A stretch of 64,000 nucleotides of DNA from Polytrichum commune (taxonomy: Eukaryota; Streptophyta; Polytrichopsida; Polytrichales; Polytrichaceae). The stretch covers positions 33,542,001 to 33,606,000 of the forward strand of contig OX485809.1 in assembly GCA_950295325.1 (NCBI GenBank). Reading direction: 5' to 3'. A program made the translations under genes and the position numbers. The notes below the pieces were generated by a model, which worked only from the letters and a program-made list of their open reading frames with translations, was not told where the DNA came from and made no database searches. Positions 1-64,000 of this stretch are shown here, one piece after another (positions within the stretch are counted from its first letter, which is position 1; every line of letters starts with the position of its first letter).

Positions 1-2670
1 TTACCAAGCAATGAATGTTGGGTAGTTTTTGTCCCATCCCCAAATGCCTTACTACTCACCTATCTTACCATTGGTTTTTGTTAATGAAGCTCCTCGTGCC
101 CTCATAGCTAAGACTAAAAAGCAACCAATCACAAGGATGGGAGGCGACACTTTTAAAGTTCCTATATTCTTGCCACATGTTTAGGTACCGATGGGAGGGT
201 CGGTGGTTGAGGCTTAAAACCTCCACTTTTAAGCCATGCCACATCATTTGCCACCTAGTCTCGGCACTAAAAAGAGCCGTATGTGTGAACCCTAGATAAC
301 TAAAACCGCTTTTAGACTAAAACTACTTCTAACTAATGTCAGGTGGGAATGCCCCATTAGTTGATCTAATAGATCCCCGATGACCACATGTTTGGGTCAT
401 AATAGACAAGTTACTATGTTAGACTTGAATGACTTGAGCATATTGTTTGAAATATCCAAAAACATGGGTTGGTTTGTTGTGCTTTCAACACTTCAATAAG
501 GGACTTTTTGGTTAAGGCGAAAGAATTGCCATGACGTGTGGAAAAATAAAGAAGGGGTCGAAGTTATTTCGTATCTATTTTGGTGAAGTTTTTTTTTTGT
601 TTTTTTTCCTTGCCTACTTGGTGCCAATTCATGATTTTGAGGCAAATCACCCGCTTTAGCAATGGAATTTGTGTTCCATTTGGACTTCAATGCCCCACTG
701 TACAAGTGGAACTTAATCCTCAACGATGGCAAGGTTATTACGGGCCCTTCTTGAATGCATTCGCCATGGCAAGGCAACGAATGTGATTGAGGGCTTGGTG
801 AGAAATAATGGTGTTGTTCGAGTGTTTGGAAGCGTAGATGTGTGGCAAGTGTGCAAGCTTCAACAATCATCTCATACAATTGGGCAACCCGACTTAGCGC
901 TTTGTTGTAAGCATTTAGCTTTCTATGCTATTTGAGAAAATGCTTTGAATGGGGCGACTGGGCATGGTCAATTGAAAGGTCGGGTGATTGGAATTTCAAA
1001 GCATTGAGGGGTTTAGCATAGGCAACTGTGAATCTCTAATATGTGAACTCGATAGGACTGGAGATGAGATTGCACAAGCAAAAAACACATACACAAAGGC
1101 ATTTGAGTAATGCTTGGAGTGAGATGGCCATCCTCACCCCTTGCCTTGCCTTTTATTGCTCATTTTCAACTTGGTTCTCACAAACAATATGGGATAACTC
1201 CTCTCCCACTACATACCAACCTTGTAGGCTTATTGCAACCTTAATCCTTCTAGTATTACATCTCTATGACTATGAGCAATCTATTGCTCCGCCTTCAACA
1301 TCTAAAAAGGAAGGAGTAGGTGCTAGCGTGACTGTGAAAATCTGAATGTGAATCTAACACTTCACATTTAAAGAATCATTTATTCTTTAATTGATTCAAT
1401 AATTCATGTTCAGCAAGGCCATCAAACTAGTTTGTACTTCGACAAGGGCCTTCGGCTGGTCTGCAAAGCCATGAGGCACTTGAGCAAACTTTAGGGGTGT
1501 GCTTGTTTGCAAACAATTGGCTCTAACTTGTTTAGATTTTTGCTAATTTGGATCTTCTTTAGATTTTTTTCACTTGTCTAGACTATCTTGTTTTTTGAAT
1601 GCATGCTTGCCAATTGCAAACTCAAAAAAATTAATGATTTGGCTGCAAGTTGCATGGAATAGGCTAGAATCAATTGGCTCACTAAATTTCACAAGAGCAG
1701 TTGCTTGCAACCTTGGAGTTGGGTTTAGATTGCCTTGTCTAAACTTTGGTATTTTTCTTACATTAGCATGTTTGCAATCCTTTCATTAGGTGTTTGCAAG
1801 ACTTTGATTATTAGTTGCAAACAATTGGTTAGTGGGTATTGACAAATTTGGATCTATGTTTTTATATTTGTTGGTCATAGGGGTGTTTAGATTAGCCTCA
1901 TGAATCCGAGGTTGCTCGACTATGGCTTCTAAATGTGATGTTGATATTTTGGGGCTTTGTCCTTGGTTAGGTACCGATTTGTGGTAATGTACCTAAGAGG
2001 TTGCACCTATAAGCCTTGTCGATATTTGAGTTGAATATTTTTGGGAAGAGAATTGTTAGCAGGCATGGCCTTTCGTCCGTGGTGTGGATTGGCAAGGGTT
2101 GAATGACATACCTTTTGAACAACTAATGTAATAGGAATGTGAGTCAAACTACATATAGTCATTGGACTTGGAGGGTGAAACAATTCTGAATTCATTGCCT
2201 TGAGATGCGGATTGCCGTATTGATGAAGTCATGGGTGAAGGACCTCCAAAGGAAATTATTAAAAAACCTCAAGAGACTGAAGTTGTTGAATAACCTCTAC
2301 ATCAAGTTCAGAATATGCTAATGTGGGGAAACCTCTTACCCAAGGTGAAATGTCGCCACCCAACCCAAGAGCATGATCACAATGACGAAGATATTGGAGA
2401 CCCTTGCGTAGTAATGTGACAACTTGCTTGATCATGGGCTTGTGTCCCCATTTGGCGAGTAGCCATGGAGTTGGGTGTCATTACGGAAGAGGAGATGGAG
2501 GTGCAAGTGAAGACATTGTCGGTTTGTGAGTTGGCATATGAGATAATGAGGTGTGTTGAAGTTTGGCGAATTTGTAGGTTGGCTTTGAGAGTGCAATGAG
2601 CTTGGAGTAATGTAATATAATTCATAACATTTCTTTGGATTATTATCTTCATAGAGCAACAAGTAGAAAT
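1..2670. other. Intergenic, no supported gene
   Basis: AT-rich DNA with only short open frames in all directions. A T-rich tract lies near 588-608. The phrase TTGCAAACAATTGG recurs near 1508 and 1817, which suggests a local degenerate duplication. Frames near 580-935 have a faint pentatricopeptide-like look (CGKCAS) but are broken and too weak to call. Part of 2000-2670 is 3' flank of the minus-strand transposase remnant that follows. Confidence 0.5.
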
Positions 2671-2678
2671 GTTGGACT

Positions 2679-3460
2679 AGTGATCTCCATCCCAACGATG
2701 CTCCAACTTTTCATCATTGTGGTCACTCATTACCTCCACCTTAAAGACCATTCTCCTTTTGCGTAGAAAATGAGTCATCAAAGTGCACACGAAAACTATA
2801 AGTTGTATTTGGACATTGTGCAATAAGAGCTCTTCATTAGGCGGCATCATTTTCTCTTGAGATCTTCTATCCCCATTTCAACTTCAATACGACATCACCA
2901 ACATGTATTTCATTAATTGCTTTAAAGGCAAGCTTGTCCATGCTAGAAGATACCTCATACCATCCTATGCGGCATATGATAAACAAAATCTCTCTAGATA
3001 GTCGGGATCTCCTATAAGTATCCAACATACTTGTCAATATGATTGAAAAGCACATGCACTCCGGTATAGGTTGGAAAGTTAGAGAATGGTGACATTAAAT
3101 GGATATTCATACCTCCAAGTCAGCGTCACTCATTTGAATTGCATCCCTTATCTCACCTTCAAAAGCACGGTTGATGCAACTTAGAATTAAAATGACATCA
3201 TCGGACAATGATGACCTTGGACTAATTTCAAACAAAGACTCCTATGGTAGCACATAATTATTAATCATGTAGAGAATAGATGCAAGCTTCGTAGGATGAC
3301 CTCACAATGCAAGCCAAACATGTAGACTTAACATTTTGAATTATAACCGGCACAATCAAAGTACATAATTCTTCAAACTCTTGAAGTGTGAAGTTGGAGT
3401 TAGCCTTAAAGAACAATGGAAGTGCATGCATGTTTGCCAACATCCCTAACACCCACATTG
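2679..3460 (-). pseudogene. Decayed HARBI1-like (PIF/Harbinger DDE) transposase
   Basis: Reading the minus strand from 3458, the frame starts MWVLGMLANMHALPLFFKA and continues through a TLQEFEELCTLIVP segment. After a frame break comes SSLSDDVILILSCINRAF, then after another break REILFIICRIGWYEV and INEIHVGDVVLKLKWG. The tail is LMTHFLRKRRMVFKVEV. In my knowledge of plant HARBI1/DDE_4 proteins these correspond to the N-terminal segment, the 'DD-ILF-ASCINHA' segment, the 'EEMFIMRRIGWREVP...AFNEMHAGYRVRVEWGI' segment around the last catalytic acidic residue, and the 'LLTNFLHRRRMDF' end. The central block with the first two catalytic aspartates is missing between about 3060 and 3110, and there are several stops and shifts, so it cannot be functional. 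This is the transposase partner type for the ORF1 protein at 19857-21095. Recognition is from remembered family patterns; a profile search would settle it. Confidence 0.6.
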
Positions 3461-3676
3461 CAATTTACAAAGGAACTCCCTTCTTCTTGAAGCTCGTTTA
3501 TACAAATTTACACTTCCACCATAATCATGTAGCATATCATAAATAACTCATCAAAATCTTTCAAAATCTTGTGATTGATATTATAATCCTCATGTGGGCC
3601 ATACAAAACTTTCGTTATCTGGAGTTGGGGTCTAAGTACAAGGTTATTGGTCTAACTAACGGCATGTTTACACCTA

Positions 3677-4017
3677 AGGCATTCGGTCGCAGTCCTTGAA
3701 TGATCATGGTACCCCTTTTTATGGATGAGACCATGGAGAAGTTCATTGGCTATAGCCCAAAGTCTTTTGGCGGGCACAAGCCCTTATAGTAGACATGAAT
3801 TCCTGCCACAAATTCCATTAGGCCTACATCCAAGAGCCATTTTGAAAAATCCCTACGATCCTAGCCAACATTATCCATCTTGCCATGTGGGATTCCATGC
3901 AAAATATTCATCCACTAAACATGTTATGTGGTCCAAAACTACCTTCATGTAGACCTAAAGCAGGGGCCCATGACACTCTCAACCAATGAGAATTCAAGGG
4001 TTCTTAAGAGTTATGGC
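3677..4017 (+). mobile_element. Degenerate GGGCC-end Tourist-like MITE (copy 1)
   Basis: The interior (3815-3980) matches the element at 49047-49537: both have an AGGCCTAC.TCCAAGAG segment, then ATCCAT..TGCCA.GTGGGATTCCATG, then an ACTCTCAACCAATGAGAAT-like segment. It ends GGCC before a TAA, as expected for a 3-bp TAA/TTA target. The left end is eroded, so the start is approximate. Confidence 0.4.
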
Positions 4018-4352
4018 CTAATGGCTTTCGTGTAAAAATCCCCTAAGACGTTGCTAGAGACAAGGGTGAGTTTCCATGTAGGTCACTCACCCACTAGATT
4101 CTAGATGATAGTGGGTTGGAGGTGTTCACATGTAGATAAGCACAATCTCCAACCAATCACATTTGGGTGGCCTACTAGAATGTGGGGGGTTGTGGACACA
4201 TGCCACTAGACTTCCATGCGTCCAAAGAACTACTTTTCAACCTACAAGTGCCAGTCACAGAAGGATTGAAGATTGGTTTTAGGAAGAGGAGGAGGAGGTT
4301 ATAACTTGGAGGAGGTTAGTAGGTGGACCTAGATTTGAGAAGATGAGAGTAG

Positions 4353-4574
4353 CTACACTAAATATGATATTTAGTGTCACTTACTATTTGACTTTACGTA
4401 ATGCTATATCTCTTTATTTTATATCTCATATTTTACCAAAAAATGTTAAATATGTTGTTTGGACATTATAGAACATTAACAAATTTACTTGGTAAACATT
4501 TACATCAATAGAAAAAAATAAGCATTGTGTAAATCCAAATAGTAAGTGACACGAAATATCATATTCAATGTAGT
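4353..4574. mobile_element. M-family MITE (ACACTAAATA ends), copy M1
   Basis: The ends are inverted repeats of about 40 bp. The left begins CTACACTAAATATG and runs into TCACTTACTATTTG; the right reads CAAATAGTAAGTGACAC and closes ATGTAG. Each end also contains its own short palindrome (CACTAAATAT / ATATTTAGTG). About 222 bp, no coding capacity. Other copies are near 4837, 15701, 25140, 35127, 37213, 47684 and 57620. I could not fix a TSD, so the superfamily is open. Confidence 0.75.
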
Positions 4575-4836
4575 TGACACATACAAACCCTATCTCACCA
4601 CATTCCATCTACATTTGGATGGATTTGTCCCTATTCCCACTAGAATATAGTGGGGGAGGGGCCTGCATGGAAACTCACCCTAAGTATATTTCATACACCC
4701 CCTAACCTCTGCAACCTCAAAGGTTTGCACTTTTGTATTGTATAAGCGTAACATGATGGGCACGGGCTTCGTTAACCTCATCCTCCATGTCACATGTTTC
4801 CTTGGTTGAAGGTTTTTTTCTCTAAAAGTTCTCAAA

Positions 4837-5064
4837 GTACACTAAATATTGTATTTAGTGTCACTTACTATTTGGAATTACACAACGCTATAACTATTTA
4901 CACTTTATCTTTTTTTTTCTTTCCAAAAAATGGTCAAATTGTTTGTTTGAATATTATTGAATATTAACATCTATAGTTGGTAGAATTTTACATTAATAGT
5001 TAAAATTCATAATATTGTGTAACTCCAAATAGTAAGTAACACCGAATATCACAATTTAGTGTAG
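4837..5064. mobile_element. M-family MITE, copy M2
   Basis: Left end TACACTAAATATTG followed by TTTAGTGTCACTTACTATT; the right end contains CTCCAAATAGTAAGTAACAC and ends TTTAGTGTAG. Same length class as M1, only about 260 bp downstream of it, with an internally different core and several substitutions. It is therefore an independent copy and not a tandem duplication. Confidence 0.75.
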
Positions 5065-6375
5065 TTGTGGATGGGCCCATACCCACTTGGGTCAGATGTC
5101 CGGTGCTAAACGTGAATTGGGCAAGCAATTTTGGTCATGGCTACAAGGCTCTACTTACTTTACGGTTGAATTTAAACATGGGCATGACATTACACATAAG
5201 CGCTTATGTCTTCATAGGGCACACAACACCTAGCCATGGGATTTTGGTATTTCTCCTCAGGATTGGGGTCGCAGTCTGAATCCAAAGACACCAAAGGTAA
5301 GGAGCCAACGGAGGTAAATGGTATGTATATGATCTGACATATTGATATGCCAGTCACACCGGGGGTCCAGCCGATGGCCTTTAGGTGCATGTCCCATCTT
5401 GCCTATATGGGCGGCCCCATTTCCGAAGGCCGGGGGGGGGGGGGGGGGGGTGAGGGCCGAACTAGCTGGGTTGGACCCCTCACCATGTGTGGTTGGCATA
5501 TGAGCCTTAGCCACCCTTCAGCCCTTGCTACCTATCCTGATCTTGGAGCCCCGCCTGGCCTACTTGAAAACCCCCTAGGGTGCCTCCGCTGCTGCTACTT
5601 TCGGAGCCTTCCTCCCACCTCCCTCTTCACCAATCTAAGACCCTCGCATATGATACATTGAAACAAAAACAAAAATCATTGATGTTCTACATTGGTCCCA
5701 ACAAATTTTCGATACATCATACATTAGTAATCTTGCAAATTGGAGGGATCTCATGAGAACATTAGTTTATTAAGACAAACTTTTTTCGTCAAATTACATG
5801 AAAAATCCAAGTTGTTTGTACATGTAAGTCGCACACATTAATTTCATGATCCATACTTGAATCAATCTATGACATGCAACACTTAACTAGCGCCAGCATA
5901 TCATCAATGGGCACATGCATGAAGTGTTTTTTAATCCTTTCAACACCCAATCTCATGTAGTGAGTACAACATTATGAGGAGGGGAAATTTACAAAAAATG
6001 AATAAGGAAAACCATTTCCATGCAACTTGCGTTTTCTTATGTCAATCATGCTTTGGTCAACGACAAATGCTTACACTTGTATGTTAGGGCCAACTAACGA
6101 GGTTCACAATTATGCAAAATTAACACAACCATTTATGGTCATTAGCCATCGCAGTGCATATGTGTATGGTAATATAAGCATTAAGAAACCTTGAGTAACT
6201 TTGTGCTACTGCTTCTAAACTCAAGGTTTGGGACTCAAAGTTTGGGACTAAACCCATGGTTGCATCTCCTTTACTTTGCAAACAACTTTATTGTTGAATT
6301 TACCTTTCTAGAAACAAAAGGGAAGAAAGAACATGGGACCCCCAGCAAGGAATGCTTTAAGGGAATTGTTATGTG
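5065..6375. other. Intergenic; 19-nt poly-G run, no gene seen
   Basis: No supportable coding region. A 19-base G homopolymer lies at 5432-5450 within a locally GC-rich patch (5340-5640). Reading frames crossing it are artefacts of the G-run. The rest (5650-6375) is ordinary AT-rich sequence. Confidence 0.5.
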
Positions 6376-6379
6376 AGAG

Positions 6380-6964
6380 AGGTGGAATTAAAGAAAGGCT
6401 TTCAACACCACCGGAGGAGGAGGAGGCTGTCATGTGTGCTTGTGTGCCGGATGAAATGCTTGGTGGCGACAAGACGGCCTGTGTGTGGCCTTGAGCAGCT
6501 TGTTTGGGAAGTGGGCTTTGGAGTCACCATACCCACCCCTTCCTTCTTTTTACCAACTTCAACCAAATGTTTTGGGTGTTGTATGAGTAGAAAGTCTGCC
6601 TCCACTTGCATGTGTCTGGGTGATCGCTCGGTCCAGGGAGTTTGAAACTCCCAAGGGATATGTAGTAGTAGTAGTAGTTGTTTTCTATCACCCTGGGGAC
6701 CACTTTGTCTGCCGTCCCCGTCTTCATTATCCTCGACCCAGTTATTCCAAACATCCGGGTATTCTTATTCCTAACGGCCACTTTACACCATGGACCATGA
6801 AGTCGGACCACAGAAGATGGCCTTATTCCATGGTGTGGTTTGATATTCCAACTTTCGTGGTTTGATTCCTTCAAAAACTAGTTTACAAAGTCTTTGGCCC
6901 CCTCACTAAGTGTAAACTGAGTGTGGACTGAGAGGAATGACCATACACCAAAAAGTGAATGTGC
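6380..6964 (+). repeat. Left arm of a large inverted duplication
   Basis: This 585-bp block is repeated in inverted orientation at 9030-9632 with high identity. It starts GTGGAATTAAAGAAAGGC and ends at ACCAAAAAGTGAATGTG. It contains a short (TAG)n microsatellite at about 6661-6677 that is much longer in the other arm, and a GGAGGA trinucleotide run near 6413. The frames conserved between arms look like shadows of DNA conservation, since both strands keep them equally well. Confidence 0.8.
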
Positions 6965-8317
6965 TATTTTTTTTAAATATATGTGCAAGTTTGAACAAAA
7001 AATTCAAGTGTCACCATTCTCTTGTCTTCATCTTCTCTTCTCCCCCCCCAAAAAAAATAAAAAAATAAAATCATAACAACACTTATTTGCCATGGGTTCT
7101 TGCCTTGTTCTATCATAGCACCTTTTTTGCCTCTCCCACTGCAAAGCCCATTGGACCATGTCAGTGGATAATGTAGCCCTTAAAATATGTCTTTTGGAGA
7201 TCTCGAACACCATGGTCACTCTAACATTTTGTCCTTGTTGTAAACGAAAGTGGTCCTAGGACAAGTTCAAGAGCCGATCACTGATTTTACAGGGCCTTGG
7301 GACGACTTTATGGCCCGTAGTGTAAACAACCCCTTAGCAAAGAGAACACTGGCTAGCAACGGTGATGGCCAAACTGTGTATACGAGGTGGGTCGCAGGCT
7401 CAATGGCATTACCACCAGCTTTAAAATCGGTTTGTTTGAGCCACCAATCCTCTTTTGTCATCTACTTGCGATCCTAATCTAGGTGGTACCCACATGTTGG
7501 GCTTTGCAAATTACGGTTACTGTCATGCAATTTTTGAGCAAGAAGTTATCATTTTTGAATCAAGGTTAAATTGATAGCTAAACACTTCTCTCAAGACTCT
7601 AAATTAGTGAGAAATGGGATTCTTACTTATTAAGTGAAAGGATAGTAGTAGATACCGAATCAGACATTTATGACTAGTGGTAAGGGATAGGAGGAATTTT
7701 GATAAGATGCAATTGACATGTGAAAAATGTGAAGGAAAGGTTAGACATCTGGCTATGGACATAAGTTTTGGTACCCAATTTCTACTTGAAACCCATTATG
7801 ATCTATGAAATAACCTAATAGGGACACTTAGAACCAGAAACTGACACCTATTCAACCTTCCATGTGTTTTTGGGTTCAATTGAACCCAATCCCAAAAACT
7901 TATCTACAATTACTTTCGTGATTGTTGGTTGTATTCACATGTCTTCTTCTTTCATACATGTTCTCTTCAACTTTCAATATTCACATTGTGTATAGAGTTG
8001 TGATTGAATGAACGTAGATCGAATTCAGTGGATGTACACAAAAATCAAGTAGAAATTGGATGCATAGATGCCAACATTGGGCCCTCCTTCGAATTCTGCT
8101 GACCGCAGCCTTGTTTTTTCAATGCAACACATTGAAGTTTAGCCCGTTCTCCAGCAGGATCTGAATTTAGGGTGAATTGTGCCAAGTCAGGCCCAATTTA
8201 GATGCCGCCAAACAACACGGGTTTGAGTGTTGCCTTCAACTGTAAGGTTCTTGCCGACATCTTCTGCAGCCAAAGTTTGAAGCTTCTCTCTTGGGAACAT
8301 TTGGGGCTCTCACTCCG
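6965..8317. other. Spacer of the inverted duplication, no gene seen
   Basis: About 1.35 kb between the left arm and an internal hairpin element. No frame longer than 75 codons looks coding. There are A-rich and C-rich tracts near 7045-7070. Confidence 0.5.
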
Positions 8318-8613
8318 GCCGACCGGATCTGTCTAAATACCCCCATCGAGCGTGGCTTGGAGGCCAGGTTCGGGAGGGGGTGGCAGGGTTGGGGTAAAAC
8401 ATGCCCCCTGTTTTTTTAATTGGGTGGGGCCTTACTTGATCTCATAGGGGGCTTCCTAGAGTAAATTGGGGCCGCATGACCCAAATTTAGCCAAAAAAAA
8501 CCAAAAAAAATCCCCAAGGGGCCAAAACGGGGAGGGCCAGAAAAATGAACCCCACCGAACCTGGCCTCCGAGCCACGCTCAATGGGGGTATTTAGACCCA
8601 CCCTGGTCGACCC
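8318..8613. mobile_element. Hairpin (TIR) element inside the inverted duplication
   Basis: The left arm 8318-8375 and right arm 8551-8613 are inverted repeats. Both contain TCTAAATACCCCCAT, GAGCGTGGCT and GGAGGCCAGGTTCGG. About 296 bp in total with a GC-rich, A-run-containing loop. It looks like a MITE or fold-back unit; no clear TSD was found. Confidence 0.55.
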
Positions 8614-9029
8614 TTGGGATCTGACAACCCATTGTTTGATGCAATAAAAATTTGAGCTCCTCATTTGATTCGCTTGTTGTTGTTTAGGCCCTATGGTGAA
8701 TCGCAACTGTGTGGGAGGCCACACCAAACAACGTACCCAACTCCCATAGTAAAGCGCCCAAGGGTAAATCTTGGAATTTTCTCTTGTTTGCTTGCATTGC
8801 ATTGATATGGTCCAACGGATTTTGTGGTAGGAGAGGCAAAAGAGGTGCTCTAGTAGGAAAAGGGAGGGGTCCATGGGAAAAAATGGTTGTTATAATAAAA
8901 ATTTAATGAATATTTTTTTTAGGGGGGGGGGAGAGAAGAAGACAAGAAAATGGTCAAAGTTGAATTTTTTTCAAACCTTCCTTTTTTGAGCATACATAAA
9001 ATTTTATTAAATAATATTAGAACACACAC

Positions 9030-9312
9030 ACACATTCACTTTTTGGTGCATGGTCATTCCTCTCGGCCCACATTCAGTTTACACCTAGTGAGGGGGCCAA
9101 AGACTTTGTAAACTAGTTTTTGAAGGAATCAGACCATGAAAGTTGGAATATCAAACCACACCATGGAATAAGGCCATCTTCTATGGTCTGACTTCATGGT
9201 CCATGGTGTAAAGCGGCCGTTAGGAATAAGAATACCCGGATGTTTGGAATAACTGGGTCGAGGATAATGAAGACGGGGACGGCAGACAAAGTGGTCCCCA
9301 GGGTGATAGAAA

Positions 9313-9343
<31 letters not shown>

Positions 9344-9632
9344 TTACATATCCCTTGGGAGTTTCAAACTCCCTGGACCGACCGATCACCCAGACACATG
9401 CAAGTGGAGGCAGACTTTCTACTCATACAACACCCAAAACATTTGGTTGAAGTTGGTAAAAAGAAGGAAGGGGTGGGCATGGTGACTCCAAAGCCCACTT
9501 CCCAAACGAGCTGCTCAAGGCCACACACCAAGCATTCCATCCGGCACACAAGCACACATGACGGCCTCCCCCTCCTCCTCCTCCTCCGCCAGAGGGGTTG
9601 AAAGTCTTTCTTTAATTCCACCTTTTTTTTTG
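9030..9632 (-). repeat. Right arm of the large inverted duplication
   Basis: Inverted counterpart of 6380-6964. Relative to the left arm it has an expanded (CTA)n tract at about 9312-9343, an expanded CTC run at about 9566-9588, and a deletion near 9528 where the left arm has an extra GGCGACAAGACGGCC segment. The flanks diverge sharply on both sides. Confidence 0.8.
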
Positions 9633-9792
9633 AAATGGCCATCTCTTTTTATAGAACAGATTGAGCAGAGGACCCACTCTAGAATGTTACGGGAGTTGGT
9701 GCCATGTTCGTAGCCCTTTTCACACCCAACCATTCCGATGACCTCGAACAAGCGAATGAACTACACTACACTACACCCAATCTAACCCGCAC

Positions 9793-9942
9793 ACATAACA
9801 TTATTCAGATCCATGACAATGTTCTGTGGAACGGACAATTCTTAGCAGAATATTTCTCACATGCGGTCGGAATGTGAATCATATTTTGTAGAATATTGTC
9901 AGTCCCACATAACATTGTTATAAATCTGAATAATGTTATGCA
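9793..9942. mobile_element. B-family palindromic MITE, copy B1
   Basis: Starts ACATAACATTATTCAGATCC and ends with the complement ATCTGAATAATGTTATGC. The inner halves carry GGACAATTCTTAGCAGAATA and TAGAATATTGTCAGTCCCAC. The whole unit folds back on itself with a short loop. Other copies are near 24165, 32664, 38219, 50271 and 62157. Confidence 0.75.
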
Positions 9943-10019
9943 TGGGAACGTCCTCTAGTAGATTTTTCAAATTGTAACAAAGCGTTCTTATGACTTACAT
10001 AAAAGCTTACAACAAAAGA

Positions 10020-10290
10020 TGGATCTGAGCCAGTGCCTAGTAAATTTTTGGGCATATATAGTCGGTCAAGATCCTAGTGATTCTGAATCTAGCCGGTTAC
10101 ATGTTGACATAATCTTCCGGTTTTGCTGCTTTATTCATTTGAAGTATATTCTTCCATAGATTCCTCTAAAATGATGGGTATTTCTCCTGAAGTCTCCAAC
10201 TTCAACCGGTTATTTCTCAAACCCAACCGGTTCATCTGTAACTAACCACCGGTTCTCTGCCGTCATAGATGTGAACTCTAGGCAGAAACT
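10020..10290 (-). repeat. R2 interspersed repeat (CCGGTT-rich), uninterrupted copy
   Basis: On the minus strand it begins near GAACCGGTGGTTAGTTACAG and contains AACCGGTTGAAGTTGGAGAC and TGTAACCGGCTAG. It ends near ATGCCCAAAAATTTAC. About 270 bp without obvious terminal repeats. Copies are at 12335, 21600 (partial), 43022, 49558 and 60910. This copy lacks the SINE present in the last two and so acts as an empty-site reference. Confidence 0.65.
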
Positions 10291-10454
10291 CCCCCTTCCA
10301 TAAATACAACTGGAGCGTATTTAACGCTCAAACTATATCCTACATACAATACCGGACATGGATATATATATATATAGCTTTGGTGCCACCAACTGCCATT
10401 CACCATCCTTTCACTGCGCTAATTTTTTTATGGAGTGTCACTTGCTAGTTTCTA

Positions 10455-10500
10455 CTCCCTCCGTCCCAAAGTTATTGTCCTACTCCCTGGAGTTTAATAT
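10455..10500 (+). mobile_element. Stowaway-like terminus fragment
   Basis: TACTCCCTCCGTCCCAAAG matches the classic plant Stowaway MITE end (TA target plus CTCCCTCCGT). No complementary right terminus was found within the following kilobase, so only a fragment is supported. Confidence 0.5.
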
Positions 10501-12334
10501 CCCAAAATGTTAGTATCCCACACATTACTTCAGTTATAGTCCACCTTCGATATCTATCTAGTATACATGGAGGGGCAATACTTTTTGTCTACGACCGGAA
10601 GACCGTTCCGAAAGAAGCTTGCATATGTGCACAACCCTAACATCTATCAATCCTAGAATCTCACAATCTATGTTTTTTTAAAAGAATCTAGGAGATTTGG
10701 AGTCTCATATGTATTCTCCAATAAAGTAGCTCAAGTTTTTGGGCTCCTGATTCTAAGAATACGTGTAATCCTACCACCTTGATGGGCCAAATTGCCAAAC
10801 AAAGAAAAGATTTCTCAATTTGGGCTTGGATTCTGTGGGGTATGTAAGTAGTTGCATTATATAAGATGTGATGTGATTTTAAGGTTTTTGAGGGGCTAGG
10901 TTTTTTGTTTTGCTAGTAGTGTGGGTTACATTCATAATTAGTGGAATGGAGGTGTATAAAAGAAGAGTTTTTTTTTAAAGAAGAAGAAGAAGAATCTCAC
11001 AACAAAATTTCAAACATGTTTTTCTTGCAACATCAAGTGGCAGTAACTTCCGAGTTGCAAGTTCACCTCTAACCAAAGTGAACACAGAAAGTCACGTGGG
11101 ACATTGACTCTATATATTTGCATATGAGCTCCATGTGAAAGATTGAGTGGGACCTATCTAGGGATCTTCTTATCACAATGTTGGGCCACATCGATCATGG
11201 CAAGCAAGCACATCGGGGAGCTAGAAACATCATGGAGCATGTATCATAGCCATTGCCACATCACATCTAGAATACAATTCAAAGGCTCAGAGGAACCACA
11301 TGGCCTTACCATGGCAATTGCCACACATGCCTAAAAAAAAAGAGTTTAAAAAGGTAACGCATGTATCCGGGTACCGGCGTGAATGTTAGTCCGTAAGCCT
11401 TATGCCACATTCCTCACAAGCAACCCCACGTGTCAATACGGTGCACCCTAACCACAAAGTGGGGTGCATGTAAAGTTATTTGTGTTGGGTCCCTTAACCC
11501 CTAAGTGTCTAAGTGGCACATATTGGGCCTCTCCAAGCAGAAAAACATTGTCTTTCAACAACATGCTTTCATTTTTAGTTAATCATGTCAACAATGACCT
11601 TGTTTCAAATCAACATATTCCTCAAGTGTATGGGTATGAATAAGTTAACAATTTAATTTTAGTGAAGACCCAAGTTCAAATACGCAACATGGGTGTCCTT
11701 GGTTGCAAGTACATAAATTGTATCATGATCATCAATGTCTCTGCCCCTCATAATGCAATTCACCACATCAAAAGAAAAGGTTATCTGGAAAACATTTACA
11801 TGCAATCTTTGGGTTGACTCACGTGTGAAGTTGTCAAAGGAAATACAAAAGTGCATCTTGCCTATACATTGCAAAGACTATTCTCAACTAAAGGTCCTCC
11901 TTCTTTTAATAGTTACTTTGCAATGGTTGAATGCGCATGACAAACAATTGGAGGTATTTTTGGTATAAGTAGCTAGAAAACTTACTGCTCCATCATCCAA
12001 AGTAATTGTCATAAGCTAACAAAAAATTAGATTGTCAAAATCAACTAAAAAACATACCTTTGCATATATTTCATACTATTTCAAGGCTTTTATGTTGGAT
12101 GAATGAGAGGTACACTGTTATGCAACATTTTGCTCTTGTCTTCGATTTTTAAGCAATATGTTAAATATATTTTTTGAATGATATAGTCACCAAGTTGGTG
12201 CACAAGCCATCACTAGTCTATTGTACATGGAGGGGTAATGTTTTTTTTGTTGAAACCATGAGATGGTTCCAGTTGAGGGGAAAATCCCCCCCCCCCCCCA
12301 AATGCATGTGGGCAATGAACGGAAAGTACCAATC
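10501..12334. other. Intergenic, no gene seen
   Basis: AT-rich sequence with short unrelated frames. A phrase CATGGAGGGGTAATG / CATGGAGGGGCAATAC is shared by about 12228 and 10567, so a degenerate dispersed repeat is present. A 14-base C run lies at 12286-12299. Confidence 0.5.
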
Positions 12335-12545
12335 CGTACTTATAGATGAACCGGTTGAGGTTGAGAAATAACCATTTGAAGTTCAAGACTTTTAGAAAAA
12401 ATTACTTATCCTTTTAGAGGACTCTATTGAATATATCTCAAATTAATGAAGGAAAATTGGAAGATTACAAACATGTTACCGGTTGGCCTTGGAAACACCA
12501 CTAGGATCTTGAGTGATTATGCATGCCAAAAATTTCCATAGACAT
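12335..12545 (+). repeat. R2 interspersed repeat copy
   Basis: Contains GATGAACCGGTTGAGGTTGA near its start and CATGTTACCGGTTGGCCTTG near 12473, followed by ACTAGGATCTTGAG and GCATGCCAAAAATTTCC. Uninterrupted (no SINE). Confidence 0.6.
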
Positions 12546-12589
12546 TGAATGCATGACATGTGGATAACTTAAGTAAAGGAAAGCTTCTA

Positions 12590-15500
12590 TATTGATTGAG
12601 TATATACAATGTATGTAGTGAGGACTACATACATTGCATAGGCAAACAATTATTATTTGCACTTAACGACCTAGGACAATTAGGAATAGTCTACCAAGGA
12701 TTAGCCAAACACATCAATGCTAAATACATCAATATACAACACCTCCCCAAACTTCACTATCAAGCAAGCTCATCATCGCCTATCACTCACAATATGTTAT
12801 TATTAGAAAGAAAATATGAAATATTCATAAATACCACCAATAAAAATTTCTCAATACAACAAACTCCTCTTGAACTCGCATGGAAACACACACCCAATAC
12901 GCTTTATTCTTTCAAGAAGAGGAAAAACATGCCATTAAATACCTCAACAAACACCACATGTATAGCATCACTACCATCACCCAAATTCAAAACCTAACCA
13001 CCATCAAATCTTATCCCCACAAGAATTCAAAATAAAATTCAAAGCTTGAGCCTCAAGACTAATCAATGAAGCCTTAAAACAAGCTAAAACCCTTTCCCCA
13101 CCCGCAACCCAACCAATAGCCACACCCCCACCACAAATACCAATGTATGCTCTAAACACCAATAACAACAATGGACATCTCAACACCAACACAAAAACCA
13201 CCTCACACAAAGATAAATGGGGAGCCCAAGCAATCAAGCAATCCTACCTATGCTAATGGAACACAACCTCAATCACCACCAAATGGGTAGGAGAATCCCA
13301 ACTTCTCCACACAAATAACATTGCCTTAGACCACAACTTATTCCTAATTTATAAATTTACACAAGACACATATAATAGAAACACACTAGCCCCTATTAAT
13401 CATGTATCAATTTCTCCCAATCCAAAGATCAAAGATTCATTAGACCCCCTATAGAAGCCTCACACTTGACCCTGAACATGAAAGCATACAACCCAGATAA
13501 GGACATCCGCGTATCTCAACCCACTATCCAAATCCGAAGACCCGACACACACATTTTGACCACATGGGAACACACATCATCTCCATCCCGCTCACAATAC
13601 TCTAGTGGTTATGGGAGAGATTCATACAAGACAGAAACTTCATATGGCTAGTTTTGGCTCATATGGACTAGCAAAATCCTCGAAATTGATGGGTGTCAGA
13701 ATAATGCACCCACCATACCATAAATCTACCATAGAAGCTATCCATTGGTCAAGAATGGCCACCAAAGAAGACCCCCCCACCACAACCATAATCATATGCA
13801 ACCACCACATCCCTCAAATATTATAAACACCCAATGCTCACCATCCCCCAAATACCTTAGAATACAAGTCCACAACCAAATGGACCCAACACCTACACCA
13901 ACACGAAAACCACACCACATCAATGATATGCATCCACAACTAAAGAATCTCTCCAATAAACCAACAATTAATTCAAAACCTCATATTCAACATCATGGAA
14001 CTTTACAACACGCGTGTGAAATCAACCCAAGACAACCCACACCCATAGATTACATAGTCAAAGTCACAAAACTATGGTGAGCAACCTCCAAAACCACCCC
14101 ATCAACCTTATATAGCAATACAAAATCCCCCACTAACATGTTCTACCACATAAATACCCCCATATACAACCCACAACAATGTATATACACAAATGGTTCC
14201 TTCATACCGACAAACGAACATGGCACTAGAACATTGTTGGCTCAAGTATATAGTCCAAATAAGACCTCCATATTGCAGACTCCTTGGAGTACCAAACATA
14301 CTACGTGCAGAACTCTACGCTCTACTCATTGCCTTGACCGCCACAAAGACCAATCACAAAACACATACATATTTATTGATGACCTCAACAACATATATCT
14401 CATAAATAATCACATTTGCCACCCCTCATCCCAACACGCGAACAACATGGAGAAATCCACAACCTCAAAACATACCTAAACTAATACCAGTGCGAACAAG
14501 AACTACGAATTGCAAGATCCAAATTCACATGCATCGACAAATGGGTGTCTAATGAGCAAATCAATCAAAAACTCTCAAACCACATTTGGAAAGCCTTAGG
14601 CATATCTAGTGCACAAATTACATAAACCTTCAAATTTTGATACGCCAAAATACATGAGAAACCACCGAAAGAACATCTTTTGGCCACTAACAGTTTCGAA
14701 CCCAAACTGCACAATTTGCCCAAACCATGAAATTGACATGTGGCCACACCTACTCTCCATTTGCACCCACCCATGCATAAAAGGCCTTCTCATTGCCCAA
14801 CACAATGAAGTAGTAGACCAAATAGCCCACACACTCCAAGTCAACAAACAAACAAACAAGGTGCTATGCCCTAGTAATTGCCAACAACCAACACAATTGG
14901 CCATGGAACATCACAATCTTGGAATGGTTAATGCAATGCACATGCCTCCCCAACACACGCACATGCATGGCCCAGCTAAGACTTGACATATTAAGTATCC
15001 TAGCCCCCCCCCCCCCCTAGACAGCCATACACCAATCCTTGCAAACCCATTAAACACTATACAATTCCTAAAATTCACCTATTGCCATAAAATTTGTTTT
15101 TAAAAACAAAACAAAACCAAATATGACCCCCTCGTTCATATGCTAGAAATTGCAAGATGGAATGTTAACCCCCTTATTACTGTCACAATAAGGGTATGAG
15201 GAGCCATATACAAAAAATCACTCGAAGCCTTAGAAAATTTCAAAATACCCCCTCAAGAAGTCAAAAGACTCATAAAATACATACATCAAATAGCCATAAA
15301 ATACCTCACATACCTTGTCCTAAATAAAAGAAAGCTTGACAACAATCAAAGCTTAGTTGACTTGCCCCCATGAACCCAAACACCCACACCTAATTTACCG
15401 AAAACTCACAAACGGCACCCCCCCCCTTTCGAAAAGAGTATTTAAAGGAGCCCACATCCCGGAAGGTAGGAAGTACACCTACCATGTCGCTTAGTAAAAT

Positions 15501-15590
15501 GAGAGCATGGTAAGGAAGAATGGGCTCCCATTCATGTCAATGCAAATAAAAAACACCCATGTTATTATTGTTATTGTTATTTATGTTTTA
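12590..15590 (+). pseudogene. Decayed LINE (non-LTR retrotransposon), C-terminal part
   Basis: The plus strand carries a patchwork of frames interrupted by many indels. At 12596-12997 there is a 133-codon frame of the linker type found before RNase H in plant LINEs. At about 14170-14420 an RNase H-like region is visible across two frames: IYTNGSFIP (the usual TDGS aspartate is N here), NILRAELYALLIALTA, and FIDDLNNIYLINNHICHPS. At about 14690-14830 a Cys/His segment reads CTICPNHEIDMWPHLLSI then HNEVVDQIAHTLQ, like the zinc-binding tail of plant LINEs. A further coding-like stretch, KSLEALENFKIPPQEVKRLI, lies at 15206-15370. The unit ends in a TTATTG-type simple repeat near 15560-15585, a typical LINE 3' end. 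No reverse transcriptase core remains upstream, so it is 5'-truncated. The plus strand is strikingly A/C-rich. Confidence 0.6.
15004..15017 (+). repeat. 14-nt poly-C run
   Basis: An uninterrupted C homopolymer inside the LINE remnant, one of about ten runs of 12 or more G/C bases in this AT-rich window. Confidence 0.9.
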
Positions 15591-15700
15591 TATTGTCTCA
15601 ACAACCCAACGAACTTTCATTATTGAAAGTTGAAATCATGAGTAAGACACCGTTGCACTGTGTAATTCCAAATAGTAACATGCACTATTGGTATAATCAA

Positions 15701-15886
15701 TGTACACCATGTTTGGTATTCAATGTCACTTACTACTTGGTATTCATAGTCAAATTGGTTGTTTGGACACCATAAAACATCAACATCTTTATTTGGCAAA
15801 AATTGACATTAACAATAAAATGTTATAGCAATGCGTAACTCCGAATAGTAAGTGACACTAAATACCATAAATAGTTTAGTGCAATA
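15701..15886. mobile_element. M-family MITE, diverged copy M3
   Basis: Contains the family's subterminal TGTCACTTACTACTTGG on the left and AATAGTAAGTGACACTAAAT on the right, with eroded outer ends. A further inverted fragment of the same family (ATTCCAAATAGTAA) sits just upstream near 15664. Confidence 0.6.
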
Positions 15887-15921
15887 CACTTGCACCACTG
15901 TTAAGGAAATTAGAGAACTAC

Positions 15922-16010
15922 AACATTAAGGTAAACGAGGCTAATGTGGACACCTCTAGCTTTGTGGAATCATCTAGCCGATGGATTCAAGCATTAGAAT
16001 CTTGAGCAGG
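15922..16010 (+). repeat. R1 repeat, left part (split by solo LTR C)
   Basis: CATTAAGG...GAGGCTAATG and CTTTGTGGAATCAT...CCGATGGATT match 61413-61500. The match breaks exactly at GCAGG (16006-16010), where LTR C begins, and resumes at 23294. No recognised protein is encoded. Confidence 0.75.
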
Positions 16011-16447
16011 TGTGAGGCCAAACCACACACCCTTAAGCGTCCTAGTCCGGGTGAGGGAATGGGTATCACATTCGTTTCACATAGCTCCCTCTTACCAACT
16101 TCCTGAGAATTCATTACATTTCTCATCAATTCGTGCACACCAATTTATTCCATAACAAGATTACAAGTGTTAAGAAACACTCTTCTCTATCATGGCGCTA
16201 TTAGCGTACTCAAGTACAATTCCACACAACTCAATCACAAGTCCATCTCCTATTGCCACCTTATAATGTCTAGTGGTCAACCAACTTGCTAATGACTAAT
16301 CATCTAACTAACATTATGTGCTAACTCTATTAACTAGCTATAAAATAATCTAATGTCACACTCGTATGTTCCTCCTCCCTTTATACTATTGCAATCTCAA
16401 CCCCTTGGACAATTGCCTAGATCCCACACTATTTTAAGGTATGCAAC

Positions 16448-17732
16448 TATGAGCCCAAAATGAGTGCTCATATTTGTTTTATGTTTAGGATCTACTTAGA
16501 ATTGCATTTGGAGTGTTGTTAAAACAATCAAAAGTATAAAAAGAGTGAGGCTTGGTGTGGTTTATGTTTTAGGCTTTAAGCCATTTTGTGTGGTTAAGTA
16601 GAAGTTTAATGATATTAGGGAGTGTTGTGATTAAGTGAGTAGTGTTTGAGGAAGCAAGGGTAAGGTCCTTTGATTTAAATGTTTGAATTAGAACATGCTC
16701 TTGTTGGTTAAAGGGTGAAGGTTAGTGGATAGGATAAGGTCCTACTAAGTAGGAGAAGGCTAAAGGGCTTGTGGTCTTGGGTGCCCTCTCCTCCTCCTCC
16801 TCCTCTTCTCTCTTCATTCTCTTCTCCTCCTCTCCTCTCTAGGATTTGGTAGCATTTTAGAACTAGAACATGTGTGGGAATTAGGTAGGGAAATTAGCAG
16901 GGGATTTAGGGGAATCTTTAGGATTAAGTGAGGAGATTAGTAGGGGACTTTGGGAATTAAGTGGTTGAGCTCTTTGAGCTAGGAGCTCTCTATCGACTCT
17001 GGAATTGCAGAGGTTACTATTTGTTGGGATTGTAGAGGCTACTGCTGCTAGAATTGCAGAGGTTACTACTGCTGGGATTACAGAGGTTACTGCTGCTGGG
17101 ATTGTAGAGGCCACTAATGCTGGGATTACAGAGGTTACTGCTACTGGGATTGTAGAGGCTACTGCTGCTGGAGTTGCAGAGGTTACTATTACTGGGATTA
17201 TAGAGGTTACTACTGCTGGGATTACAGAGGTTACTGCTGCTGGAGTTGCAGAGGTTACTATTGCTGGGATTGTAGAGGCTACTGCTGCTGGGATTACATA
17301 TTTAATGGTGGTGCTATAGATTACAATGCAAGTTGGGTGGATGTTAATGTTGGGTTGTTTAAGGGTAGGGGCTAGTGGTTTGGAGAATACATTAAGCTAT
17401 AGTGTAGCTAAGTAAGCTTAGCATGAAGCATTTAGCTAGGGAGTTAGTCATTAGGGTGTGAAAGCCACAAGATGTTAGGAGATGGTATTAGTGGGTTGGA
17501 CTTGTGGTTGAGTGATGTGGGGGTGTAATAGAGTACACTAATAGTGCCATCATAGAGAAAAGTGTTCTTTAACACTTGTAATCTTGTTATGGAATAAATT
17601 AGTGTACACGAATTGATGAGAAATGTATTGAATTCTCACACCTTTGGTAAGATGGAGTCATACGAACACGAATGTGATATCCACTCCCTCACCCGGACTA
17701 GGACGCTTAAGGGTGGGTGGTTTGGCCTCACA
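16448..17732 (-). mobile_element. Solo LTR copy A (inverted, inside LTR C)
   Basis: On the minus strand it runs from TGTGAGGCCAAACCACCC to ATTTTGGGCTCATA (1285 bp). It is flanked by a perfect 5-bp TSD GCAAC (16443-16447 and 17733-17737). Its first 300 bp match C from 16011 in inverted orientation, and its last 330 bp match 22978-23293. It carries a 24-bp minisatellite at 17000-17297. The stretch GTCTTGGGTGCCCTCTCC near 16771 preserves the empty version of the site where the PIF/Harbinger element inserted in copy C. Confidence 0.88.
17000..17297 (+). repeat. 24-bp minisatellite in solo LTR A
   Basis: About 12 tandem units of roughly GGGATTACAGAGGTTACTGC plus TGCT, with unit-to-unit variants (TTGTAGAGGCTACTG, TTGCAGAGGTTACT). 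Because 24 is a multiple of three, the tract stays open in several frames and produces repetitive pseudo-proteins of no evident meaning. Confidence 0.9.
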
Positions 17733-17774
17733 GCAACCCTACTCTAAACCCGGCCCGTTCTCCTAATTCCAACT

Positions 17775-18297
17775 AGCTAAGCATCCACCTTAACCAGTTG
17801 CCCCAGCCGTCTCCCAACTGATTAAATCCACCTTACCAGCTGCCGAAGGCAGTCTCCCAGCTAATTAAATCCACCTTCCAGCTGCCGAAAGCAGTCTCCC
17901 AGCTGATAAAATCCACCTTCCAGCTGCCGAAGGCAGTCTCCCAGCTGATTAAATCCACCTTACCAGCTGCCGAAGGCAGAATCCCAGCTGATTAAATCCA
18001 CCTTCCAGCTGCCGAAGGCAGTCTCCCAGCTGATTAAATCCACCTTACCAGCTGCCGAAGGCAGAATCCCAGCTGATTAAATCCACCTTCCAGCTGCCGA
18101 AGGCAGTCTCCCAGCTGATTAAATCCACCTTACCAGCTGCCCAACAGTCTCCCAGCTGATTAAATCCACCTCACCAGCTGCCCCAGCAGTCTCCTAGCTG
18201 ATAAAATCCACCTTACCAGCTGCCGAAGGCAGAGTCCCAGCTGATTAAATCCACCTTTCAGCTGCCGAAGGCAGTCTCCCAGCTGATTAAATCAGTA
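17775..18297 (+). repeat. 41-43-bp minisatellite in solo LTR C
   Basis: Tandem units containing CAGCTGATTAAATCCACCTT followed by ACCAGCTGCCGAAGGCAGTC, about twelve copies. Two length classes differ by the TTACC/TTCC choice. CAGCTG is a palindrome occurring twice per unit. Unrelated in sequence to the minisatellites of copies A and B. Confidence 0.9.
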
Positions 18298-18401
18298 TCT
18301 ACTTAATTTCTAACAAGCCCCCTAACTAATTACTCTAACCAAACCCACTAATTCTACTAAGCCACTACCTAATCCCCACATATTTTCTAGCTCTAAGAGC
18401 T

Positions 18402-19539
18402 CACGTTCCTAGAGGGGAAGGAGAGCTGACTTTTCAAAACTTTCACAAAGTTTGAACTTCCTCTTTTCAGAGGCCAAATCCTTCAAGTTCTTCTTCATTG
18501 TAATGCAAGGGTGGGTGGGTGGGAATGTTTACAAGACTCTTTCTAAGTCACTTACCTTGCCCTATTTCACCATTACATAATGCTTTGCATAAGAGAGTCC
18601 TTTGCAGTCATATATTGATGGGTGTATTGTATCACCTAAGTATTCTATGCCATATCCTAACTTGCCTTGCAATGATGAGTGCCTCATTTACATGCTTTGT
18701 GAACAAATGGTTTTCATTACCCATTTGTATGGTTTCACTTATCCCATGCTTTGGAGTCTAATCCCCAACCTTCATGTTCTAATGCAAAAATGTATCTATC
18801 TAGTCCACTACATGTATGAGGTACTTACAAAGAGGAAATAATCCTATTAGCCTCAACCAATGGAAATGCATAAAATGTCATAATCACAAAGCATTACTGC
18901 ATTGAACGTGTGAAGGGCCTGCCTCACCTGTGCCCATGCAACCAACCAACAAAAAATGAGGATTAGTTACGTACACGAGGTAAATAACAGCAGGACCCAG
19001 TTGTTATCCATGTCGCACACTTAGACTCCATTTCAAAAACATCAAAGTATTTCAAGAAAGTTACACTCATTGTCAAGCCACATATGAGTGTTCAAACCTG
19101 TTCTTTTGCCATGATGGGGTAACTCCAAGTAGAATACTCTTCTTGGTGGTGACTCCTACTCCTTCACGCTTAGCACTTAACTAATACCCTAATTCACACT
19201 AAGTTGGCCGCACCTTCCACTACCGTGAATAGTAGAAAAGAAGCTCCGTTTTAGGGTTAAGGGTTTATATTGGAGTTCTTACCTATGGTAAGTTCTCTCA
19301 ACCCTAATTTTGGCTTTAGGTTTGAGACGTGGGCCCGTCTGTCACTAAGCTCGTGTCATATTTTTCATCCATTCCTCCATAGTGTTTGCTTCATGGTAAG
19401 TACAAATTCTTGCCATGTGCTTGGGTCTTAGTTTTTTTGGCTTATTGGTCATTTATGATATTAGTAAATACCTTTGCCACGTGCTCATTTATAAAGGTAG
19501 TTTATGAATTTCAAAAAATTGCATGGTAAGGCATTAAAC
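18402..19539. mobile_element. Probable unidentified insertion within LTR C
   Basis: LTR A reads TTCTAGTTCTAAAATGCT then goes into the polypurine tract. LTR C reads TTTTCTAGCTCTAAGAGCT, is then interrupted for 1.14 kb, and resumes AAGAGCTAGAAAGAGGGAGA. The 7-bp AAGAGCT is therefore present on both sides (18395-18401 and 19540-19546) like a TSD. No terminal inverted repeats, poly-A or recognisable coding sequence were seen, so the class is unknown. Frames at 18519-18841 are not convincing. Confidence 0.4.
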
Positions 19540-19550
19540 AAGAGCTAGAA

Positions 19551-19610
19551 AGAGGGAGAGAGAGAGAGAGAGAGGAGAGGGAGAGAAAAAAAAGGAGAGG
19601 AGGAGGAGGA
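19551..19610 (+). repeat. Polypurine GA/GGA tract of LTR C
   Basis: GAGAGAGAGAG and GGAGGAGGAGG tracts at the same relative position as the (CTC)n tract of LTR A (16785-16840, inverted) and the GA-rich tract of LTR B (26815-26910), so this is an ancestral LTR feature. Confidence 0.7.
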
Positions 19611-19856
19611 GAGGGCACCCAAGACCACAACCCCTTAGAGCGTCCCCACCAGCAGAGGTATAAGTCAGTTGAACGGCACTCCTGGAAATCCGGTGCCCAG
19701 GACGCCAAGTTCTAACGTCCACCAGTCGACGCTAACGCCATAAAGGGTGCCGGACCGGGCATTTGGGAGGAGCTCTTCGGGTATATTGGCCTCGGGTACC
19801 GTGTTCTGCCCGCCAACGCCATCCGGCAGTTAGCCCAACTTTGGACTTATTCCACC

Positions 19857-21095
19857 ATGTCAGGAAGGGGGGGGGGTGTGCCTGCAACGGGTGGGAGGAC
19901 CAAGAAGGGCAGGAACTTCTGCCCGGAGGAGGAAGAACAGTGTTGCCGAAGTTTTATGCATACTTCCACTGATGCCAGGAGAGGGATAGGGCAGAAGAAT
20001 GCACAATTTTGGATCAATGTAGCAACGCACTATGCTAGACACAAACCCGAGGGAGGAGCTGATCGTCCTGCTAGGTCTCTAGAGACAAAATGGTCTGACA
20101 TCAAGCAATCTGTCGCCAAGTTCAGTGGTTGCTATCAGTCAGTGAGAGATCTGAATGAGAGTGGGAAGAGTGAGGATGATTTTGTATTAGATGCTATGAG
20201 CTTGTACAAGCAAAAATGTGGGAAGGCATTTGTTCTAAAACATTGCTGGTTGTTGTTAAAGAGCTATCCTAGGTTTGTGGCAATATTTATGGGCAAGCGA
20301 AAGGGTGGAGGGTTTGATCCGCCCTCAAGAGAGGGGCTGCCTGTTGATCGTCGCGATCTGCTTTCTCCAAATGGCCAGGCTCCCTCCACCGAATCGCCAC
20401 CTGCACAGACAAGACCACAGGGTGCTAAGTCGGCAAAAAACGAGCATGCACAAAGTAAGGGGAAGGAGCTAGCTTTGCGCACTAATGCAAAAGCTACAAC
20501 TGACTTTGCTGCAGCTACGTTGAAGAAAGCTGAGCAAATTGCTCAGCAAAATGCTTTTAGCTTGTTTACAGTAGAGGATAAGAACATTACCTGTGACCTT
20601 GCTAGACAGTGGCTCCACCTCCGTAGGACCCAAGAGCTTGCAAAGCTCAAGGCACAGGTTGCTGCCGAAGTTGCTGCCTCCAACGAGCCTGCTCCTCATC
20701 GGTTTGGAGTCTGCTCCAACACGCCTGTTGCACCTGCACCTGCACCAACACAAGGGTTAGGGTTTAGAGGAGATTTGAATGAAGAAGATGATGCTGATGA
20801 TGATTGTGAGGATGATTCCTCCGACTTGTTTGCAGACAGGAGGAGGGTAGCTGATCTAAATGCTTTTGGGAATGACTTCAGCCAACCAGCTTCGGATCGT
20901 GATGAGGATACAACTACCATCCTAGATTCTCAACCTAATGACTTCGCAATTAACCCTCCCCCATCACAACGTCGACGACTCTCTGCTGATCCTCATGAAC
21001 TCTTTGGCCAGTTTTGGACCCCTGCAATTCGGGAACAGTTTGTACCTAGGCAAATCTCCCCTCCATCCACATGGTTGCAGGGCTCAAGAATCTGA
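19857..21095 (+). CDS. PIF/Harbinger ORF1, Myb/SANT-like DNA-binding protein
   Basis: A single uninterrupted 412-codon frame starting in a good plant context (CCACCATGTC). Residues 17-140 match the Myb/SANT-like domain of PIF/Harbinger ORF1 and its 'NAM-associated/GST-T3-like' plant relatives: FCPEEEEQCCRSF, FWINVATHY (W52), SLETKWSDIKQSVAKFSGCY (W79) and KAFVLKHCWLLLKSYPRF (W131). Residues 205-275 form a Lys/Ala/Gln-rich probable coiled coil. Residues 296-325 are strongly acidic, and 371-376 (QRRRLS) is a possible nuclear signal. In this superfamily ORF1 binds element ends or assists nuclear import of a separate DDE transposase, which is absent here. The intact frame, among otherwise ruined neighbours, suggests recent insertion or selection. 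A broken paralogue lies at 41014-41500. A domesticated host role cannot be excluded. Confidence 0.82.
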   Translation: MSGRGGGVPATGGRTKKGRNFCPEEEEQCCRSFMHTSTDARRGIGQKNAQFWINVATHYARHKPEGGADRPARSLETKWSDIKQSVAKFSGCYQSVRDLNESGKSEDDFVLDAMSLYKQKCGKAFVLKHCWLLLKSYPRFVAIFMGKRKGGGFDPPSREGLPVDRRDLLSPNGQAPSTESPPAQTRPQGAKSAKNEHAQSKGKELALRTNAKATTDFAAATLKKAEQIAQQNAFSLFTVEDKNITCDLARQWLHLRRTQELAKLKAQVAAEVAASNEPAPHRFGVCSNTPVAPAPAPTQGLGFRGDLNEEDDADDDCEDDSSDLFADRRRVADLNAFGNDFSQPASDRDEDTTTILDSQPNDFAINPPPSQRRRLSADPHELFGQFWTPAIREQFVPRQISPPSTWLQGSRI

Positions 21096-21224
21096 ATTAT
21101 GTATTTGTTAGAGTTAGGCTCATAATTATGTATTTGTATTCCTGATTTATGTCTGCAATTCATTTGTCTTAATTGGATTCCAATGTGCAATATTATGCAA
21201 CGTCTCTTCAAACGCGGCGTCAAC

Positions 21225-21302
21225 AAACTCAAACTCAAACTCAAACTCAAACTCAAACACAAGCACAAGCACAAACTCAAACACAAACTCAAATACAAAC
21301 CA
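21225..21302 (+). repeat. (CAAACT)n-type hexanucleotide microsatellite
   Basis: About a dozen imperfect hexamers alternating ACTCAA, ACACAA and GCACAA, downstream of ORF1 inside the element. Confidence 0.85.
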
Positions 21303-21599
21303 CGCCACGCTCCAGCTCCCTGGAGCTCCATGAATTTTTTCCTTTATACCTGCAACTTGGGGTTTTGACGACGGTTATGGGACCATGTAATCATTGACAG
21401 AGTCCTGGCTTATGCTGAGATTGTAACGCTTCAATTTGTGTGCATGCTCACACACTTGCCAACTCGCTCGAGCTTCTGAAACTATTGTCTCGAGTTAAAG
21501 AAATAATTGGAGACGAGAAGAAAAAATCTAATAAAGTCATATCTTCTGGAGGACTGTATAGAGAGGAATATACCCCAGTTTAGCGAAGGAGAATCCTAA

Positions 21600-21690
21600 G
21601 GATGTCAACATGATGTAACCGGTTGGAGTTGCAAACACTAGGATCTTAACCGATCATGCCTAAAACTCTCCCTGATCACTGCGTCGGGGT
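21600..21690 (+). repeat. R2 repeat fragment inside the PIF/Harbinger element
   Basis: GATGTAACCGGTTGGAGTTG, ACTAGGATCTTAACCGATCA and ATGCCTAAAACTCTCC match the 3' part of R2. The downstream bases resemble the corresponding flank at 60870-60910. Confidence 0.55.
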
Positions 21691-22095
21691 CTTCAGAGTG
21701 GCCTTCGGTGTTGAATCAACTAATAGTGTCGAATCTTTGAGTTCGTATTATTTTAAGGTTTTTTGTGTATGCAGTTATCCCCACTCACATGTATTGGGCA
21801 CTCTTTCCTTTCCTTTCATTTCCCTTCCTTTACCAGACCGTGCCCCGAACTCATGGGCATCATCATCTATTATACTATGTCCCAAATTATTGCGACGCCA
21901 CAAATTACCACTTCGGAGGTATAAAGTATGTGGTCCGAGTACACTCTGTACAGAGATTGCGACATTCTTGGCTCTCCACTAATAAGGATCACTACATTCT
22001 GGAGAGTTTTTGGTTGTGGACCCTAGTAGTGCAAACCCAACGTACGGCCCTTATCCTACCACTGCACACAAAAGAAAGGAGAGACCAGGGTTCTA

Positions 22096-22248
22096 CAGTC
22101 GAACCTCGTTAATATGACACCCTCAATATTACGACACATTTTTTGCAAGATCCAACTTTTTAATCTCAAAACTCCCTCTTTTATATGAGTACAACGTTCG
22201 ATAATGCGACATTTAGAATCTCCGTTGTATCATATTATAGAGGTAAGT
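22096..22248. mobile_element. Possible small pogo-like MITE
   Basis: Left end TA then CAGTCGAACCTCGTTAATAT; right end complement includes ACCTCTATAATATGATAC, followed by TA. The CAGT...ACCTC...TAAT pattern is typical of plant pogo termini, but the outer six bases do not pair, so this call is tentative. Confidence 0.4.
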
Positions 22249-23298
22249 TAATGCTAAAATTCATTTCATCTATGTTATGTACATCTAAAATACATTCTTT
22301 TTCACTTGGGTACTACTTGGAAAACTGCACTTATCATTGGGAACTTAATGAGAATTAGGGTTATTAGTGTAGAATGGACATGGTTGATGTTGGTCCACCT
22401 ACATTAAAGCTTAGTGATGCTAAATGTCATGCATCATTGGTTGTCTAGTTTCTTATTAAATAACTCTTTGGTGTGAATGAAATTATTAGTTTTCGAAAGT
22501 TAGTAGGGAATTTAGATAAGATGATAGTTGCTAACTTGAGTAGGCAACACCCAAGGTCTTTGAACTCCTATTTGAAGAGTTCTTGAAAAAACTCATTGTG
22601 TATTTTCTGCCTAAGCTGCTAGTAACCCACGGTAGAAGCATTGCAAGTCCACTATTGGCTTTGGAAGCACACGAGCAATGGAGATGAATTAGTTAATCAG
22701 TGAATTAGTTAACGAGGGATTTTAGTATATTTCCGGGCAGAGAACCGAAAGGGATCGGGTAGGGAATCGGACAACACATCGGGCACGGAATCGGTATCCA
22801 GGCAAGGCTAATGGAATCGGGCAAGGGGGTAATACCGGGCGGGGGCCGGCCTCGAAGAGGGGCATGTACCCGAGCTAGTGGGCTCCAACAATATGTCGGG
22901 TAAACCCACACTATGCCCGGGGTGCCACCGGTGCAATTATGCCCGGGGCGGTGCCCGGTCTGGTGGGGATGCTCTTAACCTTCTCCTACTTAGTAGGACC
23001 TTATCCTATCCACTAAATCCTCACCCTCTAAACCAACAAGAGCATGTTCTAATTCAAACATTTAAATCCACGGCCCTTCCTCTTGCTTCATCAAACACTA
23101 CTTACTCAACCAAAACACTCCCTAATGCCACCAAGCTTCTACTTAACCACACAAAATAGGCTTAAGGCCTAAAACATAAACCACACCAAGCCTCACTCTT
23201 TTTATACTTTTGATTGTTTTAATAACACTACAAATGCAATTCTAAATAAATTCTAAACATAAAACAAATATGAGCACTCATTTTGGGCTCATAGCAGG

Positions 23299-23905
23299 TT
23301 AGCAATTGCGAATTAGAAGCAAATAATTTGAAATTGCTAAAATCTTAGTTGAGGAAGGTGTTGATCTAGGCTCTGAAATCGAAGATTCTTTGCTTTCCAA
23401 TCTGGTATTATAGGGGGTGACTCTTTAATCATTCAATGTTGTGTAAGTGGACGACATCATTAGTAGATTCTAAATATATCATTTTCCAATGAAAACTAAG
23501 TTCAATGCCAATATTGGTTCTATCATGTCTCGAAAATGGTCACATGTAGTAAGATAAAACTGCTTCCAAATTGGTTTTCCATTATAAGATACCCACAATA
23601 CAAGTTGGTTGGCACCTCAAAACCACATGTTGCCTCCTAAGTTGCCCACCTCGCGCACAAAAATCAAGCGTGACACAACTCGGTGGATAGCACTCCTAAT
23701 TATGCAGGATGTTGGGTGTAATTCGAGTTTCGTAAAGGTGACTAACCCAAATATCATCAAGGCAATGGCTAAATCATCATGTATTACTCACTGCACCGAA
23801 TGAGAACAACTGCACCACCGGTTAGGAGCCAAAAAAAGGTGTCTAATTAAGGAAGCTAACTGAATTAGCCTCATCTACCTTAGCAGCAGTAACTACCCAA
23901 ACTTG
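23299..23905 (+). repeat. R1 repeat, right part
   Basis: Continues R1 after LTR C. TTGAGGAAGGTGTTGATCTA, ACAAGTTGGTTGGCACCTCA and AAGGTGTCTAATTAAGGAAG all match 61553-62075 in the same order. The matched fragment at 23609-23803 is open in one copy but full of stops in the other, so no gene is claimed. Confidence 0.75.
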
Positions 23906-24164
23906 TGACTCGAGTTCCAAAATGCTATTGTCAGATACCTATCCGACTTGACTTTCTGAGACTTGAGACCTGTATGGGTGTGTGTATTTGAGCCAAATGG
24001 AAACGACAAAGAAAGCCAAGGAAAAAGCAATCTGGCATTTAGGGTTACAGGGTTGTAACGTACTTAAGGTGAATCCAAGGGTGCGGAACGTGCAATGTGG
24101 GTGACGTGGGCCTTTCAAGTTATTAACCCTTAAAGGACCAAGGGGCTCAATATTATGGCCATAT

Positions 24165-24256
24165 ACATAACATTATTCAGATCCATAATAATGTTTTGTG
24201 GGACTGTCAATATTCCATGGAATATTCCTCTTGGCAGTCTCGCAGAACATTCATAT
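24165..24256. mobile_element. B-family MITE, half copy B2
   Basis: The left half is intact (ACATAACATTATTCAGATCC, then GTGGGACTGTCAATATTCC). The right half degrades after CTTGGCAGTCTCGCAGAAC and lacks the closing terminus. Confidence 0.6.
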
Positions 24257-24410
24257 ATTTCTTATGCTTTTGGGTTTTGAGCTTGATTCTAAACATCAAG
24301 GTATTCAAATGATTTGAAAAATATGCTAGAAGATTGAGTTTATTTTAGATAAGATCATAATTAACATCATTGATTAAAAATGGAAGTATGGAACATAAGA
24401 ACTTGTCTTA

Positions 24411-24927
24411 GGGCATCTGTAGTGGATCTAGGTAAAGCTCATTGCAAACCAAAACCTATCTTTTGACTGACCTAAAATTAGAAACTGAAATTACCATCAT
24501 TAGAAGCACACCTAAATAAACGTGAGATATTTCTCAAGAAAAAAGAATTGTAAAAATTTGACGTAGGTGAAATCCCTCATTGAAAACACCACATTTTCAA
24601 AATTTAGAGGGAGTGCACCAAATCTTGCTTAAAAATGGAAAGATCCTCCCACACTCCCTCTAAATGTCAAAAATTTGGAGGGAGTGTGGGAGGATCTTTC
24701 CATTTTAAAGCAAGATTTGGTGTACTCCCTCTAAATTTTGAAAATGTGGTGTTTTCAATGAGGGATTTCACCTACGTCAAATTTTTACAATTCTTTTTTC
24801 TTGAGAAATATCTCACGTTTATTTAGGTGTGCTTCTAATGATGGTAATTTCAGTTTCTAATTTTAGGTCAGTCAAAAGATAGGTTTTGGTTTGCAGTGAG
24901 CTTTACCTAGATCCACTACAGATGCCC
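24411..24927. mobile_element. Near-perfect fold-back Tourist-like element
   Basis: 517 bp that is essentially one palindrome. The arms (about 24411-24665 and 24674-24927) are complementary almost base for base, with a loop of only several bases around TGTCAAAAA. Terminus GGGCATCTGTAGTGG, TSD TTA on each side (24408-24410 and 24928-24930), which places it with PIF/Harbinger-derived Tourist elements. A transcript through it would form a hairpin of about 250 bp. The arm identity implies a recent origin or gene conversion. Confidence 0.88.
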
Positions 24928-25139
24928 TTAGCACATGGAGAAGTTTGTATTGGGCTTGTCAACTGCATAGATGATTATGCTTATAAATTAGTGTTGAAGT
25001 AGGTCATCCACGCCAACTTGCAGGCATGTGCAATTGTTGATGTAAAAGGAAGTACTCATATTTTCACAATACCACTATTACCCATCACTTTAGTTTATCA
25101 TTGGGTGTCACAAGTTGTTATAAATTTATAGTGAGAAAT

Positions 25140-25364
25140 ATTACCCTAAATATGATATTTAATGTCACTTACCATTTGGATTTACACAATGCTATATCTT
25201 TTTACTATCTATGTAACTTTTTACTAAGCAAAGTTATTAATGTTCTATAATGTTCAAACATCCAATTTAACATATGTTGGTAAAATACAAGATACACAAT
25301 AAATAGGTTTAAGATTGCGTAATTTTAAATAGTAAGTGATACTAATCATCATATTTAGTGTAGT
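25140..25364. mobile_element. M-family MITE, copy M4
   Basis: Left ACCCTAAATATGATATTTAA then TGTCACTTACCATTTGG; right AAATAGTAAGTGATACTAAT and ATATTTAGTGTAG. Interior shares GTTCTATAATGTTCAAACA with M1 and M5. Confidence 0.7.
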
Positions 25365-25528
25365 TTTGTTTATCAAGAGAACATGAATAGTTAATATGCA
25401 CATGAACATGAACATGATGTAACATACTATGTATCAATAAAATGTTATAACAATGTGTATAACCCACACTAATAGGTGATACCAATAGACCTTACCTTAC
25501 GTTACAAGTATTTTTTAGAACACATGAG

Positions 25529-27270
25529 TGTGAGGCCAAACCCACCACCCTTAAGCGTCCTAGTCCGGGTGATGGTTTTGAGAATCACATGTCTTGTTTG
25601 TATCTTGAAAAATGCTCCCTTCATATCCCAAGGCATTCATGTCATTTTGAATCACTTTGTTTATTAATAGTAGCCTCTTGGCTTGGGACCAAATTGGCCT
25701 TCTCAAGGGTCCAACCGGCGGCCTTGGCAACACAAGCTCTCAAGGATATTCTCCTTGCACCTTTGATTATCCTCTCCTTCCCTTTGCCATTGCTAGAGTC
25801 CTCCTCTTTCTCCATTGTTATATAAGTGATTGATTTTTATCCAAGAGGATGTAAGTGTTGAAAAACACTCCCTCAATGGTTAATCACAAATACATTCAAA
25901 AGTCACACACACACTTCCCTCCTAATGAATCCAACACTTACCTAAAAGCTAAGATGGCCTAAAATAATTCTAGTATGGTCTAGATTAAGTTTTGCGAAGC
26001 AACTAAGTTGCTAGACCTTGATTGATAAATTGCAATCTCTCAAAGGCTTAGCCTAATCCACCACTTAGTTAGCTAGCCTAACTAATTAAAAGTTAATCTA
26101 ACCAACCTAGGCTCACCCCCGGGTTAACCCCAGCTCTAACCACCTTCAACCTTAGCCCTAGTTCAGATGTCCAGCTCCTTCGGCCTTCGGCCTAGTTCAG
26201 ATGTCCAGCAGCCCTCAGCCTTCGGCCAGTTCAGATGTCCAGCTCCTTTGGCCTTCGGCCTAGTTCAGATGTCCAACAGCCCTCAGCCTTCGGCCAGTTC
26301 AGATGTCCAGCTCCTTTGGCCTTCGGCCTAGTTCAGATGTCCAACAGCCCTCAGCCTTCGGCCAGTTCAGATGTCCAGCTCCTTTGGCCTTCGGCCTAGT
26401 TCAGATGTCCAGCTCCTTCGGCCTTCGGCCAGTTCAAATGTCCCGCTCCTTCGGCCTTCGGCCAGTTCAGATGTCCAACTGCCTTCGGCCTTAGGCCTTA
26501 GCCCCCTCCAAATATTAAGCACCATCAAGTGCTTCTACTTAATCATAAATTCCACACTACAATTCTAAGCCTTATAAGTCTAACTAGAAGAGTGAATATT
26601 ATAATTCCAAATACTATAATTCCAATCCTAAAAATCTAAACACTAGAGTTAGACACTTGTTTATAAATGCCTTGAGTCTAAACCACATCTCATAATGTGA
26701 TGCTAATCTTCAAGACTAATTGGTCTTGGCTAAAAACCTTGCACACACATGTGCATCTCTCTTACTCCACACACACACAAGCTCACCCACACACTCTCAC
26801 ATACTCCCTTCTCCTCAATGGGAGAGTGGAGAGGTGAAAAACAAAGAAAGAAAGAAAGAAAATTGAGAGAGGGGAAGATAAGAAGAGAGGGGAGGAGAGC
26901 ACATGAGGGAAGGATAGGGTGAGAGGATTAGCACCTCCAATCACAATCTTTTAATCCCTTCCTCCTAAGTAGGGACTCATCCCATCCACAAAGCTCTTAC
27001 ATTCCTAAATGAACAAGGTGGATCCTAATGTGGGCATTTAACCCGCGGAGCTCATCTTGCCTCTCCTTACTCCATGCTCACCTAGTCAAGGCATCACTTA
27101 TTGAACTTAACCTTGAAACAATTACACAACACCCCCTAATGTCTAAACTTCAATCCACACCACACTTCACTCTTTTTATATTTTTGTGAACAATCATAAC
27201 ACTTCAAAGTCTAACTAAAATTGGTTTCAAAGAGTTAATCACCACATGTGGGCACCATTTTGGGCTCACA
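25529..27270 (+). mobile_element. Solo LTR copy B
   Basis: Starts TGTGAGGCCAAACCCACC and ends CATTTTGGGCTCACA (TG...CA), with a perfect 5-bp TSD ATGAG (25524-25528 and 27271-27275); 1742 bp. It shares with copies A and C the CCCTTAAGCGTCCTAGTCCG block near its start, a GA-rich tract (26815-26910), the CACTCTTTTTATA block (27167) and the terminal CATTTTGGGCTC. Its central minisatellite is different. More diverged from A and C than they are from each other, so probably older. Confidence 0.87.
26157..26500 (+). repeat. 34-bp minisatellite in solo LTR B with dimeric order
   Basis: Ten units beginning AGTTCAGATGTCC and ending GGCCTTCGGCC or CAGCCTTCGGCC. Units 1-6 alternate between an AGCTCCTT type and an A(G/A)CAGCCCTC type, giving a 68-bp higher-order repeat. 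Frames through it encode repetitive artefacts. Confidence 0.9.
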
Positions 27271-27275
27271 ATGAG

Positions 27276-29051
27276 GCTCTTGACCACCTAGCTAGTTTTC
27301 CGTCAAGTAGAGAGACAATTTCACAAGCGGGAATCAAACTGCCAACCACTCCATTCAGTTTGGGTGCCTCTCCACTATCATCCTTGTGTTACAAGTTACC
27401 TCCTCCCCCAAATTCCTCAAATTCTTGGGTGTAGCTTAAGAGGGTCGAAGATGATAGTAGGATAGTAGGCGGGCTGCACAATCGGGGGTAAGTTATGTTT
27501 TTTTTTATAGGAATAGCGGTTTGATTGAAGAACAAGTCACGTGGATTGGTATTCCTAATATATAACATTTGAATCATGAAAATCGGGAGCTTTGAAGGCA
27601 TATGCATTCTACAAGGTTCCACTCTCGACAAGAACTTGGTGACGAGGTCATGGAGATCCACCAAATATTGTTTTGAGGTAGTACTTGGGCCTTATGTGGT
27701 CACTCTTCTTGATTGAAATGAATGTAGCTAAATGGAATATGATAGAGTTTGTGTTCAAATTATAGCATCAAATTAGGGTCCACATTTAACCCAATTGAGA
27801 ATACCTACGTGATCACTACAAATTTTACAAAGGGACAGCTTATTATTATTATTTTGGGACTCTTATAGCTTATGTTTATATACTGCACAAATTGGTAGGA
27901 TGAACATCAACATTTACATTTTACTACAATAGTGAGACTTTACTTGGTTGTATGTTGTGCTAGTGAGTATAGCTCCTGCATGTACTTTGAAAAAAATTAT
28001 AAGGAGGTCTTGATGATCTATGTAATGTACATGGGCATGATTGTCTTATCAATTCAATGATATATATGGAAGCAAACTTTGTGAAAGGCACTTCAAATAA
28101 GGCCCAAAACATATCACTTAATGGATACAACTCAAGGTGATTCAAAGTGAAGGGGAACCACAAAATCTATCTACGTGAGGGGCAGTAATAGAATTTGGAT
28201 TAGTACCTTGCCACATGAGTTGCAAGTGATGCACTCCTAAGGCGGAAGAACTTCGGATAACATTGTGCCACACCATGCTTGATCAACTTGACATGAAGCA
28301 AGGTGCTAGAATTTCTACGAGCCTTAGCTAGTCTTACAATCGATTTCAAAAATAGACATGGGTTTTGAAACATTGTTTGCGAAAATATCTTATGTCAATG
28401 ATAAAATTCAAAATATATTGTAATGCAAAATTGATGGTCAAAACACTAAGTGCGTATGTTTAAGGTATTCATAATCAAGGACACCCATGATGTGTATTCG
28501 AACCTAAACCTTCAATCAAATTAGGGCTTTCAATCGATTCAGAAGTGTAGTTCTAGAAGAATAAGTCAAGTTTAGCTATGGTCATTTCTTACACAATTAG
28601 CTAAAAACGAAAATGTGTAGTTCAAAAACAATTTTTTGTGCACGGAGAGTTGCAGTATGGACCTCTCAAGCGCTTAAAAGTTTAAAGCTAATTCTCATTT
28701 GGGACTGCAAAACACACATTCCAAGGGCCATTTTGGTTGTAAACTAAGGTTATAAATTTTATTTTATTTTATTGAAATATTGATTAAAATAACCTAATGA
28801 ACATATTTTTGATATTTACTTTTTAGGCATTGATGTATGTATATATTTGGGAACATACTTTCATTCGTAGATAGGTCCTTTCCAGTTAAAAATGTTATGT
28901 GGTAATATAAAGAAATTCGTGATGTAGAGCAAGTTTAGATTTGAAACCAAACATTTTTGGGGACAACCTCGGGGCAGTTGAAGAAGGGGCATAGTAGTCT
29001 TGGTACCACTTTGGTTTGAAGAAATGAGCATGACTTTATTTCAAAACCACT
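27276..29051. other. Intergenic, no gene seen
   Basis: AT-rich DNA with frames up to 91 codons (27389-27664, minus) that lack any recognisable motif. Nothing structured was noticed. Confidence 0.5.
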
Positions 29052-29054
29052 CTA

Positions 29055-29252
29055 CACTACTAGAAACTATGATCTTAGAACACACTTCTCATTTAGCACG
29101 GGTGCTGAATTGCGACACGAACCCATTGACATGTGTTGAGTCCAATATGCAATTGGCATAGATTGGACTCAATGCATGTCAATGGGGTCATGTCACAACA
29201 ATTGCATGTGTCGAATGGGATGTGTGTTCTAGACCCCAAAATCCTAGTAGTG
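29055..29252. mobile_element. Mini-CACTA MITE with CTA TSD
   Basis: Starts CACTACTAGAAACTATGATC and ends with the complement CCTAGTAGTG. Arms share TAGAACACAC and then CCATTGACATG...GAGTCCAAT pairing at the centre, so the 198-bp unit folds along its length. A perfect 3-bp TSD CTA (29052-29054 and 29253-29255) and the CACTA terminus assign it to the CACTA (En/Spm) superfamily. No coding capacity. Confidence 0.85.
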
Positions 29253-30446
29253 CTACATCCTAGGACCATTTGCAAAAGTATTGCATGTGCCTGATAGGCA
29301 ACATAGCATTACTCAATGCCTTCGTGGTGTTATGTGAGCCATGGCTAAGATTCTAGAGTAATATGGAGGGATCCAAATAATTTGTTAGACTTAGTCTAAA
29401 TATGAGAGCATGCTTCCTCCATGTCATGGTTATAATAGTCAACTCTCACCACGTGTCAGATAATCATTGCTATGATATCTAGTTGATCCTTCATCTTGAC
29501 ATGATATTTAGTTTATATTCTCCACTACCAACCAAATCCTTAATAAAATGTGGGTAGTACCTTCCCAACCACTGCCTTCCTTGAAACACGTACCCTCATG
29601 TGGAAAGAAAACATACTCTATGGTCTTACAGTGCACCCTCAATATCTATTATCACTTTGGAGGCAAGGAAACTTGTAACGCTTATGTGGTGGTAACATTT
29701 TAACACTTATCAGGGGTAGCAAAGACAATTTCTAACACTTACATGAATAACACCTAAGAGGCTTTGGGATTAAAAACAATAATACTTATGTAAATAAAAA
29801 ATGAAAATACACAAGAAATGAATGTCATAAGACATCTAAGTGTAATGGAAGAATGAATCTACAGTAGTTTGACGAGATTCTTGTGAACGCCAAGATCCTC
29901 ATTCCTTACGAAGTGTTTGAATGCTATGGATGAGAAGTGTAACACATGGGTAGGTCACTCTAAGGCATTTTTGTGCACCACGTGCGGCTGGGGGTTTTTT
30001 GTTTTGGGGCTATTTACCTTCAAGGGTTGAATTAAAGCCTCCCTATAATTACTTATATTTCAAAAATGGCCCATTTGTTTGCACCCTTTCATTACTTATA
30101 TCGTCCAAGTCACTGCAATTTTTTGTACTCTATATTCTTTTTAAATAATAAAAGCTAATCTACTTCCTAACACAATTGACGAGTGTTAAGGGAAAGCATG
30201 AAAACAAAGAAGGGTGCAAACAATAATACCATTGCAAACAGAGTTATGAAGAAAACACATAGGAGATGGCAACACAAATACCATAGCGGTCATTGCAATG
30301 CAAGTGACCAAAAACACAGAGCATAGTAAAGCAGGTTGAGAATTTATGATTTAGGGTGGAGTCACAATGTTACAACGCATACAAAATAACCCCAAGTACA
30401 CCACAAATAACGTAAGGGTGGAAACAGAGGAAAAATGTCTGTGTGT

Positions 30447-31745
30447 TCACAAACACAACATGCGGTTTACAAAATGCTGACCCAAACTCATAAAAAAACG
30501 GGAAGGATGGCAGTGGTTTAGTCGGAAAGCTGCGAATTCCACTATGCTCCCTACAAATTCTTTGCCAGAGCTGTGGATGACGGCCAAACGGGGAAGAAGC
30601 TTCATAAAACTAGCGCGGTCCTCATCTGTGGGATCTACGCGATCCCATTCCCGCTGGGTGTGGCAACGACTCAACACCCAGTTGCCAAAGACATCAAGCG
30701 CATGATCTAGAAGGTGAGTGCTTATGAACATAATAATTCATAAATTCACTCAAATGTTATAATTCACCACTAAAATGTAATGATTCATCACTAAAATACA
30801 ATAATTCACCACTAAAATGCAATAATTCCTTAATCCAATGTTTGGCATTTAGGGTTTAATGCATTGCAGTGAACATACAAAAACCTTGAATTCAAAATAC
30901 CTAAACCCCCATTTAATATAACATTTCATCAATCATAAAAAAATTCTTAAGAAATGACAATCTTTAAACTCTAACATGCTGTAAGGTTGAATACTTACAT
31001 TGTGTGAAGCAGTCAAAGATGATCCAAGCTTGGTACTAAATCCTATATACTTTGGTCTGTCACAAACTTGGACAGCTGCTCTGAATCATTCATGTCTAGA
31101 GTGTATACTTCGTTTGTAGAATTGTAGCTCATGGTCACAGTAGATATAACACAATCTATATCAATCCATTGGCTATATGTGTGATCATATTTAAACTTAT
31201 CACGGCCATGATGTTTTCTATAATATTGCAATATTACTTCAATATGAGGATTGTTAGGATTTCTCCTCCCTGATTCCTTTGTTCGGGCAAGGAGGTCAAC
31301 CGCCTGCCTCAATACTCCATATTGTTTCCCATTGTGACGCCGCATAGCTTGCACCCTGCCCATCCACCATGACCCCTCATCTACTCTGTTCAATATGTTA
31401 GTAGCATTTCCAGCTTTATTAACATTACTTGAACGTCCCCTTTTTTCGTTTGGCAGCGGATCTTACAGTTGACGATAGCCTTATCCTACTACGTTGGACA
31501 AAATGCACCCCACAGTCTGATCCTCTGCATAACATACTTGATCCACATGAAGATCCTGCTTGAAGACAATTATCATGGTTATCCGGTGAGTGTGTGAGCA
31601 CTTCATGATGAAAATGGACGAAAACGCAAAGCAAATTGAAACCCTAGCCATATGCAAACGGGTGTGGGGAAGACGACCCCAACGACGGCCCGTTCCCTTT
31701 TCATCCATTTTTGGACAGACGGAAATCCCAATTATCATCCATCCC
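30447..31745 (-). pseudogene. Frameshifted gene of unknown function inside the pogo-like element
   Basis: On the minus strand a CTAGGGTTT leader (about 31645) typical of plant 5' UTRs precedes a frame reading HDNCLQAGSSCGSSMLCRG...STVRSAAKRKKG. An apparent +1 shift in an A6-G4 homopolymer at about 31437-31446 moves it to RSSNVNKAGNATNILNRVDE, GSWWMGRVQAMRRHNGKQYG, VLRQAVDLLARTKES, KFKYDHTYSQWIDIDCVIST and DMNDSEQLSKF. A second one-base shift leads to CDRPKYIGFSTKLGSSL, then a GTAAGT-like donor. A further frame at 30447-30731 (HALDVFGNWVLSRC, FMKLLPRLAVIHSSGKEF) may be the next exon, but the splice phase does not join cleanly. I do not recognise the family. Both shifts are single-base, so sequencing error is possible. 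Confidence 0.45.
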
Positions 31746-32064
31746 CGTGAGTCCTAAACCCATTTACATATCATACTAAACATACCTTCTAGGATCCTTA
31801 TCTTCAGCCCCTATATTAATTTTACAAAATAATAATGGCCCACATTTTATGTCCATCTAACTTACTTATAATGGGATTGTCTCAATTTAATGGCCCCTTC
31901 ATTATTTGGAATTCCTTTATAATTTTTATTTCAAATGATTTTAATCCTCTCTATATTATGCCGCATGTCATTTTTAAAATGCACTAAGTGACCTACCCGT
32001 GGTGTAACATCAATAGGGTCTTTGTTCCAAAAAAAAAGTAGTTTCAAGGTTAACATTTCAAATA

Positions 32065-32477
32065 TTAGCATTTCACTAATGCACTTTCAACACCCTTGAA
32101 TCCTACTCTATCTACCACCACATCACCAATTTGCACATTGTCCACTTCTTGAACATGTTCATTGTTGATTGCATCATCTCTTTCATCAAGCATAGCTATA
32201 ATTTCCTCCTCGATAGGTATGTAAGGATTGCTTAGATTGAATTCTAGTTCATAATTGATGAACTCATGTACATTCATGTTGGGTCCAATTTCACTTCTTT
32301 ACATGTACCAATGCCAGTTGTCCCGAAATGGTGACAAGGTTTAATGTTAGGGTTTATATCAATTTCATTCAAGTTATAGAGATGCATACCCTCACTTTCG
32401 TCCAGATTAACACTTATCGAGGTACATTCTTTGAAAAGGGGAACATAATCCTCACAAAGCCTCTTAACAGTTGGCAA
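32065..32477 (-). pseudogene. Remnant of pogo transposase C-terminus (tentative)
   Basis: Two adjoining minus-strand frames. The first contains NIKPCHHFGTTGIG, resembling the 'TI.NCFRH.GI' segment that follows the DDE domain in plant pogo/CENP-B-like transposases. The second contains FINYELEFNLSNPYIPIEEE followed by IIAMLDERDD, like their acidic 'D..EEII' tail. The catalytic core is absent. Its closeness to the right terminus fits an internally deleted element. Confidence 0.4.
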
Positions 32478-32663
32478 TCAACACCTACCAATGTTAATTT
32501 CGGATTTTTTTTTGGAAAGCGCGACATTTCTTAACACTTATGCAATTTTAACACTCATTGGAGTAACACATATCGAAGGTGGACTGTAGTAATGTTATGG
32601 ACTTCCAAACTAAAAGACACATTTGTTCAAAAACATCGAATTGTTTTTCAAATCATTGGACGT

Positions 32664-32829
32664 GTGAATAACATTATTTAGATCCATAACAATGTTATGT
32701 GGGACCAATACTATTCCACATACTATTCCCGAATATTCTCCCACATTCATTATGAATACTCAGGAATATTACGTGGAATATCGTCAGTCCAAAAAACACT
32801 ATTATGGATCTAAATAACGTTATGTGATG
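32664..32829. mobile_element. B-family palindromic MITE, copy B3
   Basis: AATAACATTATTTAGATCC on the left and GGATCTAAATAACGTTATGT on the right, with inner CCACATACTATTCCCGAATA and TGGAATATCGTCAGTCC halves. It lies 78 bp outside the pogo-like element. Confidence 0.72.
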
Positions 32830-33276
32830 ACAAATTTCTCATCCAAGTTCTTCCTTGCTCAGAAATGCCAACAAAATGGACGTGTCCAGCTTGATGATTC
32901 AACAGCCAGATGGATATGTGGAGTTGGCATAGCCACTTAGATAGTTTGGAAATTTACATTGCGAGAGCTAAACATGCTTGTGGTAACGGTTGACACGTAA
33001 GACAGAGAGCTTTTGGATTTCAAGACCAAGCATATTTTCAATGAGTCAAGGGTCCACCATTGGGATGGAGTTTCCCAAAGGCACATGATGCAATCAAAGT
33101 TGGCCCACAACACACCCACCATTTTGAAACACATGGCCAAAGGCAAAGTTTGGTATTGGCATTGAGTGACCAACAATCGCACATGGACTTGACTTTCAAC
33201 TGGGTCCTAGTGTTTTCTTTGGTCGTCTGTCAAGTGGCTGTGAAATACTAAGGTTCAAGTGCAGTGGTATAACTTA

Positions 33277-33638
33277 AGAGCCACTTCACACATGAGCCAA
33301 GAGCCGTGAACCATGTAATTGGAAGGGCTCTTGAATCTTGTCCAAAGGCCCGTACCAGCTGTTTGAGGCCTTGACTCTGACATGGTTTGTTGGAATTTAC
33401 ATCACGCCTATTTCTTGGGAGTGTGCCTAACGCGAATTCCGGTAGACCGTGAAAATATTAAACATAGTTTGTCATGTGAGGAATCCATGTAGAATTTTAC
33501 ATTCGTGATACTTTCTTTGGGTCTTTGGTCTTCACCTTCTAATGTAAAGTGAACATGGACGGTCTCGGCCTTTTTGGCCAATGAGAGATCTTAGAATGCA
33601 ACGGTCATGGGCTTTCAATCTCATGTGCAAAGTAGACC
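33277..33638 (+). mobile_element. Degenerate GGGCC-end Tourist-like MITE (copy 2)
   Basis: Left AGAGCCACTTCACACATGAG then CCAAGAGCCGTGAACCATG follows a TTA. The right end CGGTCATGGGC...CTCATGTGCAAAGTA is an eroded version of the family's right terminus. Same family as 39539 and 49047. Confidence 0.6.
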
Positions 33639-33639
33639 A

Positions 33640-35120
33640 AACATGCTTTGCCATAATAATATTATTAAGCAACTACATGATGGTTTCCTTCCAAAGAAAG
33701 AGGATGTGATTAAAAAACTTTGATAATTTATAGTTGCTTGTTGAAAAATTCACAATGCACATCGCTTGAGTGCTCCCGGTAAACAAGGAAACCCAAGAGA
33801 AAAGAAAAATCATGCAAATGTGATACACAGTCCCACGGAACGCAACCAAGGAACTGTATAATGTTGGGCCAAGTGTTGCCCTACATGAGGAAAAAGTCTG
33901 TTGGATCTTCTTCACTATCCAAGAATATTCGTTAAACGTGAATAGGTTATACGAATGAATTTGGGTCATAGTTACGTCATTCACGCTCTCTTTCTCTCCC
34001 CCACAAAAGGCCACGCATCCATGACAGCTTGAAAGAATCTGAGCCAAACACTGAACAATAAAGCACAACTGCACTATTGCCACCTGGGACCCCCCTTTCC
34101 CCAGCTACACAAGTCAGTTCCCACATTGACTCAGACTACATCTCTATCCCACACGCAACTTCTCCTTTCTTCTTCTTCGTCTTCTTCTTCTTTTGGGGGG
34201 GGGGGGGGGGGGATGGGTTGTTTCACAAATGTTTGCATATGTCATTTTTGAAGCAAAGTTTGGTAGGTCAAGGTAAAAGGATTTTGGTTGTAGACATGTG
34301 AATCTTATAGTGCGACATGGGTGTCTCATAATACACCGGTAAATCCTAAAGTCCATGTCAACGTAAAAAATGAATAGTTGAAGGCGATCAAAGCGTTGTT
34401 GAGATTATCTCGACGTCCTATACACACTCTGATGTTCGAAGTTGGGTTTTATTTTATTTTTATTGTTTACTACCACAAAACCAATCATTAAGGAGGTTCC
34501 GATTTATCTGGGACATGTGTCCTGCCATAAGGTTCATGTGTCTGTTCTTGGGGAGTTTGGATTCAAGCGGTCTTCGTATTTTGGGTGGAAATACCTACTT
34601 TCAATTTCCGATTTGAGACAATGGTTCTAAGCCGGTTTGGTTTACTAAAACTTACCAACATGATAATAGTAAAAATCGACACCCTATAAGTTGGTTGTTG
34701 ATGCATCTCAACTTAAAGTTCACCTTACCAAGTCAGGGTCTTTGACTTTGATTTTGAGGTTTTTCTTTTTCTTTCTAGATGAATGTCTTAAATTAGAAAC
34801 ACCGAGGTTCCACATAGAGTTCAACTATTTCACACTCCCCTTCCCTGATTCGTCCTCCCCTTGGGTAGGTGTTGTGAACATTCACCCATTTAAGCCTTAC
34901 AAAATCTATGTTTTAGATATGAGTTAAAAAAACAAAACAACAACAGGTGTTTCCACCCAAAAAAAGAAGGACCAACCTTGAAACCAAGGCCAAGACCTAC
35001 TAAGCTCCCCATCATTAGACACATGTCAAAGCCAAAATTCTTTTAGATTGGCATGTTGAGCTTCATTACAAAAACAATGCTTTTGAACATGTGTGTAGAC
35101 CCCACATGTGGGTAAGAGGT
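33640..35120. other. Intergenic; 18-nt poly-G run, no gene seen
   Basis: A 136-codon minus frame at 33673-34083 has no recognisable motif and a biased composition. A run of about 18 G bases lies at 34195-34212, after a CTTCTTCTTC tract. Confidence 0.5.
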
Positions 35121-35126
35121 GGCATG

Positions 35127-35490
35127 AACTACACTAAATATGATATCTAGTGTCACCAATTCTAATTGTCTTGCTCAATACTGATTGTAAACTATGGCAT
35201 AGGGTCACCAACACTAAATGTTAACCCAACATTATTTGTCATTCCTTGTAAATTTTCTGGGTGATTATAGATATACAGTGTTGCAATTACTATCACTTGC
35301 CAAGTGGGCTTCATCCAAAGTTCAATCATCCATGACAATATTCCATCACAAGTTGCTCACAAGAGAAGGTATCATTTTGGGCAATGGATGAACTCATCCA
35401 TCATCCATGACAATATTTGTTCACTTATTCATATGAAGTGTCATCCGCAAAATTACCATAGTGACACTAAATATTATATTTAGTGTAGCT
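35127..35490. mobile_element. M-family MITE, long subfamily, copy M6
   Basis: Ends are the M-family AACTACACTAAATATGAT / ATATTTAGTGTAG. Inside them the sequence switches to CACCAATTCTAATTGTCTTG, which is absent from short copies but shared with 47684-48095. About 364 bp. Confidence 0.72.
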
Positions 35491-35494
35491 TCAC

Positions 35495-36765
35495 ATGGAC
35501 GGAGTGAGCTCCATTGTGAGCCATGATTTGGAGCCCACCCTTCCATCCAAGGGCTCGTGTTGCCTAGGGTTTAGTTGAGTGGGGTGAGTGGTCTTGCCAA
35601 TTTCTCCTTCATCCTCCACCCCTTGGTCACTAACCTCTTGCTCTCACAGCTTGTACCTTATAAGGGTCTTGTAGCCACTTTGCACTTGTAATGCAGAATA
35701 ATGACGGCGCATCTTGATTGTAGTGGAGTTTCAAATTTTGGGTACCAAATTTTGAGTTTAGGAGTGGTGCTCACTAGTGATGATTGAAGGTGGCTTGCAA
35801 ATGTTGTGGTTTGGGATTTGCAGTGTAGTCCCAAAGGCAAATCAATCTTGTCGATTGTCCTTATGACGAGGTATTTCAATTCACGAATGGCAAGAGTGGA
35901 AATTCGATGGTATGGACTTCACAATTGAGATTAAATAGCATGAGATTTTGAGACCTAGTAGTAGCATCATATTTTGTAACCATAGCTGGACCCTTTGATG
36001 CAATTTTGTTCATGCAAAGGTCAACCTTCCTCCCTACTTTTTTGTACTTGTACGTATGTTTATATGAGTATTATCGTTATTAGTATTTTTGAAAAGTTAT
36101 AGGTGTGGCTACATGTTGAGTTCAGAAGTAGCTAAAGTGGAGAGCTTATCATTTTTGTAGAGTTTAGGGTGGTTACATTTAACGAATTCATGTAGAGGGT
36201 GCTAAATCCAACACCCCACTCAACATTAGCACCATGGAATCTTGCAATTTAAGTACATATTGATTACCAAAATGTTCACCATGTGAAGATCATGCTTCTC
36301 CCAATGATTTTGGGTGAAGACATACATTTAACTTCAAAAAATGTGTTTATCTCAAAATTTGGGGAATTTATTTATTTATTTTAAAGTATTTGCAATACAC
36401 TTGGTTTTTTTTCAAACTTGGGGATATTTTTTTGGTTCATATGGCTACCACATGCATGTCAATGCCTTAACTTCTTGGGTTAAGGTGGTGCTACCTTAAA
36501 GGGAGTATTTGGTGAATGCACATGACCTATGTGTCAATTTGGGTGGCAACATCTAATTGTACATGGAATAATTCCAAGGCTACATGTATGCTTCAATAAG
36601 GTGAACAATGGCCCCACACATACAATAGTAAATGAATGAGTGGCCCTATGCTTATATTTGCAATGTAGGTGTGGCCACATGCACTTCAAACTAAAGGGGA
36701 AGTTGGCCACATATTAAAACTGAACAAACCCATTGAAATTGGTTGCACACAATAGATTGCCCCAG
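35495..36765. other. Intergenic, no gene seen
   Basis: AT-rich sequence, no frame above 73 codons and no repeat structure noticed. Confidence 0.5.
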
Positions 36766-36770
36766 CCTAG

Positions 36771-37172
36771 GCCTCCTAGAAAGTGGCATATGCCACTTTT
36801 TGTCACTTCTAGCTTAAAAGTGGCACACTAGGCGAATTAAAAGCGGCATTGGTCAATCTAATGTTTTGTTTGCGCTCAAAGTTTGGTTAGGCGATCGTGG
36901 TGCTTGCTATGGAAGATACTCTCCAGTGCCATCTTGATCTACAGTTGCTAAATGACTATAATTTTTTCTTTTTTACTCTGTGACTATATTTAAAAAAATT
37001 AAGGGTGTGTATTATGCCATTGGAAATGTCTTCAAAATACCTTTCCAACAATATATTACACACCCCCAAATCTCTAAAACTTCAATCACTAAACCAAAAC
37101 CAACAACGCACACACAATTTAAAAGTGGTACAAGGTTACACAATGACAGGCATCTGCCACTTTTTAGGAGGC
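36771..37172. mobile_element. TIR element with GCCTCCTA ends
   Basis: Left GCCTCCTAGAAAGTGGCATA and right GCATCTGCCACTTTTTAGGA plus GGC form an imperfect inverted repeat of about 25 bp. 402 bp, no coding content. The flanking trinucleotides (TAG/TTA) do not give a clean TSD. Confidence 0.5.
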
Positions 37173-37212
37173 TTACCATAGCCCTTTAATCCTCTAGAGG
37201 TTTCTAAAGTTT

Positions 37213-37441
37213 AACTACACAAAATATGATATTTAGAGTGACTTACTATCTGGATTTACATGGTGCTATATCTTTTTACTATTGAAATATGTTTTTACCA
37301 AGTAAAGTTGTCAATGTTCTATAATGTCCAAACTACCGATTTAGCATTTGTTGGTAATATATGAGATGTACAATGAATAGATATAGAGCACCACGTGATT
37401 CCAAACAGTAAGTCACTCTAAATATCATATGTAGTGTAGTT
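37213..37441. mobile_element. M-family MITE, copy M5
   Basis: AACTACACAAAATATGATAT at left, ATATGTAGTGTAGTT at right. The subterminal CTTACTATCTGGATTTACA matches ATTCCAAACAGTAAG at the other end. Only 41 bp from the preceding TIR element. Confidence 0.72.
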
Positions 37442-37444
37442 CGC

Positions 37445-38215
37445 AAATGTATGAGAAGATCAACATGCACATATCATACATTTCAAGCACTTAGCAACAT
37501 CTTCGGCCACCAACCCTCTGAAATGTCAAGAGGCAACCAAATTGAAACAATATGCATACATACAAGATGATCAACAGTGAAACAACATGTCTATTGCATT
37601 TCTGCACCCGAAAAGATGGGACCAACCCACTTCAACACAAGAATACACCCAAATGAACATCATTGCTTAATAAGGGCTGGTCTGTAACTAGCTGTCGGTT
37701 TTTCCCCATTCATTGCCTGGAAAGGCTCCCAAATTCTTGGGCCCCGAAATTCGTTCGGTGTAGTCAAGGGAACAAGAAAGGCAAGCACAGCACACCACAG
37801 CACAATCCGCCTGCCTAGTTGCCCCTTCTCTTGACCCAGCCCTGTCAACAACTAAACAAATAAACAAACAAATATACAAGGCAGGCAGGCTATCCACATG
37901 CACTAGCTACAATCACCATCACATTTCAACTTCATGCATACTTCGAGTGAAAATCCAACATTCTCCTCACGAGAAGGTCGTGAGATCCGATGTCTGCATC
38001 CAATGCAAATGCGCCACTTCAGCGTTGACAACGACAACGAGGCGAGTACGTTGCCACCTAGTCGTGGACACTTGTGTTGTTCTACCATTTTCGTCAACGT
38101 TGTGAATGGGATTTTTTAAATTTTAAATTGTTTAATTGTTTTATTATTATTATTATTTACGTATGTGAAGTAAGCAACACGTTTGATTTGCAGTATACAA
38201 ACTTCATGTGAATTC
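37445..38215. other. Intergenic; one unassigned minus frame
   Basis: A minus frame at 37660-37851 follows a TTTGTTTAG acceptor-like tract and contains a hydrophobic RIVLWCAVLAFLVPL segment and NEFRGPRIWEPFQAMNGEK. It might be an exon fragment, but I do not recognise it and no adjoining exon was found. Confidence 0.3.
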
Positions 38216-38218
38216 CAC

Positions 38219-38342
38219 ACACACAACATTACTCAAATCCATACCAACGTTCTGTGGGGCTGACATTATTCTTGGGAATATTCTATGGGATTTTGTCCGT
38301 CTCACATGACATTGTAGTGGATTTGAATAATGTTATGCAACT
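38219..38342. mobile_element. B-family MITE, copy B4
   Basis: CACAACATTACTCAAATCC on the left, GGATTTGAATAATGTTATGC on the right, with GGGGCTGACATTATTC and GTCCGTCTCACATGAC inner halves. Shorter loop than B1. Confidence 0.65.
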
Positions 38343-38344
38343 TA

Positions 38345-39535
38345 GCAACACCAAGATCACATTTTGTATAACGAACAAATAGAGGCGCCCAAATTTTGAT
38401 AGGCCTTCGAGGGTGTTGAGGGAATGATTTTGTTAAAATTGAGCCAGTGAACTTTGTTTGTGGTGTGTAAAATACGTTATGAGTGTTGATTTTATGGAAT
38501 AATTAGACAACTAAGTGACTATCCCACAAAAAAATGTATTCGTAAGGTATAAGGTGGGTAGATCGACTTGTTGGCTGGTGTAGCTTATTTTTGGGGTCCA
38601 TTCATATTGGTGGTATGCATGATTGACTTAGCAAATTGGCTTAGACATGGTAGAAACAAAACTATCATAAACTACACGTTCAAGGAATACAATACGGATT
38701 TTTGAAGCCATTTACCCTTAGCTACTCAATTCCCTCCCTCGACCCACACATTTTTCACTAGGAATGGCTCCCAAAACCATCCCAACACCCACCAAAATCT
38801 CCCACAATTTTTGTCCAAAATCAACCCTGCTTTCTCCCAAGATTATCCCGACCAAACCAACACAACCTAGATTTTTGGGTAATCACATTAAAAACATACT
38901 ACTTATTCAATGTATAAATAAATAAACTTGGGAGCCCTTGTAACCTCTGCATACGGGATCTAAATGATAATATATAAGCAACCCACCCTTAGCTACATCT
39001 TAAGGTTTGTCCAAATCCAATTCCCAATTCCGCCCACAACCAACCCCGCAATCTCCCAAAACCACATGGCTTGTCACTCAAGTCCACTCCCTACTTTGCA
39101 GTGAGACATTTGGACAATTTGAATTGCAATGCTCCAACAATGAGATAAGTGAGGATGCGTTTTTGGGGAGTTTGGAATTTAGCACCCTCTCGCTTTTAGG
39201 TCACAATCCAAGAGAGGTGCATTCACTTGAGGGTCAGAGACTATGTTGAAGAAGTCCATTGGTTGGTCAAGGATTTCCACCCAACACAAGGCTATTTGAG
39301 GCAACGATTGGTACGACGGACAAGATGGAAATACATAAATAAATAACAATCCTCAAGTCGGAGTTCTCCAAAGGTCAAGTTTCTTGTTTGAGGGTTTGAG
39401 GTTGCCAAAGAAACTTGACCACTAGATTACTCCTTAAACCAAAAAATAAAAAATGTTGCCATGGTGACATCCATGTCATTTTCTTCTCATCTTGACATGT
39501 GCACTTCTTCACCGTGGTATGAACCATCCCTTAAC
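38345..39535. other. Intergenic, no gene seen
   Basis: AT-rich DNA. A short plus frame at 39007-39249 has no motif. Confidence 0.5.
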
Positions 39536-39538
39536 TTA

Positions 39539-40032
39539 GGGCCACTTCACACACGAGACTGAGAGCCCGTGACCATTACACCTCAAGCACTCTCATTGGT
39601 GGAAAAGGCGGAGCCGGTCAAATTCGCTTCACACTACGCTTGAGGGACCAACGGAGAATGTGAATGCAAGATGGATGTAATGTCTACATGGATTCCTACA
39701 TGACATTGAATGGATCATGTTTCATGGTGACTTGGATTAGTTTCAAAAACCACCTAATCTTGGAGGCAGACCTAACACAAAACCGGGAGATCATGGCACT
39801 CCGAACGCTGATAACCGTTGGTTTATCCTATTTTATCATGTGTGAGGACCCGCATGAATAGAAATCCATTGGAATAGCATTTGGTTGAGGACCCGGTCAC
39901 ATATGGCTTCACACTACACTTAAACTTGAGGGTGCATGATTTTGGAGGTGTGTTGGGACGGCCTTTGGACACTTTCTTTTGGGCTCTCACAATTTCATGG
40001 TCACGGCTCTTGGCTTGTGTGTGAAGTGGCCC
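39539..40032. mobile_element. Tourist-like MITE with GGGCCACTTCACAC ends (copy 3)
   Basis: Starts GGGCCACTTCACACACGAG and ends GTGTGTGAAGTGGCCC. TTA on both sides (39536-39538 and 40033-40035). Terminal repeats extend about 40 bp to include GTGACCAT / ATGGTCAC. 494 bp. The reverse-oriented copy at 49047-49537 is of equal length and closely similar. Confidence 0.85.
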
Positions 40033-40264
40033 TTATATTCATGCCGCCGCCGCCTCACCAAAATTATGCAACGGGAACTTGGCCCAGATTGAACAAACTG
40101 TGGGTTGTTGGTGTGACGTCTCAAAAGTGAAGATGAGGTCATGCCTTGCTCATTGAGCCGGGAGGATGGACATGCTTTTGTCATGAGCTTGGTGCCCCGC
40201 TCTCTTGTCCAAACTCCTCGTCTTCAATGGTTACTCTTTTCCCCCCACTATCTTGCTTGTCCTA

Positions 40265-40545
40265 GGATATGAAATATGCAGTTGTTAGGAGATGGTGAGC
40301 AAATCCGAATCGAGGCCATTGCCACTTTCCTCATAATGTTTGCAAATCATATGAATATTTCACTCATTACCAAATTGAAGATTTTCGTGCTCATTAATGG
40401 TCATCCCTCCTTCTATTATATTGACTATTGAGCCTATAATGGTTTTGAGCATGTGGTCTAATCTCATTCAAAACGTGTGTCCTTTTGGTATCCATTTTTG
40501 GAGCCACAACAAACTACATACCACTCAAATATAAGTGTTTTAATA
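40265..40545 (-). repeat. R4 dispersed repeat
   Basis: Matches 42700-42990 in the same orientation (GAGCAAATCCGAAT, TTGACTATTGAGCCT, CATACCACTCAAATATA). Shorter inverted matches lie near 43245-43370 and 50510-50640. Coding content not evident. Confidence 0.6.
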
Positions 40546-40844
40546 AATAAATAAAGAAAGAAAACCCCAATTAGGCAGAGTGATGTTATGCTATGATCAC
40601 TTCCTAGGAATGGAAAAGGCTCACAAGCATGCACTTTGATCAATTGGGAAGGGTTTAGGGTTTAGTTGGTCCTAGAACGCACAACATGTTTGATAGGGGG
40701 CGGTCATTAGCACGTGACCCGATTGATAATACTCGAGTAAAATGTATGATGTTTGTAGATTGGGCTTACCCAAAGCCAACAAAATAATTAATCTTAAAAA
40801 AAACATCCTACTGGTACCACATAGGAGACTATTCAAGAACCTAC

Positions 40845-41012
40845 AATAACAACCAACATTATCCATGCTTGCCATGCGGGATTCCATGTAGATTTTTCTT
40901 TCATTGAAAATGTTATGGGTTGTGATCCAAACCTACCGTCGTGTAAACCTACAACAGGGGCCTATGACACTCTCAACCAATGAGAATTCAAAATTTTTGA
41001 AGAGCCATGCCT
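40845..41012 (+). mobile_element. GGGCC-end MITE fragment (copy 4)
   Basis: Shares with 3855-4017 the phrases CCAACATTATCCAT, GGGATTCCATG, CTATGACACTCTCAACCAAT and the ending GCC then TAA. The broken PIF/Harbinger copy begins directly after this. Confidence 0.45.
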
Positions 41013-41013
41013 A

Positions 41014-41500
41014 AGAATGTCCCCACCAAGCTACGTACCTAGTGGGTGAACGGCACTCCGAGAATTGGGCACCCAAGGCCACCAAGCCTTGACATCTGTT
41101 ATAAAGGCTCTAGGGCGGGCATTAGTGAGGAGGAACTAGGTATTCAAACCTCAAGTAGCGAGCTTGCTATGGCATCGGCATTGTTGTTTTTGTCCTTCTT
41201 TGGTTTGATTCCACAAAATGGTCTTTGGAGACAAAATGGGGTGATATAAAGGCTATTGTGGCCAAGTTCAATGGTTGCTATTGGACTACTAAAGATCTTG
41301 ATGAGAGTCGGACAACTAAAAATGATGTTTGTGTTGTATGCTATGAGTCTTTACAAACAAAAATGTGGGAAGGCCTTTGTTTGGTTGTTCCTATATTTTC
41401 CTCATTTTGCAGCAATATCCATGGTCAAGCGGAAAGTGGGAGGGTTTGAAGTTCATGCTTTGAATGTCAAAAGTCAAATTCTAAGCATTTACTAAGGTAG
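41014..41500 (+). pseudogene. Truncated PIF/Harbinger copy with broken ORF1
   Basis: Starts GAATGTCCCCACCAAG and then GTGAACGGCACTCCGAGAAT, matching the first 130 bp of the 19638 element. It then skips to the ORF1 body: METKWGDIKAIVAKFNGCYW, KDLDESRTTKND, then in another frame MSLYKQKCGKAFVW and MVKRKVGGFE, matching residues 76-153 of the intact protein. The N-terminal third is deleted and at least one frameshift is present. The match stops near 41470 and no right terminus was found. Confidence 0.75.
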
Positions 41501-42690
41501 AGATTTTTTCTAAAAACTCCATGTTGACAGTCTAGTGGTTTTCATGGTTTCTTTTTTTCCCCTAGCCTTGCTTTCATGGTGTTAATGTTGCCAATGGAAA
41601 AATCCCAAGCCCTGGACTCAACCACTCTACAATCCCATACCTATGTGTGATGGTCTTCGGGGTGTCTGACATGCACATTGACATTTGCCATCAATATTAA
41701 TGATGAATCTAGCTCTTCATAAGTTGACCGCAGTTGCTTTATGCCAAATTGACCAGATAAATGAATGTTATGTCCTGCTATGGGTTCTATCCCACACATT
41801 ACCCCAATTCGATTTAACTCTAGGATTGAGGATGCCATGCCACTTGGTCATGGTTGACCTAGGATGTGGGTTTTTCAATTGGAGAAGGTTTCTTCCCATA
41901 GTGGACATGTAGCTTAAGAATTCCTTTCCATATTTCCACTTACCATATTCAGACCCTACCATGCAGTTGACATTATTATGAGCACAACTATGTATGTAAA
42001 GACAGTGCAACATTTTTAGCCTCTTAGTAAGTTATGAATATCATCTTATCTTATCTTATTTGGGGGGAGAGGGGGCTTGTAGTCATTTAGAAAATCAACA
42101 TAACCATAACTAGATAAGAGGAGGTCCAACATTCAATCCCAAATTTTGACAATGTTTCATCATAGATTTCATATTGCAATATAAATCTCATTGAGTATGT
42201 CTAATCACTAGAAGATGGCAACAATAAAAACTAACCGAATTACACATGTATACCTTTGTAATGGATTGATAGGGAAATGGTATATTGAGGAGAATGAAAA
42301 TTGTAGGGATGGATGTCCAAGGCTAAGGAGCATGGATGAAAACAACTTGATGTATGAGAATTGAGATAAGTATTATCTATATAGAAGAGAGAGGATCATA
42401 TGTTGAAATGATCTATGTATGTAGATAGGGAAACCTCAATCTACATTTAGTAAGGCTTGAGACTTCTTAAAGTATCTCTTGGATACTATGGATAGATAGA
42501 GATAAGGCTTAGGGGAAGGGGAACACATGCATTATGTTTTTCACATGTCTCTAGGGTGGGAGGTGAGCCTCTAGATTGGAAACGTGGGAACAATTTAAGG
42601 TGCTTGAATATAGAGGTACGTTACAACCTTATTATATTATAAGGTGGACGTGTGTTATCTGGAAATTTATTTCTATGCACCCACTTCTCA
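41501..42690. other. Intergenic, no gene seen; R5 repeat at 42080-42210
   Basis: Short frames only. 42080-42210 (AGAAAATCAACATAACCATA) matches 43420-43540 and is a small dispersed repeat. ATCTTATCTTATCTTATTTG near 42044 is a minor tandem. Confidence 0.5.
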
Positions 42691-42699
42691 TAGGATTGA

Positions 42700-42990
42700 A
42701 ACACGCAATTAGTGCGCGATGATTAGCAAATCCAAATTGTTTACGTAGCCAATTGCCTCATAGTTTTGGGAGTTGATATGAATGTCTTTTTAATTCATCA
42801 AAGTAAAGATTCTCATGCTCATTAGGTGGTCATATAAGTCCTTCCAATCATGTTGACTACTGAACCTAAAATGGTTTGCATGTTTTGAAGACATAGACCA
42901 ACCTCTTCAAAACACATGTCTTTTAGATGTCCGCTCTCATATCCACGCCTAACCACATACCACTCAAACATAGGTGTCCATCCTATTGCT
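42700..42990 (-). repeat. R4 dispersed repeat, second copy
   Basis: Matches 40265-40545: GATTAGCAAATCCAAATTG, TTGACTACTGAACCT, AAACACATGTCTTTT, CATACCACTCAAACATA. Minus frames through it are short. Confidence 0.6.
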
Positions 42991-43021
42991 ATATTGGAAT
43001 TAGGCATTTCAATGAACGAGA

Positions 43022-43222
43022 AATAACCGACCGTTTAGTTATGGATAAACCAATTGAGCTTGAGAAATGACCGATTGAATTTCAAGACTTCAAGAAAACT
43101 ACCTTCATCTTAGAGGAATCTATGAAATAAACTTCAAATTGATAAAGGAAAATTTGAAAGATGATCACAACAGGTGACCATTGGTTGGCCTTGGAAACGC
43201 TAGGATTTGGACCGACTAAGGT
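43022..43222 (+). repeat. R2 interspersed repeat copy
   Basis: Contains GACCGTTTAGTTATGGATAA, TTCAAGACTTCAAGAAAACT, CTTAGAGGAATCTATG and TTGGTTGGCCTTGGAAACGC. Uninterrupted (no SINE). Confidence 0.6.
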
Positions 43223-43580
43223 AGATGGGTCTTAAGTGGCTCATTTTCTTAATAGGATCCCTATATTTGGTTGGTATAGGGTTCGGTGAGGATCAAAGAG
43301 CCAACATCATAAAGACACATGTTCAAAAGAGATTGGACTACGTCTTCAAATATTCATAACCACTCTACACTCACCAGTGAACACAACTGGGAGGACCTGT
43401 GTATCCAATTAAGAAAATCAACAAACATGCACTCTCAACAAGCATAACTAAATAAGGGGAGATCCGACTTTCAATCCAATTTTTGCATATGTTTTATTGC
43501 AAATTTGATTATGCACTACAAGTTTTGTTATGTAAATCTAGTAGGTAGAAGTTGGAGAACATGAAAAATGAACCAAATAT

Positions 43581-43740
43581 GGTCTGAGATGACCCTAAAC
43601 TATTAGAGGACAACAGAGAGATACCCAAAACCGAATGGAACGATTGGTGGTTCGATTCTCGATTGTGAAAAATTCCCTATGCTAGATGGAAAAACTACCT
43701 AGGTGGTCACGTGCCTCTTGTGTTCCAAAGCATTTTTTTA
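43581..43740 (+). mobile_element. tRNA-derived SINE, copy 1
   Basis: GGTCTGAGATGACCCTAAAC start; B-box-like GGTTCGATTCTC (43649-43660); then TGATGGAAAA-like and CTAGGTGGTCACGTGCCTC segments shared with copies at 49685 and 60995. The A-box region is eroded here. Confidence 0.6.
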
Positions 43741-46700
43741 AATAAAAAAACATTAAAAAACATTTTTTTAAAGGAAGAAGAAGAAGGAAAGACAGAAATC
43801 GCCCCGGACACTGCTTGAGGCATGTCTTCTTATTGGCATGCTCGCACACATGATGACAATATTGTCAAATATTTCCTTATGCGGTCATTTGGAGGGACTT
43901 GCATGATAAAGCGATGGAGCATGCAGGGATGGTTATGGGTGCCGTGCTGACCAAGCATTAATCGGGTGCCTCTTTTCGCCTTACTCCCATGCAAAATCTG
44001 ATGAGGTGGCAGCCATTATTTGAGGCCTGCATGCCCAGTTGGAGACGTGGCGGAGTCTGATTGGCTCATTGGGGTCTATAACTGTCTTGGTGGGTCCTCC
44101 TGCATGTCAGATGGGAAAATGTTACAGTCCCACCAGCCACAGCCTGACATGTCATGATTCCATCCTATGGGCTGAGGTATGTGGCCCTCTTCCAACTACA
44201 TGGACACTTGGATCTGGAATTGTCTCATGTGGTTAGGAATTCGCGAATAAGGGAAGAAAGATTCGCCCAGTTTCAAAATCGGAGTTGAAATGCAAAAGTT
44301 ATACAAGTCCAAAGCAACGATTCTTTTCCTCTCTTAACAATCATACACGTTAGGTTTTTCCAAGTGTTTTGGTTATTGAGTTTATGGTGGTTACTAATAG
44401 GTCTCAAGCACACAGTTTAATCTCAATGTGAAATGTGACTTTCAAGTGTTAGATTTGGAACAAGAAGATTTGCCATATGCATAACATTATTCGGCTCAAG
44501 CGAGCTATTCCATTCTAAAAAAAAATGAAACTCCAGGTTTTCAAAATGTGGGTGCAATGGGTAATGTAAAGGATAATTTTGTTATTTCGATGGCATCGAT
44601 CACAACACACTACCTATTGATGCCGATGGTCTGGCTCAGGCAACTGTAGCTGCCACACCACCAAGCTACCGCCGCAAGGTCACATGGTTTTATTGTTGGA
44701 CTGCCACATCGTTGTGAGGCCACATAGTAACTACCATTGGGGGTAGGTCAGTAGAAGAGGTCATGTCAAGGGCGTCACCAACCTTTATTTTCAGGGTAGG
44801 CCCGCTTGGGAAATTGAATTTTGTCAAGTGCATATTTTTTTCAGGAAAATTCTCATTTTATGTGTGCTTCAAGGTAAGTTGATTTCCAATCTTTGATTCT
44901 CTTTCGCTCTTCTAATTTTTGCAATATGATCTCAGTTTTGGGCGCATTGTAAGCAATGTGACCCACACTGGGTGGGGAGGGGTAACCTTCATACCATGTA
45001 CAAACTAATGTAAGGGATATTAGGTGAGGCATTAGCATACATAGTATACATAAGGGAGAGGTATTAATTTTCTCTAGTGTGTACTTTTACAATGGCTATT
45101 AAATATTTTGAAGTAAAAGTAGATGTACAAAAGGGGGGCTTAAGGTTTAGAGAAAGTTTTGATGATAGACATGTTAGTTTCATATAATTCACTTTTCATC
45201 CATTATGGTCATATAGTAATAGTTCTCAATGACTCCCTTGTCCATTTTTGTTAGGGTTCACATTTGGGTTATAGCACAAGCTAGAGGCTCTTAGAGTGCT
45301 CATGATTTGCCTTGAGTTTTGTTCACTAGATTGTGGCTAAGTTATTATGCTCTTGTCTTTGTTTGTTTGATGCAATTGTGGAGTTACATGTTATGGATGA
45401 AAAAACGTTCATTGATGGCTTTCTCATGAAAGTGGACATGGATTTTACATGCAATTAAGGTATTTAATTCATGATTTACAGTTTGTATATGTAGTGGAGG
45501 TATTTATCACATTAAATTGAAAATCTTAATATAAATATACGAGTACATTTTCTAGCATGCCATTAATATGTATACAATTGTTTTTCTTTATGAACGTCTC
45601 GTATATAGGGGCTTAAATTTCATAAAACCCACGCACTTCATTCAGGTTTCCAATGAAGAGTCCACCCCCTGGAAATGTGAATGATGACTCCTAGATTTTT
45701 GTGCAAGGGTTTGGATTTATGTTGGTTTAATTTCAAATGCTTCACATTGTATTTTTGGGTTGAGTTTATGTAGTTAGTTTTGGATATGACAAAAAATCAA
45801 GGGAACACTTAAAAGATGATTTGTATATCATCTAGGTATCTCACATAAGTTTAATACGACACTCACATGATCATTTTAGGGTAGTTCAAGTTAATTGGAC
45901 TACCCTGAATTTGGAGTTATACGTTGTTTCTTTATAACATAAAAAAATCAAAATCACTCAATCACAATACATGGAATTTGTGACAGTCACTCGACCTCAC
46001 ACTATTTCCCTTGGCAATAGTGTGGCAATGAATTATTTCTAAATGGACCAAGTGCAATGCATGAGCATAGGCAATAATTCTCTCAGCTTGGGTAGACCAT
46101 TTTAAAAAAAAAAAAAATCCGTGATCCTTGATGTTTTTACAAGATGATGGTCCTCTCAGCCGAAAAACACAATCTTTTCTCCATAAAGAAAATGGTGTGA
46201 GTTGCTATCCAAAATACTCATCCTACTCAATGTTTTTTTAAACCCCTTTACATATGTTTTTTTTTAAGGTGATAACCCCTCCTATAAGATCATAGTCTCA
46301 TGAGATCTCTCTTGATCTATCTCCTACCGCTATGGCCCAAATTCAGCACATGTTGAATAAAATGTTGCGCTTCTTTTAAACTATTTTCACATTGTTTTTC
46401 CATTGGACCAAAACATCAAAAAATTGACTCCACGACTTCCGTTTGGTTTGTATTTGAATACGGCTAGCATCTTTGAATCTATTGCAGATATTCTGGCTTC
46501 TACCTTAAGTATGTGGGAGGTAAATTCCTTTGATGCTCAAGAGCTTGTAGTTCCAATCGGAGGACTTCAACTAGTGGTTCTCTTTATCTTTGGAGCATGT
46601 GACTTGTTGTGCTTTCCCTCCTATCTGAAGTCCCATTTTCAATCTTAAAATTTGTGGAACTCATTTTGGTTGACCTCTGTGCATAATTTCATCACACCCA

Positions 46701-47680
46701 ACATTTGCTTTTGGAATGCAAAATGCTCAGGGAGGTCATTCGCCATAAGGGCTTTCTTGAGGAAGTGGGTGGCATTAATTTTTTAAATTTAAACTTTATA
46801 CCACTTTAACCCCTCCATCTTTGACATTTTTTTGGCTTTCACGTTTAAACCACATTTAAATAACATTTACATAGTCTTGGGCATAAGAATGGCACGAGTT
46901 TGGTTCACAAAGGATTCTTGGGTCCCAAAATGTGAGTGGGTGCAAGCATGGTAAAGTGGACCAAAATAGTGCTCCGGTATACTAAAACCATAATTTTTTT
47001 GGTCAAAGGCCTAATAATAGTAGCAAAGTATTATTTAAATTGGGTTTTTTCATGAAGACCTTTATTGTTGTGTCAAATACTCAAATGTAGAATATCAAGT
47101 TGAGACCTTCATAACTTATTCTTAAACGTGATGCTCAAAAGCAAATGGTTGACTATAGTTTTGAATGTACATTTCACGACCTTAAATATTTTAGAGTTGG
47201 ATTTTTTTTCTTCCATATTCCTTGAATTCACTATCCACTTGAGGGCATCATCACAAAATATTGTAGAAAACCATCAATAGGGCCTCATGTACAATACCTC
47301 ATGTACAAATATGTACATGACCTAGTGAATCTTGGTTGGGAACCCATAATTTGACGTTTGACTCTAAGTAGATGGGAGTTAAGGATTAAGTAATACCTTG
47401 CCCACACTTACAAGTGGGCATGGCTAGTGGATGGCTCCCACTAGTGGGACTTAACCCTAAACAAAAAAAATGCATCAAATTTGGCATTTAAACTCATTGT
47501 GAGAAATGCCCATCATCCAACTAATAAACTTTGACCCTCTCTAGAATGGGTATATGAACTCCAAATTTGGATATTCAAATTCTCTCATATATATATTCTA
47601 AATATGTACAATTATTTTTAAAAAATTGAACTTCCTAATCTATCCCGTCATTTAAATCTCAAAGAAAAAAAATCAAGATT
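43741..47680. other. Intergenic, no gene seen
   Basis: Nearly 4 kb of AT-rich DNA. A GC-richer patch at 43800-44240 and 44580-44800 holds only frames of up to 65 codons without motifs. A fragment GCATAACATTATTCGG at about 44480 is one end of a B-family MITE. A-runs lie at 46105-46117. Confidence 0.5.
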
Positions 47681-47683
47681 ATC

Positions 47684-48095
47684 ACTTCACTAAATATGAT
47701 ATTTAGTGTCACCAATTCTAATTGTCTTGCTCAAAACTACTTGTAAACCACGGTATACTTTCACTAAATGTTAATTGTAAACCACAATATACTTACAATA
47801 AATGTTAACCCAACATTATTTGTCATTCCTTGTAATGTTTTGGGGGGATTATAGATTTACAGTGTTCCAATTACTGTCACTTACCAACTGATTTTCCATC
47901 CAACTTTCAATCATCCATGACACTATTTCATCACAAGTTGCTGACAAGAGAAGGTAAGATTTTTGGTCAATGGATGAACACATCCATCATCCATGACAAC
48001 ATTTGTTCACTTATGCATAAGTAGTGTCATCCAAAAAGTACCATAGCGACATCAAATACCATACGACACTAAATATCATATTATTCATTGTAGTT
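47684..48095. mobile_element. M-family MITE, long subfamily, copy M7
   Basis: TTCACTAAATATGATATTTA then CACCAATTCTAATTGTCTTG as in M6. It shares the ACCCAACATTATTTGTCATT interior and closes ATATCATATTATTCATTGTA. About 412 bp, with an extra internal duplication (two TGTAAACCAC segments) compared with M6. Confidence 0.7.
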
Positions 48096-48590
48096 GTCTC
48101 GATGTGAGAACTTCAACTTTGTGACCATCGGATCTTCTCAAATTTTGTTGAAACAAAGATTTTTTCCCCCTTGAACTTCTTATTGGAACTTATTTACACA
48201 CACAAATGATCAATCATAGAATATGTTGGTGATAGTGGACTGAATTGCCCTCAATATCAAGGGTAGAATGAAACTTGTAAGTTCATTGGAATGCACCATG
48301 TAACAAGCATAATGCTTAAACGTCTATATTGCACTTACTACTACAGTCGACTACTACGACAACGGAACTTTTGCAATGTGGGCCCCCTTGCCATATCCAT
48401 TGAGGCTCTTTGGACTTTTACGACGTCCAGTGTGGGCACACATCTCCCTTTTGTAAACATGCTAACTTTCAGTATGCTTTTTGCCATGATTTGTAACCGT
48501 CTGGAATCTCAACAACCCTTCAGCAAGGGAGACAATTAAAGGACAACTTCCCACCCCCTTTGCTACAACAATACTGACAACTCCTCTCTA

Positions 48591-49027
48591 CAGTCCACCC
48601 TCTATAAATGTTACACCTATAAGTGTTAACCCTCTCTAAATGTTAACTTTCTTCTACTCCCCACATATTGCACACTATAAATGATAAACGTGTTAACTGT
48701 TAACAAAATGGTACTCCTTTCTTTGTAAATTTGACTCTATAAATGTTAACGAATGAAATACAACTATAATATGGATCTCACCAAAGAACCATTGATTCAT
48801 ACTTCACCCGTGATTTGTAAACTTGATATTGAATAAAGTTTTGATTGGGTTTGCAATTTTATGAATGGTATTCTCTCACAAGGACTCTTCACAATTGCTT
48901 ATATTTATAAATGTTAAGATTTGTATATTGCTCAAAAAAGTAATTTTATAATTGTTAATTGTTAACACCTCTATAAATGTTAACTTTGATCCACTCCCGA
49001 GGGTTAACATTTATAGAGGGTAGACTG
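48591..49027. mobile_element. pogo-like MITE with TA TSD
   Basis: Begins CAGTCCACCCTCTATAAATG and ends with the complement TTTATAGAGGGTAGACTG; TA on both sides (48589-48590 and 49028-49029). Multiple subterminal TATAAATGTTAAC motifs. The terminus closely matches the right end of the 29629-32586 element, so that family could have mobilised it. 437 bp. Confidence 0.8.
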
Positions 49028-49046
49028 TACTCCCGTCTCTATTAAA

Positions 49047-49537
49047 GGGCCGCTTCACACACGAGCCAAGAGCCGTGACCATGAACTTGTGAGAGCCCAA
49101 AAGAAAGTGCCCAAAGGCCGTCCCAACACACCTCCAAAATCATGTAGTGTGGTCACAGACCCTCAAGTGTAGTGTGAAGCCATATGTGACTGGGCCCTCA
49201 AGAAAATGCTATTTTAATGGATTTCTATTCATGTGGGTCTTCACACATGATATAAATCAATGGTTGTGAGCATTCGGAGTGCCATGGTCTCCCGGTTTTG
49301 TGTTAGGCCTACCTCCAAGAGGTATTTTTTGAAAATAATCCAAGTGACCATGGAACATGATCCATTTGATGCCACGTAGGAATCCATGTAGACTTTACAT
49401 ATATCTTGCATTCACATACTTCATTGGTCCCTCAAGCGTAGTGTGAAGCAAACTTGGATTGGCTCTACCTTTTCCACCAATGAGAGTGCTTGAAGTGTAA
49501 TGGTCACGGGGTCTCAGTCTCGTGTGTGAAGTGGCCC
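49047..49537. mobile_element. Tourist-like MITE with GGGCC ends (copy 5, inverted relative to copy 3)
   Basis: GGGCCGCTTCACACACGAGC at left, GTGTGTGAAGTGGCCC at right followed by TAA. 491 bp. The whole length matches 39539-40032 in reverse orientation. It sits just 19 bp from the pogo-like MITE. Confidence 0.82.
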
Positions 49538-49557
49538 TAAGCTTCCTAACAAGGAGA

Positions 49558-50010
49558 ACCGACCGCTAGTTACAGAAGAACCAGTTAAGTTTGAGGAATA
49601 AACAGTTGAGGTTCAAGACTTCAAGAAATCTACGGACCATTTTAGAGGAATCTATAAACTATACCTCACATTAATAAAGAAAAATGACCCTCAACTACCA
49701 TGTGATAGTGGAGAGGTACCCATTTCCGAATGAAGTGGTTGGCAATTCGATTCCCGCTGTGAAATCCCTTCTCTACTTGATGGAAGACACTAGCTAGGTA
49801 GGTAGGAAGCCAAAAGCCCACCCACCGCAAGGTAGGCAACAAACCCCACCCTGCACCAAGAGGTAGATCCAACAAGCTCAAATTCACGTTGGATTGCCTG
49901 ACATTGGTTCTTTATTTATTTAGGAAAAACCGAAAGATCATAACATGCAACCGGTTGGACTTGGAAACACTGGAATTTTGAATGATGATGCCCAAAAATC
50001 TCTCTAGACA
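49558..50010 (+). repeat. R2 interspersed repeat, interrupted by a SINE
   Basis: Left part (GACCGCTAGTTACAGAAGAA, CATTTTAGAGGAATCTATAA) and right part (GCAACCGGTTGGACTTGGAA, GATGCCCAAAAATCTC) match continuous R2 copies. About 235 bp of SINE-like sequence separates them. Confidence 0.65.
49685..49920 (+). mobile_element. tRNA-derived SINE, copy 2
   Basis: TGACCCTCAACTACCATGTG, TAGTGGAGAGGTACCC (A-box-like), AATTCGATTCCC (weakened B box), CTTCTCTACTTGATGGAAGA and CTAGCTAGGTAGGT match the copy at 60995. A-rich AAGAAAAA / AGGAAAAA on the two sides may be a degraded TSD. Confidence 0.6.
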
Positions 50011-50270
50011 ATTTACCTAGCCCCTCAAGTATAGTTGATTTTACACACACAAAATTTTATTTTAATTTTAGTGTGTGTTGTGTCTCAAATAAATAAATAA
50101 ATTGTAAAAGAAGAAGAAGAAGAAGAAGTCCCAAAACTTAAATTTGAAAATCACTTACGGTCCAGACATAAATTGCAGAGTCTTTACATCTCAACACTGA
50201 TTTTGTTTTTCCTACCCATCCATGTATTCTTGAACATTTATGTGTATATTTAATGTCACGATCCGTTGGA

Positions 50271-50424
50271 TTTCAAACATTATTCAAATCCATAATAAGT
50301 TTTTGTGGGACTGACATTATTTTGTGGGATATTCTTCACATTCAAATTGATTGTGAAGAATATTTTTAAGAATATTGTTTGTCCCACAAAACATTGTTAT
50401 GGATTTGAGTAATGTTTTGAAATC
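50271..50424. mobile_element. B-family palindromic MITE, copy B5
   Basis: TTCAAACATTATTCAAATCC on the left, GGATTTGAGTAATGTTTTGA on the right. Inner GTGGGACTGACATTATTTTG and TATTGTTTGTCCCACAAAAC. Central TTCACA...TGTGAA loop. Confidence 0.72.
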
Positions 50425-50859
50425 GAGTTTTCTTTCGATATCTTTACCAACTAAGTATATTAAAAAACAATGCTAAGGTAGATGTGCCTAATTCAATGTA
50501 TGATCTTAAACGGGTTCTTATATTGGAGTGGTATATGGTTTGGTGTGAATCTAAGAACGGGCACCAAAGGCACATGTGTTGAAAATAGATTGGAGTACAT
50601 GATAAAAGCTTTTTAACCATTCTAGACACAATATTCGACATGATTGGGGAGGGGGATCTATGTTATCATTAAATAACTCATATAATCTTATGAAATAATC
50701 AATGCATGCAATGTTACAAACTAGGGCTTTTTGTAAAACAATTTTTTTCTACTACCGTTAATTGATGGGAACTACAATCATTTGCATTCATTTGAGTTTT
50801 GTGCAAGATGGCTTTGGCAACTAGAGACGATGCTAGGGACACACAAAGCTTTTGGTGTT

Positions 50860-51150
50860 AGATGGTTTTGCTCAAAAAGCTTACACATGGGTGGTTAGGT
50901 CATCAAATATAGAAAGGGGTTGAACAACCTAATGGAGGAACTTGAACAAGATCCATTGGTCGTGCTACATATTCATGATTTGAGGTGGTTATGAGGAGGA
51001 CAAGATATGAAGCAAAATTTGGATTGTATGCCAACATTCTTGGAGGCATCTTGCATTGAAAAACCTCTTTGGTACCATAAGCTTACATCATTTCAATTTC
51101 ATTTATTTTTGCAGATGGTTATTATATCAATACAATCATTTTGATATTAC
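50860..51150 (+). pseudogene. hAT-like transposase remnant (tentative)
   Basis: One frame reads NLMEELEQDPLVVLHIHDLR then W, L, stop and GGQDMKQNLDCMPTFLEA, ending KPLWYHKLTSFQFHLF. This resembles the 'D.L..LH..E.RWLSRG..ME....CMPAIL' segment of plant hAT/zinc-finger transposase-derived proteins with the S/R pair lost to a stop. Short and isolated, so only a remnant. Confidence 0.35.
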
Positions 51151-51765
51151 TCAAATTGGTGGCAACTCGAACGGGGAGTGCTATCTTGTGAGCAATGAGC
51201 AATGAGTGGCGAGCGATGAGCAATAACTTGTGAATGATGAGGAAGGTGAAATGTTTGGTAATAGGGCCACTAGTATCCTATAACCGTGGAATTTTGGCCT
51301 AAAGAATTATGATTTTAGGATTTCATAAGAAGAGGGATGAGGAGGATAAACAACATAAAATCCAAATATTTATTCATCGCTAGTAGCACTGGACTTGTTA
51401 CTATCTTTTGCCTCGTCATCTATATATATCCGAACACCTATACATTGCGAATTGACTTTGGAACTATAGCAAGATTCTTCATTTGGATATTTAACATTGC
51501 AATTGCAACATTCTCAGCATATGATGCGAGATGTGGGCTACAGCTTGGACTTCGTAGGAATTATCTATGTGCCCAAAATGGGAGGCATTTGCTCTTTCCA
51601 GTTGTATTCATGAAATAAAATCGATCAAATATGTAAATAAATTTGAAGAAATAAAAATCAACTAATAAAATTAATGAAATGGATGAATTGAATCAACAAT
51701 TATTGTATTAAAACTTACTCACAATAAAATTCAAGCATCTCCTTATTTGATAGGTCATCATCTTC

Positions 51766-53195
51766 TCATGTAAGATCTTCAATATTCTCCTTAGATGACC
51801 CCTCTTTCAGAATCTTTTCCAAAAGTGGTTTGAATATGTGCTCAAACATGTCATTATCACCCTCGAATGCAAGAAGATGTCTGCCACATGCGCGTTTTAC
51901 AAGGATAGAAGCTCCAGTGGAACATGTCAAATCAACAACGCATCCATTTGTTGTTGTAAATAATTCAATAAGGTCTTGAAAAACACGCAACAATTTTTTA
52001 TATGGCCCCTTCCAAGGGTCTTCCCGATTTTTTATTAAACATGTTTTTTTCATCCACAAAATTGAAAATCAAGTTTTTGTTTTTCAATCCAATACCAAAA
52101 AACGTGGATTTTGGTTATCTTGTGGATTTTGTGGTAGTAAAATCACTTACCAAGACATGAGCTAGAAATGTTGGAGTCTGCAAAAAAATATAAATTGTAT
52201 TTAGACATTATACAATACAAAAAACATCAAAATAACTACATAAAAACCATTGTAATGTGTAATACTTACAATGTAAGTGGGACACTCCAGATCCTTGAAA
52301 ACCATGTACGAATTCAGGCAAATAAAAGTTCTATGAACTTTCATGTTGCCGTTGTTTAAGGTTGAATTCAAAACCTTCTTGGTTTGCATATAGATAACAG
52401 AAAATAATATGAGGACGAAGTCGTCAGACAAGATGGATTTGCACAATGACATTGTTGTAATCATCCAGTTTTTATCATATTTATTCCACAGAGGAATTTC
52501 AATAAATCGATTTGAGAGGTCGAAGTTAAGACCGTTGGGAAATTGGAGAAAAATCAAGTCAACAGCGAAGGGGGTCGAACTTCCCATGACATAAAATTCC
52601 CGATTTTCATTGAAGTGAAAAACCACAAAACATCACAAATTAAGAATTGGAAACATAATTAAATCTAAATGGAAGTAACAATAATAACAAAAATACAAAA
52701 TCAAAATTACTTACATTTCCAATAAATGTCTACCATTCAATCCACTCATGAAGGCCTATATCCATCCCTTCATACTTGTTCTTGACAAAAATAGATTGAG
52801 CAAAAGAGAACGTGAGAAAATTCTTGAGTATGAATAACTCTCTTATCAAAACATTCGTTGGTGCACGATGAATCACCAAATTTTTCAAAAACAATTTGGT
52901 GATTCCTCTTTGCAAATTGGCTTTAGTTTGTTGTATGTGTTGCATTTGACTTTGTTAAGGGAGGGAAGGTTGTGCTTTATCATGCCCCTTCTTTAGCATG
53001 AAATTGTGATTGGGCTCTCACTTTATGCATTGTGAGTCACTTTGGGGGGGATTCTTTGTTTCGAGTTTTGGATTCATTTTCAACCTCCTTTGTATTCCTT
53101 AATACGAACTGCACGGGACCAACATTAATGCCATGGTCACAATGCAACCACAAAAAGCTTGAATACATGTTGAAAGTAATAACAATTGGGAACAA
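51766..53195 (-). pseudogene. Multi-exon DNA-amino-methyltransferase-like pseudogene
   Basis: Minus-strand exons in order: about 53195-53040 (SFLWLHCDHGINVGPVQFVL); 52945-52715, ending at donor GTAAGTAATT; about 52625-52270 with VDLIFLQFPNGLNFD, LWNKYDKNWMITTMSLCKSI, LSDDFVLILFS and VHRTFICLNSYMVFKDLECP, ending at donor GTAAGTATT; a 27-nt exon 52151-52177 (TPTFLAHVL) bounded by TTTGCAG and GTAAGTGATT; and about 52060-51766 with PWKGPYKKLLRVFQ, VVDLTCSTGASILVKRACG and RHLLAFEGDNDMF. LQFPNG sits where beta-class N4/N6 methyltransferases carry the catalytic DPP(W/Y) motif, and DLTCSTGA where they carry the SAM-binding FxGxG motif, in the permuted beta order. The catalytic aspartate is gone. Frames do not join cleanly at two borders and a TGA interrupts one exon. 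Probably a repeat-encoded family; the assignment is by motif. Confidence 0.5.
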
Positions 53196-53244
53196 TTATA
53201 TTAATAAAATAAATAAAATAAAATTCAAAAAACCTTAAATTGTC

Positions 53245-54265
53245 ACCACGACAACAATTTCACGTTCTTTTAATTTTCCTCATTTCTTGCTTGTTTTGCC
53301 TACCTTCAAGCTATCTATGATGAGGCACTCATATGTTTATGTAATAGTAGAGGAGGTTTGTTTGTTGTCCACTCCCTTCCCCAATTTAATTGTGATGGCT
53401 CCTTAATAGATCCTTATTTATCTCCAATGAGAACTTAAAAAAAGAAATGATGTCATGATTCCACATTGCAAAGAGTGAAAACCATTGAGAACTAAAAAGT
53501 ACCAAAAAAATTGTTGTCTCAGCACACTAAAACCCAAATATTGGTTTTTTGGGGGGTTATTTTTTAATGGTTTTGGAGTATTTCTTTCTAGTTTTCAATG
53601 GATTTTATTGCTCAAGTTGGTTTGGAATGAGTGTGGGGAGGGTAACCTTGGCAATGGCCATGCCTCCCCTCAAATTTAACGGAGGATGTGGAGACTTCAA
53701 TGTTGGCCTCCTCTATGTGAGTTTTTATTACGAAAATGAGGCCATGTGTGACAATATGGTCACCCACTTGTGTTGGAAATTAACCACACATTCATAAGAA
53801 ATGTGATGCTTGAATGCATGCCAAATGTGGCAACTAAAGTAATAATTAAAATTGTAGAAAAAAACCAAGAATACTTGAAATTGTCATCTCAGAGCCAAGA
53901 CAACAATTTCATGAATTCTTGATTTTGAAATTCCAATTTTGACCTAATTTAGTCTACAATCATGCACCACATATTTGCCCATAAGAGATTGGTGAATTTA
54001 AGGGGAGAGAAGCTTTGCTTACGCAAGCTTCATCCTAAAAAGGAGTTGTTTTCTTTTATTGTGATGGCCACATTTTGATTGCGCATTAGATGTTGATTAG
54101 TTGAGTTAGGAGTGATGTTTTAGTCACCCGTTCTTGCTCCATTAAGTTCTCAAAGCCCTTAAGAACAATAGGGAGAAATTAACACATAAATAGAATGTCA
54201 ATAAATCTAGAAATTATCGTCTTGATACTAAGATAACAATTCCTAGATTTCTTGACCTCCCCCCC
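53245..54265. repeat. Recurring small hairpins (AAATTGTC...GACAACAATTTC)
   Basis: Three similar stem-loops: about 53247-53273 (AAATTGTCACCACGACAACA), 53873-53914 (GAAATTGTCATCTCAGAGCC plus AAGACAACAATTTC) and 54213-54262 (TCTAGAAATTATCGTCTTGA plus AGATAACAATTCCTAGA). A half copy lies near 53507. The flanks share TTGTGATGGC (53391, 54059), so the region may be a degenerate tandem duplication. Confidence 0.45.
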
Positions 54266-54274
54266 CCCCCCCCC
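54259..54274 (+). repeat. 16-nt poly-C run
   Basis: Uninterrupted C homopolymer directly after the third hairpin. Confidence 0.85.
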
Positions 54275-54479
54275 ATGTTACGTCTCTATGGCTTTGAGGA
54301 CCATTCTTTCAACTAGATTTGGTGCTAACTTGGGGTTTCCCTCTTTGAAGGCCCTAGAGTGTAGCTTTGAATGCTCCCGTAGTTATTTGAATGGGCCTTG
54401 TATGGGGGGACTTACTGTTAGATTTTGATTATACTTTCTAACGTCTTTATTTGTTTGTTGATTTTGGAAATATGGCCTT

Positions 54480-56815
54480 CACATGTGCATCATCTTCCAA
54501 TTGACAAGGTTATGATGACAAAGCTTCAACTCAAGAACTGAGGACGAGCTTGAACAACCAAGATGATGTTAATGTTAGCCATATGGACAACTTGCATAGC
54601 AAAAATGTTAACAAGTTGATTGGTAATTTGCACATGCAACATGCCTCCAAATATCATCTTAGTGCGCCCTTATGTTGTCTTGTACCACTACCTTTAGTGA
54701 AACCTATACTAAGGTAGATGTCCAATCATTTGAAAACAAGTTTGTCAATGGATATCATGGAGGTGATAGAGTACTATGTGTTTTCTAAATGAACATCAAG
54801 GGAAATATAGGGATGTGACTCCTGACACTTATGATCATTGGCAAGCCCTTCAAAATTATTTTAATTTATTTTTCTATAATGATAATGATGTGGGTGTGTT
54901 GAAGGGGAATATGTTATGGGTTTAGGAGGGCACCCACAAAGGTAGTGCATGGTGTTATCACATAAATCGTCACCATTGTGATGACGAGGACTGGCATTAT
55001 TTGATGGATTAAATTTTCTTGAGTCTATTTGACTTTGGTAGTGTATTATTGGATGCAATGCACAATGTCAACAAGTACCGCATCCACCGCATCAACTTGG
55101 CTTGTCATTATAAAGTGAGTTTTGTGTTTTTTTTTTATTCTATGTTCACTCACAAAGAACTAAACTCTCAACTTATTTCCATTTTTTGAAGGTCCACATA
55201 AAATGACCATGTGAAGACCAACTTGGTTCACAAGTTAAATCTTATGAAGAGCTTTGGCACACTAAAGAATTTTGTGATCTTTGTAAGACGAGCATTGAAA
55301 ATTGTGCAAGAGTAGATATATGAAGAACACATGGTCTCTGTCGGCATTGGATGTATTAATTCTCAAAACTTATACAAGATTAATTCTCTTGGACACTCAA
55401 TTCATCTTTTTTCCATTTGCATCAATGTTAACTAATGTCTATCAATGTGTAGCAAGAGATAGTCGCAACAGTAGAGGAGGGAGCTTGCAAGTACAAAGAC
55501 AAAACACTTGTCGCATCTAGATATGATAGGGGTGAAGTTACTAATGTCATCTACCACAAGAAGAACTATGTTAGGTATAAAGAAGGGAGAACTAGACAAG
55601 CTATTTTCCATAGCTACCCTTGAGCATGGCATCCATTTTCTGTGAGGTGATTCAATGCCTCTATAATTTTTTTGTATCCTTTTCATGCACTTACAAACAC
55701 AAATTTTGTGGATGTTTTCTAGATCGTAAGCAACTTGGAATGAGCACCATCCCTTCAATGACTTTGGAGAAATTGCAGGTGAGTTCAACCTTTTATGCTA
55801 ATTCAAAGTACAAGGCATGTTGTTTGTGTTGGTGGAATGCCATAAGAATGTCTAGACATCTCCTCAATTTCAACTTGGCAATGTTAAACAAACTAACCTT
55901 GAAACATGGCTTGTAAAAACTTCATTTTAGGCTCATGTAATATTATTCACTTGGTTATTGTGCTTATAATTATTATGCTTTCCAATTGCAATGGTTATAA
56001 TCTCTCTCTCTCTCTCTCCATGTGGCAATTGGAGTTTTGGATCAATCTACTTTGTAATGTTGTCCTTGGTCCACTTATATTTGTCCCACTAGAGGAAAAG
56101 GTGGAGACAACTCAAGTAACTCTCTAACAAAATTGGGAAGATTTGAATGTATTAGTTGATAATCGTGAGGTGGCAACCGCCAAGGTTGAGAATGTTGGCA
56201 AACGTGGAGCCAAATCGAACCCCCCACTAAGGGACCCAACGCTTTGGCACCATTGGAAGTTCTTGTGAATACACCAATTCCTTTTAAAATGCAAACTCCA
56301 ATTACACAAGCTCCTTCTCTTGCTCTCAATCATTCACAACATGTTGTCCGATAACAAGGTTGCGGAATGCCAAATGTTGTATGCCAATTGTATCCATTAT
56401 GGCAAGGAATATCTTCATCACGATGATTATGGAGAATGAAGCCAATAAGCATCATGTACTAGTCAAAACATTTGACTTTGTGAAGAGAGTAACATATTTA
56501 ATCCGTATTAACATTTTTTAAGGTTCATATTTGGTTAGTTTCTCATAGATGGTCCAAGAGCTTCACAAAGATGATTACCACGATTGATTACATGTGTCAT
56601 TTGGTGCATTGATTACATCAAACTTGCAACTTTGACCAAATTATTGCAGATTTATTGGAGGGGCTTCATGTGTCCTCTCCTCCTAGCACCACGCGTACAT
56701 TGAATATGCACAACAAGAGTATATTGAGGCAATTTGTCAACCCTAATGGAACAACGATGCTTGCATGGTTGTGTTTCTTCTCGAATTTAAGAATGTTAGG
56801 GATGATGTAAGGGTA
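54480..56815 (+). pseudogene. Multi-exon pseudogene with ParB-like N-terminal region (tentative)
   Basis: Coding-like segments in order: VSHMDNLHSKNVNKLIGNLH, YHLSAPLCCLVPLPL, SFENKFVNGYHGGDRVLCVF, DVTPDTYDHWQALQNYF and VLKGNMLWV-stop-EGTHKGSAWCYHI, then HHCDDEDWHYLMD and LLDAMHNVNKYRIHRINLAC. The exon ends at 55114 on GTGAGT, and the next begins at 55192 after TTTTTTGAAG (QVKSYEELWHTKEFCDLCKT). Then come MKNTWSLSALDVLILKTYTR, LILLDTQFIFFPFASM, and an exon ending LGMSTIPSMTLEKLQ at a GTGAGT donor (about 55778). Later parts read NWEDLNVLVDNREVATAKVE and DLLEGLHVSSPPSTTRTLNM. The EGTHKGSAW stretch recalls the G-x-H-R core of ParB/sulfiredoxin-like domains. Many stops and shifts. Sequence past its 3' end (56860-56920) is repeated, inverted, at 51190-51240 beside the methyltransferase-like pseudogene, suggesting one family. 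Confidence 0.42.
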
Positions 56816-57121
56816 TAGGATACTACTGGGTGTATAACCAATCGATGTATCCCCCCACTGCTCATGTGTTATTGCTCACCACTCACTGCTTCTTGTTCAT
56901 TGCTCATTTGATAGCATTCCCATTTGAAAGCCATTGCTCTGAGTGTAATTTTGAGTATATAGACTTGACAATATAATTGAGATACAATGACAATTGTCAA
57001 ATCTCATATTAATTATAGTATACTATATTTAAGTATATTATTCAGTTTTATTTTAAGTTTGAACAACATAACACCAATTTGAAGCTAGATTTGTGGCATA
57101 AATTTCTTGTAGATTGTACAA

Positions 57122-57525
57122 TCAAGGCGATCACACCCCCTTACGTTTCATAACCACGTGTGATAAAAGTTGCTACCTTATATTATATGCCATAGATAAT
57201 TTTTTAAATTATGATATTTTTCTACATATACATAACCATTGATAATATCGTTTGTATATTTTTTGAAATTTTTAGTCATCTTCATTTTTGTAGTAATTGT
57301 TTAGTTCAATTCTACGTCATTCTAGTTAGAAACGGTATTTAAGAAAATTAAAAACAAATATCATTAAATTTTGTTTTTTTTACTATGTAACAAACACCAT
57401 GTATATTTACTCATGAAAAAAATTAATCAAATTTTGACCCATTTTGGTGATGCTTTATGTAAAAAATATATCTTTTTATTGCACATGGTGTTCATCTTGA
57501 CAATGGAGTGCACCCCCCCCCCCCG
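57122..57525. mobile_element. Mutator-type MITE with 10-bp TSD
   Basis: Flanked by identical GATTGTACAA (57112-57121 and 57526-57535). The interior from about 57150 to 57500 matches 63390-63750 closely (GCCATAGATAATTTTT, TTCTAGTTAGAAACGGTA, CATTTTGGTGATGCTTTATG). Right terminus CTTGACAATGGAGTGCACCC; left terminus poorly conserved. A 9-10-bp TSD is typical of Mutator-like elements. Confidence 0.7.
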
Positions 57526-57619
57526 GATTGTACAACATGTAGATGATATGTCCATTCAAAATACAATAAAAGCTTCCAAAAACCTATGTGAAATCAACCA
57601 TCATAGATGAACTGAGGGA

Positions 57620-57844
57620 GCTACACAAAATTGTCCCATTAGTGTGGGTTACTATTTGGAGTTATGCATTGCTATAACATTTTATTGAGTGTGTGGTTTT
57701 TTTACTTAGACTACATAAATAAATTAGTATGCACATCAAAGACTATGATATAAGTTCCTTGGTAAGAAAGGATATTGTCGATAAAAACTTATAGCAACAC
57801 GTACATCCAAATGGTAACCCAGAGTATTAAGACAATTTAGTGTA
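57620..57844. mobile_element. M-family MITE, diverged copy M8
   Basis: GCTACACAAAATTGTCCCAT at left, GACAATTTAGTGTA at right. TTACTATTTGGAGTTATGCA pairs with ACATCCAAATGGTAA. Confidence 0.6.
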
Positions 57845-57896
57845 CCCAATAAGAACTATCTATGTAAGTTAAACTCGTCCAATGATGGATGGACCA

Positions 57897-58313
57897 CATA
57901 ACATTATTCAACTGTGTGGTTGTGTTCCATTCTATATTTAGCATACAATATGGACCTCCACAATCTTACCTTCATGGGAGGGAGCTTCGAAAATAAGAAG
58001 AAATTGGCATTGGTACAAATAATGAATAGTAAGATTATTGCAAATAGTGTCGGTATTTTAAACGATAGTGCTACTATGAATAGTATTTTCAGTGAAATAA
58101 TTGGGATGAACAATGTATTCTATGTATAATGCTAGGATGAACAATGATTTATGTGAATAGTACCGGGGGGTATAACTCCACCCAAATTCCCAAGTACCAG
58201 CCTGGACACATGAAAAATAAACGGATATTCCTACTTTGTTCAAGGGCCCCATAGAATATAATCGACGTATTCTAGGGACATAGAACCGACCCACATGGCT
58301 TAATAATGTTATA
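57897..58313. mobile_element. Possible B-family-ended larger element
   Basis: Left ACATAACATTATTCAACTGT and right complement CTATAACATTATTAAGCCAT share the B-family terminal motif, but the 417-bp interior is unrelated. No TSD resolved. Confidence 0.35.
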
Positions 58314-58319
58314 GAAATG

Positions 58320-59185
58320 AGTACCTATAGTGAGAAGGGAAGGTGACTAAAGGTACATTGGTACGGCAACTTATATTTACACATGTGATTGGATTGGTTT
58401 TTTTTACCAATGTGCCATCATAATTAAGGAGAACGAAGGAGAAGGAGGGGAGAAGGAGAGGGAGAAAGAGAGCCACCATCAATTGCCTTGTCCTTCAAGT
58501 CTAGCATAAAGAATGGGACTCCATAGCATTGAAGTTGTGCTGAAGTACCATCTGACCCCAAAACCCGTGGTTAACTTAAGCACGCCCTACGGCATGATGT
58601 CCATTGAGGCTTGAGCCATACTTTTGCCAAAAATTGCACACCATCATAGCCACACCTGCTTATATTAGCATAGCATGTGCTAAGATATGCCAACCCTCTT
58701 GCAACATCATAACGAGGACCAAGGCTAGACACCCACCTCTTTGATGTGGGCCCCATGACTATTACTGAGGTTAATAGTCCCCTGTATGTATGTGGCTGAT
58801 TCATTTTAAGTGCGTCCCTTTAGATTGATTTGGGGTCTTTGATTTTGATTCTAGAATCATGTTATTTGGAAAATAAAATAAAATTACATGCTATAGTGTA
58901 ATTGATTGTGTTATCATCTTGGGTAATAGTTTAGCCTCAAAGCAATTTCATAATTCCACAATACAAAATAGACACACACACACACACAAGTATGCACTCG
59001 AGATCACGTGAATCGCTTTTATTGTGGAACCATGGACCGATGAAATATGACTTATACCATGTCGTCTTAGGAATATTACTTATATATTTCATGGAGTTTC
59101 TAATAGCCTACATATTTTGGACTCCAAGTCACATATTGTGTGGGGCCTATTTTATTCTGAACCACTTCATTTTTGAACATGCTTT
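58320..59185. other. Intergenic, no gene seen
   Basis: A polypurine GGAGAAGG tract lies at 58430-58480 and a (CA)n run at 58975-58987. No coding evidence. Confidence 0.5.
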
Positions 59186-59190
59186 AATGA

Positions 59191-60015
59191 CATGGGCATG
59201 GGCATATATGCATATGTTGGGTATGCATGGGCATTGGGGGGGGGGGGGGAGGGGGATATGAGCATGGGCATAGGCATATGGTTGCATGGGTATATGGGGG
59301 ATGGGTCGATCAAGGATATTGATTCATATACACGAGTGCAATAGGGTAGGATGGACATAGGGTTGTTGGGGTATCAGTTCATAAGCACAAGTGCAATGGG
59401 CCGAGACGGCATGGCTCCAAGCTAGTGTATGAGATTGGACTATGTGCTAAGGATACATACTCCAATAATTAGCACAATTGGCAAAGACTATGTGATCTCT
59501 TAAAGATCAATAAATGCTTGCTTTGATCACTTATACCTTATTCATCTCTACATTGACTGGAAATTTAAAATAACAATCTTAGTGATTTCCAACTGCTAAC
59601 TAGATGAGTCAATTCACGATCTTAACCATTGGTCAATATTGTAATGTGGTGTTGGAAGTGCCCATGATAGGATCATACATCTCAATGTGACAAGGGGGTA
59701 ATGGTGTTGACAGTGTAATAGTTCAATAATGGAAAGATCTTGTTCTCATTCCTTGAGGAATAATCTTACATGACTGCACTTTTATCTTGAAACAAATCTT
59801 CAAGATGCAAAAACTTGTTTCAATTTTAGCTTAAAATCTAAAGTCACTAGAACATGGGGAAACCCTATGTCCATCCTACTATGTTGCACTCGTGCATATG
59901 AATTAATATCCCCAATCAACTCATCCCCCATACGTCCATGCTCATGTCCCCCATGCCCGTGCATACCCAACATGTGCATGTATGCCCATGATGATAAGCC
60001 CCCCCCCCCCCCCAA
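59191..60015. repeat. Fold-back repeat with ~170-bp arms
   Basis: Left arm 59191-59362 (ATGTTGGGTATGCATGGGCA, TATGGGGGATGGGTCGATCA, ACGAGTGCAATAGGGTAGGA) is complementary to right arm about 59868-60000 (TCCTACTATGTTGCACTCGT, TCAACTCATCCCCCATACG, GCATACCCAACATGTGCATG). Each arm contains or abuts a long G (59237-59249) or C (59999-60014) run. About 500 bp of unrelated loop. No TSD found. Confidence 0.6.
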
Positions 60016-60700
60016 CAAAAAAAGGTCACTACCTTGGCTCCATGGCCACCGCCTTGCATTGTAGTGCACTTGCCTTTGCACAGTCATTTCGTCTTGCTTC
60101 TGGCACATGTATTTTTTTTTGTTTTTTTCCTTTGTTATAAGGATAAGGGGGGGGGGGGGTGTCTTGTACATATCACCTATTTTCTTTGGAGACTAAGTTA
60201 TTTATGAAGCAAGGACGGTGGAGAACGGTGGGACTACAACCTCACTACCCATATTTGCATATAAACATCTCTTTAACGTTCGTTTTTCACCACGAGTCTT
60301 GCCATATACCACTCAAATATAAGCAAGCAACGAAGATGAGTGAGCACATAAGGTCCAAATACGTTATCAAATACAATATTCGGTGTATCTCCATGGGCGC
60401 CCACCAAAGTTCGTGTGGAGATGCAGCAGCCTCGTACAGCTGCATATCCCTCCATCTTCAAAGCTCACGAGTTCCGTGATTTGAAGGCGATCTATTAAGT
60501 TATTAAGGGCGCATTGAATGGCACGACTCGTTCTTCCTTCAATCGGATCGGACATGCATGGTGATGTTTGCGGATTTTTCTACCCTCGAAAGTGCAGCCC
60601 CACCCAGCCCCGCCTACCAACTTATCCTCTTGTAGTTGGCTCACGTACCCGTACTGCTTAAGTTAATAAGTTAGCCATGGCCAAGCAATTGTGGAGTTCT
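60016..60700. other. Intergenic, no gene seen; 13-nt poly-G
   Basis: Poly-T at about 60112-60127 and poly-G at about 60147-60159. Frames at 60159-60555 overlap on both strands and have no motifs. Confidence 0.45.
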
Positions 60701-60709
60701 GGGGGAGGA

Positions 60710-60766
60710 AGCAAGGCAAGGCAAGGCAAGGCAAGGCAAGGTAAGGTAAGGTAAGGTAAGATAAGG
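60710..60766 (+). repeat. (GGCAA)n / (GGTAA)n pentanucleotide tandem
   Basis: About six GGCAA units pass into five GGTAA units by a C-to-T change that has spread along the array. Confidence 0.9.
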
Positions 60767-60909
60767 TGGCAGGCCGGGCAGTAAGAATGTGAGAGAAGTG
60801 GAGTAGGTAGGGGAGCATAGCATGTGCTTTGACATCTAACAATGGCACACGCAGGCCTGACGTGGCCGCCCGCCCCACGTCTCCCACGTTCCAAACAGTG
60901 GTCGGGGAG

Positions 60910-61345
60910 ATTTTTGGGCATAATCGGGTGAGATCCTAGTGTTTGCAACTCCATCCGGTTACATGTTGATGACATCCTTCGGGTTTTTTTTTTTGGGTCC
61001 GAGATGATCTTTAACTGTCGGATGATGGTGGAGAGATACCCAAATCTCAAGGAAGAGGTTGGCGGTTCGAATTCCGGCTGTGAAATCTCCTCTCTGCTTG
61101 ATGGAAAACTTGCTAGGTGGTCTGCTGCCTCCTATGCTTTGGCGCTGGCATGTCGGTCTTCTGTCTCAAAAAAGAAAAAAGACATCCTTCAGTTTTCCTT
61201 CATTAAATTTGGGGTATGTTCTATAAATTCTTCTAAAATGATTGGTAAATTTCATGCAGTCTTGAACTTCAATTGGTTATTTCTCAAATCCAACCGGTTC
61301 ATCTGTAACTAACTACCAGTTCTCCCCGATCATAGGTTTCCGAAC
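60910..61345 (-). repeat. R2 interspersed repeat, interrupted by a SINE
   Basis: TTTTTGGGCATAATCGGGTG, CATCCGGTTACATGTTGATG on one side and CAATTGGTTATTTCTCAAAT, CCAACCGGTTCATCTGTAAC on the other match the continuous copy at 10020-10290. The SINE and its TSD account for the gap. Confidence 0.75.
60995..61180 (+). mobile_element. tRNA-derived SINE, copy 3 (with TSD)
   Basis: GGGTCCGAGATGATCTTTAA start. The A-box-like TGGTGGAGAGA (61026-61036) fits the Pol III consensus at 10 of 11 positions. The B-box-like GGTTCGAATTCC is at 61064-61075. Ends in AAAAAAGAAAAAA. A direct repeat GACATCCTTC occurs at 60971-60980 and 61181-61190, with similar bases beyond. The R2 copy at 10020-10290 shows the unoccupied site. 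Pol III boxes, A-rich tail and TSD together make this a SINE. Confidence 0.8.
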
Positions 61346-61412
61346 CCTCGGATTTACACCTTACATGACAACCTTCTTTGTCTGTAATGCCTACAAATTG
61401 TTTTATCTTTTT

Positions 61413-62120
61413 CATTAAGGTTGGTGAGGCTAATGGTGGCACCTCCAACTTTGTGGAATCATTCAACCGATGGATTTGAGCATTAGGAGCTTGAGCATAT
61501 TAGCAAGTGTGGATCGAGACCAAAGAATTCTAAATTGTTGAATTTGGAGTTGAGGAAGGTGTTGATCTAGGTTTTGGAATAAAAGATTCTCTACTTCCTG
61601 GTGTGGTGTTGTAGGGGGGAAACTCATTCATCATTCAATGTTGTGTAATTGGACAACATCATTAGCAGATTGTACATGGGTCATTGTTAATGAAAACCGA
61701 GTGTAATGCCAATATTGGTGGTTGTCATGTCTCTAAAGTGGTCACATGTAAGATAAAGTTGTTGCCAATTTGTATTTTTTCACTATAGAATACCCACAAA
61801 ACAAGTTGGTTGGCACCTCATAGCCACATGCTACCCTTTAAATTGCCCAAGTTGCCACCTCCTAATTTGCCCACCTCAAGCACAAAAATCAAGCGTGCTA
61901 TAGCTCCACATTATCGAGGATGGTGGGTGTAGTTTGACTTTCGTGAAGGCACCTAACTCAAATATCATCAATACGACGGCTAAATCACCATGTATTACTC
62001 ACCCACCAATTAAAGCAATTGTACCGCCAAATAAGAAGCCCAAAAAAAAGGTGTCTAATTAAGGAAGCTAGTTGAATTAGCCTTGTCTACCTTGTCTATC
62101 TAATTGATAGAAGTTGGAGA
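61413..62120 (+). repeat. R1 repeat, uninterrupted copy
   Basis: Continuous counterpart of 15922-16010 plus 23299-23905. GAGCTTGAGCATATTAGCAAGT here corresponds to the junction occupied by LTR C. No conserved reading frame between the copies. Confidence 0.75.
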
Positions 62121-62156
62121 ACATGAAAAAGTAATCAAATAACACCTACGTACCTT

Positions 62157-62308
62157 ACATAACATTATTAAGATCCATAACAATGTTTTGTGGGATTGAC
62201 AATATTCCACAGTATATTCCCACATCAAATTGGATATGGGAATATTTTGTGGAATATTGTCAGTCCCACAAAACATTGTTATGGATCTTAATAATGTTAT
62301 GTATGCAT
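62157..62308. mobile_element. B-family palindromic MITE, copy B6 (best preserved)
   Basis: ACATAACATTATTAAGATCC at left and the exact complement GGATCTTAATAATGTTATGT at right. The halves are almost perfectly complementary through AATATTCCAC / GTGGAATATT to a loop near CATCAAATTGGATATGGG. Confidence 0.85.
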
Positions 62309-62309
62309 C

Positions 62310-63340
62310 ATGGGTGTTGTTATTCTTAGTTGCTTTGACAGTAGACTCAATTTTAATGACCCCGAGTTAGTTGAGTCCAAGTTATCTGAGATGAATCGGC
62401 CACAAATCAATAGGGGTCAAAGTTTTTATGGTGGATGAATGATACGTATGCTCTTATTCAAAAAAATGTCCCTCCTAGAAAGTTGAATATCTCATGCCCC
62501 AATCATACCAATGTTTACATTTGGTTCCAACTATGAAATTGTTGGGGATTATGTTGAGAAATAGACGATGGCCCACCACATTTCACATTATTACAGCCAG
62601 AGATGATGAGGGACGATGCCAAAAATGGCCAGCGTGGTTAGCCCCTCATAATGGCATTTGGTAACTTGAACCATTCTAGATGTAAGCTCATAGGAGTGCC
62701 GTCTTTAATATTGAAGTGATTCAAAACCAAGATCGTGCTAGTCACAAATGAATTTGGAATTTTTGACAAACATGGAGGTAGTTAGAAGTCATATAGAAGC
62801 TAGGAGATAAGTATTGAGGTGTAACAGATGAGTTATGAGCAATGTCTTGTGAGTGGTGACTGGTAACATGGAAGCACTAAGCTTCAAATCATGGAATTCC
62901 CATGGGTTTATTATAAAAACATTTCATGGTGGATTTGTTGGTTTTCTTTTGTGATAAAATCTTTCTTTCCTTCGTGCATGAAGGGTGCTAATTACCATGG
63001 GCTAGACAATATCTTCAGCCCATTGTTAAAAAGTTAAGAATCTTTTCTAATACATCATAAATAATTACCACTGTACAATAAAAACATATAACATCTTAAG
63101 CTGACATTTTCAAACATATGGATTGATACTAGACAACATTCACTATTCGTGTTCAACAACTCTAGCAAGCATAAGTAGTTTCATGACATTGTTGTGGTGT
63201 AGGTTGGGACTCGAATAACTTGTTGTTGTCATGATCCACCTTACATGAAAGTATAAACACATAAGGTCTTTGGAGTACATTCATTTTCCCTTCTTCCCAT
63301 TGTGGTGTCTAAACACATTCTAGTGTCCAAGCATGTTCAT
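62310..63340. other. Intergenic, no gene seen
   Basis: No coding evidence. GAGTTATGAGCAATGTCTTG near 62829 resembles the 'GAGCAATGAG' phrases at 51200 and 56900 and may be a third trace of the ParB-like/methyltransferase-like repeat family. Confidence 0.4.
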
Positions 63341-63343
63341 GGC

Positions 63344-63769
63344 CACAGGGAGGTCACTCCATTGTCAAGTTGAACACCACGTGTGAACAAAGTTTGCTAC
63401 CCCTAAATTACATGCCATAGATAATTTTTAAAATTATGATAATTTTTTTCTACATATACATAATCATTGATAGTATTTTTTATATGTTTTTTCATATTTT
63501 TAGTCATCTTCATTTTCTACAGTAATCGTTTTAGTTCAATTCTACATCATTCTAGTTAGAAACGGTAAATTTTTATAAAAAAACCCATCAAATTTGGTTA
63601 CCATTTTTTACTATGTAATGAATATTGTGTATATCTACTCATGAAAAAAGAAATTGACAAAGTTTTGACCCATTTTGGTGATGCTTTATGTAAAAAGTGT
63701 GTATATATATTATTTATTTATTTAGGTTCGTATGTGGTGCTCAACTTGACAATGGAGTGACCTCCCCGT
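63344..63769. mobile_element. Mutator-type MITE, second copy, with clear TIRs
   Basis: Left AGGGAGGTCACTCCATTGTC plus AAGTTGAACACCAC and right GTGGTGCTCAACTTGACAAT plus GGAGTGACCTCCCC form an inverted repeat of about 33 bp. Near-matching 9-bp flanks GTTCATGGC / GTGCATGGC are a plausible TSD with one change. Interior matches 57122-57525. Confidence 0.75.
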
Positions 63770-64000
63770 GTGCATGGCGCGATGTCGGCAATGAAACCTA
63801 GTATGAGTTGTCCTTCTTTGAGACGATGGTGATGGTGACACCATATTTGGGTATGGAATGGTTGTGATCCAAACAACATGGTGTATGTCCATGATTTCAT
63901 GGCTCTCCATTTTGATTTTGCGATATGTTATTGATGCAAATGGACTCCACTCCATTATCCTCCACTATATGGAAATTGAGTGGGAGTCCCTATTCAAAGG

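What the first reader, a model, noticed from the sequence alone, without database searches (positions are those of the whole stretch)
51766..56815. Candidate undescribed repeat-encoded protein family: ParB-like region plus DNA-methyltransferase-like region
A minus-strand multi-exon pseudogene has methyltransferase motifs in beta-class order (LQFPNG in place of DPPx, then DLTCSTGA). A plus-strand multi-exon pseudogene 1.3 kb away has a ParB-like EGTHK core. Both are followed by the same GAGCAATGAG-type 3' sequence in inverted orientation, so they may be two halves or copies of one gene. ParB-like plus amino-methyltransferase proteins are known mainly from phages and bacteria. A dispersed plant family of this type would be notable.
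Basis: partly seen in the sequence, partly recalled or inferred. Interest (0 to 1): 0.72.

Follow-up and report, generated by a model that had tools for sequence, protein, structure and literature searches.

The report
Decayed plant transposon with methyltransferase-like gene
The two broken genes appear to lie inside one old, dead DNA transposon; one looks distantly like a bacterial-type DNA methyltransferase, the other is unidentified, and transposons carrying a related pair of protein domains are already in print for algae.

Summary
The shared "GAGCAATGAG" sequences are terminal inverted repeats (TIRs), 51174-51285 and 56811-56921, 80/113 identical, bounding one 5,748-bp element with a weak 9-bp target-site duplication (6/9): Mutator-like. 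Both pseudogenes lie inside, pointing outwards; they do not resemble each other. The minus-strand gene resembles beta-class amino-methyltransferases: unedited read-through gives PF01555 at E 0.016 (profile 30-219 of 221), below Pfam's cut-off, with unrelated families at E 0.012 and 0.021 in the same six-frame scan; PHROGs, PDB and phage searches agree on the class. An independently chosen profile did not single it out. The ParB claim failed every sequence test; it rests on one motif and on precedent. That precedent is in print: Ectocarpus Sola1-1 carries a ParB-like plus amino-methyltransferase protein, with similar ones cited from green and red algal transposons (PMC12477816). No transposase was found; intact relatives could not be sought because no plant genome is held. 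Best reading: a dead, non-autonomous Mutator-like element with a methyltransferase-like gene and a possibly ParB-like one. An interesting lead, unproven as a family.

The parts
51165..51173 (.). left copy of candidate 9-bp target-site duplication (ACTCGAACG)
   Evidence: 6/9 match to the right copy; other lengths 2-12 match poorly; chance of >=6/9 is 0.014 for this one length
51174..51285 (+). left terminal inverted repeat, with GAGCAATGAG-type subrepeats
51723..52026 (-). methyltransferase-like exon C (DPWKGP..., DLTCSTGA, C-terminal half of the domain), one internal stop; its 5' border is uncertain (intron phase does not fit)
   Evidence: donor at 51722
52151..52177 (-). possible 27-nt mini-exon between TTTTTTTGCAG and GTAAGT
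   Evidence: sequence; acceptor and donor at 52178 and 52150
52270..52587 (-). methyltransferase-like exon B (LQFPNG in place of DPPY, then KSILSDDFVLILFS), no stop in 106 codons
   Evidence: donor at 52269; alone it gave only Tap-RNA_bind at E 0.074 in Pfam
52715..52954 (-). possible upstream exon A, tentative
   Evidence: open frame 52730-52954, donor at 52714; no family match
54472..54717 (+). possible first exon of the plus-strand gene, tentative, one stop
   Evidence: only HcgB at E 0.09 in Pfam
54782..55114 (+). plus-strand gene core with EGTHK at 54926-54940; two stops
   Evidence: donor GTGAGT at 55115; no ParB match
55192..55320 (+). next exon of the plus-strand gene after a T-rich acceptor, one stop
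55723..55778 (+). later small exon between TTTTCTAG and GTGAGT, tentative
   Evidence: acceptor ending 55722 and donor 55779
56811..56921 (-). right terminal inverted repeat
56922..56930 (.). right copy of candidate 9-bp target-site duplication (ATTTGAAAG)

Best explanation
Window 51174-56921 is one old, dead DNA transposon with ~112-bp TIRs and probably a 9-bp target-site duplication, of Mutator-like (MULE) type. It has no recognisable transposase, so this copy would have been moved by a transposase made elsewhere (inferred). It carries two intron-containing accessory genes reading outwards from the middle. The left gene derives from a beta-class (permuted) amino-methyltransferase of the N4-cytosine/N6-adenine kind (moderately supported). 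The right gene is unidentified; [quoted passage not shown] Proposed mechanism, inferred throughout: in intact relatives the right-hand protein binds the element, perhaps the GAGCAATGAG subrepeats of the TIRs, and the methyltransferase marks it, which would alter silencing or transposition. In this copy the place of motif IV reads LQFPNG rather than DPPY and stops break the frames, so it makes no active enzyme. My confidence by step: one TIR element 0.9; MULE type 0.6; methyltransferase ancestry 0.65 (put down from 0.7 on rechecking, where an unrelated family scores as well); ParB-like partner 0.35; self-marking function 0.25.
For: TIRs. Target-site duplication. Methyltransferase: whole-element minus read-through, stops as residues and nothing spliced, gives PF01555 as the best match of that frame, E 0.016, profile 30-219 of 221, window 52470-51835; stitched exons PF01555 E 0.15 (longer) and 0.046 (shorter), the only Pfam match of each; PHROGs three matches, all methyltransferases, best phrog_3008 'DNA methyltransferase' E 0.0096; PDB DpnA E 0.41 and 0.47, top 2 of 3; phage tblastn: of the 20 rows listed (181 records matched in all) 18 lie on genes annotated as methylase or methyltransferase, 1 on an unannotated record (E 0.02, lowest of the listed rows), 1 on a hypothetical protein. 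NCBIfam's only match, CmoA (an S-adenosylmethionine-binding enzyme, recalled, not a DNA methyltransferase), E 0.068, covers the same motif-I residues. Splice signals: 4 GTRAGT donors in 1.8 kb of the minus gene against 0.59 per kb per strand in the window. Precedent: PMC12477816. Transposase absent: six-frame Pfam scan.
Against: Every methyltransferase E-value is marginal and below Pfam's gathering score (15.6 and 14.1 against 26.7 bits). In the same six-frame scan DUF755 scores slightly better (E 0.012, plus frame) and Terminase_5 nearly as well (E 0.021, same minus frame). In one search single exons drew unrelated families at E 0.06-0.11, and exon C alone ranked DUF1125 (0.065) above PF01555 (0.21). 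The reversed control protein hit DUF975 at E 0.0009, and 2 of 5 shuffles hit unknown PHROGs at E 0.06-0.19. A profile of 7 ParB-fused phage methyltransferases, chosen by a ParB query and not by this protein, gave the unedited chunk 2.5 bits (rank 6) and the stitched protein 1.5 bits (rank 9 of 1,280 sequences searched), with unrelated chunks ahead. The strong score (E 2e-7) is circular: 4 of its 6 training proteins were found by matching the query. ParB: none of 7 searches. The target-site match is only 6/9. GTRAGT donors on the plus gene (2 in 2.4 kb) are near expectation. AlphaFold of the EGTHK region was uninformative, pLDDT 42.8. No relatives in viral contigs or genome contigs.
Confidence: 0.47

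Rival explanations
1. A Pack-MULE: a non-autonomous MULE that picked up two unrelated host gene fragments by chance; nothing to do with self-methylation.
For: TIR and 9-bp target-site type; no transposase; exons with introns; plus-strand gene has no family.
Against: A beta-class DNA methyltransferase is not an ordinary plant host gene (recalled), so the left fragment would be an odd host capture.
Confidence: 0.22
2. The methyltransferase likeness is chance in decayed sequence; the element carries genes of unknown families.
For: Marginal E-values, with unrelated families equally good in the same scan (DUF755 E 0.012, Terminase_5 E 0.021); reversed control reached E 0.0009 against an unrelated family; independently chosen profile failed.
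Against: Pfam, PHROGs, PDB and phage searches agree on class and residues, in the right motif order over almost the whole Pfam profile.
Confidence: 0.17
3. One ParB-methyltransferase gene, as in Ectocarpus Sola1-1, that was split by an inversion or by the joining of two element copies head to head.
For: The algal precedent encodes both domains in one 1104-aa protein; the two genes are in opposite orientation here.
Against: No similarity between left and right halves (best tblastx E 0.12); one TIR pair encloses both; ParB not confirmed.
Confidence: 0.12
4. A relic of a phage, bacterial or giant-virus insertion.
For: ParB plus methyltransferase proteins occur in phages: 712 records match a ParB-like query, 12 of the 30 rows listed are annotated as methylase or methyltransferase, and 7 of 8 fusions examined carry both methyltransferase motifs.
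Against: Splice signals; TIRs; no relative in viral or prokaryote contigs.
Confidence: 0.02

Closest known systems
Sola1-1_Ec32 ParB-like + amino-methyltransferase accessory protein, Ectocarpus (PMC12477816; passages seen, part 1 of section 5); [quoted passage not shown]
   Same: Amino-methyltransferase gene carried as accessory cargo in a DNA transposon; possible ParB-like companion
   Different: There one 1104-aa protein in a 21.5-kb Sola1 element with a transposase gene on the other strand; here two separate decayed genes in a 5.7-kb TIR element with no transposase found; ParB unconfirmed
Pack-MULE / non-autonomous Mutator-like elements of plants (recalled)
   Same: Long TIRs, probable 9-bp target-site duplication, gene cargo, no transposase
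   Different: Cargo is not a recognisable host gene; superfamily not proven by any transposase relative
Beta-class N6_N4_Mtase (PF01555), e.g. DpnA 5hek
   Same: Motif order (IV before I); only Pfam match of the stitched protein and top PDB match
   Different: LQFPNG and DLTCSTG stand where DPPY and DPFxGSG are expected; score below the gathering cut-off
Bdelloid rotifer N4CMT (PMC8885841; passages read)
   Same: Bacterial-type amino-methyltransferase in a eukaryote
   Different: A host gene with a chromodomain that marks transposons; not transposon cargo

Membership tests
Mutator-like element (MULE) | long TIRs | tested here: met
   112 and 111 bp, 80/113 identical
Mutator-like element (MULE) | 9-11 bp target-site duplication | tested here: inconclusive
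   9 bp, 6/9 identical; chance 0.014 for one length
Mutator-like element (MULE) | MULE transposase or a relative that encodes one | tested here: inconclusive
   none in six frames at E 0.5, as expected of a non-autonomous copy; relatives not testable
N6_N4_Mtase (PF01555) | profile match over the gathering score | tested here: not met
   15.6 bits and 14.1 bits against 26.7
N6_N4_Mtase (PF01555) | permuted motif order, IV then I | tested here: inconclusive
   profile 30-219 in order and LQFPNG (52548) before DLTCSTGA (51933), but the motif IV column itself lies outside the aligned stretch and its reading is by spacing
N6_N4_Mtase (PF01555) | catalytic DPPY-type motif | tested here: not met
   LQFPNG at that place; pseudogene
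ParB/Srx | sequence or profile match to ParB | tested here: not met
   Pfam, PHROGs, NCBIfam, PDB, phage tblastn and two home-made profiles of 12 and 17 phage ParB proteins: none
ParB/Srx | fold | tested here: inconclusive
   single-sequence AlphaFold pLDDT 42.8, pTM 0.36; no fold search was run on it
ParB-methyltransferase transposon accessory protein (algal type) | both domains in one protein | tested here: not met
   the two candidate regions lie on opposite strands here; ParB unconfirmed
Pack-MULE | cargo homologous to a host gene | not testable with these tools
   no plant genome held

The most novel reading that the evidence does not exclude
Plants host a lineage of Mutator-like transposons that encode, on two divergent genes, a ParB-like TIR-binding protein and an N4-cytosine/N6-adenine DNA methyltransferase, with which the element marks its own DNA with a non-5mC modification.
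Probability: 0.2. Interest if true: 0.68.

Novelty: new variant of a known kind. Interest (0 to 1): 0.4.

Why it matters
If intact relatives exist, a plant transposon would carry its own amino-methyltransferase. That would give a concrete enzyme to test in the disputed question of N6-adenine or N4-cytosine methylation in plant DNA, and would extend a transposon accessory system reported for algae to plants, in another element type. As it stands, this single copy is dead and its ParB half is unconfirmed.

Tried and rejected
Rejected: 'two copies of one gene' (tblastx between halves, best E 0.12); 'shared 3' UTR' (it is the TIR pair). Other copies in the window: blastn of the element at E 0.01 gave only the TIR pair and three short palindromes inside the element; tblastn of the stitched proteins gave nothing outside the element better than E 0.42.

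Led nowhere: own-genome search (none held); viral contigs with the two window ORFs (0 of 5 and 0 of 9 candidate stretches confirmed) and with the TIR (0); genome contigs with the stitched methyltransferase (0 of 39 candidates confirmed) and the TIR (0); hhalign (P 0.16 methyltransferase, 0.4 ParB); AlphaFold (no fold search was run on so poor a model); PF01555 search of phage record L001 (0 of 1); the fern genome paper PMC9477723 (passages: no ParB, its one 'DNA methylase' is the C-5 cytosine kind). One search gave the phage ParB proteins used as training set. Ten paper searches: among the rows listed, one paper (PMC12477816) that I recognised as treating ParB plus methyltransferase in eukaryotic transposons; lists were mostly capped (e.g. 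20 of 5,539) and most listed papers were not opened. One search's strong methyltransferase score is discounted as circular. The Rfam gathering scan and tRNA scan of the window found nothing.
Full report
The observation. Both sets of motifs are in the sequence. On the minus strand, LQFPNG starts at 52548 and DLTCSTGA at 51933, in one frame; on the plus strand EGTHK starts at 54926. The 106-codon block 52587-52270 has no stop, and the 103-codon block 52026-51718 has one; the EGTHK core has two stops in 112 codons. Consensus donors sit at the proposed exon edges: four GTRAGT in 1.8 kb of the minus gene (52714, 52269, 52150, 51722), against 0.59 per kb per strand in the window; on the plus strand two (55115, 55779) in 2.4 kb, close to what is expected. 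These look like intron-bearing eukaryotic pseudogenes. The window is plausibly plant: a 459-aa frame at 19716-21095 matches the NAM-associated domain (PF14303, E 9.9e-8), which I recall as a plant family.

One transposon, not two gene copies. The pattern GGGARTGCTATCNNNTGAGCAATGA with up to 3 mismatches occurs twice in the window, at the two tips, with 0 expected; the pattern was drawn from the tips themselves, so only its absence elsewhere is informative. In a control of 494 random segment pairs from the window, one scored above the TIR pair (134 against 110; the next was 71). The element is 5,748 bp. Immediately outside lie ACTCGAACG and ATTTGAAAG, 6/9 identical; no other length from 2 to 12 fits, and 6/9 has a chance of 0.014 at one length. 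Long TIRs and a 9-bp duplication point to a Mutator-like element (recalled criterion). A six-frame Pfam scan of the interior finds no transposase at E 0.5. The left and right halves show no similarity (best tblastx E 0.12).

The methyltransferase. The least edited test is the read-through of the whole element interior: in one minus frame PF01555 is the best Pfam match, E 0.016, 15.6 bits, profile positions 30-219 of 221, window 52470-51835. The same six-frame scan also gave DUF755 at E 0.012 (plus frame), Terminase_5 at E 0.021 (same minus frame) and NDNF_N at E 0.34, so the score is not outstanding by itself. Single exons: exon C gave PF01555 E 0.21 behind DUF1125 (0.065); exon B gave only Tap-RNA_bind (0.074); other pieces drew unrelated families at E 0.06-0.11. 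Stitched exons gave PF01555 at 0.15 and 0.046, the only match of each. PHROGs gave three families, all methyltransferases, E 0.0096-0.028. PDB gave three: DpnA twice (E 0.41, 0.47) and an Erm protein (E 1.5). Phage tblastn matched 181 records; of the 20 rows listed, 18 lie on genes annotated as methylase or methyltransferase, 1 is unannotated (E 0.02, the lowest listed) and 1 hypothetical. NCBIfam's one match, CmoA (E 0.068), is another kind of S-adenosylmethionine-binding enzyme (recalled) and covers the same motif-I residues.

Against it: all scores are below Pfam's cut-off of 26.7 bits. The reversed control protein hit DUF975 at E 0.0009, better than any Pfam or PHROGs methyltransferase score, so a single marginal E-value here means little; 0 of 5 shuffles hit Pfam and 2 of 5 hit unknown PHROGs at E 0.06-0.19. 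A profile of six phage methyltransferases ranked the unedited chunk and the stitched protein first among 1,280 sequences, E 2e-7 with the next unrelated chunk at E 1, but four of the six were found by matching the query. A profile of seven ParB-fused phage methyltransferases, found with a ParB query instead, gave the unedited chunk 2.5 bits (rank 6) and the stitched protein 1.5 bits (rank 9), behind unrelated chunks, though with motif I in register. The case therefore rests on agreement in class, place and motif order between libraries. I put methyltransferase ancestry at 0.65, down from 0.7 after rechecking. The motif IV place (LQFPNG) lies outside the Pfam alignment; reading it as motif IV is an inference from spacing.

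The ParB claim. Pfam, PHROGs, NCBIfam, PDB and phage tblastn gave nothing ParB-like (the one phage hit, E 4, lies antisense to an annotated hypothetical gene). Profiles of 12 and then 17 phage ParB proteins ranked the stitched core 114th of 452 listed and then not among 460 listed. AlphaFold without relatives gave pLDDT 42.8. I keep ParB at 0.35 only because of the motif (G-x-H in a plausible setting, by eye) and the precedent.

Precedent. PMC12477816 (passage; part 1 of that section) describes in Ectocarpus Sola1-1 a 1104-aa accessory protein with a ParB-like domain and a methyltransferase domain predicted to make N4-methylcytosine or N6-methyladenine. [quoted passage not shown] Of the works it cites for this, I saw only the reference entries (Iyer 2011; the start of Petroll and others). 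So the combination is not undescribed. In the rows listed by ten paper searches, judged by title and start of abstract, I saw no land-plant case; the library is open-access and most lists were capped, so this is weak evidence of absence.

Mechanism. Shown: one TIR-bounded element with two outward-facing broken genes. Moderately supported: left gene of methyltransferase ancestry, Mutator-like type. Inferred: mobilised in trans; a DNA-binding partner; self-marking by methylation in intact relatives. This copy is dead.

Verdict.

Noticed in passing
19716-21095 (+): 459-aa open frame with a NAM-associated domain (PF14303, E 9.9e-8); may be a host gene or a transposon ORF1.
   Followed up: partly
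12001-16000: Four kilobases of strong strand asymmetry: GC skew -0.317 and AT skew about +0.22 in both 2-kb bins, unlike the rest of the window.
   Followed up: no
50275-50417; also 9789-9944, 24163-24230, 32665-32825, 38222-38340, 62155-62306: A near-palindrome (71-nt arms) with related copies elsewhere in the window, some matching in both orientations: a MITE-like family.
   Followed up: no
16999-17295, 17783-18293, 26143-26498: Minisatellite arrays of 24-, 42/85- and 34/68-bp units.
   Followed up: no
53861-53926 and 54197-54256: Small inverted repeats between the two genes inside the element, perhaps nested insertions.
   Followed up: no
57153-57519 and 63376-63767: A direct repeat of about 370-390 bp, 79% identical, whose first copy lies just outside the right end of the element.
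   Followed up: no
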